From the IMG/VR virus record IMGVR_UViG_3300037459_000194, positions 1 through 41,335 of that record: a stretch of DNA of 41,335 nt; one strand, given 5' to 3'. A program made the position numbers and the translations under genes. This DNA is from a virus. Under the pieces are notes generated by a model that saw only the letters and a program-made list of their open reading frames with translations, made no database searches and was not told the origin of the DNA. Positions 1 through 41,335 of the stretch are shown piece by piece (position 1 is the stretch's first letter; each line of letters opens with the position of its first letter).

Positions 1-107
1 CGCCTCGCAGCGCGGTCGTCCACAGGAACGCCCGGTACCGGAGGACCGGCAGGAGCGATCGCAGGAGCGGCACATGGCTGTCTACCCGCTTCTTCTTCAT
101 TCGATCC
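1..107. repeat. Terminal direct repeat, left copy
   Basis: The first 107 bases are identical to 41229-41335. This means either that a circular molecule was written with an overlap or that the phage has short direct terminal repeats. The repeat contains the start of a small membrane-protein gene that is complete at the right end (41152-41328), and the ATGA junction with the gene at 97-366 falls in it. An exact repeat cutting through a gene favours an assembly overlap of a circular or permuted genome over a true physical end. Confidence 0.95.
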
Positions 108-366
108 GCTCCAGTTCGCCCTGCTCCTCAGCGATCGCCTCGCCCTCCTCGATCAGGTCAAAGATCGTCGGACCGCACACCGTCACCACCGACGTCTCGG
201 CGGTCATGCCCGACCGTGCGCCCGCCGCCATCACCTGGATCCGGGCGAGCCCCGCCATCGCATCCGGGGCCGCCCGCCACGCCGCAGCCAACCCCTCCGG
301 CGTCGTCCACAACGCCAGCCGCCGCGTCAGAACCCACCGCCGCACGTCACGCCACCAGCGCCTCAT
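97..366 (-). CDS. Hypothetical 89-aa protein
   Basis: Unrecognised 89-residue protein. The first 20 residues are rich in Arg and Trp (MRRWWRDVRRW), the middle is Ala-rich and probably helical, and the C-terminus is acidic (EEGEAIAEEQGELE). A strong ribosome site, AAGGAGGGGG, lies just upstream of the ATG and fixes the start. The gene begins 14 bases after the 3' end of the tRNA-like gene. Its stop overlaps, as ATGA, the start of the small membrane-protein gene that runs across the circle junction, so the two are translationally coupled. The basic amphipathic start could bind membrane or nucleic acid, but no function can be assigned. Confidence 0.75.
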   Translation of the reverse strand: MRRWWRDVRRWVLTRRLALWTTPEGLAAAWRAAPDAMAGLARIQVMAAGARSGMTAETSVVTVCGPTIFDLIEEGEAIAEEQGELERIE

Positions 367-380
367 AACCCCCTCCTTGT

Positions 381-455
381 TGGTGGACCTGGCCGGAGTC
401 GAACCGGCTCACCCCTCGTCGAAACTCGGGCGCTCTTCCGGTGAGCTACAGGCCC
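381..455 (-). tRNA. tRNA-like gene with unpaired anticodon stem (nominal Glu-UUC)
   Basis: On the minus strand a 75-nt cloverleaf-like sequence can be drawn. The acceptor GGGCCTG pairs with CAGGTCC (one G-U), with discriminator A and an encoded CCA. Then come TA, a D-stem GCTC/GAGC with a GG-containing loop, and a perfect T-arm GCCGG-TTCGACT-CCGGC. In the standard register the anticodon loop is GTTTCGA (anticodon TTC, Glu), but the stem CCCGA/CGAGG pairs at only two of five positions. Shifted registers (for example TCG, Arg) pair no better. The rest is too good to be chance, so this is a real tRNA-derived element. It may be a degenerate or non-translating tRNA, or one with an unusual anticodon arm. 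It is cotranscribed with the gene 14 bases downstream. Confidence 0.65.
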
Positions 456-1087
456 TCTCGACAGAAGCTCCCCGGTGTGCTTGGCTGGGCGGGTGGTCGG
501 GGGGGCGTAGGTGTCTCTGACGTCGCACGCGCACGACCCAACCCACTCCGACTTCCACTCTCTCCCTCCCTTCCCCCCGCGCTCACCGGCCTGCGCCCCC
601 AAGGCGCAAAGGCCAGGGGGAGAGCGACCGGCCGCAGCCGGCAGACCTTCTCCACCGTCCAAGCAGCTCCGCCGTGGCGAGCAGGTGACGGACCGAGCGT
701 CACCCGCGTCACCCAGGATCCAGCCCGACCATGGGCGTTCTCGGCAGGGGGCGGGCATGGCCGGCGTCGTGATGAAATCGACCGCCCCCCCCGTGCCTCG
801 AGCTACTGCCGTTGTGCCAGGGGGGTGCCACTTTGGTTTCCGGTAATGGTCTTTACGTTGTCTTGGGTGTGGGCAGGACACCGGGGTTACGTCACACCCC
901 CCGTTATCAGCACCCCCACCCACCACAGGTAGTGGTTGGGCTCGGGTGACGCTGGGTGACGGGCCTCGCACCTGCCACGCTGGCACCCCCGCGAGATCGT
1001 AAGACGTGTGTGGGATGGACGTTCCGTGCAAAATCCCCACCTCTCCTCCTGCCCCTCGGCTGTCGTGACGTGGTAACGGCACGTCCG
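456..1087. promoter_or_regulatory. 632-bp gene-free region with clustered GTNAC palindromes
   Basis: No credible gene lies between the zinc-finger gene ending at 1088 and the tRNA-like gene. Open frames here are low-complexity and run antisense or through the tRNA. The region holds about ten copies of the pentamer GTNAC (at 685, 699, 708, 886, 891, 946, 956, 1065, 1073 and 1087), several as inverted pairs. It also has C- and G-tracts around 784-835. The spacing of the 685-712 group matches the iterons inside the replication initiator gene (7162-7252). It is the largest non-coding space in the genome and lies between the early operon and the packaging/structural genes. It may be an operator, secondary origin, pac site or late-promoter region. 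I see no clear sigma-70 promoter. Confidence 0.6.
685..712. repeat. Iteron-like unit (GTGAC-N9-GTCAC-N4-GTCAC)
   Basis: GTGAC at 685, GTCAC at 699 and GTCAC at 708 reproduce exactly the 14- and 9-base spacing of the repeats inside the initiator gene (7162/7176/7185 and 7198/7212/7221). The outer pair forms a perfect inverted repeat, GGTGACG and CGTCACC, with a 7-base centre (684-704). It is probably a binding site for the same protein as the intragenic array. Confidence 0.6.
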
Positions 1088-1091
1088 TTAC
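1073..1091. repeat. Perfect palindrome GTAACGG-N5-CCGTTAC
   Basis: Seven-base arms with a five-base centre. The 14-base spacing between GTAAC and GTTAC equals the first spacing of the iterons, and the sequence closely resembles the third iteron at 7234-7252 (GTGACGG...CCGTTAC). It overlaps the TAA stop of the minus-strand gene ending at 1088. This is an operator or replication-protein site by inference. Confidence 0.55.
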
Positions 1092-1966
1092 TCCGCCCCG
1101 TCGGTCGGTTGGGTTGGCTTTGCCCGGGGAGCTGGGTCCTCCTGATCGTGCGTGGGGCTTGCGACGTTGCCCTGTGCCGGACGATCGTGCTGGTCCTCGA
1201 CCCAACCTTCGAGTTCACATACGAGGGCGTGTGCGGACACCAGGTCCGACTCTCCAGCGTCAGCAGTATCGGCGATCAGTTGCTGCACCCGAGCGAGTAG
1301 CGTGCCGTGTGCTGGACGATCGGGGGGTGGTGCGCGGTATGAGTGGAACGGTTCTCCGCCCCCGTCACAGTGCCCACGGTAGGGCCTGCCGCAGGTGTGG
1401 CAGGGTGGACGTTCGGAGGGTGGCTCGACGTAGGGGTGCAGGGGTGGCGTGCCCCCGTGTGAGCCATGGTGGAGGCGCTCAATGCCGCACACGTGGCAGG
1501 GCAGTTCGGCCTGGTCGAGGTAGTCGACGGCCTGCTCGAGCGGGGTGGGTTCGGTTGGGATCGTGCCCTTACAGAGCCCGTGGTCGCCGTGTCGAAGCGC
1601 GTCCTCTGCGGTGTAGCCGCACATCGGGCAGTGTGGCGCGCCGCCTGGCGGGAAGGCTGCGTGCACAGGCCCCACGGTGATGCCATTGATCGGGCCATGG
1701 ATCTCGTTGGCTAGGCTGGCCTGCCACACGAAGTCGTCGGCCGTGTGCACCAGGAAGGACAGCAGCGGAACGGTGGGCAAGGTGGGGTTGTAGTCCCTGT
1801 AGACGTTGACGCGCACCATGTCCCTTGCGGCGGCTCGTGCGCGTGCTGGCGGTAGGTGCTTGAGGTTGCGGATCCCTTCGGCCACGTCGTCGGGTGTCCA
1901 GACGGCGTAGCATTGGGCGGCGAACAGTGCGGCCTCTTCCAGGGCCTCTTGTCGTTCGGTGGTCAT
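1088..1966 (-). CDS. Zinc-ribbon-rich hypothetical protein
   Basis: A 292-residue protein of unknown function. The N-terminal half is helical. The middle has three Cys/His clusters: CPMCG with a following HGDHGLC, CHVCG with LHH, and CHTCG with GHC, which suggests two or three structural zinc sites. The C-terminus is Pro/Asp/Glu-rich and probably disordered. The ATG is set by an ATGA overlap with the preceding terminase-small-like gene. It is the last gene of the early minus-strand operon and abuts the GTNAC-rich intergenic region, so a role in binding nucleic acid or a regulator is possible but unproven. Confidence 0.75.
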   Translation of the reverse strand: MTTERQEALEEAALFAAQCYAVWTPDDVAEGIRNLKHLPPARARAAARDMVRVNVYRDYNPTLPTVPLLSFLVHTADDFVWQASLANEIHGPINGITVGPVHAAFPPGGAPHCPMCGYTAEDALRHGDHGLCKGTIPTEPTPLEQAVDYLDQAELPCHVCGIERLHHGSHGGTPPLHPYVEPPSERPPCHTCGRPYRGHCDGGGEPFHSYRAPPPDRPAHGTLLARVQQLIADTADAGESDLVSAHALVCELEGWVEDQHDRPAQGNVASPTHDQEDPAPRAKPTQPTDGAE

Positions 1967-2622
1967 GGTCGGATGTCCTCTCCAGGGCTGTCGCCGCCGA
2001 TCACCTGAGCCGTAGGCGCCCTTGCGGGGCCATTGGTTTGTAGGCCGGCGTTCATGTCGACGAGCACGGCCCTTTCGCGCTCGACGGTTTCGATGATCTG
2101 GGTAGCAGCTGCAACGGCGCCCATTGCGGCGGGGTCGGATCCGCCGCCTCGTGCGGTGACGGCTCCGAGCTTGGTGCCTCGTTCGACGTGAGCTCGAGTT
2201 GCCTTGCCTGTGCGCAGGTCGGCCGTTTCGACGGTTGCGGAGATGGGGCCTGTGTGCGTGAACACCGCGGAGATCGCGGCGAGCGCTGCCATGTCCTCGC
2301 CGATCGACGGCTTGAAGATGTTGAGGAAGTCCCTGGCCGCACGGATGCGGATCTCGTCGGGATTGTCGGGGTTCTCCCAGGTGCGGATGAGCACCATGAC
2401 GGCAGGCCCTGTGCGCGTCTCGGCGTCGGCGAGCATCTGGTTGTTGAACCAGCGCTTGAACTCGGCGATGCGGTTCCACTTGTAGAAGGTGTCTGGGTGC
2501 ACGCGCGCCCGTGCTGCGATCGCACGCATGGAGGCGCCTGGTAGCTCAAGGGCAGCACGGCAGACGCGCTCCATGGCCTCGGTGGGCTGGTATTCCTTGA
2601 GCGGTGCGACGGGGTTGGGCAT
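1963..2622 (-). CDS. HTH protein, candidate terminase small subunit
   Basis: A 219-residue protein. Residues about 12-60 form a helix-turn-helix of the kind found in phage terminase small subunits and insertion-element transposases: a helical start, MRAIAARARVHPDTFYKW as the recognition unit, then an EFKRWFNNQ helix. The middle (SIGEDMAALAAISAVF) is helical and the tail is disordered with Gly, Ala and Pro. TerS proteins bind the packaging site and pass DNA to TerL. It overlaps its upstream neighbour as TGATG and its downstream neighbour as ATGA. It is separated from TerL by several small genes and the 632-bp intergenic region, which is atypical. An alternative is a DNA-binding regulator. Confidence 0.5.
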   Translation of the reverse strand: MPNPVAPLKEYQPTEAMERVCRAALELPGASMRAIAARARVHPDTFYKWNRIAEFKRWFNNQMLADAETRTGPAVMVLIRTWENPDNPDEIRIRAARDFLNIFKPSIGEDMAALAAISAVFTHTGPISATVETADLRTGKATRAHVERGTKLGAVTARGGGSDPAAMGAVAAATQIIETVERERAVLVDMNAGLQTNGPARAPTAQVIGGDSPGEDIRP

Positions 2623-2867
2623 CAGCGGCGTCGCCTGTCCTTCGCTTCGAGGTGCTTATTGGGGTTCCACATGTCGTCGCCCTGCCGCACTCCCTGCGGC
2701 CCGGCGTCGAAGTCCCAAAGGATCAGGTCGCGGTGCTCCTTGGGGGTGAGCATGTCGTCGGTGCCCGCCTGCCACGCTGCGACGAGTTCCTCGCGTTCTG
2801 GAAACGACAGCGAGGCCCAAAGCAGCGCGAGGTGCAGTCTGTCCGTCGTGGTAATCCTGCGTTTCAT
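2622..2867 (-). CDS. Hypothetical 81-aa protein
   Basis: Unrecognised small protein starting MKRRITTTDR, with a helical, Trp-containing middle (LALLWASLSFPEREELVAAW) and a basic tail (EAKDRRRR). The start is chosen because the ATG overlaps the stop of the cold-shock gene as TGATG. Its own stop overlaps the start of the TerS-like gene in the same way. An upstream ATG at 2975 lies inside the cold-shock gene and is unlikely. Tight coupling between a cold-shock protein and a DNA-binding protein suggests coordinated early expression. Confidence 0.7.
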   Translation of the reverse strand: MKRRITTTDRLHLALLWASLSFPEREELVAAWQAGTDDMLTPKEHRDLILWDFDAGPQGVRQGDDMWNPNKHLEAKDRRRR

Positions 2868-3070
2868 CAGTCGGCCAGACGGACCTCGGAGGCGCGTGGT
2901 CCCTTCTTGCCGTCGGTGGCCTCGTATTCGACGCGGTCGCCCTGGCGCAGGTCCTCGAACTGCATATCCGTGCACGCTGAGCTGTGGAAGAACACGTCCT
3001 CGCCCTGCGTCGGCGAAATGAACCCGAATCCCTTATCGACTACGAGCTTCTTGATCGTTCCTGTCTGCAT
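2867..3070 (-). CDS. Cold-shock domain protein (CspA family)
   Basis: A 67-residue single cold-shock domain, the normal length of bacterial Csp proteins. It starts MQTGTIKKLVVDKGFGFI and carries both RNA-binding motifs: RNP1 KGFGFI (about residues 13-18) and RNP2 VFFHSSA (about 26-32). It ends with the typical EYEATDGKKGPRASEV strand. Csp proteins bind single-stranded RNA or DNA and melt structure in mRNA. The start follows GGAGAAAG by a few bases, and a longer frame upstream lacks family similarity. A phage copy could help translation of structured early mRNA or protect single-stranded DNA during replication. Family assignment is firm; the role is inferred. Confidence 0.95.
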   Translation of the reverse strand: MQTGTIKKLVVDKGFGFISPTQGEDVFFHSSACTDMQFEDLRQGDRVEYEATDGKKGPRASEVRLAD

Positions 3071-3084
3071 TGGTCTTTCTCCGT

Positions 3085-3360
3085 TCACGTGGTCCAAGGT
3101 AACTCGATTCCAAGCAGCCGCAGGTAGGTGCTCGCGATCCTCTCGACGTGCACACGGCAACGTCCGCAGGTCACCCTGGGCGCATCCTCGTGGAAATCGG
3201 CTCGTCCTTCGTCGAAGTCGAGCCGACCCGATCGGCAATATGGTCGCGTCCTGCAGGACCAGCTATAGCCACGAGGAGGCAGACCGCTGTTCATGTCGGT
3301 CCAACGGAGCGGCCCGTGGGCCACGTGCGTTTTGCGGCCTTTATTCCAGACGACGAACAT
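3085..3360 (-). CDS. Small Cys-containing hypothetical protein
   Basis: A 91-residue protein beginning MFVVWNKGRKTHVAHGP, with two cysteine groups: SCRTRPYC near residue 37 and TCGRC near residue 66, probably one zinc site. Many phages encode similar short proteins with a K-x-H-x-A start followed by CRT and CGR motifs, and their function is unknown. The start at 3360 overlaps the stop of the 731-aa gene as TGATG. An in-frame ATG six codons upstream (3378) is possible. Fourteen bases separate its stop from the cold-shock start. Confidence 0.7.
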   Translation of the reverse strand: MFVVWNKGRKTHVAHGPLRWTDMNSGLPPRGYSWSCRTRPYCRSGRLDFDEGRADFHEDAPRVTCGRCRVHVERIASTYLRLLGIELPWTT

Positions 3361-5555
3361 CAGCGAGACGACCGCCATTCGGCCGATCGGTCCCAGGCGC
3401 CCTTCGGTTTCCCGTTGCGCCAGTTTGCATCTAGTTGTGCCAGGATCCCGTCGCAGCGTGCGACCACGTCGGGCATGTTGGCGCAGCGACGTCGTGCCGC
3501 GCGCACGGCGGGCCATGCCCAGTTGTCGAAGTCGGTACCGTAGTGGTTGGTGCGTCGCGAGTCGGGGCCAGGTGCTGCGCCCCCCTCGTGCCACTCGACG
3601 GCGTAGCCGATCACCCAACGGCCGCTGTCCTCGACCCACCAGCCGAACTCGATCAGCGTGCGGCACAGGTCCTTGATCGCGACCTTGGCGAGATCGTTCG
3701 GTCGCGTGAGCTCGGCCGCGTCGAGGCCGGTGATGGCGAGCGCCAGGTGCCACGGTGCCCAATGCTTGACCTCGCCCTTGAAGTAGCGCCCATCCTTGAC
3801 GCCCACGATCAGCGTGTTCACCGCAGCAGTGGACGACGCTGCGGTCTCGATCCAGGATTTCGTCCACAGGCGGTCAATCGTCTGCAGCGCAATCTCGTTG
3901 CCGGTTGCGTGGTAGTTCCACGCATCCATTTGCGGCCGTCGACCGAGGCCGCGTAGCTCGCCCATGTCTTGGAAGAAGTGGCTCCCCGAGATCTCGAGGT
4001 TGCACAGGTGGCGCCCCAGGTAGGAGCCGGTGAGCAGCGTCCAGCCGGCGAGCGTGTTCGAGGAGGCGTGCCCCCAATCCTTCACCCACCAGCCGCCGTT
4101 GTGCACCTGCCGCGCGCCAGGCAGCTTGCCGAGGCGGTCCTTCGATCGGTTCGTCGACCAGTGCGGCAGCAGGCCGTAGAAGACGAGGCGTTTTACATCC
4201 GGAGGGAAGGTGTGGCTACGTATGTCGAGCGGTCGGCCATCGGCCTCGTGGAAGTTGCTCGGCCGGCAGAACTCGGAAAGCACCGAGGGGGTGAGCGTCC
4301 ACAGGTGCGACGGTCCGCCTCCGTCGACGGCCAGCGCCGGCGCGAGCTTAGAGGCGCCGAAGTCGTATTGGTCGCCGGTGTCTCGAGGTGTGCGATTGAG
4401 TACAAACCCCCAAGAGCGGAACAGGTCGCCACGGCGGCCGCGCTCACGCAGGAAGTCGAGGGCGAGCTCGGCCAGCTTCGCGTTGCCGTGCCCACGTGCG
4501 TCCGTGTCCTCGGATCGGTGCAGCTCGGGGGTGACACCCCAAGGCCCCCAATGGCCCGCCCAACCGAGCGCCATGCCCACTACCGGGGCGTGTGTCTCGG
4601 CGTAGAGCGTCGCGAGTTCGGCCTCGGTCGCATCCTTGTAGAACAACAACTTACCGCGCCACGCGGACGCCTGACCGTTCCCCCACCAGGTCGAATCGCA
4701 TAATCGAGCGCATAATCCTGCGCCCTTTGCCAAGGTGTCGCTGCCCCCGCGCGCCTCGTGGCACTCAAGGATCGCGTAGATGCCGGCGGCGGTGAGCAGG
4801 TCGATCGACTTGACGCGCTGCACCAAGGCGGTCGTGCGTGGGTCGCTGTTGGCGAGCATTAGCTCGAACGGCACCGAGCGCGAGGCGGTGTAGAGGGCGA
4901 ACCAACAATGCGCCGCGAACATCGTCTTCGCGACGCGCCCCCACCCGTGCACCACGACGCGCGCCGGGCCGGTCTCGACAACCTCCCAGGTCTGCGGCCG
5001 CCAGCGTGACGTGCCCCCGTCCTCGAGTACGAAGAGAAGCTCCCAAGGCGCTGCGGACGTAGCACCTATGAGCGGTTCGGTGGCCGCCTCGAGTACCGTG
5101 CCAGTTTCGTTCGTAACGCCACGTAACGAGGCGGAGCGGATCTCACCGACGACACGCTCGACCGCCTCGAGGCGTGTCGTGCGCACGTGGACGAGGCGAC
5201 CCTTGGCACCCCACCGCGCGCCGAGGAAGGCGGGCCAGCGCCGCGGTGCGAACTCCAGGCGGCCGGTGGGCAGGTCGACGTCGGGCACGGCGAACGTCAC
5301 CCAGGCGTCGTCACGTGGTACCGGCGCTAGGTTGTGCACCGTCGCCGGGATCTGTCCGAAGATCGCTGACGCGAATAGCGCGCCGGCGAGGAGCATCATC
5401 GCAACCCCGAGCGCCCGGTTCCAGAAGTCGCGGCCCGGTTTGCCGTGGCACGAGTAACAGCGCCCGCGCTCCTTCTCGTCGTCGAGCACGAGCATCGTCC
5501 CGCAGGCGTCGCAAGGCGGTCCGAACTCTTTGGCGAATCTCTCGTGGTAGTTCAT
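3360..5555 (-). CDS. Membrane-anchored protein with zinc ribbon and possible YetA/PcRGLX-like lyase domain
   Basis: A 731-residue protein. Residues 15-36 hold two CxxC pairs (CDAC, CYSC), a small zinc ribbon. Residues about 48-67 are a clear membrane segment (GVAMMLLAGALFASAIF). The remaining ~660 residues look like a multi-domain enzyme: beta-rich to about residue 250, including WEVVETGPARVVVHGWG followed by aromatic strands, then a Trp/His-rich helical half. That order recalls exo-rhamnogalacturonan lyase/YetA-like proteins (barrel, beta-sandwich, alpha/alpha toroid). This is my reading from pattern, not a database hit. It is the largest early-operon gene, with ATGA and TGATG overlaps on either side. 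It could act on host surface or capsule polysaccharide from the inner membrane, or as an exclusion factor. A lysis role is also possible. Confidence 0.6.
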   Translation of the reverse strand: MNYHERFAKEFGPPCDACGTMLVLDDEKERGRCYSCHGKPGRDFWNRALGVAMMLLAGALFASAIFGQIPATVHNLAPVPRDDAWVTFAVPDVDLPTGRLEFAPRRWPAFLGARWGAKGRLVHVRTTRLEAVERVVGEIRSASLRGVTNETGTVLEAATEPLIGATSAAPWELLFVLEDGGTSRWRPQTWEVVETGPARVVVHGWGRVAKTMFAAHCWFALYTASRSVPFELMLANSDPRTTALVQRVKSIDLLTAAGIYAILECHEARGGSDTLAKGAGLCARLCDSTWWGNGQASAWRGKLLFYKDATEAELATLYAETHAPVVGMALGWAGHWGPWGVTPELHRSEDTDARGHGNAKLAELALDFLRERGRRGDLFRSWGFVLNRTPRDTGDQYDFGASKLAPALAVDGGGPSHLWTLTPSVLSEFCRPSNFHEADGRPLDIRSHTFPPDVKRLVFYGLLPHWSTNRSKDRLGKLPGARQVHNGGWWVKDWGHASSNTLAGWTLLTGSYLGRHLCNLEISGSHFFQDMGELRGLGRRPQMDAWNYHATGNEIALQTIDRLWTKSWIETAASSTAAVNTLIVGVKDGRYFKGEVKHWAPWHLALAITGLDAAELTRPNDLAKVAIKDLCRTLIEFGWWVEDSGRWVIGYAVEWHEGGAAPGPDSRRTNHYGTDFDNWAWPAVRAARRRCANMPDVVARCDGILAQLDANWRNGKPKGAWDRSAEWRSSR

Positions 5556-5914
5556 CTTCCTTCCTCCTTAGGCTTTCCTTTGATGACAGCCAGCAGGTCG
5601 CCCATCTCTTCCGTGCAGTCGTCGCCGGCGTAACACCGCTTGAGCATCTCCAGCAGCGCGACGTTCTCCTTCACCGCCCAGGCCTGCTGCCCTGGCGTCA
5701 GTTGCGGCTCCTTCCTCCGCCGTGCTCGCGCGCACGTTCGGCAATGGCCGTAGAGGCGGCGGCCGTGCTTGCAGTCGACCTCCGGCTGGTTGTCTTTCAT
5801 CCAATCGATGACGCCGCGCAGCTCGTTGAGGAAGCGCCTCGTTGAGTTGCGGCGCAGCAGTAGCTCGTGGGCGAGTTCGAGCGTCACGCACGCCTGCTCC
5901 AAGGTCGGCATCAT
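5552..5914 (-). CDS. Hypothetical 120-aa protein with Cys cluster
   Basis: Mostly helical and unrecognised. It starts MMPTLEQACVTLELAHELL, has a C-x-H...YGHCRTC cluster around residues 49-63 that could hold a metal ion, and ends in a Lys/Glu-rich segment (GKPKEEGR). The ATG pair at 5914 overlaps the stop of the preceding gene as TGATG, and the stop overlaps the start of the 731-aa gene as ATGA. No function is assigned. Confidence 0.7.
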   Translation of the reverse strand: MMPTLEQACVTLELAHELLLRRNSTRRFLNELRGVIDWMKDNQPEVDCKHGRRLYGHCRTCARARRRKEPQLTPGQQAWAVKENVALLEMLKRCYAGDDCTEEMGDLLAVIKGKPKEEGR

Positions 5915-6249
5915 CAGTAGCGTCGGTTTGGCCGCATCGGTGACGGTGGCACGTCGTCGGGGTTCGCCGTCACGATGCCCTTGTCGGGTTTGCCGGCGGC
6001 ACCCTGCTGCGCCTCGATTTGCTTCTTCAGCTCCATGTGCACGTCCATCAGGCGCTTCCCTAGCGCCTGCGCCGCGAAGGCCCATAGCGCGTTCTCGTTG
6101 ACCTGGTTCGCGCCGACGTGGGACATGGCGGGCTTGACGGTCACGAGCAGGAAGCCGTCGGGGAACAACGTCCCGAGCGCTTCGAGCAGCTGCACTTGGT
6201 CGGGGGTGTAGCCTGCCGGCTCTTTATTGGCGCCGTTCGGGGGGGTCAT
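5914..6249 (-). CDS. Hypothetical 111-aa protein
   Basis: Unrecognised. It starts MTPPNGANKEPAGYTPDQVQ. The central part is hydrophobic-helical (LLEALGTLFPDGFLLVTV, ALWAFAAQALGKRLMDVHM) and ends in a short coiled-coil-like stretch (ELKKQIEAQQ). There is no clear membrane segment or catalytic motif. The start at 6249 overlaps the upstream stop as ATGA, and the stop overlaps the next start as TGATG. It belongs to the early replication operon. Confidence 0.7.
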   Translation of the reverse strand: MTPPNGANKEPAGYTPDQVQLLEALGTLFPDGFLLVTVKPAMSHVGANQVNENALWAFAAQALGKRLMDVHMELKKQIEAQQGAAGKPDKGIVTANPDDVPPSPMRPNRRY

Positions 6250-6446
6250 CCGACTACTACTCCGTCGGCGTCGACGATCCGGACCTCGCGACCGCTCTTG
6301 AAGCGCCACTCTTCCCCAGCGTGGACCGCGTCCTCGAGCGTGGGACGAGCAGCGCCATCCGGGTCGATCCCGTGCGAGCGTAGGGGAAACCGGTCCTTGT
6401 CTTCGCAGACTTCAAAGTCTGGGTCTTTGGGTCCATGGTCTTGCAT
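6246..6446 (-). CDS. Hypothetical 66-aa acidic protein
   Basis: A small acidic protein (MQDHGPKDPDFEVCEDKDRF...) ending in two beta-like strands (WRFKSGREVRIVDADGVVVG), probably a small beta-barrel or hairpin. It starts four bases after the initiator gene, preceded by GGAG within CTTGGGGGTC...GGAGTGAACG. The stop overlaps the next start as ATGA. No family is recognised. Confidence 0.65.
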   Translation of the reverse strand: MQDHGPKDPDFEVCEDKDRFPLRSHGIDPDGAARPTLEDAVHAGEEWRFKSGREVRIVDADGVVVG

Positions 6447-6449
6447 CGT

Positions 6450-7652
6450 TCACTCCTTGGGGGTCGGTCCGTCCACATTGGAGCTGGCGCGGTCGGGGAG
6501 ACGGAGTGCCCCGTCCGCGTCGGTGATCAGCGTGCGCCATCGGTCGGGCACGTCGGGGAGCGTCCAGGGCTCGGTGTCGGTCCGCAGCGCGTTCTCGTGG
6601 ATCATCTCGTAGTAGCGACGCGCGACCATGAGGTCGTAGAAGTCCGCGTGCGTCATCCAGTTGTCGCCGGCGAGGTCACGTGTAAGCGCGGTCCAGTCGC
6701 CGTGCATGTGGGGGAAGTGGTGCGGCGATTGCCGGTGCTCCTTGGCGACGAGCTCGTAGGCCTTCTTCGCCTTGGCCCGGCGCACGGGGTCGCGGAGCGC
6801 CTCGGCCATCTCAACCTTGGGGCTCGGGCGGCCGGTCCGCTCGATGCGCTGGAAGCACCACCGCAGCCCGGCGACGGTCCAGCGTTCGTCGACCAGGTCG
6901 AGCGACACGTCGATCCGGACGTGGGGCGATTTTGCCATCAGGCCGGTCTCGGCGATCCACTGGTGCATCTCCGCCGGCAGGCCCTCGAGCGCGTTCAGTC
7001 TGTCCCCGACGGTTCCGGCGGCAGCGCCGCGCGCCCTCGGCGCGGCGGCAGCAGGCGCATCCTGTACAGACGGAGAGGGGGTGGTACCCCCTCCGTCTCT
7101 GTCTATCTGTCTATCTATGGCGTCACCCGCTGAAGGTAGACAACCGTCTACTTTGGAGGGGGTGACGCCGGGGCCGTCACTTTCGTCACCTGACCCGGTG
7201 ACGTGGGCCCCGTCACTTTCGTCACTCGGCGAGGTGACGGACGGTCCGTTACCTCCTCTGGCACGCTCAGCTTGGCGGGCCTTGTATGCCGCCTGGCGTT
7301 CGGCTCCGGTCGTCGCCGGCTGCCACTCTGCGTCCCACCCGAGGATCTTGACGGTGGCGCGCGGGCCGTCGACCCACCCCTCGGCGTCGTCCCATGCGAT
7401 CAACCCGGCGTTTCTGAGGGCGACGTAGGCGCCGACGACCTGCCCCTGGTCGATGCCGACCCCGCCGAGCAACGTCGCCACGTAGGACGGGGCACTTTTG
7501 CCCGGCGACAGCACCCCGTCGCCGGCGCTCGAGCGGCCGGCGGTCAGGAACAGCTCCTGGTAGACGACCCCTGCGGCCAGGCCGCATTCGCGCACCGCCG
7601 AGATCACCCGGTCGTTACGCCAGAACTCCTGATCGATTCGGCTCCACGCCAC
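6450..7652 (-). CDS. Replication initiator / replisome organiser-like protein
   Basis: A 400-residue protein. The N-terminal ~110 residues (AWSRIDQEFWRNDRVISAV, AGVVYQELFL, VATLLGGVGIDQGQVVGAYVAL) look like the winged-helix domain of phage replisome organisers. Residues about 130-230 are a low-complexity linker with a 12-residue repeat (VT...DESDG). The C-terminal half is helical and basic, as in helicase-loading or DnaD-like proteins. The GTG at 7652 is chosen because GGAGGGGGTGA sits just upstream; an earlier in-frame ATG lies inside the preceding gene. The linker DNA carries an iteron array, AT-rich octamers and a hairpin, as in lambda O, where the origin lies inside the initiator gene. 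Function is inferred from fold pattern plus the embedded origin-like DNA. Confidence 0.55.
   Translation of the reverse strand: MAWSRIDQEFWRNDRVISAVRECGLAAGVVYQELFLTAGRSSAGDGVLSPGKSAPSYVATLLGGVGIDQGQVVGAYVALRNAGLIAWDDAEGWVDGPRATVKILGWDAEWQPATTGAERQAAYKARQAERARGGNGPSVTSPSDESDGAHVTGSGDESDGPGVTPSKVDGCLPSAGDAIDRQIDRDGGGTTPSPSVQDAPAAAAPRARGAAAGTVGDRLNALEGLPAEMHQWIAETGLMAKSPHVRIDVSLDLVDERWTVAGLRWCFQRIERTGRPSPKVEMAEALRDPVRRAKAKKAYELVAKEHRQSPHHFPHMHGDWTALTRDLAGDNWMTHADFYDLMVARRYYEMIHENALRTDTEPWTLPDVPDRWRTLITDADGALRLPDRASSNVDGPTPKE
7068..7252. other. Candidate replication origin inside the initiator gene
   Basis: Three origin-like elements lie side by side. First is a near-perfect inverted repeat at 7068-7098 (AGACGGAG...CTCCGTCT around GGTACC). 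Next is an A+T-richer tandem octamer GTCTATCT at 7101-7116, a possible unwinding element. Last are the 36-bp iterons at 7162-7252. All fall in the part of the initiator gene encoding a low-complexity linker, where the protein can tolerate DNA-level constraint. This arrangement is known from lambdoid O genes. No replication assay is implied. Confidence 0.5.
7162..7252. repeat. 36-bp iterons (two full, one partial)
   Basis: Two full units start at 7162 and 7198, and a partial third starts at 7234. Each begins GTGACG and has a second GTNAC 14 bases on. The first two units share the block CGTCACTTTCGTCAC. GTNAC pentamers fall at 7162, 7176, 7185, 7198, 7212, 7221, 7234 and 7248, with spacing 14, 9, 13, 14, 9, 13, 14. 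The period is a multiple of three, so the initiator carries a matching 12-residue repeat containing DESDG. Confidence 0.7.
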
Positions 7653-7672
7653 GTGCTCACCCCCTCCAACAA

Positions 7673-7885
7673 TCACTTTGCCACCGCCCTCCGGGCTCGT
7701 AGGAGCGCCTTCCGCACGTGGGCCAGCTCCACCAGAATCGCGTCGAGCCGTCCACGTGCACCGGCCACGAGCACCGCGCACTCGCGGTCCTGCACGGCAG
7801 CGCAGGCGTCGGCGATCCTGAGAAGGGCCTTGCGCGCGTCACGAACGGCGCGGATGCCCGGGTCCGTGAATCTCGTGCGTTCCAT
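7673..7885 (-). CDS. Small helical hypothetical protein
   Basis: A 70-residue Arg/Ala-rich protein, almost entirely helical (RAVRDARKALLRIADACAAV, ILVELAHVRKALLRARRAVAK), with heptad-like spacing that suggests a coiled coil. It is the first gene of the leftward early operon, upstream of the initiator with a 20-base gap. No good ribosome site precedes the ATG, so it may be leaderless or weakly translated. A role as a small regulator near the divergent promoter region is possible but unproven. Confidence 0.55.
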   Translation of the reverse strand: MERTRFTDPGIRAVRDARKALLRIADACAAVQDRECAVLVAGARGRLDAILVELAHVRKALLRARRAVAK

Positions 7886-7922
7886 AGCGGCGGGAGCGTA
7901 GCTCTTGACGCTCGCGGGCTCG

Positions 7923-7945
7923 ACGCAAAAAACTGGCTTTTGCGT
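7923..7945. promoter_or_regulatory. Operator-like palindrome in the divergent intergenic region
   Basis: ACGCAAAA and TTTTGCGT form perfect 8-base arms with a 7-base centre, in the 120-bp gap (7886-8005) between the two oppositely transcribed early operons. A TTGACG at 7905-7910 could be a -35 element for the rightward operon, but its -10 is poor. A second imperfect hairpin (GGCCCGAG...CTCGGCC, about 7959-7980) lies in the rightward leader just before the AGGAGGAGGG ribosome site. The palindrome most likely binds a regulator of both operons; a terminator is less likely at this place. Confidence 0.5.
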
Positions 7946-8005
7946 GGATTACTCGTGAGGCCCGAGCGAAAGTCTCGGCCGTCAGACCACCCAGGAGGAG
8001 GGCGA

Positions 8006-9184
8006 ATGAAGATCCTGCGACTGAGCATCCGCAACGTGAAGGGCATCGAGGCCATCGAGATCGACGCGCAGGGCAACCACGTCCTGCTGTCCGGTGCCAA
8101 CGCCGTCGGCAAGTCGAGCGTGCTCGACGCGATCGTGTTCGCGCTCACCGGCAAGGGCGTCGAGGAGCCGCTCAAGGCCGGGGCGCGCAAGGGCCACGCC
8201 GAGGTCGACATCGGCGAGTGGCGCGTGCGTCGCGAGGTCAAGAAGGGCAGCAAGCCAGTGCTGTCCGTCTTCTACGGTGACAAGAAGGGCGCCAAGAAGG
8301 CATCGCCGGCGACGTTCCTCAAGGACCTGGTGGGCAGTGGTCTCGCGTTCGACCCGCTGGCGTTCGACAAGCTCAACGGGCGTGAGCAACGCGCCGCGCT
8401 CGTGCACGCCGCCGGCCTCGACCTGGTGGAGCTCGAGCAAGCGCGTGCCGACAAATACGAGGAGCGAACCGCGGTCAACCGCGAAGTCAAGCGACTACAG
8501 GGCGTCGTCGACACTTTCGAAGCGTTCGACCTAGAAGGAGTCTCCGTCGAAGAGCTAAGCGCCAAGGACCTCGTCGCGAAGCTGTCTTCGTTGGGAGCCG
8601 CGAACAACGCGCGCAAGACCCTCCAGGCCGAGCTCGAGGACATCGCGATACGTAAGGCTCAGATTGCCGAGAGACTGCAGGACATCGGGGACATCGACGA
8701 GCAGGAAATCCTCGACTTGGAGGACCAGGTCGAGAACGTTGAGGTGACCAATGCCAAGGTGCGCCAAAAGAGGGCGATGGATCAGGCGACCGAGGACCTC
8801 ATCGCAGCGGACGACAACTCCACGGCGTTGACCGAGGTGATTGAGAAGCTCGACGAGGAGAAGGTGGAACAGATCGCGGCCGCGGAGTTCGGCATCGACG
8901 GCCTCCAGGTCGACGACGAGGGCCTGCGCGTCAACGGCATCCCATACGCCGACCTGAACACCACCGCGCGTCTCGGCATCGGTTTCCAGATCGCGATCGC
9001 GCAGGGCGGCCAGCCGCGTGTCGTGTTGATCGACGAGGCCAGCGTGCTCGACCGCGCGCACCTCGAGGAGTTGCTCAAGGCGGCAACAGCGCTTGACGTG
9101 CAGGTGTGGGTGGCGCGCGTGTCCGACGAAGAGGGGTTGAAGTTCGAGATCCTGGAGGGAGAAGCCGAAGCACATGCCGACTGA
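8006..9184 (+). CDS. SMC/RecF-like ATPase
   Basis: A 392-residue AAA ATPase of the RecF/SbcC/SMC type. It starts MKILRLSIRNVKGIE, as SbcC-like proteins do. Walker A is GANAVGKSS (residues 30-38) and Walker B is VVLIDEAS (from about 339), with a TARLGIGFQIAIA segment before it in the signature-loop position. The central ~150 residues are Glu/Lys-rich coiled coil, shorter than in SbcC. These proteins handle DNA ends and single-stranded gaps in recombination. AGGAGGAGGG precedes the ATG. It opens the rightward operon, which also encodes a nuclease, a candidate annealing protein and a resolvase, so it is probably part of a recombination-dependent replication set. Confidence 0.85.
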   Translation: MKILRLSIRNVKGIEAIEIDAQGNHVLLSGANAVGKSSVLDAIVFALTGKGVEEPLKAGARKGHAEVDIGEWRVRREVKKGSKPVLSVFYGDKKGAKKASPATFLKDLVGSGLAFDPLAFDKLNGREQRAALVHAAGLDLVELEQARADKYEERTAVNREVKRLQGVVDTFEAFDLEGVSVEELSAKDLVAKLSSLGAANNARKTLQAELEDIAIRKAQIAERLQDIGDIDEQEILDLEDQVENVEVTNAKVRQKRAMDQATEDLIAADDNSTALTEVIEKLDEEKVEQIAAAEFGIDGLQVDDEGLRVNGIPYADLNTTARLGIGFQIAIAQGGQPRVVLIDEASVLDRAHLEELLKAATALDVQVWVARVSDEEGLKFEILEGEAEAHAD

Positions 9185-9422
9185 AACCGAAAGCAGCATC
9201 TTCCCACCTGAGCAACTTCGAAAGCTGCGAGACCTGACGAACTACACCGAACGCGCGTTGCGCGACTTGGAGGCGCTCAAGAGGTGGGGGCAGGACTACC
9301 GAAAGCTGGTTCAGGGCATGATCGAGATCCTCGAACAGACCCAGCGCATGTTCGACGAAGCCGAAGCCGCGTGCCCGTTCTGCGGGAAGAAGGGAGAGGG
9401 CGATGCCGCTACGACCGACTGA
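9174..9422 (+). CDS. Small coiled-coil protein with C-terminal CxxC
   Basis: An 82-residue protein overlapping the end of the ATPase gene by 11 bases. Residues 10-62 are a continuous charged helix (LRKLRDLTNYTERALRDLEA...), followed by ACPFCGKK, a half zinc-ribbon or Rad50-like zinc-hook motif. Sitting directly after an SMC-like ATPase with a short coil, it could be a partner that supplies a CxxC dimer interface. That is inference only. Confidence 0.7.
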   Translation: MPTETESSIFPPEQLRKLRDLTNYTERALRDLEALKRWGQDYRKLVQGMIEILEQTQRMFDEAEAACPFCGKKGEGDAATTD

Positions 9423-9660
9423 AACAGGCCCCAAGGTTGAGGCCATCCAGAAGCACCACGCCAAGATGCCGACGGTGCGACCCGGCGAACACCTCTGGAT
9501 CGTCGCCGGGGTGTGGCGTGTCGCGAACCCGACGGCGGAGCAGTTCATGCTCGACACCGAGAACCTCCTCTCGCTCGAAGGCCCTGGGTGCTACGTCTGC
9601 GAGGAGGACTACTCGCCCGACCTGGCGATGCGGCGGTGCCCCGGGGAGCCGAGCCGATGA
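9403..9660 (+). CDS. Hypothetical 85-aa protein
   Basis: It starts inside the previous gene, preceded by GGGAGAGGG. It contains MPTVRPGEHLWIVAGVWRV, likely beta strands, and a CYVCEEDYSPDLAMRRC cluster that may bind zinc. No family is recognised. The 20-base overlap upstream and ATGA overlap downstream show translational coupling in the recombination operon. Confidence 0.65.
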   Translation: MPLRPTETGPKVEAIQKHHAKMPTVRPGEHLWIVAGVWRVANPTAEQFMLDTENLLSLEGPGCYVCEEDYSPDLAMRRCPGEPSR

Positions 9661-9770
9661 TCATCCGCGACCCGTGGGGCCGACGCCAGCAGATCGAAGA
9701 CGCCTTGCGCGTGCTCGGCATCGTGGCGCTTCTGCTCGTCTGCCTGTTCGCGCCGGAGTCCTGCTCGTGA
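9657..9770 (+). CDS. Small membrane protein (37 aa)
   Basis: A 37-residue protein (MIIRDPWGRRQQIEDALR then VLGIVALLLVCLFAPESCS), with a short basic start and a single hydrophobic segment at the C-terminus. The ATG overlaps the previous stop as ATGA and the stop overlaps the next GTG as GTGA, so it is held in a tight gene chain. The role is unknown; it could be a membrane tether or a small toxin-like protein. Confidence 0.6.
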   Translation: MIIRDPWGRRQQIEDALRVLGIVALLLVCLFAPESCS

Positions 9771-10972
9771 CCGCACCGGCAGGCTCCTACACGATCGCGC
9801 AGCCGCTGCTGGAGTTGGCGATCCCGATCGACGACGTGCACCTCGACCCGGCGAACGCGCGCCGGCACAACAAGCGCAGCCAGGAGGCGGTGAAGGCCAG
9901 CCTGGCGTCAAACGGTCAGCTGAAGCCGATCGTGGTGCAGGCCGACGGGATGATCGTGCGCGCCGGCAACGGCACGGTCGAGGCCGCGCGGTCGCTCGGG
10001 TGGACGCACATCGCCGCCGTGGTCGTGGACCGCTCGACGGCCGACATGGTGGCGTTCGCGATCCAGGACAACCGCAGCGCCGAGCTGTCGGCGTGGGACG
10101 ACACGACGCTCACGCGCCTCCTGGACGCGCTCAAGGAGGACCATGACGTGCGCGCCCTGGGCTTCACGTCCGAGGAGCTTCGCCGGCTCGCGGGTGGTGA
10201 CGCATTGGACGGTGGGACGTGGGCTGAGCGACCTGTGATCGATCTGCCAGATACGGCGACCGCTACCGCTGGAGAGGTTTGGCAACTCGGTCAACACCGA
10301 CTCCTTTGTGGAGACTCGAAAGATTCAGCGAGCTACGCCCACGTCCCAGCGCAGGTTGCGATGCTGGTGACCGACCCACCTTACGGCGTCGAATACAGGG
10401 GCGTTGTCGGGCAAAGGGATCGGATGCACGATGACGGCACTAGCGGGCTGCGCGACTTGCTGCGCGCATCGCTCACGCTGGCGGTTGGCCGGGTTGCGCT
10501 CGGTGGCCCGTGCTACATCTTCGCCCCTCCAGGCCCACAGTTCCTCGACTTTGCGACTGTGCTCACCGAGCTGCAGGTGTGGCGTCAGACGTTGGCCTGG
10601 GTCAAGGATACCTTTGTTGTGGGACGCAGCGACTACCACTACCGGCACGAGGCGATCTTCTATGGGTGGCGGCCAGGTGCGAAGCACGTTGCGCCGCCGA
10701 CCCGGAAACTAGACACGGTGTGGGAAGCCGATCGCCAGCGGTCGAGCCCGAACCACCCGACGATGAAGCCGGTGCAGTTATTCGCTCGAGCCATTGTCAA
10801 CTCTTCATCGGAGGGCGACGCAGTTCTGGATCCGTTTGCCGGATCGGGCACCGCGATAATCGCGGCCGAAAAGCTCGACCGCACCTGCTACTCGATCGAG
10901 ATCGATCCGCGCTACGTCGACGTCGCGGTGTCACGGTGGGAGTCACTGACCGGAAAGAAGGCCGACCGATGA
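9767..10972 (+). CDS. ParB-like domain fused to DNA methyltransferase
   Basis: A 401-residue fusion. Residues about 10-140 are a ParB/Srx-type domain (DDVHLDPANARRHNKRSQEAV, NGQLKPIVVQADG, RAGNGTVEAARSLGW, AIQDNRSAELS). The rest is an amino-methyltransferase: motif IV DPPYGVE at 203, an NHPTMKP segment near 325, and the SAM-binding motif DPFAGSGTA at 355, an order typical of N6-adenine or N4-cytosine enzymes. This fused pair is common in phages and mobile elements. The likely job is to methylate phage DNA against host restriction or to mark replication state. The GTG start overlaps the previous stop as GTGA, and the stop overlaps the nuclease start as ATGA. Confidence 0.9.
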   Translation: MTAPAGSYTIAQPLLELAIPIDDVHLDPANARRHNKRSQEAVKASLASNGQLKPIVVQADGMIVRAGNGTVEAARSLGWTHIAAVVVDRSTADMVAFAIQDNRSAELSAWDDTTLTRLLDALKEDHDVRALGFTSEELRRLAGGDALDGGTWAERPVIDLPDTATATAGEVWQLGQHRLLCGDSKDSASYAHVPAQVAMLVTDPPYGVEYRGVVGQRDRMHDDGTSGLRDLLRASLTLAVGRVALGGPCYIFAPPGPQFLDFATVLTELQVWRQTLAWVKDTFVVGRSDYHYRHEAIFYGWRPGAKHVAPPTRKLDTVWEADRQRSSPNHPTMKPVQLFARAIVNSSSEGDAVLDPFAGSGTAIIAAEKLDRTCYSIEIDPRYVDVAVSRWESLTGKKADR

Positions 10973-11853
10973 GCACCGCCGAGGAGCTACAGATCCCGCA
11001 CGAGGATCTCCCGCGACGCGCGGCCGAGGCCGTCGCGATCATGACGTCGTCGAAGGTGCGCGACTGGTTGACGTGCCAATGGAAGTTCTTCGCGCGCTAC
11101 ATCCTCGGCCTGCAGGGGGAGCCGACGCCGTTCATCGCGTTCGGCAACGCCAGCGACTCGACGGCCGAGGCGGTGCTCGACGCGAAGAAGGGATCGCACA
11201 CCACCTGGGACGCTACCGAATGCCTCGACTACTGGCGCGAGGCGTGGCGTGCAGAGGCGGACGACGTAGACGACTGGATCGGTGAAGACCCGGAGCGGTT
11301 GGAGGCGATCGGCCTCGACGGGATTGAGAACTGGCGCGACGTCGTCGCCGCGAAGATCCAGCCGGTCGAAACGCATCGCTGGTGGCGCCTGAACATGCGC
11401 GGCGACAGCGGATCACGGTGGGCAATCACCGGCGAGGTGGACTCGATCGCGAAGCTCAACACGGAGCTGCACCGCCCGGCGGTCATCGGCGACCTGAAGA
11501 CGAGCGGCCGACCGTTCAACCCCGGCGACATGTGGAAGCTCCTGCAGGCGTCGCTCTACACCGCGGCCGCCGAATACACCACGGCGCTCAAGGGTGTCGA
11601 CCCGAACCGCTTCCACGTCCACATCATCGTGCGGAGCAAGAAGCAACCGCTAACGCAGTTCCTCCAGCGGCCGGTGTCACCCGAGCAGCGCAGCGGTGCG
11701 CTGTCGATCGTCACGCGCGCACGGACGCAGATCATGGCGGCGTTCGAGACCGGGACCTTTCTACCGAACCAAGGCGCGATGACTTGTTCGCGCCGTTACT
11801 GCCCGCACTGGCGCGCGTGCCAGCGCGAGAACAACATCCGAATCGCAGACTGA
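10969..11853 (+). CDS. Cas4/RecB-like Fe-S exonuclease (PD-(D/E)XK)
   Basis: A 294-residue nuclease. The active site is visible: GEVDS (Asp158), then VIGDLKTSG (Asp175, Lys177), then a Q193-containing QASLYTAA helix, as in RecB/Cas4-type PD-(D/E)XK enzymes. A cysteine near the N-terminus (LTCQWKF, Cys36) and three at the C-terminus (C273, C278, C284 in TCSRRYCPHWRAC) form the usual 4Fe-4S cluster set. Phage enzymes of this kind resect double-strand ends to single strands for annealing. It stands just upstream of a candidate annealing protein, a normal exonuclease/recombinase pairing. The ATG overlaps the methyltransferase stop. Confidence 0.85.
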   Translation: MSTAEELQIPHEDLPRRAAEAVAIMTSSKVRDWLTCQWKFFARYILGLQGEPTPFIAFGNASDSTAEAVLDAKKGSHTTWDATECLDYWREAWRAEADDVDDWIGEDPERLEAIGLDGIENWRDVVAAKIQPVETHRWWRLNMRGDSGSRWAITGEVDSIAKLNTELHRPAVIGDLKTSGRPFNPGDMWKLLQASLYTAAAEYTTALKGVDPNRFHVHIIVRSKKQPLTQFLQRPVSPEQRSGALSIVTRARTQIMAAFETGTFLPNQGAMTCSRRYCPHWRACQRENNIRIAD

Positions 11854-11866
11854 AGGGAGAGGCGAC

Positions 11867-12943
11867 ATGGCCACGAAGGAGAAGACCAGGAAGACGACGG
11901 AGGCGGCGAAGGCGAAGCGTGCCGTAGAGGTGCGGCCGGAGGTCGAGGCCGCGATCGCGCGGATCAAAGGCGAGCGCAAGGAGATCGGCAAGGTGCGGTC
12001 GGCGCTCGCCGGCACGCTGTGGAGCGGCCAGCTCAACCAGCGCGAGGGGGCGATCCTCAAGCGCTTCTGCACGGCCTACGGTTTCGACGCCGCGCGCCAG
12101 GAGGTCGTCATCCTCGGCGGCCAGCCTTACCCGCAGGTCTTCGCGCTGATGCGGAAGTGCCGGGAGAACAAAGAGTTCTCGCACATCGAGGAACGGCCGA
12201 TCGTCGAGGGCGATCCGCTGTTCGCCTGGGCACGTGACCGCCCCGGCGTCGTGCCGGAGGGCGAGTGCTATTGGTTGTGCATCGCCTACTTCAAGAACCC
12301 ACACGCCTTCAAGCTGATCGAAGCCGGCAAGGACTTGCCCGCCGAGATGCCGCTGTTCCGCGAATACATGGGCCTGGGTCGCGCGCACCCCGACACTATC
12401 CAGATGTCGACCATGAAGGCGAACGTGCTGGAGATGGCACAGTCGCGAGCCCGCGGCCGCGCGCTACGGTTCGCGCTCGACATCACCGTGCCGTCGCTCG
12501 AAGAGATGGCGACGGAAGACCTGCGCTTCGAGGACATCATCGAGGCCGACTTCGAGATCCCCGAAGCGTCCGTCGTCGACGGCGAGCTCGGGGAAGGCGA
12601 GCGCCCCGACGGTTACGCTAAGAGCGCTTCGAAACGGAAACCCGATCCAGAGGTGAGCGACGTGGCACAGGGCGAAGACAAGATGGGACAAGCGCCCGAG
12701 ACGAAGCCGGCCCAGACGTTCGGCAAGCCACCGAAGGACACACCGAAGGACACGCCGCCGACGGAAGCGCCGGTCAAGGACGCGCTCGACACGGCCATGG
12801 AGGAGAAGGGCCTCACCGCCGAGGAGGTTCTCTCCGTCGCGGTCCAGGTGCTGCAGTGCGACGTGCCCGACGTCGCGGCGCTGGAGAACCTACCCTTCGA
12901 GGCGCGTGACGTTGTCGCCGCGTCGGTGATGGAGAACTTCTAA
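11867..12943 (+). CDS. Candidate single-strand annealing/recombination protein
   Basis: A 358-residue protein with no motif I can name for certain. The N-terminus is Lys-rich. Residues about 45-220 form the conserved-looking core (QREGAILKRFCTAYGFDA, PYPQVFALMRKC, CYWLCIAYFKNP, TMKANVLEMAQSRARGRALR). A disordered Pro/Lys/Asp linker follows, then a helical C-terminus. Placement directly after a Cas4-like exonuclease and near an SMC ATPase and a resolvase is where RecT/Sak-type annealing proteins usually lie, and the FRE(Y)MG...SRARGRALR stretch looks DNA-binding. Identification rests mainly on context. GGGAGAGG precedes the ATG. Confidence 0.4.
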   Translation: MATKEKTRKTTEAAKAKRAVEVRPEVEAAIARIKGERKEIGKVRSALAGTLWSGQLNQREGAILKRFCTAYGFDAARQEVVILGGQPYPQVFALMRKCRENKEFSHIEERPIVEGDPLFAWARDRPGVVPEGECYWLCIAYFKNPHAFKLIEAGKDLPAEMPLFREYMGLGRAHPDTIQMSTMKANVLEMAQSRARGRALRFALDITVPSLEEMATEDLRFEDIIEADFEIPEASVVDGELGEGERPDGYAKSASKRKPDPEVSDVAQGEDKMGQAPETKPAQTFGKPPKDTPKDTPPTEAPVKDALDTAMEEKGLTAEEVLSVAVQVLQCDVPDVAALENLPFEARDVVAASVMENF

Positions 12944-12944
12944 C

Positions 12945-13184
12945 GTGGAGCACCCACACAAGCACCTTGAGCAAGATTGCCGTTGGTGTGGCAAGCCGGT
13001 CCTATTCGTGGCGATCACAAAGGCCGATGGCAAGCCGGGCACGGTGCCGCTCGACCCGGCGGCCGCCGTCTACGAACTGAACGAGAGCGGTCTGCAAGGG
13101 ACGCGCACGCACAACGCGATGGTGTCCCATTTCATCACGTGTCCCAAGGTCCGCGAGGGCCGAGCAGCAGAGAAGAAAGGTTGA
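12945..13184 (+). CDS. Small zinc-binding hypothetical protein
   Basis: A 79-residue protein starting at GTG one base after the previous stop. It has DCRWCGKPVLF at residues 11-21 and SHFITCPK at about 61-68, a C-x2-C...H-x3-C pattern consistent with one zinc site. Between them is a beta-rich segment (GTVPLDPAAAVYEL). Small phage proteins of this layout are common in replication modules and lack known function. Confidence 0.7.
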   Translation: MEHPHKHLEQDCRWCGKPVLFVAITKADGKPGTVPLDPAAAVYELNESGLQGTRTHNAMVSHFITCPKVREGRAAEKKG

Positions 13185-13190
13185 CCCCCA

Positions 13191-13622
13191 ATGACCACGA
13201 AGAAGAAGGCGACGAAGAAGGCCGCACGCAAGCGCGCGACGAAGACGAAGAGCCCGAGCGGTTACGTGCCGACGGCGGAGCAGCGGAAGCGCATGAACAA
13301 GGAGCGCCCGATCGACTCCGGCATGCCGCCGGCGAAGGACGAGAAGCCGAAGGCCGTTTCGCTCGCGAAGATATTCAAGCACACCGCGAAGGAGGACCAC
13401 CGCTCGCGCATCGTCACGTCGATGGACGGGGGCTTCGGCAAGCTCACCGAGCACGCGACGGAGCTGGCGCTGTTCTGCAAGGTCGGCAAGATCACGACGA
13501 ACCTCGAGAGCCGGGTGTCGGCGCTCGACGACGTGCTGCGCGTCGCGAAGGCGGTCGTGCTCAAGGCGAAGGCGATCGGCAAGGAGCTCGCCGACGCCGG
13601 CGTTGCGAAGCTGCTCAAGTGA
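13191..13622 (+). CDS. Lys-rich, histone-tail-like hypothetical protein
   Basis: A 143-residue protein whose first ~25 residues are Lys/Ala/Arg-rich (TTKKKATKKAARKRATKTK), like the tails of bacterial H1-like proteins. The C-terminal ~60 residues are helical (SRVSALDDVLRVAKAVVLKAKAIGKEL). It probably binds nucleic acid through the basic tail. It lies between recombination genes and overlaps the resolvase start as GTGA. The exact function is unknown. Confidence 0.65.
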   Translation: MTTKKKATKKAARKRATKTKSPSGYVPTAEQRKRMNKERPIDSGMPPAKDEKPKAVSLAKIFKHTAKEDHRSRIVTSMDGGFGKLTEHATELALFCKVGKITTNLESRVSALDDVLRVAKAVVLKAKAIGKELADAGVAKLLK

Positions 13623-14152
13623 TCGCGCTCGGGATCGACCCAGGGAAGCTCGGTGGGTTCGCGGTCGTCACTGGCGTCGGTCGGTCGCTCACTGTCCAAA
13701 AGATGCCGGCGACCGAAGCCGACGTGTGGGAGTGGTTCCGTGAGCTCGGCGATGCCAAGGTCAACGTCGAGATCGCCGTGATCGAGATCGCGTCCGCGCG
13801 CCCCGCGTTCCGCCCTGGCGCCAAGGCCTGCGTGGCGTGCGCGCGTCCGTTTCAGCAGGGCCAGGGCGTGTCGTCAGCCTTCAACTCGGGCTGGGGATAC
13901 GGCGGCCTACGGATGGCTTTGATCGCCTCGGGCGTCCCGTTCTACGAAGTGACCGCGGCGAAGTGGTGCCGTGCGCACGGCCTCAAGCGCGGCCCCGCCG
14001 AGTCGAACACCGACTGGAAGAACCGGCACAAGGCGCTCGCGCAACGGCTCTATCCGAACGTGACACGGATCACGCACCACACCGCCGACGCCCTGCTGAT
14101 CGCCCACTACGCCATCCGGCTCGCCGCCGAAACGGCGGGGGTGGCCGGGTGA
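13619..14152 (+). CDS. RuvC-like Holliday junction resolvase
   Basis: A 177-residue RNase H-fold protein. Acidic active-site residues appear in the RuvC order: Asp7 in LGIDPGK, Glu56 in VIEIASARP, and Asp157 in HHTADALLIAHYA. A CVACARPF insertion near residues 71-78 may bind zinc. RuvC-type enzymes cut four-way junctions; phages use them to resolve replication or recombination intermediates before packaging. The GTG start overlaps the upstream stop as GTGA. A 133-bp space without a convincing gene follows (14153-14285). Confidence 0.85.
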   Translation: MIALGIDPGKLGGFAVVTGVGRSLTVQKMPATEADVWEWFRELGDAKVNVEIAVIEIASARPAFRPGAKACVACARPFQQGQGVSSAFNSGWGYGGLRMALIASGVPFYEVTAAKWCRAHGLKRGPAESNTDWKNRHKALAQRLYPNVTRITHHTADALLIAHYAIRLAAETAGVAG

Positions 14153-14285
14153 CGGTTTCCCCTCCTAGTCGGGCCGCCGGCCTTGGCCCCCGCTACGCAT
14201 ACTCCTGGGTAGGTGGTGGCGTGGCGGACGGGTCGGCGGCCCGGCATCTTTTTCACCGACCGGCACACAAGGGGGACCTCAACAG

Positions 14286-14477
14286 ATGCAGAAGATCAGC
14301 CAATGCGAGTACTGCGGCGACGACCTGGGCGAGACCGTCACTCGACACGCCGGAGATCCGCCCGTGGTCTGCGGCAAGCGGGAGTGCAACAGCTGGGGGG
14401 GCGAAATGATGGAGCGAGAACGCGAGGACCGGCACGCTGAGCTGGACCGCGAGCTCGGCTGCGACGGGCGCTACTGA
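14286..14477 (+). CDS. Small zinc-ribbon protein
   Basis: A 63-residue protein with CEYCGDD (residues 7-13) and VCGKREC (28-34), a four-cysteine zinc ribbon, then a charged helix (EMMEREREDRHAELDREL). The start follows AGGGGGACC. The stop overlaps the next ATG as TGATG. It resembles the many short treble-clef proteins in phage early regions and may bind DNA or a host protein. No specific function can be given. Confidence 0.7.
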   Translation: MQKISQCEYCGDDLGETVTRHAGDPPVVCGKRECNSWGGEMMEREREDRHAELDRELGCDGRY

Positions 14478-14833
14478 TGCCCGAGCTCCCGCACGACCCG
14501 AGAGACACCTTCGCCGACCTGCTCGTTGACCGGATCAGCAGCCTGGAGCGCGCCATGGCGATGCAGGGGGCGTCGCTTGCGATCCTCTCCAAGGCCCTAG
14601 TTCGGCTCGCGGTCCTGCAGGGACGCCAGCCAGGGGGCGCTGTGGCCGTCACGGAGGTGCTCAGGGCGGTGGCACTGGAGACGGCCGCCCAGGCGAGCCG
14701 GCTCAAGGACACGAGCTACGAGGAGATCGTAGCGGACCTCTGGGCGCGGTATCGCGCTGAGGCGCCCTGTGAGGCCGCTGGATCGACGCCGGGCGATGAG
14801 AGCCCTGGGACGCCCGTCCCGCCCCGATCGTAG
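14477..14833 (+). CDS. Hypothetical 118-aa helical protein
   Basis: The last gene of the rightward operon. Residues 10-90 are almost wholly helical (FADLLVDRISSLERAMAMQGASLAIL...), and the C-terminus is Pro/Ser/Gly-rich and disordered. No motif is recognised. Its stop at 14833 and the convergent stop at 14883 leave a 49-bp space in which I see no clear terminator hairpin. Confidence 0.65.
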   Translation: MPELPHDPRDTFADLLVDRISSLERAMAMQGASLAILSKALVRLAVLQGRQPGGAVAVTEVLRAVALETAAQASRLKDTSYEEIVADLWARYRAEAPCEAAGSTPGDESPGTPVPPRS

Positions 14834-14882
14834 CAGGACGCCCAACGAGAACGGGCCTGACGACGAGCGAGGGGTTCCGGGT

Positions 14883-15263
14883 CTACAACTTGGTGCGGAT
14901 CGGCCGAACCACGATCACCCCGCTGACCTTGCCGGCGACCGGCGCCACGCTCAGATCCAGGACGAGCGCCTCACCGGCCACCGTCGTCCCCCAGATCATC
15001 CCCGCGCCCGGCGGCAGGATGAACCACCCCACCGCCTCGTTGACCTCGTGCAGGTGGACATCTTCGATTATCACTCCCCCCGCGCCGGATTGGATCTGCG
15101 CGGTGAGCTCTAGGGTGCCTGTGTTTTGCAGCGACAGGGCGACGATCTCGTAGCGCAGCTCCGGGTCCGCAGCGATCAAAGTGTTCGAGCTCTGCAACGT
15201 TGCCGAGATGGGGACGGCGCGCACGCGCCCCATGTCCTGTGTCGTTTGTCCGCCCTGAGCCAT
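14883..15263 (-). CDS. Probable small virion protein
   Basis: A 126-residue beta-rich protein (ALSLQNTGTLELTAQIQSGAGG, AGEALVLDLSVAPVAGKVSGVIVV). The alternating hydrophobic strands and Gly/Thr content resemble phage decoration or tail-tip beta-sandwich proteins. The ATG is preceded by AAGGGAGAG. It is the last gene of the leftward structural transcription unit and converges on the recombination operon. A structural role is inferred from position and composition. Confidence 0.6.
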   Translation of the reverse strand: MAQGGQTTQDMGRVRAVPISATLQSSNTLIAADPELRYEIVALSLQNTGTLELTAQIQSGAGGVIIEDVHLHEVNEAVGWFILPPGAGMIWGTTVAGEALVLDLSVAPVAGKVSGVIVVRPIRTKL

Positions 15264-15344
15264 GGTCGTTCTCTCCCTTTAGAGTCCGGCGTCCGGGTTA
15301 TAACACCCTCGCCCTTCATCCAGTCGCGGAAGGAGAGTCGAGGT

Positions 15345-15482
15345 TCACGGGGTAGCGTCCGGATATTTGCCCGCCGAGTCGCGGTAGCCCTCTCTCCAAC
15401 CTTCCCGCCAGCGCGACCAGTACAGCTTCGCAGCCATGCAGAGGCATCCTGCCGCAAACCCGATCGCTATGCCCCAGACCAT
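15345..15482 (-). CDS. Small membrane protein (45 aa)
   Basis: A 45-residue protein: an N-terminal hydrophobic helix (MVWGIAIGFAAGCLCMAAKLYW) followed by a basic, hydrophilic tail (REGWREGYRDSAGKYP). The ATG overlaps the stop of the lipoprotein gene as TGATG, so the two are coupled. A short membrane protein next to a lipoprotein is the layout of spanin or holin pairs, but no diagnostic motif is seen. The 81 bases between its stop and the next start contain only the next gene's leader. Confidence 0.6.
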   Translation of the reverse strand: MVWGIAIGFAAGCLCMAAKLYWSRWREGWREGYRDSAGKYPDATP

Positions 15483-15790
15483 CACGGACCGGAGATGCTC
15501 GGCGCCATCCCCTCAAGCTCCACGACGATCGCCCGCACTTTCAGGAACAGCAGCACCACCATCTGCGCGTACTCGGCGAACCCCGACACGAAGCCGTCGC
15601 CGTTGACGTCACCGCCTTTCATCGCCGCGCCGAACGCGACCAGGTGGCGGTCGATGTCGACGACGGGAAGCTTGAACTCGGCGACCGCAGCGATGCTGTC
15701 GAGCAGGCCATCGCCGTCGCCGTTGTCGTCTTCGCCGAGCAGGCCGCACGACGGGAGCGCGAGAGTGAGCAACATTAGGAAGCGTTTCAT
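15482..15790 (-). CDS. Putative lipoprotein with two DxNxDG calcium loops (dockerin-like)
   Basis: A 102-residue protein with a short signal sequence (MKRFLMLLTLALPSCG). Cys15 in LPSC is a plausible, slightly atypical lipobox (Pro at -2). Two acidic loops follow: DDNGDGDG at residues 21-28 and DVNGDG at 61-66. The latter sits before a helix, as in EF-hand or dockerin repeats, which bind calcium. After processing it should be a small membrane-anchored calcium-binding protein at the cell surface or in the periplasm. GGAGGGAC precedes the ATG. It could be an outer-membrane spanin-like subunit, a superinfection-exclusion lipoprotein, or a scaffold docking partner. Dockerin-like repeats are unusual in phages. 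Confidence 0.7.
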   Translation of the reverse strand: MKRFLMLLTLALPSCGLLGEDDNGDGDGLLDSIAAVAEFKLPVVDIDRHLVAFGAAMKGGDVNGDGFVSGFAEYAQMVVLLFLKVRAIVVELEGMAPSISGP

Positions 15791-15850
15791 CTTGTCCCTC
15801 CGGTTTCGCCGTAGCGGGTGAGCACATCGGGGATTGCCGCAGGCCGCCCA

Positions 15851-15859
15851 TGCTACACT
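15851..15859 (+). promoter_or_regulatory. Possible extended -10 promoter
   Basis: TGCTACACT fits the extended -10 form TGnTAnAcT and lies 27 bases before the ATG of the plus-strand gene at 15886. A TTGCCG at 15834-15839 is too close (14 bases) to be a good -35 element. It is the only visible way to transcribe the two-gene plus-strand insert within the leftward structural unit. Confidence 0.3.
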
Positions 15860-15885
15860 GCGGCGACCGAGGAGTTCGACACCCT

Positions 15886-16230
15886 ATGGCTACGAAGCCG
15901 CCAGCCCTGAAGAGGGACCTCCACGTTGTGACCGTGGCACAGATCGGTCTCCTGACCGCCGTAATGGTGTGCGGGGCAGGTTGCGCCGAGCTGGCACGGA
16001 TCCTGGTCCCCTGGATTGGCGTCCACTCCACGGCGACGCTTGGCTTCGAAGAAGCGTTGACGGTGACGGTCGACACCGGGCACAACGGACGGGCCCTGAT
16101 CGGCGCTATGATGCTTACCGAGTCAGCAAAGCGTGCGATCCGAGCCCTCCGCCAGCGCGAGCTGGCTGACGACGAGCTGGCGGAAATGATCGCGCCGCTT
16201 ATGTCGCAGATCCGAGAAGAGCTGAAGTGA
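15886..16230 (+). CDS. Hypothetical protein with one membrane segment
   Basis: A 114-residue protein. Residues about 13-34 are hydrophobic (VVTVAQIGLLTAVMVCGAGC). A beta-rich middle follows, then a charged helical C-terminus (AKRAIRALRQRELADDELAEMI). The ATG at 15886 is preferred to one 12 codons upstream because GAGGAG precedes it. It is one of two genes reversed relative to the structural operon. An exported or inner-membrane location is likely; the function is unknown. Confidence 0.65.
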   Translation: MATKPPALKRDLHVVTVAQIGLLTAVMVCGAGCAELARILVPWIGVHSTATLGFEEALTVTVDTGHNGRALIGAMMLTESAKRAIRALRQRELADDELAEMIAPLMSQIREELK

Positions 16231-16502
16231 GCACGCTAGGCGCATCGCCCAATCCGGTGGACATGGGCTGCCTGCTGAATATCACGGTCTCCGGGGGCGA
16301 GCCCAACGCAACGGTGACCGTGACATTGGACAACGGCATCCCGCCGGGAGACCCGTTGAGCATTCAGGAGTCGTTCCCTGTCGTGTTGGACGCGAACGGG
16401 GACGGCCAGAAAGATTGGGTCGTCCCCTCTTCAGGTTGGGGCCAGGCCAAGATCAACACGCCAGGCGCCCAGGAGATCGGAGTCGTCATCCGGACGGTCT
16501 GA
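16227..16502 (+). CDS. Small Ig-like protein with DxNxDG loop
   Basis: A 91-residue beta-rich protein that looks like a single Ig-like domain (SPNPVDMGCLLNITVSGG, ATVTVTLDNG), with a calcium-loop-like DANGDGQKD at residues 55-63. The GTG start overlaps the previous stop as GTGA, so the two plus-strand genes are coupled. There is no signal peptide. It may be a surface-exposed or adhesion module; no family is named with confidence. Confidence 0.65.
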   Translation: MSTLGASPNPVDMGCLLNITVSGGEPNATVTVTLDNGIPPGDPLSIQESFPVVLDANGDGQKDWVVPSSGWGQAKINTPGAQEIGVVIRTV

Positions 16503-16512
16503 CGATGGGGGG

Positions 16513-17007
16513 TCAGAGCGTGATCACGCGCCCCGAGATCCGGATGAACGCCGGCAGGCTGCCAGTCATGGGACCGGGATCGAACTCAAGCGAGAGCGCC
16601 TTGTTGGGCATCAGGACGATCGGAGGTGTGAAGCGCATGTGCCCGTGTCCACGCCCGAAGATCGCGCTCCATTGGTCGCACCAGATGACCTCTGTGCCCT
16701 GCTTGATCCGCACCAGCCCAGCCCCGTTGCTCGGGGTGACGAACACTTGCTCGATGGTGACTACCTGTCCCGACTCATCTTGATCGGGCAGCGTGTTCGC
16801 ATTCAGGTCGACCATCAGAGGGAAAACCACTAGGCCGTTGGGGTAGGTCGCAGTGTGTACCCATGACCAGATGCCTCGGGGATCCTGGTGCGTGGCACTC
16901 TGCGTGACGGGAGCCCCTGCACCGAGCGGGCTGGTCGTCGAGTAGTAGTAGGTGCTTGTGGCGAAGAACGCGAGCCCGAGAAGGCTCAAGCCGATGTAGC
17001 GTATCAT
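16513..17007 (-). CDS. Exported or membrane-anchored hypothetical protein
   Basis: A 164-residue protein with an N-terminal signal anchor (MIRYIGLSLLGLAFFATSTY) and a beta-rich rest. An acidic DLNANTLPDQDESG segment at about 67-80 is a relaxed calcium-loop pattern. The start at 17007 is supported by AAGAGGAAGAG just before it; an upstream in-frame ATG seven codons earlier is less likely. It is back to back (10-base gap) with the plus-strand Ig-like gene. Unknown function, probably surface or virion associated. Confidence 0.65.
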   Translation of the reverse strand: MIRYIGLSLLGLAFFATSTYYYSTTSPLGAGAPVTQSATHQDPRGIWSWVHTATYPNGLVVFPLMVDLNANTLPDQDESGQVVTIEQVFVTPSNGAGLVRIKQGTEVIWCDQWSAIFGRGHGHMRFTPPIVLMPNKALSLEFDPGPMTGSLPAFIRISGRVITL

Positions 17008-17057
17008 TTCTCTTCCTCTTCGAGACAAGAGGGGGGCGCTACCGCTACGCGTGACCC

Positions 17058-17504
17058 TTAAAATCTAATCTCGGAACCGGCGACGGCGAGCAGCTCCGGG
17101 GCGATTGGGAAGGGAGCGTCCCGGGCCGAGCGGACCGCGGCGAGCCGGGCGAGAATCTCCCCGCCGAACGCGACGTGCTCCTGCTTTTCCAGGTCCATCT
17201 TCTGGATTGCTTCGAGCGCCAGCAGGTTGCTCACCAGTGCGCACTCCTCGGCAACCTGCGCGTGGCGGTGCTCGCGGGCGAATCGTGATTCGATCGCCTC
17301 TCGCGTATCTACGAGCAGAGCGTCGGTGCGCGCGAGCGACGCATTGCCAACCAGCATCGCGAACAGCTCGCCCTGCTCTCGTGGCTTGCCCATCATGCAG
17401 ATGGTCCATCCCTCCTGCCCAGGCCCGCGTGGGTCGATGGCTCCGGAAAGAGTCTGCATTTGGACGAACCGTCGAGCGTCGTCAAAGAAGAGAGCTACTC
17501 CCAT
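17058..17504 (-). CDS. Hypothetical tail-region protein (148 aa)
   Basis: Unrecognised. The N-terminal third is mixed (MGVALFFDDARRFVQMQTLS), and from about residue 55 it is helical and charged (LLVDTREAIESRFAREHRHAQVAEECALV...). There are no signal or membrane segments. It follows the fibre-like gene by seven bases in the structural operon, so it may be a fibre chaperone or minor virion protein. That is inference from position. Confidence 0.65.
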   Translation of the reverse strand: MGVALFFDDARRFVQMQTLSGAIDPRGPGQEGWTICMMGKPREQGELFAMLVGNASLARTDALLVDTREAIESRFAREHRHAQVAEECALVSNLLALEAIQKMDLEKQEHVAFGGEILARLAAVRSARDAPFPIAPELLAVAGSEIRF

Positions 17505-17511
17505 GCTGCTT

Positions 17512-18063
17512 TCACTCCGCGGCCGCCGGCCCGAAGGCGAGCAGCGAATAGGTCACCGAGTGCGCCTTCTCCGGCGAGATGTAGCCGCCACCAAGAGCGT
17601 GGGCGAGCACGTTGCGCGCCTTGATGAAACATCCAGTCGGCAGCTTCCCGGCCACCCACCACGAGGCGGGCATCTCCTGGTCGAGGTCGCCGCCTACCTG
17701 GAACGCGACGACGTAGCCGGACGGCCCGATGGTAGCGCCGGTGATCGCCTTGCCAAATGGTATGAATAGCCCGGTGCCCGACTCGCTGAACTGTCCGCTC
17801 ACTGCCTCGCCGTGCACGAAGGCGATGTCCTTGAGGCCACCGTCATCCTCGAGCAATCGGTCGAGCCGCGCCGACACGTCGGCCTCCAGACCCTTCGGTC
17901 CCTTAGTCGCACCGGCGTAGACCTGCGACTGGCCGCGGCCGAGCACCTCCTGCAGGTTCGTGATTGCGGAATGGATGCGATTGTGGTCGTCCTCCGAGAT
18001 CGGCATCAGGCCGTCGGTTAGAGGCATGAAGACGTCCAGCTCGAACGGGTATAGCGAGGACAC
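17512..18063 (-). CDS. Tail fibre-like protein with SLYPxELD start
   Basis: A 183-residue protein. Residues 1-42 (SLYPFELDVFMPLTDG then NRIHSAITNLQEVLG) match the helical attachment segment found at the start of many phage fibre or tip proteins: (Y/F)P..LD.F, then a helix ending in LG. The rest is beta-rich and Gly-rich, compatible with a receptor-binding or decoration domain. The 185-aa protein at 22142-22699 has the same start, so the two probably attach to a common tail component. Confidence 0.65.
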   Translation of the reverse strand: MSSLYPFELDVFMPLTDGLMPISEDDHNRIHSAITNLQEVLGRGQSQVYAGATKGPKGLEADVSARLDRLLEDDGGLKDIAFVHGEAVSGQFSESGTGLFIPFGKAITGATIGPSGYVVAFQVGGDLDQEMPASWWVAGKLPTGCFIKARNVLAHALGGGYISPEKAHSVTYSLLAFGPAAAE

Positions 18064-18696
18064 CTACCCGGTCCCCACTGGCATCGATATGAGGATGGCG
18101 TCCATAGTTACGTTTGTGCCACCCGTGGGCTGGCCCGTCCCGTCCCCTGCGACGCCTCGGTATTGCAAACTGATCGACGCGGGGCCAAGCCAGTTCGAAT
18201 CGCCCGCTACCGTCGTCGCGCCGGTGCCCATCTGTGCGTTCGTGTTGGATCCTTGGTTGACCGTTGAGAAAAACACCGGGAACGTAGAGTTCGGGGTTCG
18301 GTGTGCGACGCTGACGACCGTTGATGACAACCCCGCGAACAGGGAGTGCAGCTTCGTGACGATGAACCGGCGCAGCCCGACGAACCCCTTGTAGGTCGGC
18401 GTCTGCACGTTGAGCACGTCGAGCAGCTCAAGCAGCGAGGCCTCGCCGGCGACCCACTTCGACTTATCCTTGCCGTTGTTCGCGAGCGGACCCACCTCGG
18501 CCTCTACCGCCTCGACGATGGCGCCGATGAAGTTGAGCAGGATCGACGACAGCACGGTAGCGTCGTCCGCGAGCGTGGGCTTGACGTCGAAGCCGCCCGG
18601 ATAGCGCGGTGCGAGCAGCCCGGCGGTAGCCGCCGGCTGGACGCTGCCTGAGTGGTGCGGCGGACGCCTCCGGATCCTGTTCGGTCCGCGTGCCAT
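18064..18696 (-). CDS. Hypothetical tail-region protein (210 aa)
   Basis: A 210-residue protein. It has a basic, Pro/His-rich start (MARGPNRIRRRPPHHSG), a helical centre (ATVLSSILLNFIGAIVEAVEAEVGPL) and a Gly/Thr/Asn-rich beta C-terminus with NTNAQMGTGATTVAG, as in fibre tips. Its ATG follows directly on the TAG of the preceding gene. Probably a fibre or tip component; no family is identified. Confidence 0.6.
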   Translation of the reverse strand: MARGPNRIRRRPPHHSGSVQPAATAGLLAPRYPGGFDVKPTLADDATVLSSILLNFIGAIVEAVEAEVGPLANNGKDKSKWVAGEASLLELLDVLNVQTPTYKGFVGLRRFIVTKLHSLFAGLSSTVVSVAHRTPNSTFPVFFSTVNQGSNTNAQMGTGATTVAGDSNWLGPASISLQYRGVAGDGTGQPTGGTNVTMDAILISMPVGTG

Positions 18697-19155
18697 CTAC
18701 TCGTACCAGGCGATCCAGCAGGTGCCGTTCGTCGTCGTCCCAGGCCCACCGTCGGGCATGCGAACGGCGATGCGGTCGCCGGTGTTGATGACGAAGTCCT
18801 CCGGTCGGGGGAACCATTCCGCGTGCGACGTCTGCAGGTGCAGCTCCTCCTCGCGGAAGACGTCGGACGATGCCGGCTCCACCGTCCACGCCGCCGCGTC
18901 GTCGAGTGCCACCCCGTCGATCGCCGTCGAGATGTGTTGCGACATCTTGACCTCGGTGGCGGACGCGCCGCCGGTGCCCGCGTCCGTCTGCTTCACCAGG
19001 TGGAAGCGAACCGGCAGCTGCAAGTTGTCGATGCCCTTTGCTGACATTCCCCAACCCGCCACCATGATCGGCTTGTTGACCGCCCGCACCTGCAGCAGGG
19101 TTTCGATCGCCGATGTGAGATTGCGCTCGGGCCGCGTGACGGTCATTAGCATCAT
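18697..19155 (-). CDS. Hypothetical tail-region protein (152 aa)
   Basis: A 152-residue mixed protein. It has an N-terminal helix (AIETLLQVRAVNKPIMVAGWG), then beta strands and acidic turns, with a Trp-rich C-terminus (GTCWIAWYE). It is preceded by AGGGAGAAC. It lies between the long repeat protein and fibre-like genes. No recognised motif; a virion role is inferred from the operon. Confidence 0.6.
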   Translation of the reverse strand: MMLMTVTRPERNLTSAIETLLQVRAVNKPIMVAGWGMSAKGIDNLQLPVRFHLVKQTDAGTGGASATEVKMSQHISTAIDGVALDDAAAWTVEPASSDVFREEELHLQTSHAEWFPRPEDFVINTGDRIAVRMPDGGPGTTTNGTCWIAWYE

Positions 19156-19168
19156 TTGCGTGTTCTCC

Positions 19169-20929
19169 CTAACCTGGTCCCTGAACCGTCAGCCGCTCGG
19201 TGTAGTCGTGCCGGCGCCGCTCATAATGGACCCGTGGATGCACGCCGGCAATCTGCCGGTGTGGCAAGAAGGTCGTGGTCGCGGCGATGACGGGCTCGAA
19301 GCCGCCCATCTGCCAACCGAGACTCGGCCGCACTTTCGCCTGCAGTCGCTCGGGGTGAACGACCAGCGTGAACCCGAACAGGTCCGGGTCGAGCGGCGGG
19401 ATCACGATGATTTGATCGCCGTCGACGACCCACCCGAGGCGCGGCCGCAATCTCGCCGTCAACCGCTCCGGGTAGACGGCGAGATTGAAGCCGAAGAGGT
19501 CAGGGTCGATCGGTGGAACCGCCAGAACCTCGAAGCCGTCGACCTGCCAACCGACGCTCGGGCGTGTCCGCGGTCGCAACCGATCGGGATACGTCGACAA
19601 CCCGAAGCCGAACAGCGTCGGGTCGAACGGCGGAGCCGCGACCGGCTCGAACCCGGCAACCTGCCAGCCCAGAGACGGCCGCCGCTTTGGCGTCGGTCGC
19701 TGCGGTGGGTTCGCGAGGTCGAAGCCGAACAGGTCGCCGGCGAACTCCTCGAAGCCGTCGACGTGCCAGCCCGCAACCTGCCGCCGCCCGCGCAAGGCCT
19801 CTGGGTAGACGGCGAGCCCAAAGCCGAACAGGGTCGGATCAAACGGTGCTGGCGCCGCCAGCTGGAACCCGTCGACTTGCCAGCCGACTCGTGGCTGCGT
19901 CGGCCGCCGAAGGGACTCTGGATAGACCGTGAACGACTGCGGCGGCCCTGGATCCTCGATGTCCGAGACGATCCAACCGGCGCGCGTCGCCGGTGGGTTC
20001 GTCCGATCCTGGTAGGTCGCCAGCGTGAAACCGAACAATGTCGGATCGAACGGTGGCGGCGGGGTCGGCTCGAATCCATCGATCTGCCAACCGAGCGACG
20101 TTCGCGGCGGCCGACGCAGGGCGTCTGGGTAGACCGTGAACGCAGGCGGTGCCGGGTCGAACCCTCCGACCTGCCAACCGAGACGCGGCCGCTCCGCGGC
20201 CCTCAGACGTTCTGGGTGGGTCGTCAGCGTGAATCCGAACAGCGTCGGGTCGAACGGCGGAGGCGCCGGCGGTTGGAAACCTCCAACCTGCCAACCCTGG
20301 TAGGACCGCACCGCACCAGTCAGGCGGTCCGGGTAGTTGGCAAGCTCGAAGCCGAACTCGTCGAACGGTGACGCCAGCGAGATGGTCGCGGTCGCGTGCG
20401 TCGCCGGGTAGCTGTCGAACACAACCGGCGGAGTGTCGAACTCGACGAGCCGGAACTCGATCGAGTCAGTGTCGTTCAGGTCCGCTTCGCGGAGTTCGAT
20501 GCAGAACTCGACGGAGGCGAAGTCCTGCGCCGAGTAGGAGACGGCCCCAATGATGCCGTCGACTTGCTCCATCCCCTTGTTCGTCCCGATGAACGCGCCG
20601 GTCCCAGCGTACGTGACGCCGTGCTCCGTGGTGTCGTCTCCGTCCGTGAAGTTGCCGCTGGCAACCGAACGGGCAACGATGCTGGTCGCGTTTACGGGGA
20701 GCCAGGTGCCGCCGTTGATGCTGTACTGCAGACCAACGTTGAGGTTGTTCTTGTTAGAGACCTCTCCGTGCAAAGAGAAACGCGGTCGAACGGGGACATC
20801 GAGCCCCGCCGAAACGAACTCGTGCGCGACATCCTCAAGTTCGTGCCACGTAGCGCCGGTGGTCTCTTCCTCACCGCCGTCGTCGAGGCGCCATCGCCAA
20901 TGGTCTTCATGGAGTGTCGGATCGTCCAT
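19169..20929 (-). CDS. Tail-region protein with ten LFGF-YP-GWQVxGF repeats
   Basis: A 586-residue protein. Residues 1-170 look like a beta-sandwich domain (GLQYSINGGTW, FCIELREADLNDTDSIEFRLVEF). Residues about 187-558 consist of ten imperfect repeats of roughly 30-39 residues. The full form is P-F-D-P-(T/D)-LFGF-x-L-x-x-YP-(E/D)-RL...RP-x-LGWQV-x-GF followed by a Pro-rich linker. Two repeats (3 and 5) lack the LFGF half. The C-terminus is basic. I know of no family with this repeat. One more copy ends the head-tail protein at 31653-32108. The ATG overlaps the upstream stop as TAATG. It may be a flexible spacer, a fibre shaft, or an array of docking motifs. Confidence 0.8.
   Translation of the reverse strand: MDDPTLHEDHWRWRLDDGGEEETTGATWHELEDVAHEFVSAGLDVPVRPRFSLHGEVSNKNNLNVGLQYSINGGTWLPVNATSIVARSVASGNFTDGDDTTEHGVTYAGTGAFIGTNKGMEQVDGIIGAVSYSAQDFASVEFCIELREADLNDTDSIEFRLVEFDTPPVVFDSYPATHATATISLASPFDEFGFELANYPDRLTGAVRSYQGWQVGGFQPPAPPPFDPTLFGFTLTTHPERLRAAERPRLGWQVGGFDPAPPAFTVYPDALRRPPRTSLGWQIDGFEPTPPPPFDPTLFGFTLATYQDRTNPPATRAGWIVSDIEDPGPPQSFTVYPESLRRPTQPRVGWQVDGFQLAAPAPFDPTLFGFGLAVYPEALRGRRQVAGWHVDGFEEFAGDLFGFDLANPPQRPTPKRRPSLGWQVAGFEPVAAPPFDPTLFGFGLSTYPDRLRPRTRPSVGWQVDGFEVLAVPPIDPDLFGFNLAVYPERLTARLRPRLGWVVDGDQIIVIPPLDPDLFGFTLVVHPERLQAKVRPSLGWQMGGFEPVIAATTTFLPHRQIAGVHPRVHYERRRHDYTERLTVQGPG
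19256..20371 (-). repeat. Ten tandem coding repeats (~38 aa each)
   Basis: Segments encoding the ten modules. At DNA level copies share words such as AAGCCGAACAG and GGGTCGAACGG (plus strand), so the array expanded by duplication rather than by convergence of protein sequence. Unit length varies because the linker and the LFGF half are sometimes lost. Such arrays are prone to copy-number change by recombination. Confidence 0.8.
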
Positions 20930-21381
20930 TAGTCCGGGTTCTGCACCAGCTCGTTAGGCGACCGTGCGCTCTGCGGAGGAACGTGCTTGTCCTCCTGTGC
21001 GCGTCGCATGAACTCGTGGAAGCCGGCGGTTGTCGTGTGCTCGCCCAGCTTGACGATGCCGTACTGCCCGCACACCACGGGCACCAGGCGCGTCTCCGGC
21101 CCGGTGATCGTGACGTCGGGACCGCCACGGCACTGGTGCGCAAGCGCGTAGTATTGCTCCGCTCCGCGGAAGTTGCGCCGGCCGACGACGGGATCCTCCG
21201 ACTGGCCGACCATCACGCCGAGCGCCGGCATCTCCACCCACGAGCGCGGCAGCGAGTAGACCACCTGCTCTGTGTCGTCGGGGCCACCGCCCCGATACTC
21301 ACTGCCGTCGGCGTAGTAGAACGCGAACCGCGGAAACTTCCCCGCGTGCTCGCAGCAGCACGTCGGGCAGTGGTTCGCCAT
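20929..21381 (-). CDS. Cys-rich-start hypothetical protein (150 aa)
   Basis: A 150-residue protein beginning MANHCPTCCCEH, a tight cysteine cluster that may bind metal. It is followed by an aromatic beta-rich core (FPRFAFYYADGSEYRGGG, VVYSLPRSWVEMP) with two more cysteines (HQCRGG, VVCGQYG). The C-terminal part is helical. Its stop overlaps the start of the repeat protein. The tail-region position suggests a minor tail protein. No family is recognised. Confidence 0.65.
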   Translation of the reverse strand: MANHCPTCCCEHAGKFPRFAFYYADGSEYRGGGPDDTEQVVYSLPRSWVEMPALGVMVGQSEDPVVGRRNFRGAEQYYALAHQCRGGPDVTITGPETRLVPVVCGQYGIVKLGEHTTTAGFHEFMRRAQEDKHVPPQSARSPNELVQNPD

Positions 21382-21396
21382 CGCTCGCTCCTTCGG

Positions 21397-21675
21397 TTAC
21401 GTGTTCATTGCCGCGTTGAGCCGACCGCGTGCCTCCATGGCTTCGATCTTCTTCATCAACGGCTCGCACGACTGGCACTTCAATCGGCCGCACGTCGGGC
21501 CGTGGCACATGGCGCAGTAGCCGCGCTCCTTTCCCGATTGCGGATTGACGTGCTGGATCAGCCCGCAGTGTTTGCAGGAGAACGTGTCGCCCTCGGAGCC
21601 GCCCTCGGGGTCGGAGATGAAGAAGTGGCCGCTCGGCTTCCTCAGCGAGTATTTGCCGATGATGCCGCGGACCAC
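21397..21675 (-). CDS. Phage zinc-finger protein (92 aa)
   Basis: Residues 16-35 read SGHFFISDPEGGSEGDTFSC, then CKHCG, GYCAMCHGPTCG and CQSC, giving at least seven cysteines arranged as two zinc sites, then a short helix (EPLMKKIEAMEARGRL). Phages often carry a short protein of this type among tail or head genes. Its role is not established. It starts one base after the preceding stop. Confidence 0.75.
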   Translation of the reverse strand: MVRGIIGKYSLRKPSGHFFISDPEGGSEGDTFSCKHCGLIQHVNPQSGKERGYCAMCHGPTCGRLKCQSCEPLMKKIEAMEARGRLNAAMNT

Positions 21676-21676
21676 A

Positions 21677-22126
21677 TCACTCGGTCCAACGGGCCTGGAA
21701 TGCGAAGTCCGTCGTCTGCGTCGGGTGCAGCGTGTTGAACCCGAGGCCCGCGTTGGCCGTGGCCGGGATCACGATCTCGTCGCCGACGTTGGCGACCCAA
21801 CGGTAGGCGCCGCGGAAGTGGAGCGGGATGCTAATCTGGTCCTCGCTGGCGGTGTAACTCGGCTCCGCCGAGTGGTTGACGCCGGCGATGCACCGCGCCG
21901 CGCCATCGGCGAGGTCGCCCAGGCTCGGCGTCAGCGGCGTGCTGGTTCCGGCGGTCGTCACGCGCTCGACCTTGTAGAGGCTCGTGAAGTCGGCCGGCGT
22001 GCCGGTGTTGCCGAACGTGACCTCGTGAAGGAATCCGCGAGCGGTGGCAATACCCAGGACGGTCAGAGCGGTGGCCCGCGCCGTGTCCAAGGTCTGAGTT
22101 CCTGCTGCTCCATAACCCTTAGTCAT
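21677..22126 (-). CDS. Probable minor tail protein (149 aa)
   Basis: A 149-residue beta-rich protein with Thr/Ala/Gly-rich strands (TARATALTVLGIATARGFL, ISIPLHFRGAYRWVANVGDEIVIPAT). The repeated short strands and single-domain length resemble small tail-tip or decoration beta-sandwiches. AAGGAGAGAG precedes the ATG. Assignment rests on composition and position. Confidence 0.6.
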   Translation of the reverse strand: MTKGYGAAGTQTLDTARATALTVLGIATARGFLHEVTFGNTGTPADFTSLYKVERVTTAGTSTPLTPSLGDLADGAARCIAGVNHSAEPSYTASEDQISIPLHFRGAYRWVANVGDEIVIPATANAGLGFNTLHPTQTTDFAFQARWTE

Positions 22127-22141
22127 TGCTCTCTCCTTGTG

Positions 22142-22699
22142 TCAGGTCCGCAGCCCCCATACGAGGACGTTGCAGAACGACTTCGCTACGATGTCCGGGG
22201 CCGCAACGAAGCTGTGATCGACTTCGCGCCCCCCGATAAAAACCTGCCCGACGGCAACCGTCAATCGGTGGATGATCGGATTCCACACGGTTCCGAGGTA
22301 GCCGAAGAAGGGGCCGGAGCCGAACCCCGTCGTGAGAGGGAAGCGGTAGCTGACGAAAACCGCCGGCGTGTCGTCGCCCCATGCCGTGTCCCGGCCCTTG
22401 TATTTACTGCCGTCGAAGGTGAGCAGCACCCCGCCGCTGTCGGCGGAGTACTCGATGCCTGACCCCTGCGACTGCTTGATCTCAAGCATCCGCCAGCCGC
22501 CGCCCTTGGTCGACACGTTGCCCGGCGCGAAGATGCGGCCGTGGATCGTGCCGAAGCCGGCGGACGGCTGCAGCCCGAGTTCGGCCTCCACTTGTATGAT
22601 GGCGTCGAACAGGTCCGCGAGGTCCGCGGTCACGCAGTCGTCGACCGTCGACACCCAATCCGCGAAGCGGTCCAGCTCGTCGGGATACAGCGATCCCAT
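22142..22699 (-). CDS. Tail fibre-like protein with SLYPxELD start
   Basis: A 185-residue protein. The N-terminal 45 residues (GSLYPDELDRFADWV, then ADLFDAIIQVEAELG) form the same attachment segment as the 183-aa protein at 17512-18063. The remainder is a Gly/aromatic beta-rich domain (GVLLTFDGSKYKG, GSGPFFGYLGTVW). It lies directly downstream of the 989-aa tail-tip gene and could be a receptor-binding fibre fixed to it. Confidence 0.65.
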   Translation of the reverse strand: MGSLYPDELDRFADWVSTVDDCVTADLADLFDAIIQVEAELGLQPSAGFGTIHGRIFAPGNVSTKGGGWRMLEIKQSQGSGIEYSADSGGVLLTFDGSKYKGRDTAWGDDTPAVFVSYRFPLTTGFGSGPFFGYLGTVWNPIIHRLTVAVGQVFIGGREVDHSFVAAPDIVAKSFCNVLVWGLRT

Positions 22700-22700
22700 C

Positions 22701-25670
22701 CTAGTTGTCCTCCTCGAGCCGGTTCATCAGGTCTTCCTGCTGGCTCGCCATCCGCTCCAGCCCGGCGACCGTGTCGACGAACGACGCCGGCTGCCGGCCG
22801 AGGCGCAGCTGCCGGTCGACCAGGCCGACAGACGGCACCACCGAATAACGGACCTCCTCGACGTGGAGGATCAACGGCCCGCCCCAGGGCTTGCTGTAGG
22901 CCTGGGAGCCGACGGCGATGGTGTCACCGATGCGGAAGCCGCGCCGGTTGTTCGTCGTGATCGGCGACGGGTCCGCGAGGATGTTCGTCAGCGACGCGGT
23001 GTATTGCTTCTGCACCGGCCCGGTGCTTGTCTCGAACGTCCACACGGCGCGCGGATTGACCGCCGGCCCTGGGTGGTGGGCCTCGTTGAAGCGGCACATC
23101 CGCAGCAGGCCGACGCCCTCGTTACGTGCCAGTGGTTTCGCGGCCGTCCGTGTCGCGAACGCCGCGATGCTGTTGCTGTCCTCGAGACCACGCAGGCCCG
23201 CCGGCTTGGTGTTGATCATGGCCCAGTTGTCGAGTTCGCCGATCCAGCCTTCGTCGTCGGCCGCCGCGTCGTTGAACCAGCGCCAGTTGAAGCTGCCTGT
23301 CTGCAGCGTCTGCCGGAACCCTGCCGAGGTGTTCTTGGCCGCCGGCCCGTCGTAGAAAGCCCAGTCCCCGGTTGCGTCCCGGTAGATGATGATCTCTACG
23401 ATCTGGTCCGCCGGCGCTGCTGACGGCACGTTGATGCCGGTGACGATAGGACCGCGCAGCGAGCCGCCGCTGTCCTCGAACCACCACTGCAGGTTCCCGC
23501 TGTCCCTGTCCCAGACGAGGTTGCCCCAACCCTTGCGGAAGTTGCCGGCACCGCCGCGAGGCCTGCCGAAGATGTGGGCGAACGTTCCGCCGGCGCCCAC
23601 GTGCGCGTCGGTGAACCGCAGGCGAATCTTGAGCAGCCAACTAGTGTTGATGTTCTGCTCTGTGGTAGTGGGGGCGAGCGTCACGTTGTCGCCGGCGTCG
23701 CCGTCGCCGCGCAACGCCGTGCCGACCATGTCGCCGTAGCGGCGCATGACCGCGTTTCCCATCTGGTAGTCCTCGATCGACGTCGAGCCGCGCGCCTTCA
23801 GCTGTCGCCCGATCTTCTCAACCGGGTTCACGATCGCGACGAACGGCAGGAACGGCGTTAGCACTTCCGAGAAAGATTGGGTACCGTCCAGGGGTGACAG
23901 CACGCGCAGCTTCGCGGTGAAGACCGGCGCGCAGGTCCGCTTGCACATCGCCTGCGCCACCTTCGCCGCGAATCCGTCGTCGTGGTAGATCGAATCCTTT
24001 TTCGTGTCGGCGCGCGTCCCATACATTTGCACCGACTTATCGCATCGCGCCACACCACGGACAACGCCGGTGCTGTTCTCCTCGGTGTCTTCGTCGTAGC
24101 TTTCGCCGATCACGGTGACGGCGTTCTCAATCTTGTCGAACGCGACCTTTGGCTCCCACCCCTGCGCGTTGTCCGTGTTGAGGGTGAGCAGCGGCAGCTG
24201 CCCGGTCAGGAGGTCGATGGTGTAGTGATCGATCTGCTGCTGGATGTAGAGCGTGCCGGTGGCGTCGACGCCCCACACGAAGCCCTCGGGCAGCACGCGC
24301 AGCAGGCGGTCGATCGCGTTCCGCAACGATGTGTGCTTGAAGTCGTAATCGACGAGCTGCTCCAGCTGGTGCCCCACGCCTACGATGTTCCGTGCCACGA
24401 TCGGCGAGTCGACCGTCGGGCTCTTCACGGCGTATTTGTCGATCAGCAGCACCAGCGCGTCGCGCAGCTTGATCCGTTCGCCCACCTCCGCGTCGATCTC
24501 GATCTTGCTGAGTTGCCCCCAATGCCCGAGCATCCGCAGGCGCACCGTCTTCTCCCCCTTCTTGAAGGCGGACGACGAAATGCGGCCGCGCCAGATTGCC
24601 TCGGGGACATTGTTCGTTCCGATCCGCAGCCATTGGCCGCCGTGCCTCTGGCGGATCACGACGTCGCCGCCGTGCCAGTCGTTCGCCGACCAGGCCTCGG
24701 CAGGCGGTTCGTAGAACGACCGCAGCGCTGGCGGCAGGGTGATCGTCGTATCGGTGTTGATCCAGTCCTGGAGCTGCAGCACGGCGAGCGCGCTGGCGCA
24801 CCCACCGCGGCGCTTGAATGAGAAGTTTAGGGTGGTGATCTCCTTCGAGAAATACCACTGCACCTTCGGCGCCGGGTCCGTGGAGAACCGCTGCTGCGTC
24901 AACAACTCGAGACGCGGTCCGCCGAACAGACGGGCGACGTCGAAGAACTCGGCGTAGTGGTTGAAGCCGCTCGTGACCCACCACTCGGAAGCGGTGGCGC
25001 CGTGCACGTGCGCGACCGGGACCGCCGGAGTATTGATCCCGCAGATGCCCGGCAACGCCGACAGGGCCGAGACGCGATAACCTGTGGTCGCCGGATCGAT
25101 CCAGGCGTCGACCGCGATGCCGTTGACACGCAGCCCGAGGTTGACCTTGGAGCTCGCCACGTCGAAGCCGTAGGAAAGGGACATCACATCGCCCTGGCGC
25201 ACGGTCTGGTTCGGGGCGGAGGACAGGATGACGAACACGCCGGCGGCGAACACCGCCAGCCCGACGGTGGGCGTGCCGGCGAGGTAGGTCGCGAAGCCCA
25301 GGTAGCAGTTGCCGGGGTTGCCGACGCCGCCGCTGTGGATCGCGACCGCCGGCCCGATCACCGTGCCGCTGCCAACCTCGCGGTTCGTGCGGTTGCGGAA
25401 CCGCAGGTGCACGGTGTGAGCCGTCTCCAGGCCGTCGGCGGTCACGAAGCCGAGCTGCGCGAACGGCACGCGCGCCTCGGCCGTGCCGGCGCCGCCGCCG
25501 TTGTTGTTGAGGAAGTTCATCAGATCCCAGGCGGGGTTGGCCTGGGAGACGGCCGCCTTGCCGAACGTCGCGCCGGCGGCGGTGCGGTGCACCCACCCGT
25601 CGGCGGTCGAGAACGTGCCGCCACGTTCGCACAGCAGCGCCTTGCGGGGAATCGCGTAGCGGGTGCCCAT
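22701..25670 (-). CDS. Large tail-tip / baseplate protein with LamG-like domain
   Basis: A 989-residue protein in the position of the tail-associated hub (after the distal tail protein). The N-terminal ~250 residues are beta-rich (FRNRTNREVGSGTV, GLAVFAAGVFVILS). The middle (about 300-620) resembles the tail-hub fold seen in central tip proteins (RLRMLGHWGQLSKIEIDAEVGERIKL-like strands and helices, given here only in short). Residues about 670-830 look like a concanavalin/LamG sandwich (GTFAHIFGRPRGG, WDRDSGNLQWWFEDSGG, WAFYDGPA), which binds sugars in other phages. It likely anchors fibres and contacts the host surface. Confidence 0.7.
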   Translation of the reverse strand: MGTRYAIPRKALLCERGGTFSTADGWVHRTAAGATFGKAAVSQANPAWDLMNFLNNNGGGAGTAEARVPFAQLGFVTADGLETAHTVHLRFRNRTNREVGSGTVIGPAVAIHSGGVGNPGNCYLGFATYLAGTPTVGLAVFAAGVFVILSSAPNQTVRQGDVMSLSYGFDVASSKVNLGLRVNGIAVDAWIDPATTGYRVSALSALPGICGINTPAVPVAHVHGATASEWWVTSGFNHYAEFFDVARLFGGPRLELLTQQRFSTDPAPKVQWYFSKEITTLNFSFKRRGGCASALAVLQLQDWINTDTTITLPPALRSFYEPPAEAWSANDWHGGDVVIRQRHGGQWLRIGTNNVPEAIWRGRISSSAFKKGEKTVRLRMLGHWGQLSKIEIDAEVGERIKLRDALVLLIDKYAVKSPTVDSPIVARNIVGVGHQLEQLVDYDFKHTSLRNAIDRLLRVLPEGFVWGVDATGTLYIQQQIDHYTIDLLTGQLPLLTLNTDNAQGWEPKVAFDKIENAVTVIGESYDEDTEENSTGVVRGVARCDKSVQMYGTRADTKKDSIYHDDGFAAKVAQAMCKRTCAPVFTAKLRVLSPLDGTQSFSEVLTPFLPFVAIVNPVEKIGRQLKARGSTSIEDYQMGNAVMRRYGDMVGTALRGDGDAGDNVTLAPTTTEQNINTSWLLKIRLRFTDAHVGAGGTFAHIFGRPRGGAGNFRKGWGNLVWDRDSGNLQWWFEDSGGSLRGPIVTGINVPSAAPADQIVEIIIYRDATGDWAFYDGPAAKNTSAGFRQTLQTGSFNWRWFNDAAADDEGWIGELDNWAMINTKPAGLRGLEDSNSIAAFATRTAAKPLARNEGVGLLRMCRFNEAHHPGPAVNPRAVWTFETSTGPVQKQYTASLTNILADPSPITTNNRRGFRIGDTIAVGSQAYSKPWGGPLILHVEEVRYSVVPSVGLVDRQLRLGRQPASFVDTVAGLERMASQQEDLMNRLEEDN

Positions 25671-26456
25671 CTACTCGACCCAGAAGCGTGGACGCCAGGA
25701 CACGTTGAAGCCGAGGTTCGGCGCGCTTACGTTCGTCGACAGCTCCAGCGTGTTGGCGACGCCGGCGGACAACGGCCAATGGTCGCCCTCCGTCGAGCCG
25801 GGTCGCGGTGCCGAGTACGTTCCGTCGCTCACGCGGCCGTCGACCATGTCGATCGTCAGCGCCTCGCCCGCCACCATCGACACGCCCTGCAATGAGAGCT
25901 GCATCCCGAGGGAGAGGTTGGTCAGCAGGATTTGTTTGCCGCTGAAGCCGCCACCGTTCTCGGTGATCGTGATGATCGGCCACGTCTCCGCGTCGCCGGT
26001 GTCGGCCGTTAGGAGCTTGATCAGAGTTGCTGTCGACAGCGTGAAGGTATCGGAGAGGACGGTCGTGCTATCCCACGCGATGAAGCGCGAGCGAAACTTG
26101 CAGTTGAACTTCGTGACCTTGCGATTGCCCTTCGGGAAGCGACGCTTGAGGGCGCCGTCGAGCGAGCAGAGAATCTGTCGGTCGGTGTAGACCTTGAGCA
26201 GCTGCTCGCCGTCGAGCAGCGCGGCCGCGAACGCGCTCCACTTGGTTCGGAAGTCGTCGCGGTCCGTGCCGGCAACGAGACCGTCCATCGAGATCCGCGA
26301 GCCCTCGACCTGGTCACGTGTCCGCAGCGATCCCGACCCCTGCTGCTTGAGCTTGAATCCAGACTTGTGCAGAAGGTCGGTGTCGACGTCGTCGATCGTC
26401 ACGCCGTTGGCTGGCGTAAGGGCGAACGTTCCGAACTTGCGATCCTCGGTAGCCAT
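25671..26456 (-). CDS. Distal tail protein (Dit-like)
   Basis: A 261-residue protein directly after the tape measure, the usual place of Dit. The first ~130 residues hold the pattern of Dit N-terminal domains (GSRISMDGLVAG, DDFRTKWSAFAAAL, FRSRFIAWDSTTVLSDTF). The second half is a beta-sandwich typical of a galectin-like domain (PIITITENGGGF, ISLQGVSMVAGEALTIDM-like strands). Dit forms the hexameric ring joining tail tube and tip. Recognition is by position and pattern. Confidence 0.65.
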   Translation of the reverse strand: MATEDRKFGTFALTPANGVTIDDVDTDLLHKSGFKLKQQGSGSLRTRDQVEGSRISMDGLVAGTDRDDFRTKWSAFAAALLDGEQLLKVYTDRQILCSLDGALKRRFPKGNRKVTKFNCKFRSRFIAWDSTTVLSDTFTLSTATLIKLLTADTGDAETWPIITITENGGGFSGKQILLTNLSLGMQLSLQGVSMVAGEALTIDMVDGRVSDGTYSAPRPGSTEGDHWPLSAGVANTLELSTNVSAPNLGFNVSWRPRFWVE

Positions 26457-28808
26457 CTAGAGACCCCGTCCGAAGCCGGCCGTTTCGAGCCGGGTGTGCA
26501 ATGCGTCGTCCACCGCCTCGGCCACGAGTTCGCCGACCTCCTCCGCATCCTCCGACGAGATGCCACCGCCCACGTTGCCGATCTCCAAGCTGAGGAAGAT
26601 CGTTAGGCCGCCGTCAGCGCCCTCGCTCGGACCGAGGAACGCCTTTGCCTTGGACAACGGCAGGATCAGCTCTGGCTCGTGCTCGGCAACAGCGACCAGC
26701 ACGCCGCCGCGCCCAGGTGACGGGAACGCCAGGCCGCCTTCCTCCTGGAACGGCACCGCACCGGCGAGGCCCGCTGCCTGAATCGCGACCACTGCGCCGG
26801 CGGCGAACGCCGTCGCCGTGCCCAAGGTGGCGATCGACTGCGCGGCCGCCATCGCGGTGAGCTGTGCGGCCAGCGGAATGTTGGCGATGATAATGGCGCC
26901 GACGGCCGCGCTCGCTGCAACCGTTGTCGCCACCTCGCCGAGCACGATCTCCGCGAAGACCGCGGTGATGCCACCAATGATTTCCGTGAGCACCTTGGTG
27001 ACCGGCTTGAGCAACGTGTCGACGATCGCCTTCGCGATGATGCGGAACGGCTCGGCCGCTGCCTTCGCGAGCTCGCCGAAGATCGCGCGCAGCGGATCCA
27101 TGACGGCGGACGTGAACTCGCCCACGAACAGCGCGCCGAGGTCCATGCCCATGTCCGTCATGAGCTGGTCGAACGTTCCACCGTCGAGGATCGACTCCGC
27201 CATTGTTGCGGCGAGCGTGTCGGCCCAGAACTGACCGATCTCGATCATCTTCTCTTCGTGCCGCATCGCCTCGGCAAGGTCGATCGCCTCAAGGCGCTCG
27301 ACCATGACGTCTCCGGCCTCGCCTATCTTCTCGGGCAGGCTACGAATGAAGTCGTCGAAGTCGCCGGCAAGCCCGGTGAGTCCGCCACGCCACGGACCGA
27401 TGCCCTCCTCGACGCGCTCCGCGGCGCCCTTGCCGAAGTCGAACTCGAACAAGCCTCCGATGCCAGCGACGCCTTCGCCAATGGCAAACCGGAGGCTCTC
27501 CATGAACTTCTCGCCGGCGGGGAATCCCTTCGCGGCGATCTCCTTGACGACCTGGTCCGCCGACTTGGTCAGGTTGGCGGCCATTGCCTTGATGTCGAAG
27601 TCGCCGACCTTCTTCGCGAGGTCACGCAACCCCTCGCCGCTGATCGTGAAGTCGATGCGGACCGGCGACGACGAAGAGAGCCGGTGCAGCTCCTTCCGCA
27701 TCTCGGCCAGCTGCGCGGTGATCTCTTTGTTTTTGGATGCGATCTGCTCGTCCGTGAGCATTCGCATTGCGCCGGCCGCGTCCTTGTATGGCTTCCGCAG
27801 ATCGAACACCGACTCCGCGAGCTTGAAGTATTCGGCCCGCAGCGTCCGAATCCTGCCCTCGTCCAGCTCCTTGTTTAGGAGGCCGAGCGCGCTTGCCGCC
27901 TTGAGCACCGCCGTCGTGATCAGACCGACCGCCTCAACCGCGTCGGCGGCGAACAGCAGGAACCGAACGAAGACAGTCTTCGCCGTGCCGAGCACGGACA
28001 TGAGCGCCTCGTCGAGACCGGCAACGAACTTCTTGCCGCCGTCCGCACTTGACAGCTCGGCGTCCAGCTTCTTGACCGTCTCGCTGATGAACGACAGCAC
28101 GACCTGGAACGTCTGCGTCTGCGACACCGCGCGGCCGATCGTCTCGCGCAGGTCGCCGATCGTGTTGTCGAGCTGCACCAGTCGGCTCGTCGCCAACTTG
28201 CCGACCATCTCCGCGGTGCCGCCGAACTTCGTCTCGAGTTGCCCGAGCGCAGCGCGGAACTTGTCCATGCCTTCGACGTTCTTGTCGATAACCAGGCCGT
28301 AGCGCGTGAAGTCGGCCGTGCCACCAGAGGCCGCGCGCCCCAGCAACTCAATCATCGCGCGGCCGCTCTTGCCGGCCGCTTCGAAGTCCTGCACCGCGAC
28401 GATCGCACGCTCCAGGTCGCGGCCGCCCAGGTTGCCGAGCGCGACACCCAGCGCCGCCAGCTCCAACGTCCACTCGTCGCCGAAGTTCGTGATGGCCTGA
28501 CGCTCGGTGGCGAACTTCTTCAGCGCGCCGAGGTTCCTCTCGACAGCCTGCGTGCTGTTGTTGAGCGCGACGGCGAGGCGAACCTCGGCGACGTCTTGGC
28601 GCTGCGCCAGGGCGATCGTCTCCGTGAACGCCCGGCCCATGCTGGACAGCACGCGCACGACGCCGGTAGCGATGACCGTGAAATCTCGCAGGCCCGCCGC
28701 CAGCCCGCCCGTCTCCGTCTTGGCCTTCTTGGTGTCCTTCGTGAAGTCCTGGACTGCAGCCTTGCCCCGATAGTCGAGTTCGAGCCCAACCCGGAGCTTC
28801 TTGGCCAT
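26457..28808 (-). CDS. Tape measure protein
   Basis: A 783-residue protein, the longest helical product of the tail genes, starting MAKKLRVGLELDYRGKAAVQ. It has long Lys/Glu/Ala helices through the first 600 residues, hydrophobic helices at about 640-715 (VATTVAASAAVGAIIIANIP, AFAAGAVVAIQAAG) and a C-terminal beta part. Tape measure proteins set tail length at about 0.15 nm per residue, implying a tail near 115-120 nm. It follows the frameshifted tail chaperone genes, as is normal in siphoviruses. Confidence 0.9.
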   Translation of the reverse strand: MAKKLRVGLELDYRGKAAVQDFTKDTKKAKTETGGLAAGLRDFTVIATGVVRVLSSMGRAFTETIALAQRQDVAEVRLAVALNNSTQAVERNLGALKKFATERQAITNFGDEWTLELAALGVALGNLGGRDLERAIVAVQDFEAAGKSGRAMIELLGRAASGGTADFTRYGLVIDKNVEGMDKFRAALGQLETKFGGTAEMVGKLATSRLVQLDNTIGDLRETIGRAVSQTQTFQVVLSFISETVKKLDAELSSADGGKKFVAGLDEALMSVLGTAKTVFVRFLLFAADAVEAVGLITTAVLKAASALGLLNKELDEGRIRTLRAEYFKLAESVFDLRKPYKDAAGAMRMLTDEQIASKNKEITAQLAEMRKELHRLSSSSPVRIDFTISGEGLRDLAKKVGDFDIKAMAANLTKSADQVVKEIAAKGFPAGEKFMESLRFAIGEGVAGIGGLFEFDFGKGAAERVEEGIGPWRGGLTGLAGDFDDFIRSLPEKIGEAGDVMVERLEAIDLAEAMRHEEKMIEIGQFWADTLAATMAESILDGGTFDQLMTDMGMDLGALFVGEFTSAVMDPLRAIFGELAKAAAEPFRIIAKAIVDTLLKPVTKVLTEIIGGITAVFAEIVLGEVATTVAASAAVGAIIIANIPLAAQLTAMAAAQSIATLGTATAFAAGAVVAIQAAGLAGAVPFQEEGGLAFPSPGRGGVLVAVAEHEPELILPLSKAKAFLGPSEGADGGLTIFLSLEIGNVGGGISSEDAEEVGELVAEAVDDALHTRLETAGFGRGL

Positions 28809-28809
28809 G

Positions 28810-29357
28810 TCAGCATTCCTCGGAGAAGAACGGGATCGCGAACACCTTCATGGCGCCGCGCATTGATTCGTTGATGCGGCGGATCCGCCGCGCGTGGTCG
28901 ACGTTGTAGTGATCTAACTGGATGCCGATGACTCTCCAGCTGAGTCGGAGGCACTCGTCCCAGCCGAGATTGAGGCGTCGGCGGGCTCGGTAGATTCCTC
29001 TTCCGAGGTCCGCTGGGACACGGACAAAAAAGCCGGGTTGGCCTCCAGGAAATCGTTCAGGCGTGGCACGTCCGAGACGCGGAAAAATCGCAGGAACACA
29101 TCCCACGACCAGAGCGGTTTGTCGGCCATCCGGTTCTCTTCGGTGTCGAAGCGACACATGTGGTAGAGCGCGACGAGCGCGAAGCGCTTCTTCGGGTCGC
29201 CGGCGATCTCGTTCCACTCTGTCGCATCGCATCCGAGGTGCTTCGTCATCGAGTCGATGTCCGCGAGCGAAAGCTCCTCCGCGCGCATGTCGGTGCCGTT
29301 CGCCGTCACGAACTTGGCACGGTGCATCGTCGGCTTCTTCTCCTGTGCCTCTGTCAT
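28810..29357 (-). CDS. Tail assembly chaperone GT, -1 frameshift product
   Basis: The longer chaperone. Ribosomes start at 29357 with the G protein and slip -1 on TTTTTTG (29031-29025), continuing in the overlapping frame to 28810. The extension begins VRVPADLGRGIYRARR and contains LGWDECLRLSWRVIGIQLDHY, a helical domain typical of the T part. In lambda and many other phages G and GT load the tape measure protein during tail assembly. The overlapping frame has no start of its own, which supports frameshifting over independent translation. Confidence 0.8.
28914..29357 (-). CDS. Tail assembly chaperone G
   Basis: A 147-residue zero-frame product: mixed helical protein (ELSLADIDSMTKHLGCDATEW, WSWDVFLRFFRVSDVPRL) that passes the slip site at NPAFL and ends in a Ser/Ala/Glu-rich low-complexity tail. 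It lies between the major tail protein and the tape measure, the fixed place of tail chaperones. The low-complexity tail after the slip site suggests the zero-frame end is less constrained than the shifted one. Confidence 0.8.
   Translation of the reverse strand: MTEAQEKKPTMHRAKFVTANGTDMRAEELSLADIDSMTKHLGCDATEWNEIAGDPKKRFALVALYHMCRFDTEENRMADKPLWSWDVFLRFFRVSDVPRLNDFLEANPAFLSVSQRTSEEESTEPADASISAGTSASDSAGESSASS
29025..29031 (-). promoter_or_regulatory. -1 ribosomal slippery heptamer T TTT TTG
   Basis: Reads T-TTT-TTG in the frame of gene G (codons GCT TTT TTG), the canonical X-XXY-YYZ form. Slippage by -1 joins G to the downstream frame that stops at 28810. No strong pseudoknot was worked out downstream. 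Confidence 0.85.
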
Positions 29358-29387
29358 TGGTCGTCTCCGTTCTTGGGGGTCGGGGGT

Positions 29388-30431
29388 TTACGTGATTTTG
29401 TAATCGGACGTCGGGCCGATGAAGGTGACCTCGGCGATCTCGTTGCCGTCGTGGTGTGCCTTCAGGGCGATCTGTGCGCGGGCCAGACCGACGCCCGCCT
29501 GCTTGCGCGTGGCCGGTGGCTCGATCGTCGCTTCGCGCAGGGCGATCAGCAGCTGCTCCGTCACGCCCGCGTTCTCGAGGCGCACGGTCGCGGTGTCGAA
29601 GCGCTTCAACGTGTCCTGTGGGTTCTCCAGAATGTCGATCAGGAACTCGTCGTTAGCGGGGCCTTCGATGTCCGTCTCCAACGTCACCGTTCGCTTCTCG
29701 CTCACGTAGGCGCCGTTGACGGGTGAGGCGTCGGCAGTGTCCCAGCGCCACGTTGCCGGCTGGTTCACGGTCACCGTGACCCCGTTCGAGATGAACGTCG
29801 TCGCGACGGCGTTCTTCGTCAGCTCGAGCATGATCGTCGTCTGCCCGGTGGGCGTGCGGATCAGGTTCGTCGAGAAGAGCGGCGTGCTCTTCGCCGTGCG
29901 CGTGGTGCTGCGGTGGATCCAGTTGATCGTGAAGGCGACCATGCCACCCGGCTCCATGACGACCGACCACGAGACCGGGATGCATCCCTGGTAGTAGATC
30001 GAGCTGCCGTCGGCCGAGTTCGTGAAGCGCTCGATAACGACCTCGCGCGCCGTCGAGCCGAGCAGGTGATGGTTGGCCGAGCCGAGGTCCGGGTCGACCA
30101 AGTTGAAATCGTAGGTGAACGGGCCGGCGCCCATCACCGTGATGTTGTGCCCGGTGAGGATCCGCAGGATGTCCTGCGCGTCGTCCCAGCCGACCTTGAT
30201 CGTGCAGCTGCCGTCGCCGTGCTGGCGGCCCTTGTAGATGTTCACGGCCGAATGGTCGTAGCGATCGTTCGGGTCGAACGGGACCATCTCCTGGATCGGG
30301 TTCATCCCGTCGGCGTCGTCTTCGGTCTTGACCCAGACCTTGATGTCGGTCGACGTGGCGGTGGTGTTCAGCGTCACGATGCCGAATCCGAAATAGGCTC
30401 CGACCGCGGAGCGTGAAGCGTTCAGGGCCAT
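29388..30431 (-). CDS. Major tail (tube) protein
   Basis: A 347-residue beta-rich protein between the tail terminator/small gene and the chaperones, the standard position of the tube protein. Strand-rich segments include GAYFGFGIVTLNTTATSTDIKV, IYKGRQHGDGSCTIKVG, and a C-terminal Ala/Ile-rich strand set. The ATG follows AAGAAGGAG. At this length it may carry an extra surface domain beyond the ~200-residue tube fold. Confidence 0.75.
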   Translation of the reverse strand: MALNASRSAVGAYFGFGIVTLNTTATSTDIKVWVKTEDDADGMNPIQEMVPFDPNDRYDHSAVNIYKGRQHGDGSCTIKVGWDDAQDILRILTGHNITVMGAGPFTYDFNLVDPDLGSANHHLLGSTAREVVIERFTNSADGSSIYYQGCIPVSWSVVMEPGGMVAFTINWIHRSTTRTAKSTPLFSTNLIRTPTGQTTIMLELTKNAVATTFISNGVTVTVNQPATWRWDTADASPVNGAYVSEKRTVTLETDIEGPANDEFLIDILENPQDTLKRFDTATVRLENAGVTEQLLIALREATIEPPATRKQAGVGLARAQIALKAHHDGNEIAEVTFIGPTSDYKIT

Positions 30432-30435
30432 GGCT

Positions 30436-30612
30436 CTACTCCTTCTTCTTCTTCGGCGACGCCGTCGGCGGTGCCGCGTTGACCAACTCAAATACGCCGT
30501 CGCCAATCGTCTCCGGGTCGACGTCGATCTCGAACGTCTCGCCCGGCTGGCGGACGACGCCAAGAACCTCCTGCGGCTCCGTGCCGCACAGCTTGACCTT
30601 GCACTTGGTCAT
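30436..30612 (-). CDS. Small acidic/basic-tail protein (58 aa)
   Basis: A 58-residue protein: MTKCKVKLCGTEPQEVLG, a beta-rich acidic middle (ETFEIDVDPETIGDGVFEL) and a Lys tail (SPKKKKE). The start overlaps the preceding stop as ATGA. Its AAGAAGAAGGAG end also serves as the ribosome site of the major tail gene. It is similar in layout to short head-tail-region proteins of unknown function. Confidence 0.65.
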   Translation of the reverse strand: MTKCKVKLCGTEPQEVLGVVRQPGETFEIDVDPETIGDGVFELVNAAPPTASPKKKKE

Positions 30613-31112
30613 CGCGTGACCCTCCCGTTGATCGTGACGTTGATCGCGACCGCGTAGAGGCGCCGCGACTCTTCCCTAGAAACGATGTCCTGCTCCTCCG
30701 GTACCCACTCGATCTCCGCCGGCACGGCCGCCTGGTCGAACTGGAAGCCGGGCACGGTGGCGCCGCCGAGATACCAGTCCTCACCGGTGTCGCCTGCGAG
30801 ACGTGACCATATCTCGCTGCCGCGATCGGTCTTCTTCCCGATCACGTCCGCGTCCAGTTCTTCGTCCCACGTATCCACGTATAGCACGCGCAGCTGCAGC
30901 GTCGATCGCACGGTGTTGCCAGCGTCGACCGGCTCGGGGTCGGTTACGATCGGCTCGACGAAGATCGCCGGGCACTGCGAGAGCGGGTCCGGCCTGCCAA
31001 CCCAATGCGCCAGCGATCCCTTCTCGACGATCTTCGGGTTGAACGATAGGCCCGTCTTGAGACGGTTCCGCACCTCGATGATCAGTAGCTTCGTCTTGAG
31101 GTAGTCGGGCAC
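30609..31112 (-). CDS. Tail terminator-like protein
   Basis: A 167-residue protein just before the tube protein genes. It starts at GTG (VPDYLKTKLLIIEVRNRL) and has alternating strands and helices (AIFVEPIVTDPEPVD, LQLRVLYVDTWDEEL, RRLYAVAINVTINGRVTR), in keeping with the tail terminator/minor tail U fold. The GTG four bases after the previous stop is chosen over an upstream ATG inside that gene. Tail terminators cap the tube and join it to the head. Confidence 0.6.
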   Translation of the reverse strand: MPDYLKTKLLIIEVRNRLKTGLSFNPKIVEKGSLAHWVGRPDPLSQCPAIFVEPIVTDPEPVDAGNTVRSTLQLRVLYVDTWDEELDADVIGKKTDRGSEIWSRLAGDTGEDWYLGGATVPGFQFDQAAVPAEIEWVPEEQDIVSREESRRLYAVAINVTINGRVTR

Positions 31113-31116
31113 GTGA

Positions 31117-31653
31117 TCACCCGAGCTTCGTGATTGCGCGATCGACCTCTTGGCGCAAGATCTTGCCGAAGTCCTTCGCGGTTGCGTCAAGCGCAGGCTC
31201 GAGCCACGGCTTCGCCTTCACGCCCTCCTTGGCGATCGACTGGCCGAGCAGGTAGCGGGCCGACGAGAACTCCTCGGCGCCGACAGATAGGCGCCGCTTG
31301 ACGAACAGCGACAGCGCGGCCGGCGGCGGAGCGCGACCCGGCTTGCGGCCCTTCTCGACCGCGAGACCGTAGCTCGCCGGGTCTCCGTGCAGACTAGACT
31401 TCGGCGTCAGGGCCGGGCCGATGAGCACGCTCATCTTCGATTCGTTCACCTTGAACTCGACGGTGTTGATCAGCGTCGGCCCGACGATGCTCGGGAACTC
31501 GCCGGCGCGAAGGTTGAGCTTCGCACGCTTCACGACCAACGCGCCGACGCGACGCAGCGTGATGAGGCCCGCCTTGCGGAAGGCCTTCGGCGCCTTCCGG
31601 CGGAGTTCATCCGCGGCCCGGAAGTCGCTCTTGACGGTGGCGCGTAGCGGCAT
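31117..31653 (-). CDS. HK97 gp10-like tail completion protein
   Basis: A 178-residue basic protein: MPLRATVKSDFRAADELRRK, helices with KAGLITLRRVGALVVKRAK, then GLAVEKGRKPGRAPP and a C-terminal helix pair (LLGQSIAKEGVKAKPWLEPA). The pattern of a YGLAVEKG-like strand followed by RxG and PW-L-PAL is typical of HK97 gp10-family proteins at the head-tail interface. The ATG overlaps the upstream stop as TGATG. Confidence 0.75.
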   Translation of the reverse strand: MPLRATVKSDFRAADELRRKAPKAFRKAGLITLRRVGALVVKRAKLNLRAGEFPSIVGPTLINTVEFKVNESKMSVLIGPALTPKSSLHGDPASYGLAVEKGRKPGRAPPPAALSLFVKRRLSVGAEEFSSARYLLGQSIAKEGVKAKPWLEPALDATAKDFGKILRQEVDRAITKLG

Positions 31654-32108
31654 CAGGACACCGCCCCCAACTGCCCCGCCTGCCATCCTGGTCGCAGCCG
31701 TCGGACGGGTTCGCCCCGCCCTGGGTAGACCGCTAGGTCGAACCCGAACAGGGACGGGTCGAACACCACGCCCTCCATCTCGCGGCCGACGCACATCACC
31801 GCCTCGCCCTCGGGGGAGTTCATCAGCGCCGGCTTGACCAGCGCCGTGATCTCGAACACGCGCCCGTCCTCGAGCCACGTAACTCGATCTCCGATCCTGA
31901 CGTTCGTTCCGGGCAGGAACTCGATGCCGTAGGTGGCCTGCGAGCCGGCGCCCATGGGGCCGCCGAGCGCGTCGTCGAGCTCGTGGTCGAAGCGACACGG
32001 CTGCGTCCCACCGACAGGCGTCGTGCCGAGAGCCACCTCCTGGTTGACGATGTCCTGGTTGGGTCGCACGATCGTGGCCGAGTGCACGAGCAGGAAGGCT
32101 CGCAGCAT
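31653..32108 (-). CDS. Head-tail stopper-like protein ending in an LFGF repeat
   Basis: A 151-residue protein in the connector position. It has an N-terminal strand set (FLLVHSATIVRPNQD), a loop, and a beta-barrel-like part (GTNVRIGDRVTWLEDGRVFEI), as in head-tail joining/stopper proteins. The last 36 residues are different: FDPSLFGFDLAVYP...RRLRPGWQAGQL is a full copy of the module repeated ten times in the protein at 19169-20929. Fusion of that module to a connector suggests it docks to a shared partner. The start overlaps the previous stop. Confidence 0.7.
   Translation of the reverse strand: MLRAFLLVHSATIVRPNQDIVNQEVALGTTPVGGTQPCRFDHELDDALGGPMGAGSQATYGIEFLPGTNVRIGDRVTWLEDGRVFEITALVKPALMNSPEGEAVMCVGREMEGVVFDPSLFGFDLAVYPGRGEPVRRLRPGWQAGQLGAVS
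31656..31763 (-). repeat. Eleventh copy of the LFGF-YP-GW module
   Basis: Encodes the C-terminal 36 residues of the connector protein. It is similar to the array at 19256-20371 in both protein (FDPSLFGFDLAVYP, RPGWQ) and DNA (plus strand CCGAACAGGGACGGGTCGAA against CGAACAGCGTCGGGTCGAAC), so it is a duplicated module about 11 kb away. Confidence 0.85.
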
Positions 32109-32734
32109 CAGGCACCGACCCCGCGCGTGATTCGCTGGATCCGATACGAGGCGAGCAGCTTCTTCGTGTCCTTAGGCAACGGGTCGGCCTTCAACGTGAC
32201 CGTGCCGCCAGAGCCAACGCTGAACGTGGCGAGGCCGGCGGCCCGTCGCCGGTTGAAGATCACCACCGCCCACTCGAGCGCCGCGAGCTTGACCTCGATC
32301 GGGATCGTCGCGAAGCCGCCGGTGTATGTGATCTTGACGTTCTGCACGCCACGGGGGAACACCGTGGAGTCCACGAACAGACGGGCAGCCACGGTCGACT
32401 GCGGCAGCAGCTGCAGGCGACGGCCGTTGCGGATCACATACTTCGACGCGGCGACCTCGGTCGCAGCCAGGAAAGCGCGGTCGGGGTCGACGTTGAGGAT
32501 CGGCGCCGGCGTCGTCGGCTCGATCGGTGGGTGCTTGACCGAGACGCAGGTGGTGCCGGTGCCGTCGTGAAACTCGATGTGTGCCGCCTGCGCGAAGGTG
32601 CGTTGGCAGAACCTGTCCACCAGGGCCGTAACCGAGGGCGCGAGGATCTGGGCGATCCAGCCATCCCAGATCGTCACCGCGGCAGGTGTGCCGTGGTGGC
32701 CCTTGAACTCTTCCTTTGTGAACAGGTCCGCCAT
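32108..32734 (-). CDS. Head-tail adaptor protein
   Basis: A 208-residue protein after the 194-aa gene. The N-terminal helices (DGWIAQILAPSVTALVDRFC, FQCRTF-like) and following beta-hairpin with QLLPQSTVAARLFVDST, then a helical end (IEVKLAALEWAVVIFNRRR), match the gp6-like/Gp15-type adaptor that sits under the portal. It ends at the ATG of the stopper-like gene as TGATG. Assignment is by pattern and order. Confidence 0.65.
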   Translation of the reverse strand: MADLFTKEEFKGHHGTPAAVTIWDGWIAQILAPSVTALVDRFCQRTFAQAAHIEFHDGTGTTCVSVKHPPIEPTTPAPILNVDPDRAFLAATEVAASKYVIRNGRRLQLLPQSTVAARLFVDSTVFPRGVQNVKITYTGGFATIPIEVKLAALEWAVVIFNRRRAAGLATFSVGSGGTVTLKADPLPKDTKKLLASYRIQRITRGVGA

Positions 32735-32737
32735 GCG

Positions 32738-33322
32738 CTACCCGCTCGGGGTGTCCCCGGCCGTCGCGGCGCCGACGTCTACTACCTCGTCGCGGCCGGC
32801 CTTGTCCTCCTCGTCGGCCTCGTCCTCGCCGCCTTCGTCTTCCGCCACCGCCTCGGGATTCACCGGCTCGCCGCCTTGTGGGTAGACCTCCTCACGCGCC
32901 TGCTCGTGGCCTGCGCCTTCGTAGAGCATCTTGCCGTAACGCTGCAGTGCGCTCAGGTTCTCCGGTACCGGAGGAGGCGCCGCCTTCGGCGTCTCGGTCT
33001 CTTTGTCGAGCGGCGTCTCGACGCCGCGCGCCAGCACCGTGCTGCTAGAGATCGGGCCGGTGGCCGGGTGCTTCTTCGACTGCAGCGCCAGCTTCTCCTG
33101 CCGGTAGTCCTCGGCCATCTTGAGGCCCTGCTCGAGGGTCTCGACCCTGCACCAGCAATCCGCCTGATCGGCCGCCATCAAGTCGGCCGCGGCCTGGTCA
33201 GGGAACCGCCACACCCAGCCGTCCACGTGGACGCCGCCGTGTTCGGCAACCTGGTTCGTCACCTCGCCGTAATCCGTATCGGGGATCCGGCACAACAGGA
33301 CGCCTTCGTCGCCTTCGGTCAT
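32738..33322 (-). CDS. Hypothetical 194-aa protein between capsid and connector genes
   Basis: Residues 1-90 form a small mixed domain (GVLLCRIPDTDYGEVTNQV, WVWRFPDQAAADLM). The middle has a helix (LEQGLKMAEDYRQEKLALQ). From about residue 110 it is Pro/Glu/Ala-rich and disordered, with the acidic end DEGGEDEADEEDKAGRDE. It may be a head fibre, decoration or scaffold-like protein. The start is fixed by the ATG at 33322; the long upstream frame crosses into the capsid gene. Confidence 0.6.
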   Translation of the reverse strand: MTEGDEGVLLCRIPDTDYGEVTNQVAEHGGVHVDGWVWRFPDQAAADLMAADQADCWCRVETLEQGLKMAEDYRQEKLALQSKKHPATGPISSSTVLARGVETPLDKETETPKAAPPPVPENLSALQRYGKMLYEGAGHEQAREEVYPQGGEPVNPEAVAEDEGGEDEADEEDKAGRDEVVDVGAATAGDTPSG

Positions 33323-33357
33323 CGTTTCGTTTCTCCGTAGGGGGTCAAGGAAGAAGA

Positions 33358-33412
33358 CACGCGCGGCGGTAGGCCGAGGCCTGCCAAGTCCCCCGGAACC
33401 CCGCCGCGCGTG
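33358..33412. terminator. Large hairpin downstream of the capsid gene
   Basis: CACGCGCGGCGG (33358-33369) and CCGCCGCGCGTG (33401-33412) are perfect 12-base arms with a 31-base loop. The loop has its own palindrome, AGGCC-GA-GGCCT. It lies in the 134-bp space after the major capsid gene on the minus strand. The tail after the stem is only weakly U-rich (TCTTCTTCC), so it may be an attenuating hairpin or a 3' stabiliser that keeps capsid mRNA more abundant than downstream mRNA. Confidence 0.6.
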
Positions 33413-33456
33413 CGCTCGCGATCCCTGGTCTCCGACCCCCAAGGGTTGAAGAGTTT

Positions 33457-35013
33457 TTATTGCTGCAGGGTGTCCGTGAGGACGACCACGTGCGGAGCGT
33501 CCTTCGGAACCTCCGCGCCGAGCGGACGCTCGATGGGACGGAAGCCCCAGCGCGCCGTGGCGACCATCGACGTGACGCCCGTCTTGATGTCCTTGTCCTG
33601 CTCGAACGTGACCAAGCGCCGGTTGCCGAGCCGCCACAGGAAGCGGTTCGTCAGCACGGACATGCCGAGGTCGTTCGACTGGCCCGTCGTGTTGCGGCCG
33701 GTCGTGTGCACGCCATCGACGCAGCGACGGTGCACGGCGTTCGACAGCACGATCGGGATCCCGAACACGGTCCCGATCTGGCCCGAGACGATCGTCGCCC
33801 GTGCGCCCATCTTGTCGACCGTGATCATGTTCTCGTCGGTGAGCAGTTGCGCCCACGAGAACGCGCTCACCAGACAAACGAGCTGGTTGAGCGTGCCGGC
33901 TCCGAACAACCCGGAGAACGCAGCGCCGCCGGCGATCTGGATCGAGTCGAGCGGATCCTTCGTCGTGCCGGCCGCGAACACCGAGCGGTCCGCCTCGGTG
34001 GCGTCATCGAGCGCGTATTGCCGCAGGCCGGTGAAGGCCGCGTTTTCGGGCAGGCCCACCGTCGCGCTCTGCGTGTCGAAGTCGATGTGAGACGCGCGCA
34101 CGTCACCGTTGACGATGGCTTCGCACAAGCCCTCGCCGAGCGAACGCACGTGGTCACGCCGGATCTCCGGCACGATCGCAACGATGCTGTCCTCGTCGAG
34201 GATGTTGGTGAACTCCTGCAGGTTGGCGAACTCGAACGCGGTCCAGGTCTGGTCCTCGACGGAGAGCTGTCCGACGGTCGGCGCGACGCCCTCTGTGCGG
34301 ATGTAGGCCTGGCCGACGTTCGTCTTCATCGGCAGAGTCCAGGAGCCCGTCGGCATGTTGATCGTCGGGTAGAGGTTCGTCTCGGGGAGACCGAGGCGCA
34401 CCTCGTCGAGCAGGTTGGAACCGAAGCCCGGCGGTACCCACTCGAGCGCGGCCGTCGCGGTCGTGCTGTCGAGCGGCGCCTTGCCCTGAACCTTGAGCAG
34501 GCCCTGCACGACGCCGTCCCAGCGCATGCCGAGCGACGGGAACCGCTCCATGAACTGCGCGCGGCCGCCGTCCATAGCGACCTTGCCGGAGATGCCCCAC
34601 TGGCCCTTCGTCACGAAGTCCATCAGCTGGTCGGCGATGTAGACGTGGTCGGCGAGCGCGAGCGCCTGGCGCACGTCGGAGTCGATGAAGGGCGTCGACG
34701 TGGTCGCACCGGACACCGGATCTTGCTCGTAGCACTGGACGCCGACGATGTCCTTCACCTCGCAGAGACCCTGCGCCACCATCTTGCGGCACATCTTGAG
34801 CGTGACTTCCTCCAGCGGCTCGGTGGTGCCGATGCCCCGTTCGCTCATTTTCTTGTAGGCGTCGGAGAGCTCGGTCAGCTCCTTCGTGACCAACGCCATC
34901 TTCTCGTCGAGTTCCGACTTGGTCACGGAGTTCTTCACGACGCCATCGACCGCTGCCTTGATTTCGCCGCAGGCCTTCGCGAAGTCCTCGGCGCTTTTGA
35001 ATTCGGGAGCCAT
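33457..35013 (-). CDS. Major capsid protein (HK97 fold)
   Basis: A 518-residue protein. The N-terminal ~90 residues are a helical delta-like region (EDFAKACGEIKAAVDGVV, KALVTKELTELSDAYKK-like) that a prohead protease would remove. The rest has the HK97 pattern, including an E-loop-like PTVGQLSVEDQTWTAFEF stretch, GLCEAIVNGD and a C-terminal WGFRPIERPLG. The start MAPEFKSAEDF follows AGAGGAAAG. It sits directly after the protease. At this length it may contain an insertion domain. Confidence 0.85.
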   Translation of the reverse strand: MAPEFKSAEDFAKACGEIKAAVDGVVKNSVTKSELDEKMALVTKELTELSDAYKKMSERGIGTTEPLEEVTLKMCRKMVAQGLCEVKDIVGVQCYEQDPVSGATTSTPFIDSDVRQALALADHVYIADQLMDFVTKGQWGISGKVAMDGGRAQFMERFPSLGMRWDGVVQGLLKVQGKAPLDSTTATAALEWVPPGFGSNLLDEVRLGLPETNLYPTINMPTGSWTLPMKTNVGQAYIRTEGVAPTVGQLSVEDQTWTAFEFANLQEFTNILDEDSIVAIVPEIRRDHVRSLGEGLCEAIVNGDVRASHIDFDTQSATVGLPENAAFTGLRQYALDDATEADRSVFAAGTTKDPLDSIQIAGGAAFSGLFGAGTLNQLVCLVSAFSWAQLLTDENMITVDKMGARATIVSGQIGTVFGIPIVLSNAVHRRCVDGVHTTGRNTTGQSNDLGMSVLTNRFLWRLGNRRLVTFEQDKDIKTGVTSMVATARWGFRPIERPLGAEVPKDAPHVVVLTDTLQQ

Positions 35014-35032
35014 TGGCTTTCCTCTGGTTTGT

Positions 35033-35833
35033 TTACTGGAACTTGGCGACCTTCTCGGTGAGCCACGTCGACAGGTCGCACATCTCCTGCGCGCCCGTTT
35101 TCGGGTCCACCGCTCCGGTCGCCGTCGCCTCAAGCGCGAGCCGGAGATCGTTACACGCTTTCACCATCGGCTCGGCGACGTGATCGCCGCCGGCGATGGC
35201 GAGAGTGATTCGTTTGATGAGCACGCCGGCGCGACGCAGCACCTCGTCGTCGGTCGCCGTCACGAACACCTCGCGCGGCTCTGCGCCCTCTGCGTATGCC
35301 TCGCCGGCGAGCTTCGTGCACATCTTGAGATGCGCGCCAACGTTACTCGGGATGTTGACGAGCGACCCTTCCCACAGCGCCGCCTTCTTCACGCGGCGCG
35401 GACCCTTGGGAAAGCCGTCCTCGTCGGTGTCACGGTTCGCCTCGAGCGTGCGGAAGCCGGCGGAGATCGCGAGCAGCCCGAACTTGATCGCGCTGGCCGC
35501 GTTGTCGGCCATGTCGTCCTCGCCCTCGGGACGCAGCTGGCCCTCCACGGGCACCGGATCCTTGGTGGCGTCTATGCCCTTCCACAGTCCGATCGCCGGC
35601 AGCAGCGCGCGGTGCGACCAGAGCATCACCGGCAGCTTCTTGAAGTCGCCAAGGTGTTCGTTGGCGAAGACCCCCTTCTCGAGTATGTCACCGTCACGGT
35701 CCTCGATCGCCTTCGTCAGGAACCCGTTGAAGGTTCTATCCTTCGCGTCGAATGAGGCGGCCTTGATTTCGCACGCGACGCCGGTCCCGTTCTCCTTGTC
35801 TGGGAAAAGCTCGTCGATCCAGTTTCGGCTCAT
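35033..35833 (-). CDS. Prohead protease (S78 family)
   Basis: A 266-residue protein between portal and capsid genes. The catalytic pattern of HK97-type prohead proteases is visible: His74 in MLWSHR, Ser124 in ISAGFR, and an acidic residue in WEGSLVNIPSN (about 155). Residues 25-60 hold the usual start (IKAASFDAKDRTFNGFLT, DRDGDILEKG). It removes the delta region of the capsid protein and then itself. The ATG overlaps the portal stop as ATGA. Confidence 0.95.
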   Translation of the reverse strand: MSRNWIDELFPDKENGTGVACEIKAASFDAKDRTFNGFLTKAIEDRDGDILEKGVFANEHLGDFKKLPVMLWSHRALLPAIGLWKGIDATKDPVPVEGQLRPEGEDDMADNAASAIKFGLLAISAGFRTLEANRDTDEDGFPKGPRRVKKAALWEGSLVNIPSNVGAHLKMCTKLAGEAYAEGAEPREVFVTATDDEVLRRAGVLIKRITLAIAGGDHVAEPMVKACNDLRLALEATATGAVDPKTGAQEMCDLSTWLTEKVAKFQ

Positions 35834-38013
35834 GCGATTAGCTCCTGCTTGCACTCTTCAACGTAGAAGTTCCGCGTTTCGGTTCCGGCGTCGTCCTCGG
35901 GTAGCTCGGTGCAGCGGCAGTTGACGCACTCATGCGCTGGACCCTCGGGGGCGGCCGGATATGGCAGTCGCGATTCGCCGCGGTCGGGGTCGATCAGGAC
36001 GAAGTCTTCCGTGATCGGAATCGGATCCTTCTGCGTGCGCTGCGAGACCTCCCTGTGCGACTCGCGGATCTTGCCGAAGCCGGCGTCGAGCCAGCTCTTG
36101 CGCTGCACCCCGGCCTCCTCGAAGCCGGTATGTGATCCCGTGTTGTAGGCCGCTGCGGTCTCGGTGCGCGCGATGCGCTCGGCACGCCCCTCGCTGAACG
36201 TGCCGGCCTCGTGCAGCCGGCGAAGGATGTCGCTGGTGCCTTCGCCGCTACCGATCGCCTCCTCGAACAGCTCGCGCAGGTCGAAGCCGGTCTTTTCCGT
36301 GAGGTCGGAGATGTGCGCGAAGAGCTTCGTGCGTACGTAGTCGAGGACCCGTGGGTTGTCGATCGCGAAGGAGATCTGCAGCTCCACGTCGGTGAACGGC
36401 GCATCGGCCTTGCCTTCCCACCGACCGACCCCGCGGCGCTCCGCACCCAACCGGCGCAGCGCTGCCTCACCGCCACGGTCGATGACCCTGAGCACCTCCG
36501 GGGTCAACGCCTGGAAGGTCTGCACCTTGGCGACGTCGACGTTGAAGACGTCCTCCTGGGTGAGGGTAGAGACGTCGCCGGCGTTGCGGACCGCCGCCAC
36601 GACCGACTCCAGCTGCTGTGTCAGGATCCGCGCGGTGACACCGATGAGCATGCGCTCGGCGATGCGTAGGTCGCGCAGGTGTGCGCGCTTGACGATGGCG
36701 ACCATCTCAGGCTCGATCAGCTCACGTGGCGCGGCCGCCTTCGGTGGCGGCACTGCCGGCGCCGGGGCTGGCGCGGGGTCGTCCTTCGTCAGCCCGAGCG
36801 GATCGATCACGTTGCCCTGCAGGTCGATCAGGATCTCGTTCATCGACACGCGGAACACGTCGCCGTCCTTCACGCGGGGGAGGCCGATCACCTCGCGCGC
36901 CTCGTTCTTCGTTCGCACGCCCTCGCGATACTCCGCCATCGCCACGGTCGAGCGCGTCTGCTTGTCGTCGATAAGCGCCTGGATGTATTGCAGGTCGGGG
37001 ACGAGCTCCAGCGCGACGTCCTCTTCCTTCTGGATCCAACGTTCGTTCAGTGCGCCGAACCAAAGGCCGAGGTGCGGTCGCCCGGTGTCGTCCCAGAACG
37101 CCGAGCGCTGTTCGCGCGAGTTCGCATAGGTCGCCGACTCGAAGTTGTTCACCTGCATCGGTGAAGCACCGAACGCCGCGGCCGCCATCTCGCGGGTGTA
37201 TTTCCGCAGCTCGAGCCAGTCCATGTCGCGCAGCGTCTGCCCCGCTTCGACGAACTCGAAACCGGGAGGCACAATGAAAAGCTCGCCGGCGTTGATCACG
37301 CCGAAGATCTGCTCCTTCACGTGCTCAACGATCGAGTCGAACTCTTCCTCGCCGAAGTATTCGCCCTCGCGTGGGATGAGCATGCCGCCGGAACGGCCGC
37401 CCTTCTTTACCAATGAGTCGTTGTAGACTTCGGCGTTGAGGTCGGTGGACAGCGCGCGTCGGATCGACAACAGCGGCGACAACCCGCGCAGCTCACTGTC
37501 GGAGTTGTAGTTGATCGCGCGTGCTACGTCGCGGACCTCGAGACGTCTGCTGGCGCCGTCGACGGTCGCGATGTAGTGGGAGATCAGCTGGCTGGTCCCG
37601 GCGACCGGGTCCAGATACTTCGGGTTGATGTGGTAGAGCTCGGTGACGTTCTTCTCGATCGGGTGGCGCGCGAGCTCGGTCGCCAGCTCGCCCTGGATCT
37701 GCAGGTCAACGAAGGTCCCGGTTGCTAGCTCGCGGTAGGTCTTATCGTCGTTGATGTGCTGCAGCACGGTCTGGACTTGACGCGCCGCCGGCGTCTTGGC
37801 CTCGCGCTGGGTGCCACGTTCGACGAGCCGCCAACGGCACTCCGCCAGCGTGCGCGCGATGCGGTAGACGGCGGCGTAGGCCCACACCGACTTCGCCGGG
37901 ATCGAGGTGAGCTGCTGCAACGAGACGAACTGCGGAACGCCGACCTGGCGCCCGGCACCCTGCAGGCGCGCGTAGAGCGCGGTCAGCTTGGAGGCCTTCA
38001 GCTCGTCGGACAT
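35830..38013 (-). CDS. Portal protein fused to Mu gpF-like domain
   Basis: A 727-residue fusion. Residues about 20-400 are an HK97-type portal (SVWAYAAVYRIARTLAEC, ARAINYNSDSELRGLSPL, AFGASPMQVNNFESATYAN, ALNERWIQKEEDVALELVPD). After a Pro/Ala linker (PAPAPAPAVPPPKAAAP, about 465) come helices. Residues about 590-710 match the gpF/MuF domain (IARTETAAAYNTGSHTGF, KSWLDAGFGKIRESHREV, HECVNCRCTELP with the usual His-Cys pattern). The ATG at 38013 is chosen by homology start, but its ribosome site is weak; the 229-bp leader (38014-38242) stays open in frame, so an earlier non-ATG start is possible. Confidence 0.9.
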   Translation of the reverse strand: MSDELKASKLTALYARLQGAGRQVGVPQFVSLQQLTSIPAKSVWAYAAVYRIARTLAECRWRLVERGTQREAKTPAARQVQTVLQHINDDKTYRELATGTFVDLQIQGELATELARHPIEKNVTELYHINPKYLDPVAGTSQLISHYIATVDGASRRLEVRDVARAINYNSDSELRGLSPLLSIRRALSTDLNAEVYNDSLVKKGGRSGGMLIPREGEYFGEEEFDSIVEHVKEQIFGVINAGELFIVPPGFEFVEAGQTLRDMDWLELRKYTREMAAAAFGASPMQVNNFESATYANSREQRSAFWDDTGRPHLGLWFGALNERWIQKEEDVALELVPDLQYIQALIDDKQTRSTVAMAEYREGVRTKNEAREVIGLPRVKDGDVFRVSMNEILIDLQGNVIDPLGLTKDDPAPAPAPAVPPPKAAAPRELIEPEMVAIVKRAHLRDLRIAERMLIGVTARILTQQLESVVAAVRNAGDVSTLTQEDVFNVDVAKVQTFQALTPEVLRVIDRGGEAALRRLGAERRGVGRWEGKADAPFTDVELQISFAIDNPRVLDYVRTKLFAHISDLTEKTGFDLRELFEEAIGSGEGTSDILRRLHEAGTFSEGRAERIARTETAAAYNTGSHTGFEEAGVQRKSWLDAGFGKIRESHREVSQRTQKDPIPITEDFVLIDPDRGESRLPYPAAPEGPAHECVNCRCTELPEDDAGTETRNFYVEECKQELIA

Positions 38014-38242
38014 CTGGGGCCGCTGCCGTGGGCCTCTCGATCGTCGTGCCGACGGCCTGGGCTTCGCGGCATCGCCGCCGCCGAGGACCGCGTATTCCCT
38101 GCGCGCCAAGACCTCACCCTGTGAAGAAGGCAGGGGACGCCGCGCCTGCTTGGTCGGATGCACGCGGCGCCCTCTGAAGGGATATGCGGAGCCGGCGATC
38201 ACCCGGTCCTTTTTCCGGGTTATCAGATCGGGGCGTGCTGTG

Positions 38243-39799
38243 TCAACCCCTTACGCGCCGCGCGAACCGTCCGCGCTTCACCTGCCGGCGGTAGAGCGTC
38301 CGCACGTAATAGCGCAGAGCGTCGAGCGCGTGGTCTTCCTGGTCCTTCTTCGGCCTCTCGTCTTCGGCCCATTCGTAGTTGCGGAATTCTCGGCAAAGGT
38401 TCGGGCACGCGCGCCGGTTGACGAACAACCGCGGCCGACCGTCGCGCTGCACGTTGAGCATTGCCTGCAGATCCTTGATGCCTTCTTCCACGTCTTTGTC
38501 GGCACGACGGCCGAGCAAACCACGTGCGCGAAGTTCACCGCGGCCTTGCGCGTCGTGATCCATGATCGTGCCGCGCTGGATCTTCTCCTTGACGCCGTGC
38601 CGGCCCGAGAGCTTGTTGTATCCGGTCGCCGAATCGCGCTCGAGTTGCCAGCCCTCGACGTCGGCGATGTAGCGGATCGGTGCGTCGTAGAGCTGCTGCG
38701 TCCGGTACCACTCGCGATACACGTAGAGGCGGCCGTCCTCGTCGGCCGCGATCCACAGGAAGACGAATGGATTCGTCCATCCGAAGTCCACCGATCGCCC
38801 GCGCACCCACGACTTCTTCGGCCAGTCCGACTGCCAGGCGTCGCAGTGAATCTCGCGGCGGAACCCGCTGTAGACGATGCCGTGTTTCGCGGCCGCCTTG
38901 CCGAGCACCTGCTCGTCGTAGTCGGCGCCCGTCATGTGCTTCGTCCAGAACGAGGCGGCGTCCTGGTCGATCACCGGGTTCGTGCGCATGTCGGCGTTGA
39001 CGAAAAAGTAACCCCACTCGCCATCCTCGGCGCGCTCCTTCAGCTCGTTCACCCAACCGCGGCCCTTGGGCGACGCCGGGATCACGACGATGCCGTGCCG
39101 GTTGATCATCCGTGGCTGCAGTTGGCGGTGCCACGCCTCCTCGCGGATCAGCGGCGCCTCGGCGATCAGCATCCAGTCGAGCTCCTCGGACAGCAGCGAG
39201 TCAAGGTGGCGCGCGCTCTTCACCTGTGCGAACGATTCGAAGCCGCCGGCGAAGCGGATCCGGATCTCCATGTCGCCCTGCTTCGGCTTGTTGCGCGCCT
39301 TGAGCACAGTCGCTCCCGCGGCCTTCAACGACGCCTTCACGAACGGGTGGTGCACCGTCGCGGCGAGCAGATACTCCATCTCCTTTTTGCCCTGGTCGTA
39401 TTCCGGCGCGACGATCCAGCCGTTCGTCCCAGGGGTGAGCAGAAGCGGTGCGACCTCGTGCGCGCCACACACCGACTTGCCGGCACGTGACCCGCCCTCG
39501 AAGAGCTTGATGTGCGCGTTGGATGCGTGCAGTAGGCACTGCGGTTGTGACGGCCACCACCCGACCTTTTCGAAAATCGCCGCCTTGTCGCTGATGACCT
39601 TGGTCCCGAGCGGCCGTGGATACCACAACGGCACGCGCACCCCGTCGTCCCGCGTCTTCCAATGCTCGTCGTCAACGTCGCCGGTGTCCTCCGGCTTGAA
39701 GTCTATGAGCCGGATCTCGTGGCGCTTCCACCGGCCCTGCTCCTCCTTGAACCAGGACGCGAGCTCACGGTCGTGGCGGACGGTGTTCTGGGGCGTCAC
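38243..39799 (-). CDS. Terminase large subunit
   Basis: A 518-residue packaging motor. The ATPase Walker A is GGSRAGKS at 102-109, Walker B is LDWMLIAEAP at about 208-217, with a coupling SPKGRG near 243. The nuclease has SVDFGWTNPF at 336, MDHDAQGRGE near 410, and a C-terminal DHALDALRYY, the acidic residues of the RNase H-like site. It cuts and translocates phage DNA through the portal. The GTG start at 39799 is fixed by a GTGA overlap with the preceding gene; an upstream ATG in the same frame lies inside that gene. Confidence 0.95.
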   Translation of the reverse strand: MTPQNTVRHDRELASWFKEEQGRWKRHEIRLIDFKPEDTGDVDDEHWKTRDDGVRVPLWYPRPLGTKVISDKAAIFEKVGWWPSQPQCLLHASNAHIKLFEGGSRAGKSVCGAHEVAPLLLTPGTNGWIVAPEYDQGKKEMEYLLAATVHHPFVKASLKAAGATVLKARNKPKQGDMEIRIRFAGGFESFAQVKSARHLDSLLSEELDWMLIAEAPLIREEAWHRQLQPRMINRHGIVVIPASPKGRGWVNELKERAEDGEWGYFFVNADMRTNPVIDQDAASFWTKHMTGADYDEQVLGKAAAKHGIVYSGFRREIHCDAWQSDWPKKSWVRGRSVDFGWTNPFVFLWIAADEDGRLYVYREWYRTQQLYDAPIRYIADVEGWQLERDSATGYNKLSGRHGVKEKIQRGTIMDHDAQGRGELRARGLLGRRADKDVEEGIKDLQAMLNVQRDGRPRLFVNRRACPNLCREFRNYEWAEDERPKKDQEDHALDALRYYVRTLYRRQVKRGRFARRVRG

Positions 39800-40188
39800 G
39801 CTTTCACCTGCAGCCGGCGCAAAGCTATCGTGCGACAGGCGCGCAGCGCTTCCTCGATCACCACGCCATCGGGGAACGCGATGCCGGTGCCCCGGATCTG
39901 CGCGACCATGTGCACCGCTCGTTCGTAGCCGAGCCCGGTGGCGGCCGCTACCTTGTCGTAGTCGGGCATCGCGCAGTCCCAGGCTGAGTCGAGGTCTTCC
40001 GCCTCGCCCTCGAGCCGGTCGCGGAAGCCACTGAAGCACTCCGACCACACCGCAAGCACGACGGCGAGCCGTGGGTTATCCAGGATCGCCGTGGCGCGCA
40101 GGATCGCGTTGTCGCCCTGCGCCGCTCGCGCCACCTCGCACGCCGCACGGATCCACTCGGGGACTACCAGGCCTAGCTGATCAGCCAT
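39796..40188 (-). CDS. Hypothetical protein upstream of terminase (alternative TerS)
   Basis: A 130-residue helical protein directly upstream of, and overlapping, TerL. The segment DYDKVAAATGLGYERAVHMV then GTGIAFPDGVV looks like an HTH with a short wing, so this could be the true terminase small subunit rather than, or as well as, the HTH protein at 1963-2622. The ATG at 40188 lies inside the end of a small membrane-protein gene and has no strong ribosome site. Confidence 0.6.
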   Translation of the reverse strand: MADQLGLVVPEWIRAACEVARAAQGDNAILRATAILDNPRLAVVLAVWSECFSGFRDRLEGEAEDLDSAWDCAMPDYDKVAAATGLGYERAVHMVAQIRGTGIAFPDGVVIEEALRACRTIALRRLQVKA

Positions 40189-40292
40189 CGCAAATAGCCT
40201 ATCATGGCGACGACGGCGAAGAACACACCCATGCAAACGCCGGCGGCGATCGCGGTCGCGAGGTAGAACCAGTTGTCTTCTGGTGGTTGCAT
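40173..40292 (-). CDS. Small membrane protein (39 aa)
   Basis: A 39-residue protein: MQPPEDNWFYLATAIAAG, then VCMGVFFAVVAMIGYLRWLIS, one hydrophobic segment covering most of the length, with a short acidic N-terminus. AAGGGGGAAACG precedes the ATG. It overlaps the next gene by 16 bases. The size and topology fit a phage holin-like or membrane accessory protein, but there is no direct evidence. Confidence 0.65.
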   Translation of the reverse strand: MQPPEDNWFYLATAIAAGVCMGVFFAVVAMIGYLRWLIS

Positions 40293-40303
40293 CGTTTCCC
40301 CCT

Positions 40304-40759
40304 TCAGCTCTCGCGCCTGCGTCGAAGCGTCCGTGCCGCCTTCCGCAGGCTAGTGACCATGCCAGAGAGCCACTTCCTCGAGATCTCCATGGGGTCGTCG
40401 TCGTGCTCGCCCATGTAGTCGAAGATCGCCAGCGCCAGGCCGTCGATGTAGTGGCAGGCCTGCTCAAAGTTCCACGAGGCGCCGCCCTCGGACTCCGGGA
40501 TCTCGACGACGTGGATCTCGATATCGCACGGCCGGCCGGGCTCTGCTACCCGCAAAGTCCGAATGTCCGTCTCCGGCTCGCCCGTCACCGGGTCGACCTC
40601 GCGCACTAGGAGCACGTTCGCCGGCTCGACCTTGGAGACGTCCACGACCATCGCGAACCGCCACACGTCGTCGGGGGCGGGGTTCAGCCAGCGCACCGTG
40701 AAGCCGACGAACGGCAGCAGCCGGTCGATCGGCAGAACTTTGGGCTCGCGATCGCTCAC
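40304..40759 (-). CDS. Hypothetical 151-aa protein
   Basis: A mixed protein. The beta-rich first half (RLLPFVGFTVRWLNPAPDDV, FAMVVDVSKVEPANVLLVRE) is followed by a helical second half (SWNFEQACHYIDGLALAIFDY, RKAARTLRRRRES). The GTG start overlaps, as GTGA, the end of a ten-codon open frame that begins at the stop of the YkgJ-like gene, which may couple their translation. No family is recognised. Confidence 0.65.
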   Translation of the reverse strand: MSDREPKVLPIDRLLPFVGFTVRWLNPAPDDVWRFAMVVDVSKVEPANVLLVREVDPVTGEPETDIRTLRVAEPGRPCDIEIHVVEIPESEGGASWNFEQACHYIDGLALAIFDYMGEHDDDPMEISRKWLSGMVTSLRKAARTLRRRRES

Positions 40760-40789
40760 GGCGCCGGCTCCGGTACCGACTTCGCCATC

Positions 40790-41155
40790 TCACACCTCCA
40801 GCGTGCAGCCCTTGAGCGTGCACGGCCGCCCGTAAGGGTAGGCCGCGCACATCCACGGCCGCTTCTCGTAGATGACACAGTTCCGCGTCTTCGTGTCGAA
40901 GTGCCGGCACGCGAACCGGCCGCCGCCGAGCGGGATCAGCATCCGGAGCATCCGAACGTTGTCCCGGAGCCCTTGCGCAATCTCCCGCGCCTTCCACTTA
41001 CCCTTGTGGTACGGGCGATGCGCCCACGAGTAGAAGCGCACGTTCTTGAGGATGTAGGTGAGCCCACGCGCCCCGGTGCCTCCGATCACGATCCGCTCGC
41101 AGCAGTGCCCCGTGCACCGCCGCTTCCCCCGCACCTCCGGCGCCCGCCGCGTCAC
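40790..41155 (-). CDS. YkgJ-family cysteine-cluster protein
   Basis: A 121-residue protein with the complete cysteine pattern of YkgJ-type putative zinc- or iron-binding proteins: CTGHCC (Cys14, 18, 19), ACRHFD (Cys83), NCVIYEKRPWMCAAYP (Cys93, 103), with extra CTLKGC at the end. The C-IYE-RP-C-YP block is diagnostic. The family is widespread in bacteria; its function is poorly known, with metal chelation or Fe-S roles proposed. A GTG start overlaps the previous stop as GTGA. Its presence among packaging-side phage genes is unusual. Confidence 0.85.
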   Translation of the reverse strand: MTRRAPEVRGKRRCTGHCCERIVIGGTGARGLTYILKNVRFYSWAHRPYHKGKWKAREIAQGLRDNVRMLRMLIPLGGGRFACRHFDTKTRNCVIYEKRPWMCAAYPYGRPCTLKGCTLEV

Positions 41156-41328
41156 GACAGCCACACCGGCAGGCAGAAGTAGAGGATGACGATCGCCGCA
41201 GCGAAGTAGCCCTGCTCCCAGAACGACGCGCCTCGCAGCGCGGTCGTCCACAGGAACGCCCGGTACCGGAGGACCGGCAGGAGCGATCGCAGGAGCGGCA
41301 CATGGCTGTCTACCCGCTTCTTCTTCAT
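41152..41328 (-). CDS. Small membrane protein at the circle junction (58 aa)
   Basis: A 58-residue protein: basic start (MKKKRVDSHVPLLRSLLPVL), a middle helix, then a hydrophobic segment near the C-terminus (YFAAAIVILYFCLPVWL). The ATG overlaps, across the circle junction, the stop of the gene at 97-366 (as ATGA); the stop overlaps the YkgJ-like GTG. The start is repeated in the left terminal repeat. The single membrane segment and small size fit a holin-like protein, but this is not established. Confidence 0.65.
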   Translation of the reverse strand: MKKKRVDSHVPLLRSLLPVLRYRAFLWTTALRGASFWEQGYFAAAIVILYFCLPVWLS

Positions 41329-41335
41329 TCGATCC
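41229..41335. repeat. Terminal direct repeat, right copy
   Basis: Identical to bases 1-107. See the left copy. Joining the two gives continuous minus-strand genes across the junction, which shows that the molecule is circular or permuted. Confidence 0.95.

Follow-up and report, generated by a model that had tools for sequence, protein, structure and literature searches.

A repeat module shared by the head-to-tail stopper and a ten-unit tail-cluster protein of an uncultured phage: a plausible docking peptide

Why should a protein of the phage neck end in a short peptide that recurs, ten times over, in a protein encoded among the tail and adhesion genes? The question arises from the genome of an uncultured phage, analyzed here over a window that comprises the whole virus record (41,335 bases), for which the first-pass annotation had proposed a docking code shared by both proteins. 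Judging by the comparisons described below, such a code is plausible. The module would act as a short docking peptide through which the neck ring and the ten-unit protein share a partner or pair with each other, a reading to which we give a probability of about 0.4.

The two ends of the record (1-107 and 41229-41335) repeat each other over about 107 bases, a pattern as for a circular or end-redundant genome, and a second record of the same phage carries an imperfect extra repeat at the same end region. The structural genes follow one another on the minus strand in the order terminase, portal, protease, capsid, adaptor, stopper, gp10-like protein, terminator, tail tube, chaperone, tape measure, Dit, tail tip, small proteins and array protein, where names without a database match were assigned from gene order. 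On the plus strand, positions 7718-11853 hold ORFs with ParB-like and N6/N4 DNA methylase domains and a PD-(D/E)XK nuclease, adjoined by an AAA_23 (RecN/SMC-like) ORF. The features relevant to the module are collected in Table 1.

Table 1. Coordinates of the neck and array features in the window, with the basis for each assignment
Feature	Position	Strand	Basis or remark
Head-tail adaptor (ring above stopper)	32108..32734	-	PHROG 442 head-tail adaptor, E 3.8e-13; homologue in L099
Stopper core, residues 1-115, SPP1 gp16 / lambda gpFII type	31764..32108	-	Gene order; predicted model; remote relatives P1312, L052, L056, L076
C-terminal module of stopper, residues 116-151 (FDPSLFGF...RPGWQ + AGQLGAVS)	31656..31763	-	Array-only profile, i-E 1.1e-10; absent from other stoppers found; low pLDDT
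gp10-like neck/tail completion protein, directly after stopper	31117..31653	-	Position; L099 homologue at equivalent place, E about 1e-20
Tail tip gene	22701-25670	-	Upstream of array gene, same strand
Array protein, 586 aa: acidic N-terminal region 1-186, ten modules 187-542, short basic C-terminus 543-586	19169..20929	-	Profile, unit mapping
N-terminal region of array protein, pI 4.2	20372..20929	-	No recognised family
Array unit 1	20273..20386	-	
Array unit 2	20156..20281	-	
Array unit 3, short (YPDALRRP...GWQIDGF only)	20069..20143	-	
Array unit 4	19955..20077	-	
Array unit 5, short	19862..19936	-	
Array unit 6	19748..19870	-	
Array unit 7	19646..19747	-	
Array unit 8	19529..19654	-	
Array unit 9	19412..19537	-	
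Array unit 10	19295..19420	-	

The 151-residue ORF at 31653-32108 on the minus strand was present as annotated. Its gene sits between the adaptor gene and the tail completion and terminator genes, an order repeated in the related contigs L099 and L103, and its stop codon is overlapped by the ATG of the following gene. A predicted model of the protein was obtained at moderate confidence (mean pLDDT 61.6), and its best structural matches were neck stoppers, namely 2kz4 (Z 10.6) and SPP1 gp16 (7z4w; Z 9.7 over 104 residues), with further matches to those of Pam3, Douge, XM1, GTA and lambda, covering residues 1-116. In addition, matches to the protein at E values of about 1e-4 came from the 'head-tail adaptor' of P1312 and from the viral contigs L052, L056 and L076. 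With moderate confidence, the product is a head-to-tail stopper with a predicted β-barrel stopper fold; the earlier term 'connector' was right by position, and the fold model and gene order make it more exactly the stopper.

The structural alignment with solved stoppers stops at residue ~116, which is where the module starts, and the module itself has low pLDDT in the model. Since the stopper fold ends at this point, the C-terminal tail is appended to it. The core resembles SPP1 gp16 and lambda gpFII in gene-order position and predicted fold, whereas these proteins end at the core end, without a module. At 31764-31776, exactly at the module start, a Shine-Dalgarno-like GGAGGG stands just before two in-frame GTG codons (residues 114-115), from which an internal start would yield a free module peptide; such a site was found at 8 of 340 internal start codons of structural genes, and three of these lie in the stopper gene. 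A search for RNA structure at the stopper tail gave none above chance.

The final 36 residues of the stopper are FDPSLFGFDLAVYPGRGEPVRRLRPGWQAGQLGAVS. A profile built from the ten array units, with the connector left out, recovered this tail at an i-E of 1.1e-10 (37 bits) and gave no other match in the six-frame translation of the genome (next E about 1). In line with this result, a BLAST search of the full record with the tail as query reached eight places in the array (E 2e-7 to 7e-4, 48-57% identity, 27-31 residues). The presence of the same module on the connector protein and, in ten copies, on the tail-cluster protein was thereby borne out. As to its description as a 36-residue eleventh copy, the repeat copy is real, but the common block spans only ~30 residues (FDP...GWQ) with the pattern FDPxLFGFxLAVYP...R..GWQ, and the last eight stopper residues, AGQLGAVS, do not match the array linker VDGFEP.

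Two of the ten array units are short. These, units 3 and 5, lack the FDPTLFGF half (19304-20371), so that the module consists of two separable halves. The array gene belongs to a same-strand run after the tail tip gene, and the gene just before it in the tail/adhesion cluster has a stop codon that overlaps the array start. For the N-terminal region, nothing was found in Pfam, PHROGs or NCBIfam, nor in 392 Planctomycetota genomes, and a structure model of the array protein from the single sequence was uninformative (pLDDT 30), with no fold or groove readable. PHROG 37663, of unknown function, touches the short array unit YPDALRRP...GWQIDG at 20060-20122 with an E of 0.01-0.03; this match is too weak to use, and perhaps hints at a wider YPD-type motif in phages.

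When the stopper, array protein, tail tip and terminase were used as queries against viral contigs, the sole match in each case was to a further record of this phage, IMGVR_UViG_3300043214_000019, and the module carriers found are one phage in these two records. INPHARED phages and plasmids gave no noteworthy module, array or stopper match; in 25 records, complete phages included, the module occurred in this phage alone; the 392 Planctomycetota genomes gave one 19-residue module match, due to chance; and a regular-expression search of the fetched loci for tandem YPD-type motif proteins returned nothing convincing. Among other candidates, a weak module match (G402) was rejected by eye because it sits in an unrelated radical/phage Gp37-like protein. 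Two further matches of a module alignment, to an unrelated long protein of the tail region with a GWQVDGF stretch (L012, viral contigs) and to a sulfatase-like protein (L013, genome contigs), were attributed to chance.

To find relatives, the terminase was aligned with those of P1312 and Wollypog, which led to 80 loci including L020, and alignments with L020 added led to L099. L099 and L020 (IMGVR_UViG_3300030620_000030 and 3300032259_000111) group with this phage at about 42% terminase identity (41% for L099), and no closer named relative of the group was found. L099 keeps the order adaptor, stopper, gp10, terminator, tail tube, tape measure, Dit and tip; its terminase lies on the strand opposite its other structural genes, which is not so in this phage. 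The L099 stopper, recognised by gene order and length at 23% identity, has no tail, its last residues being ...ATLKRTTL, and the stoppers of P1312 and of three P1312-like contigs likewise end without the module. In five of the five stopper relatives found, the protein thus ends where the core ends, which argues that the module was added in the lineage of this phage. No stopper tail was met in a relative without the array; among close relatives this comparison covers L099, the only one whose contig extends as far as the stopper, and that contig stops at the tail-tip gene, before the array position. Both the stopper tail and the array are absent from distant complete phages such as P1312.

The copies had also been described as similar in DNA. 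Nucleotide identity between the stopper tail and the array units is indeed 40-57% (average 50%), but it is uninformative: identical residues share their codon in 53% of cases, the same proportion as within the array (53%), against 56% expected from codon usage. Since the agreement is near this expectation, synonymous sites are saturated and the DNA similarity mirrors that of the protein, which implies that the copies are old; DNA similarity as a mark of recent copying was rejected on this comparison. The stopper tail keeps 13 of 17 conserved module positions compared to 7 of 23 variable ones (Fisher p 0.01), a pattern in which we see signs that purifying selection has acted on the peptide in both proteins. 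Old copies and a conserved peptide together speak against a recent copying accident and strengthen the case for function. It is accordingly quite improbable that the stopper tail is a functionless recombination by-product of the array. The tail does lie at the very end of its gene, where additions harm least, and its third-codon GC (0.78, from few codons) is nearer to the array (0.81) than to the stopper core (0.90); however, an old copy would hardly have retained its conserved positions by accident, and a tail of no use would be expected to decay or disappear from a compact operon. If selection kept the module in both proteins, its role is probably to dock a common partner, or a common surface, at the neck and in the tail region.

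The view that no described phage system resembles this one proved too strong, since the sharing of modules between neck and tail is already known. In 936 lactococcal phages, carbohydrate-binding modules are present on the neck passage structure, the major tail protein and Dit (PMC6669499). Related modules are spread there over neck and tail proteins, as would hold for our phage if the array protein, placed by gene position, is a virion protein. In contrast, those modules are larger folded domains, carried by the tail tube protein, by Dit and by a neck-fibre protein distinct from these, and two of them were shown to bind the host, whereas the putative binding unit here is a peptide of 30-36 residues on the stopper itself plus ten copies on one other protein. 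In TP901-1, a related N-terminal domain occurs in the baseplate and the neck fibres (PMC4493119, PMC6669499), so that one domain type (BppU-like N-terminal) serves both sites in a way similar to the sharing seen here. The common part in TP901-1 is a beta-sandwich ring-forming domain and not a repeat peptide, and a stopper copy is not described; a BppU-like N-terminal domain gave no profile match in the array protein, for which the single-sequence model was poor (pLDDT 30). Ig-like domains, according to a review (PMC9022992, on Fraser et al. 2006), sit on several virion proteins, often C-terminally, and resemble the module as one accessory type on different structural proteins; they differ in being Ig folds, often added by frameshift, on protein classes that do not include the stopper. 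What is new here is the short repeat peptide on the stopper itself, for which no earlier description was found in the literature consulted.

These systems bear on an alternative in which the module serves as an accessory unit for binding the host surface, borne six times at the neck and ten times on a fibre-like protein, with its target outside the virion. Such a role would fit the distribution over neck and tail in 936 phages, together with the host binding demonstrated for two modules (PMC6669499), the occurrence of Ig-like domains on five classes of virion protein (PMC9022992), the location of the array gene among those after the tail-tip gene, and the conserved Trp, Tyr, Phe and Arg residues of the module; host-surface binding would, moreover, leave the same sequence pattern as docking. 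However, the module is only 30-36 residues long, proline-rich and without cysteine, and no match of the 25-42 residue unit to any binding-module, Ig-like or CBM family was found in Pfam, PHROGs or NCBIfam. Pfam choline-binding-type GW repeats were not among the matches listed for the repeat region at E up to 10, where most weak matches go unlisted, and the GWQ-x-DG likeness is one seen by eye. Further, the modules described elsewhere are larger folded domains, while the lone stopper unit would have to fold by itself. We consider host binding unlikely, albeit with some weight. A single stopper copy that has neither the array linker nor a neighbor to pack on is more readily understood as a linear binding motif than as a fold formed only in tandem. 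Because one proline-rich unit of ~30 residues without a linker resembles a linear docking motif more than a folded glycan-binding domain, we infer that a virion target is to be favored over the host surface.

Where the tail would stand is suggested by other stoppers. The C-terminal loop of the lambda stopper reaches the tail terminator gpU (PMC10721106), and in Staphylococcus phage 812 the N- and C-termini of the stopper are in contact with decoration proteins of the stopper, and these seem to hold the neck whiskers (PMC12886913). These contacts would place the tail at the neck surface or at the stopper/terminator junction and, for a hexameric stopper, give six copies of it. Phage 812 thus resembles our proposal in that the stopper termini are contacts for neck decoration, and differs from it in that the available text describes no repeat common to a tail-region protein. 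The lambda contact also lends itself to an explanation in which the tail merely aids head-tail joining by clamping the tail terminator, its likeness to the array reflecting reuse of a convenient sticky peptide; this would leave the retention of the specific module sequence in both proteins unexplained, and we regard it as very improbable.

In the docking reading, the stopper would form a ring of six subunits with C-termini that come out at the junction with the tail terminator, so that six module copies would stand as a ring at the neck. These copies would bind the partner of the array protein, or pair with the array units, and the ten-unit protein would be a multivalent scaffold; the neck and the tail or fibre region would thereby bear the same whisker- or collar-like decoration. 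Candidate partners, by position only, are the small proteins adjoining the array (21677-22126 and 18697-19155). The full form of a docking code across the virion, with the six copies of the stopper ring and the ten-unit scaffold loading one partner at the neck and along the tail or fibre, appears somewhat unlikely. Homotypic pairing, in which the stopper ring would recruit the array protein directly, making the latter a neck whisker despite the tail-tip location of its gene, seems improbable. One specificity would then account for both copies, and the TP901-1 neck-fibre gene, like the array gene, can lie downstream of the tail-tip genes (PMC4493119); yet ten self-pairing units per chain would also be expected to pair mutually or to aggregate. 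A shared binding specificity would be the economical reading of both copies, be it for a virion protein, for the host surface or for the module itself.

In this phage, one module is common to the gene block for head completion and the block of adhesion genes. How neck whiskers and collars are attached to phages is poorly understood. If the docking reading is true, a stopper and a multivalent tail-cluster protein that bear the same peptide would amount to an attachment code that is simple and portable, in principle akin to a scaffold whose docking sites are repeated, and would give experiments on the recruitment of neck appendages a point of entry.
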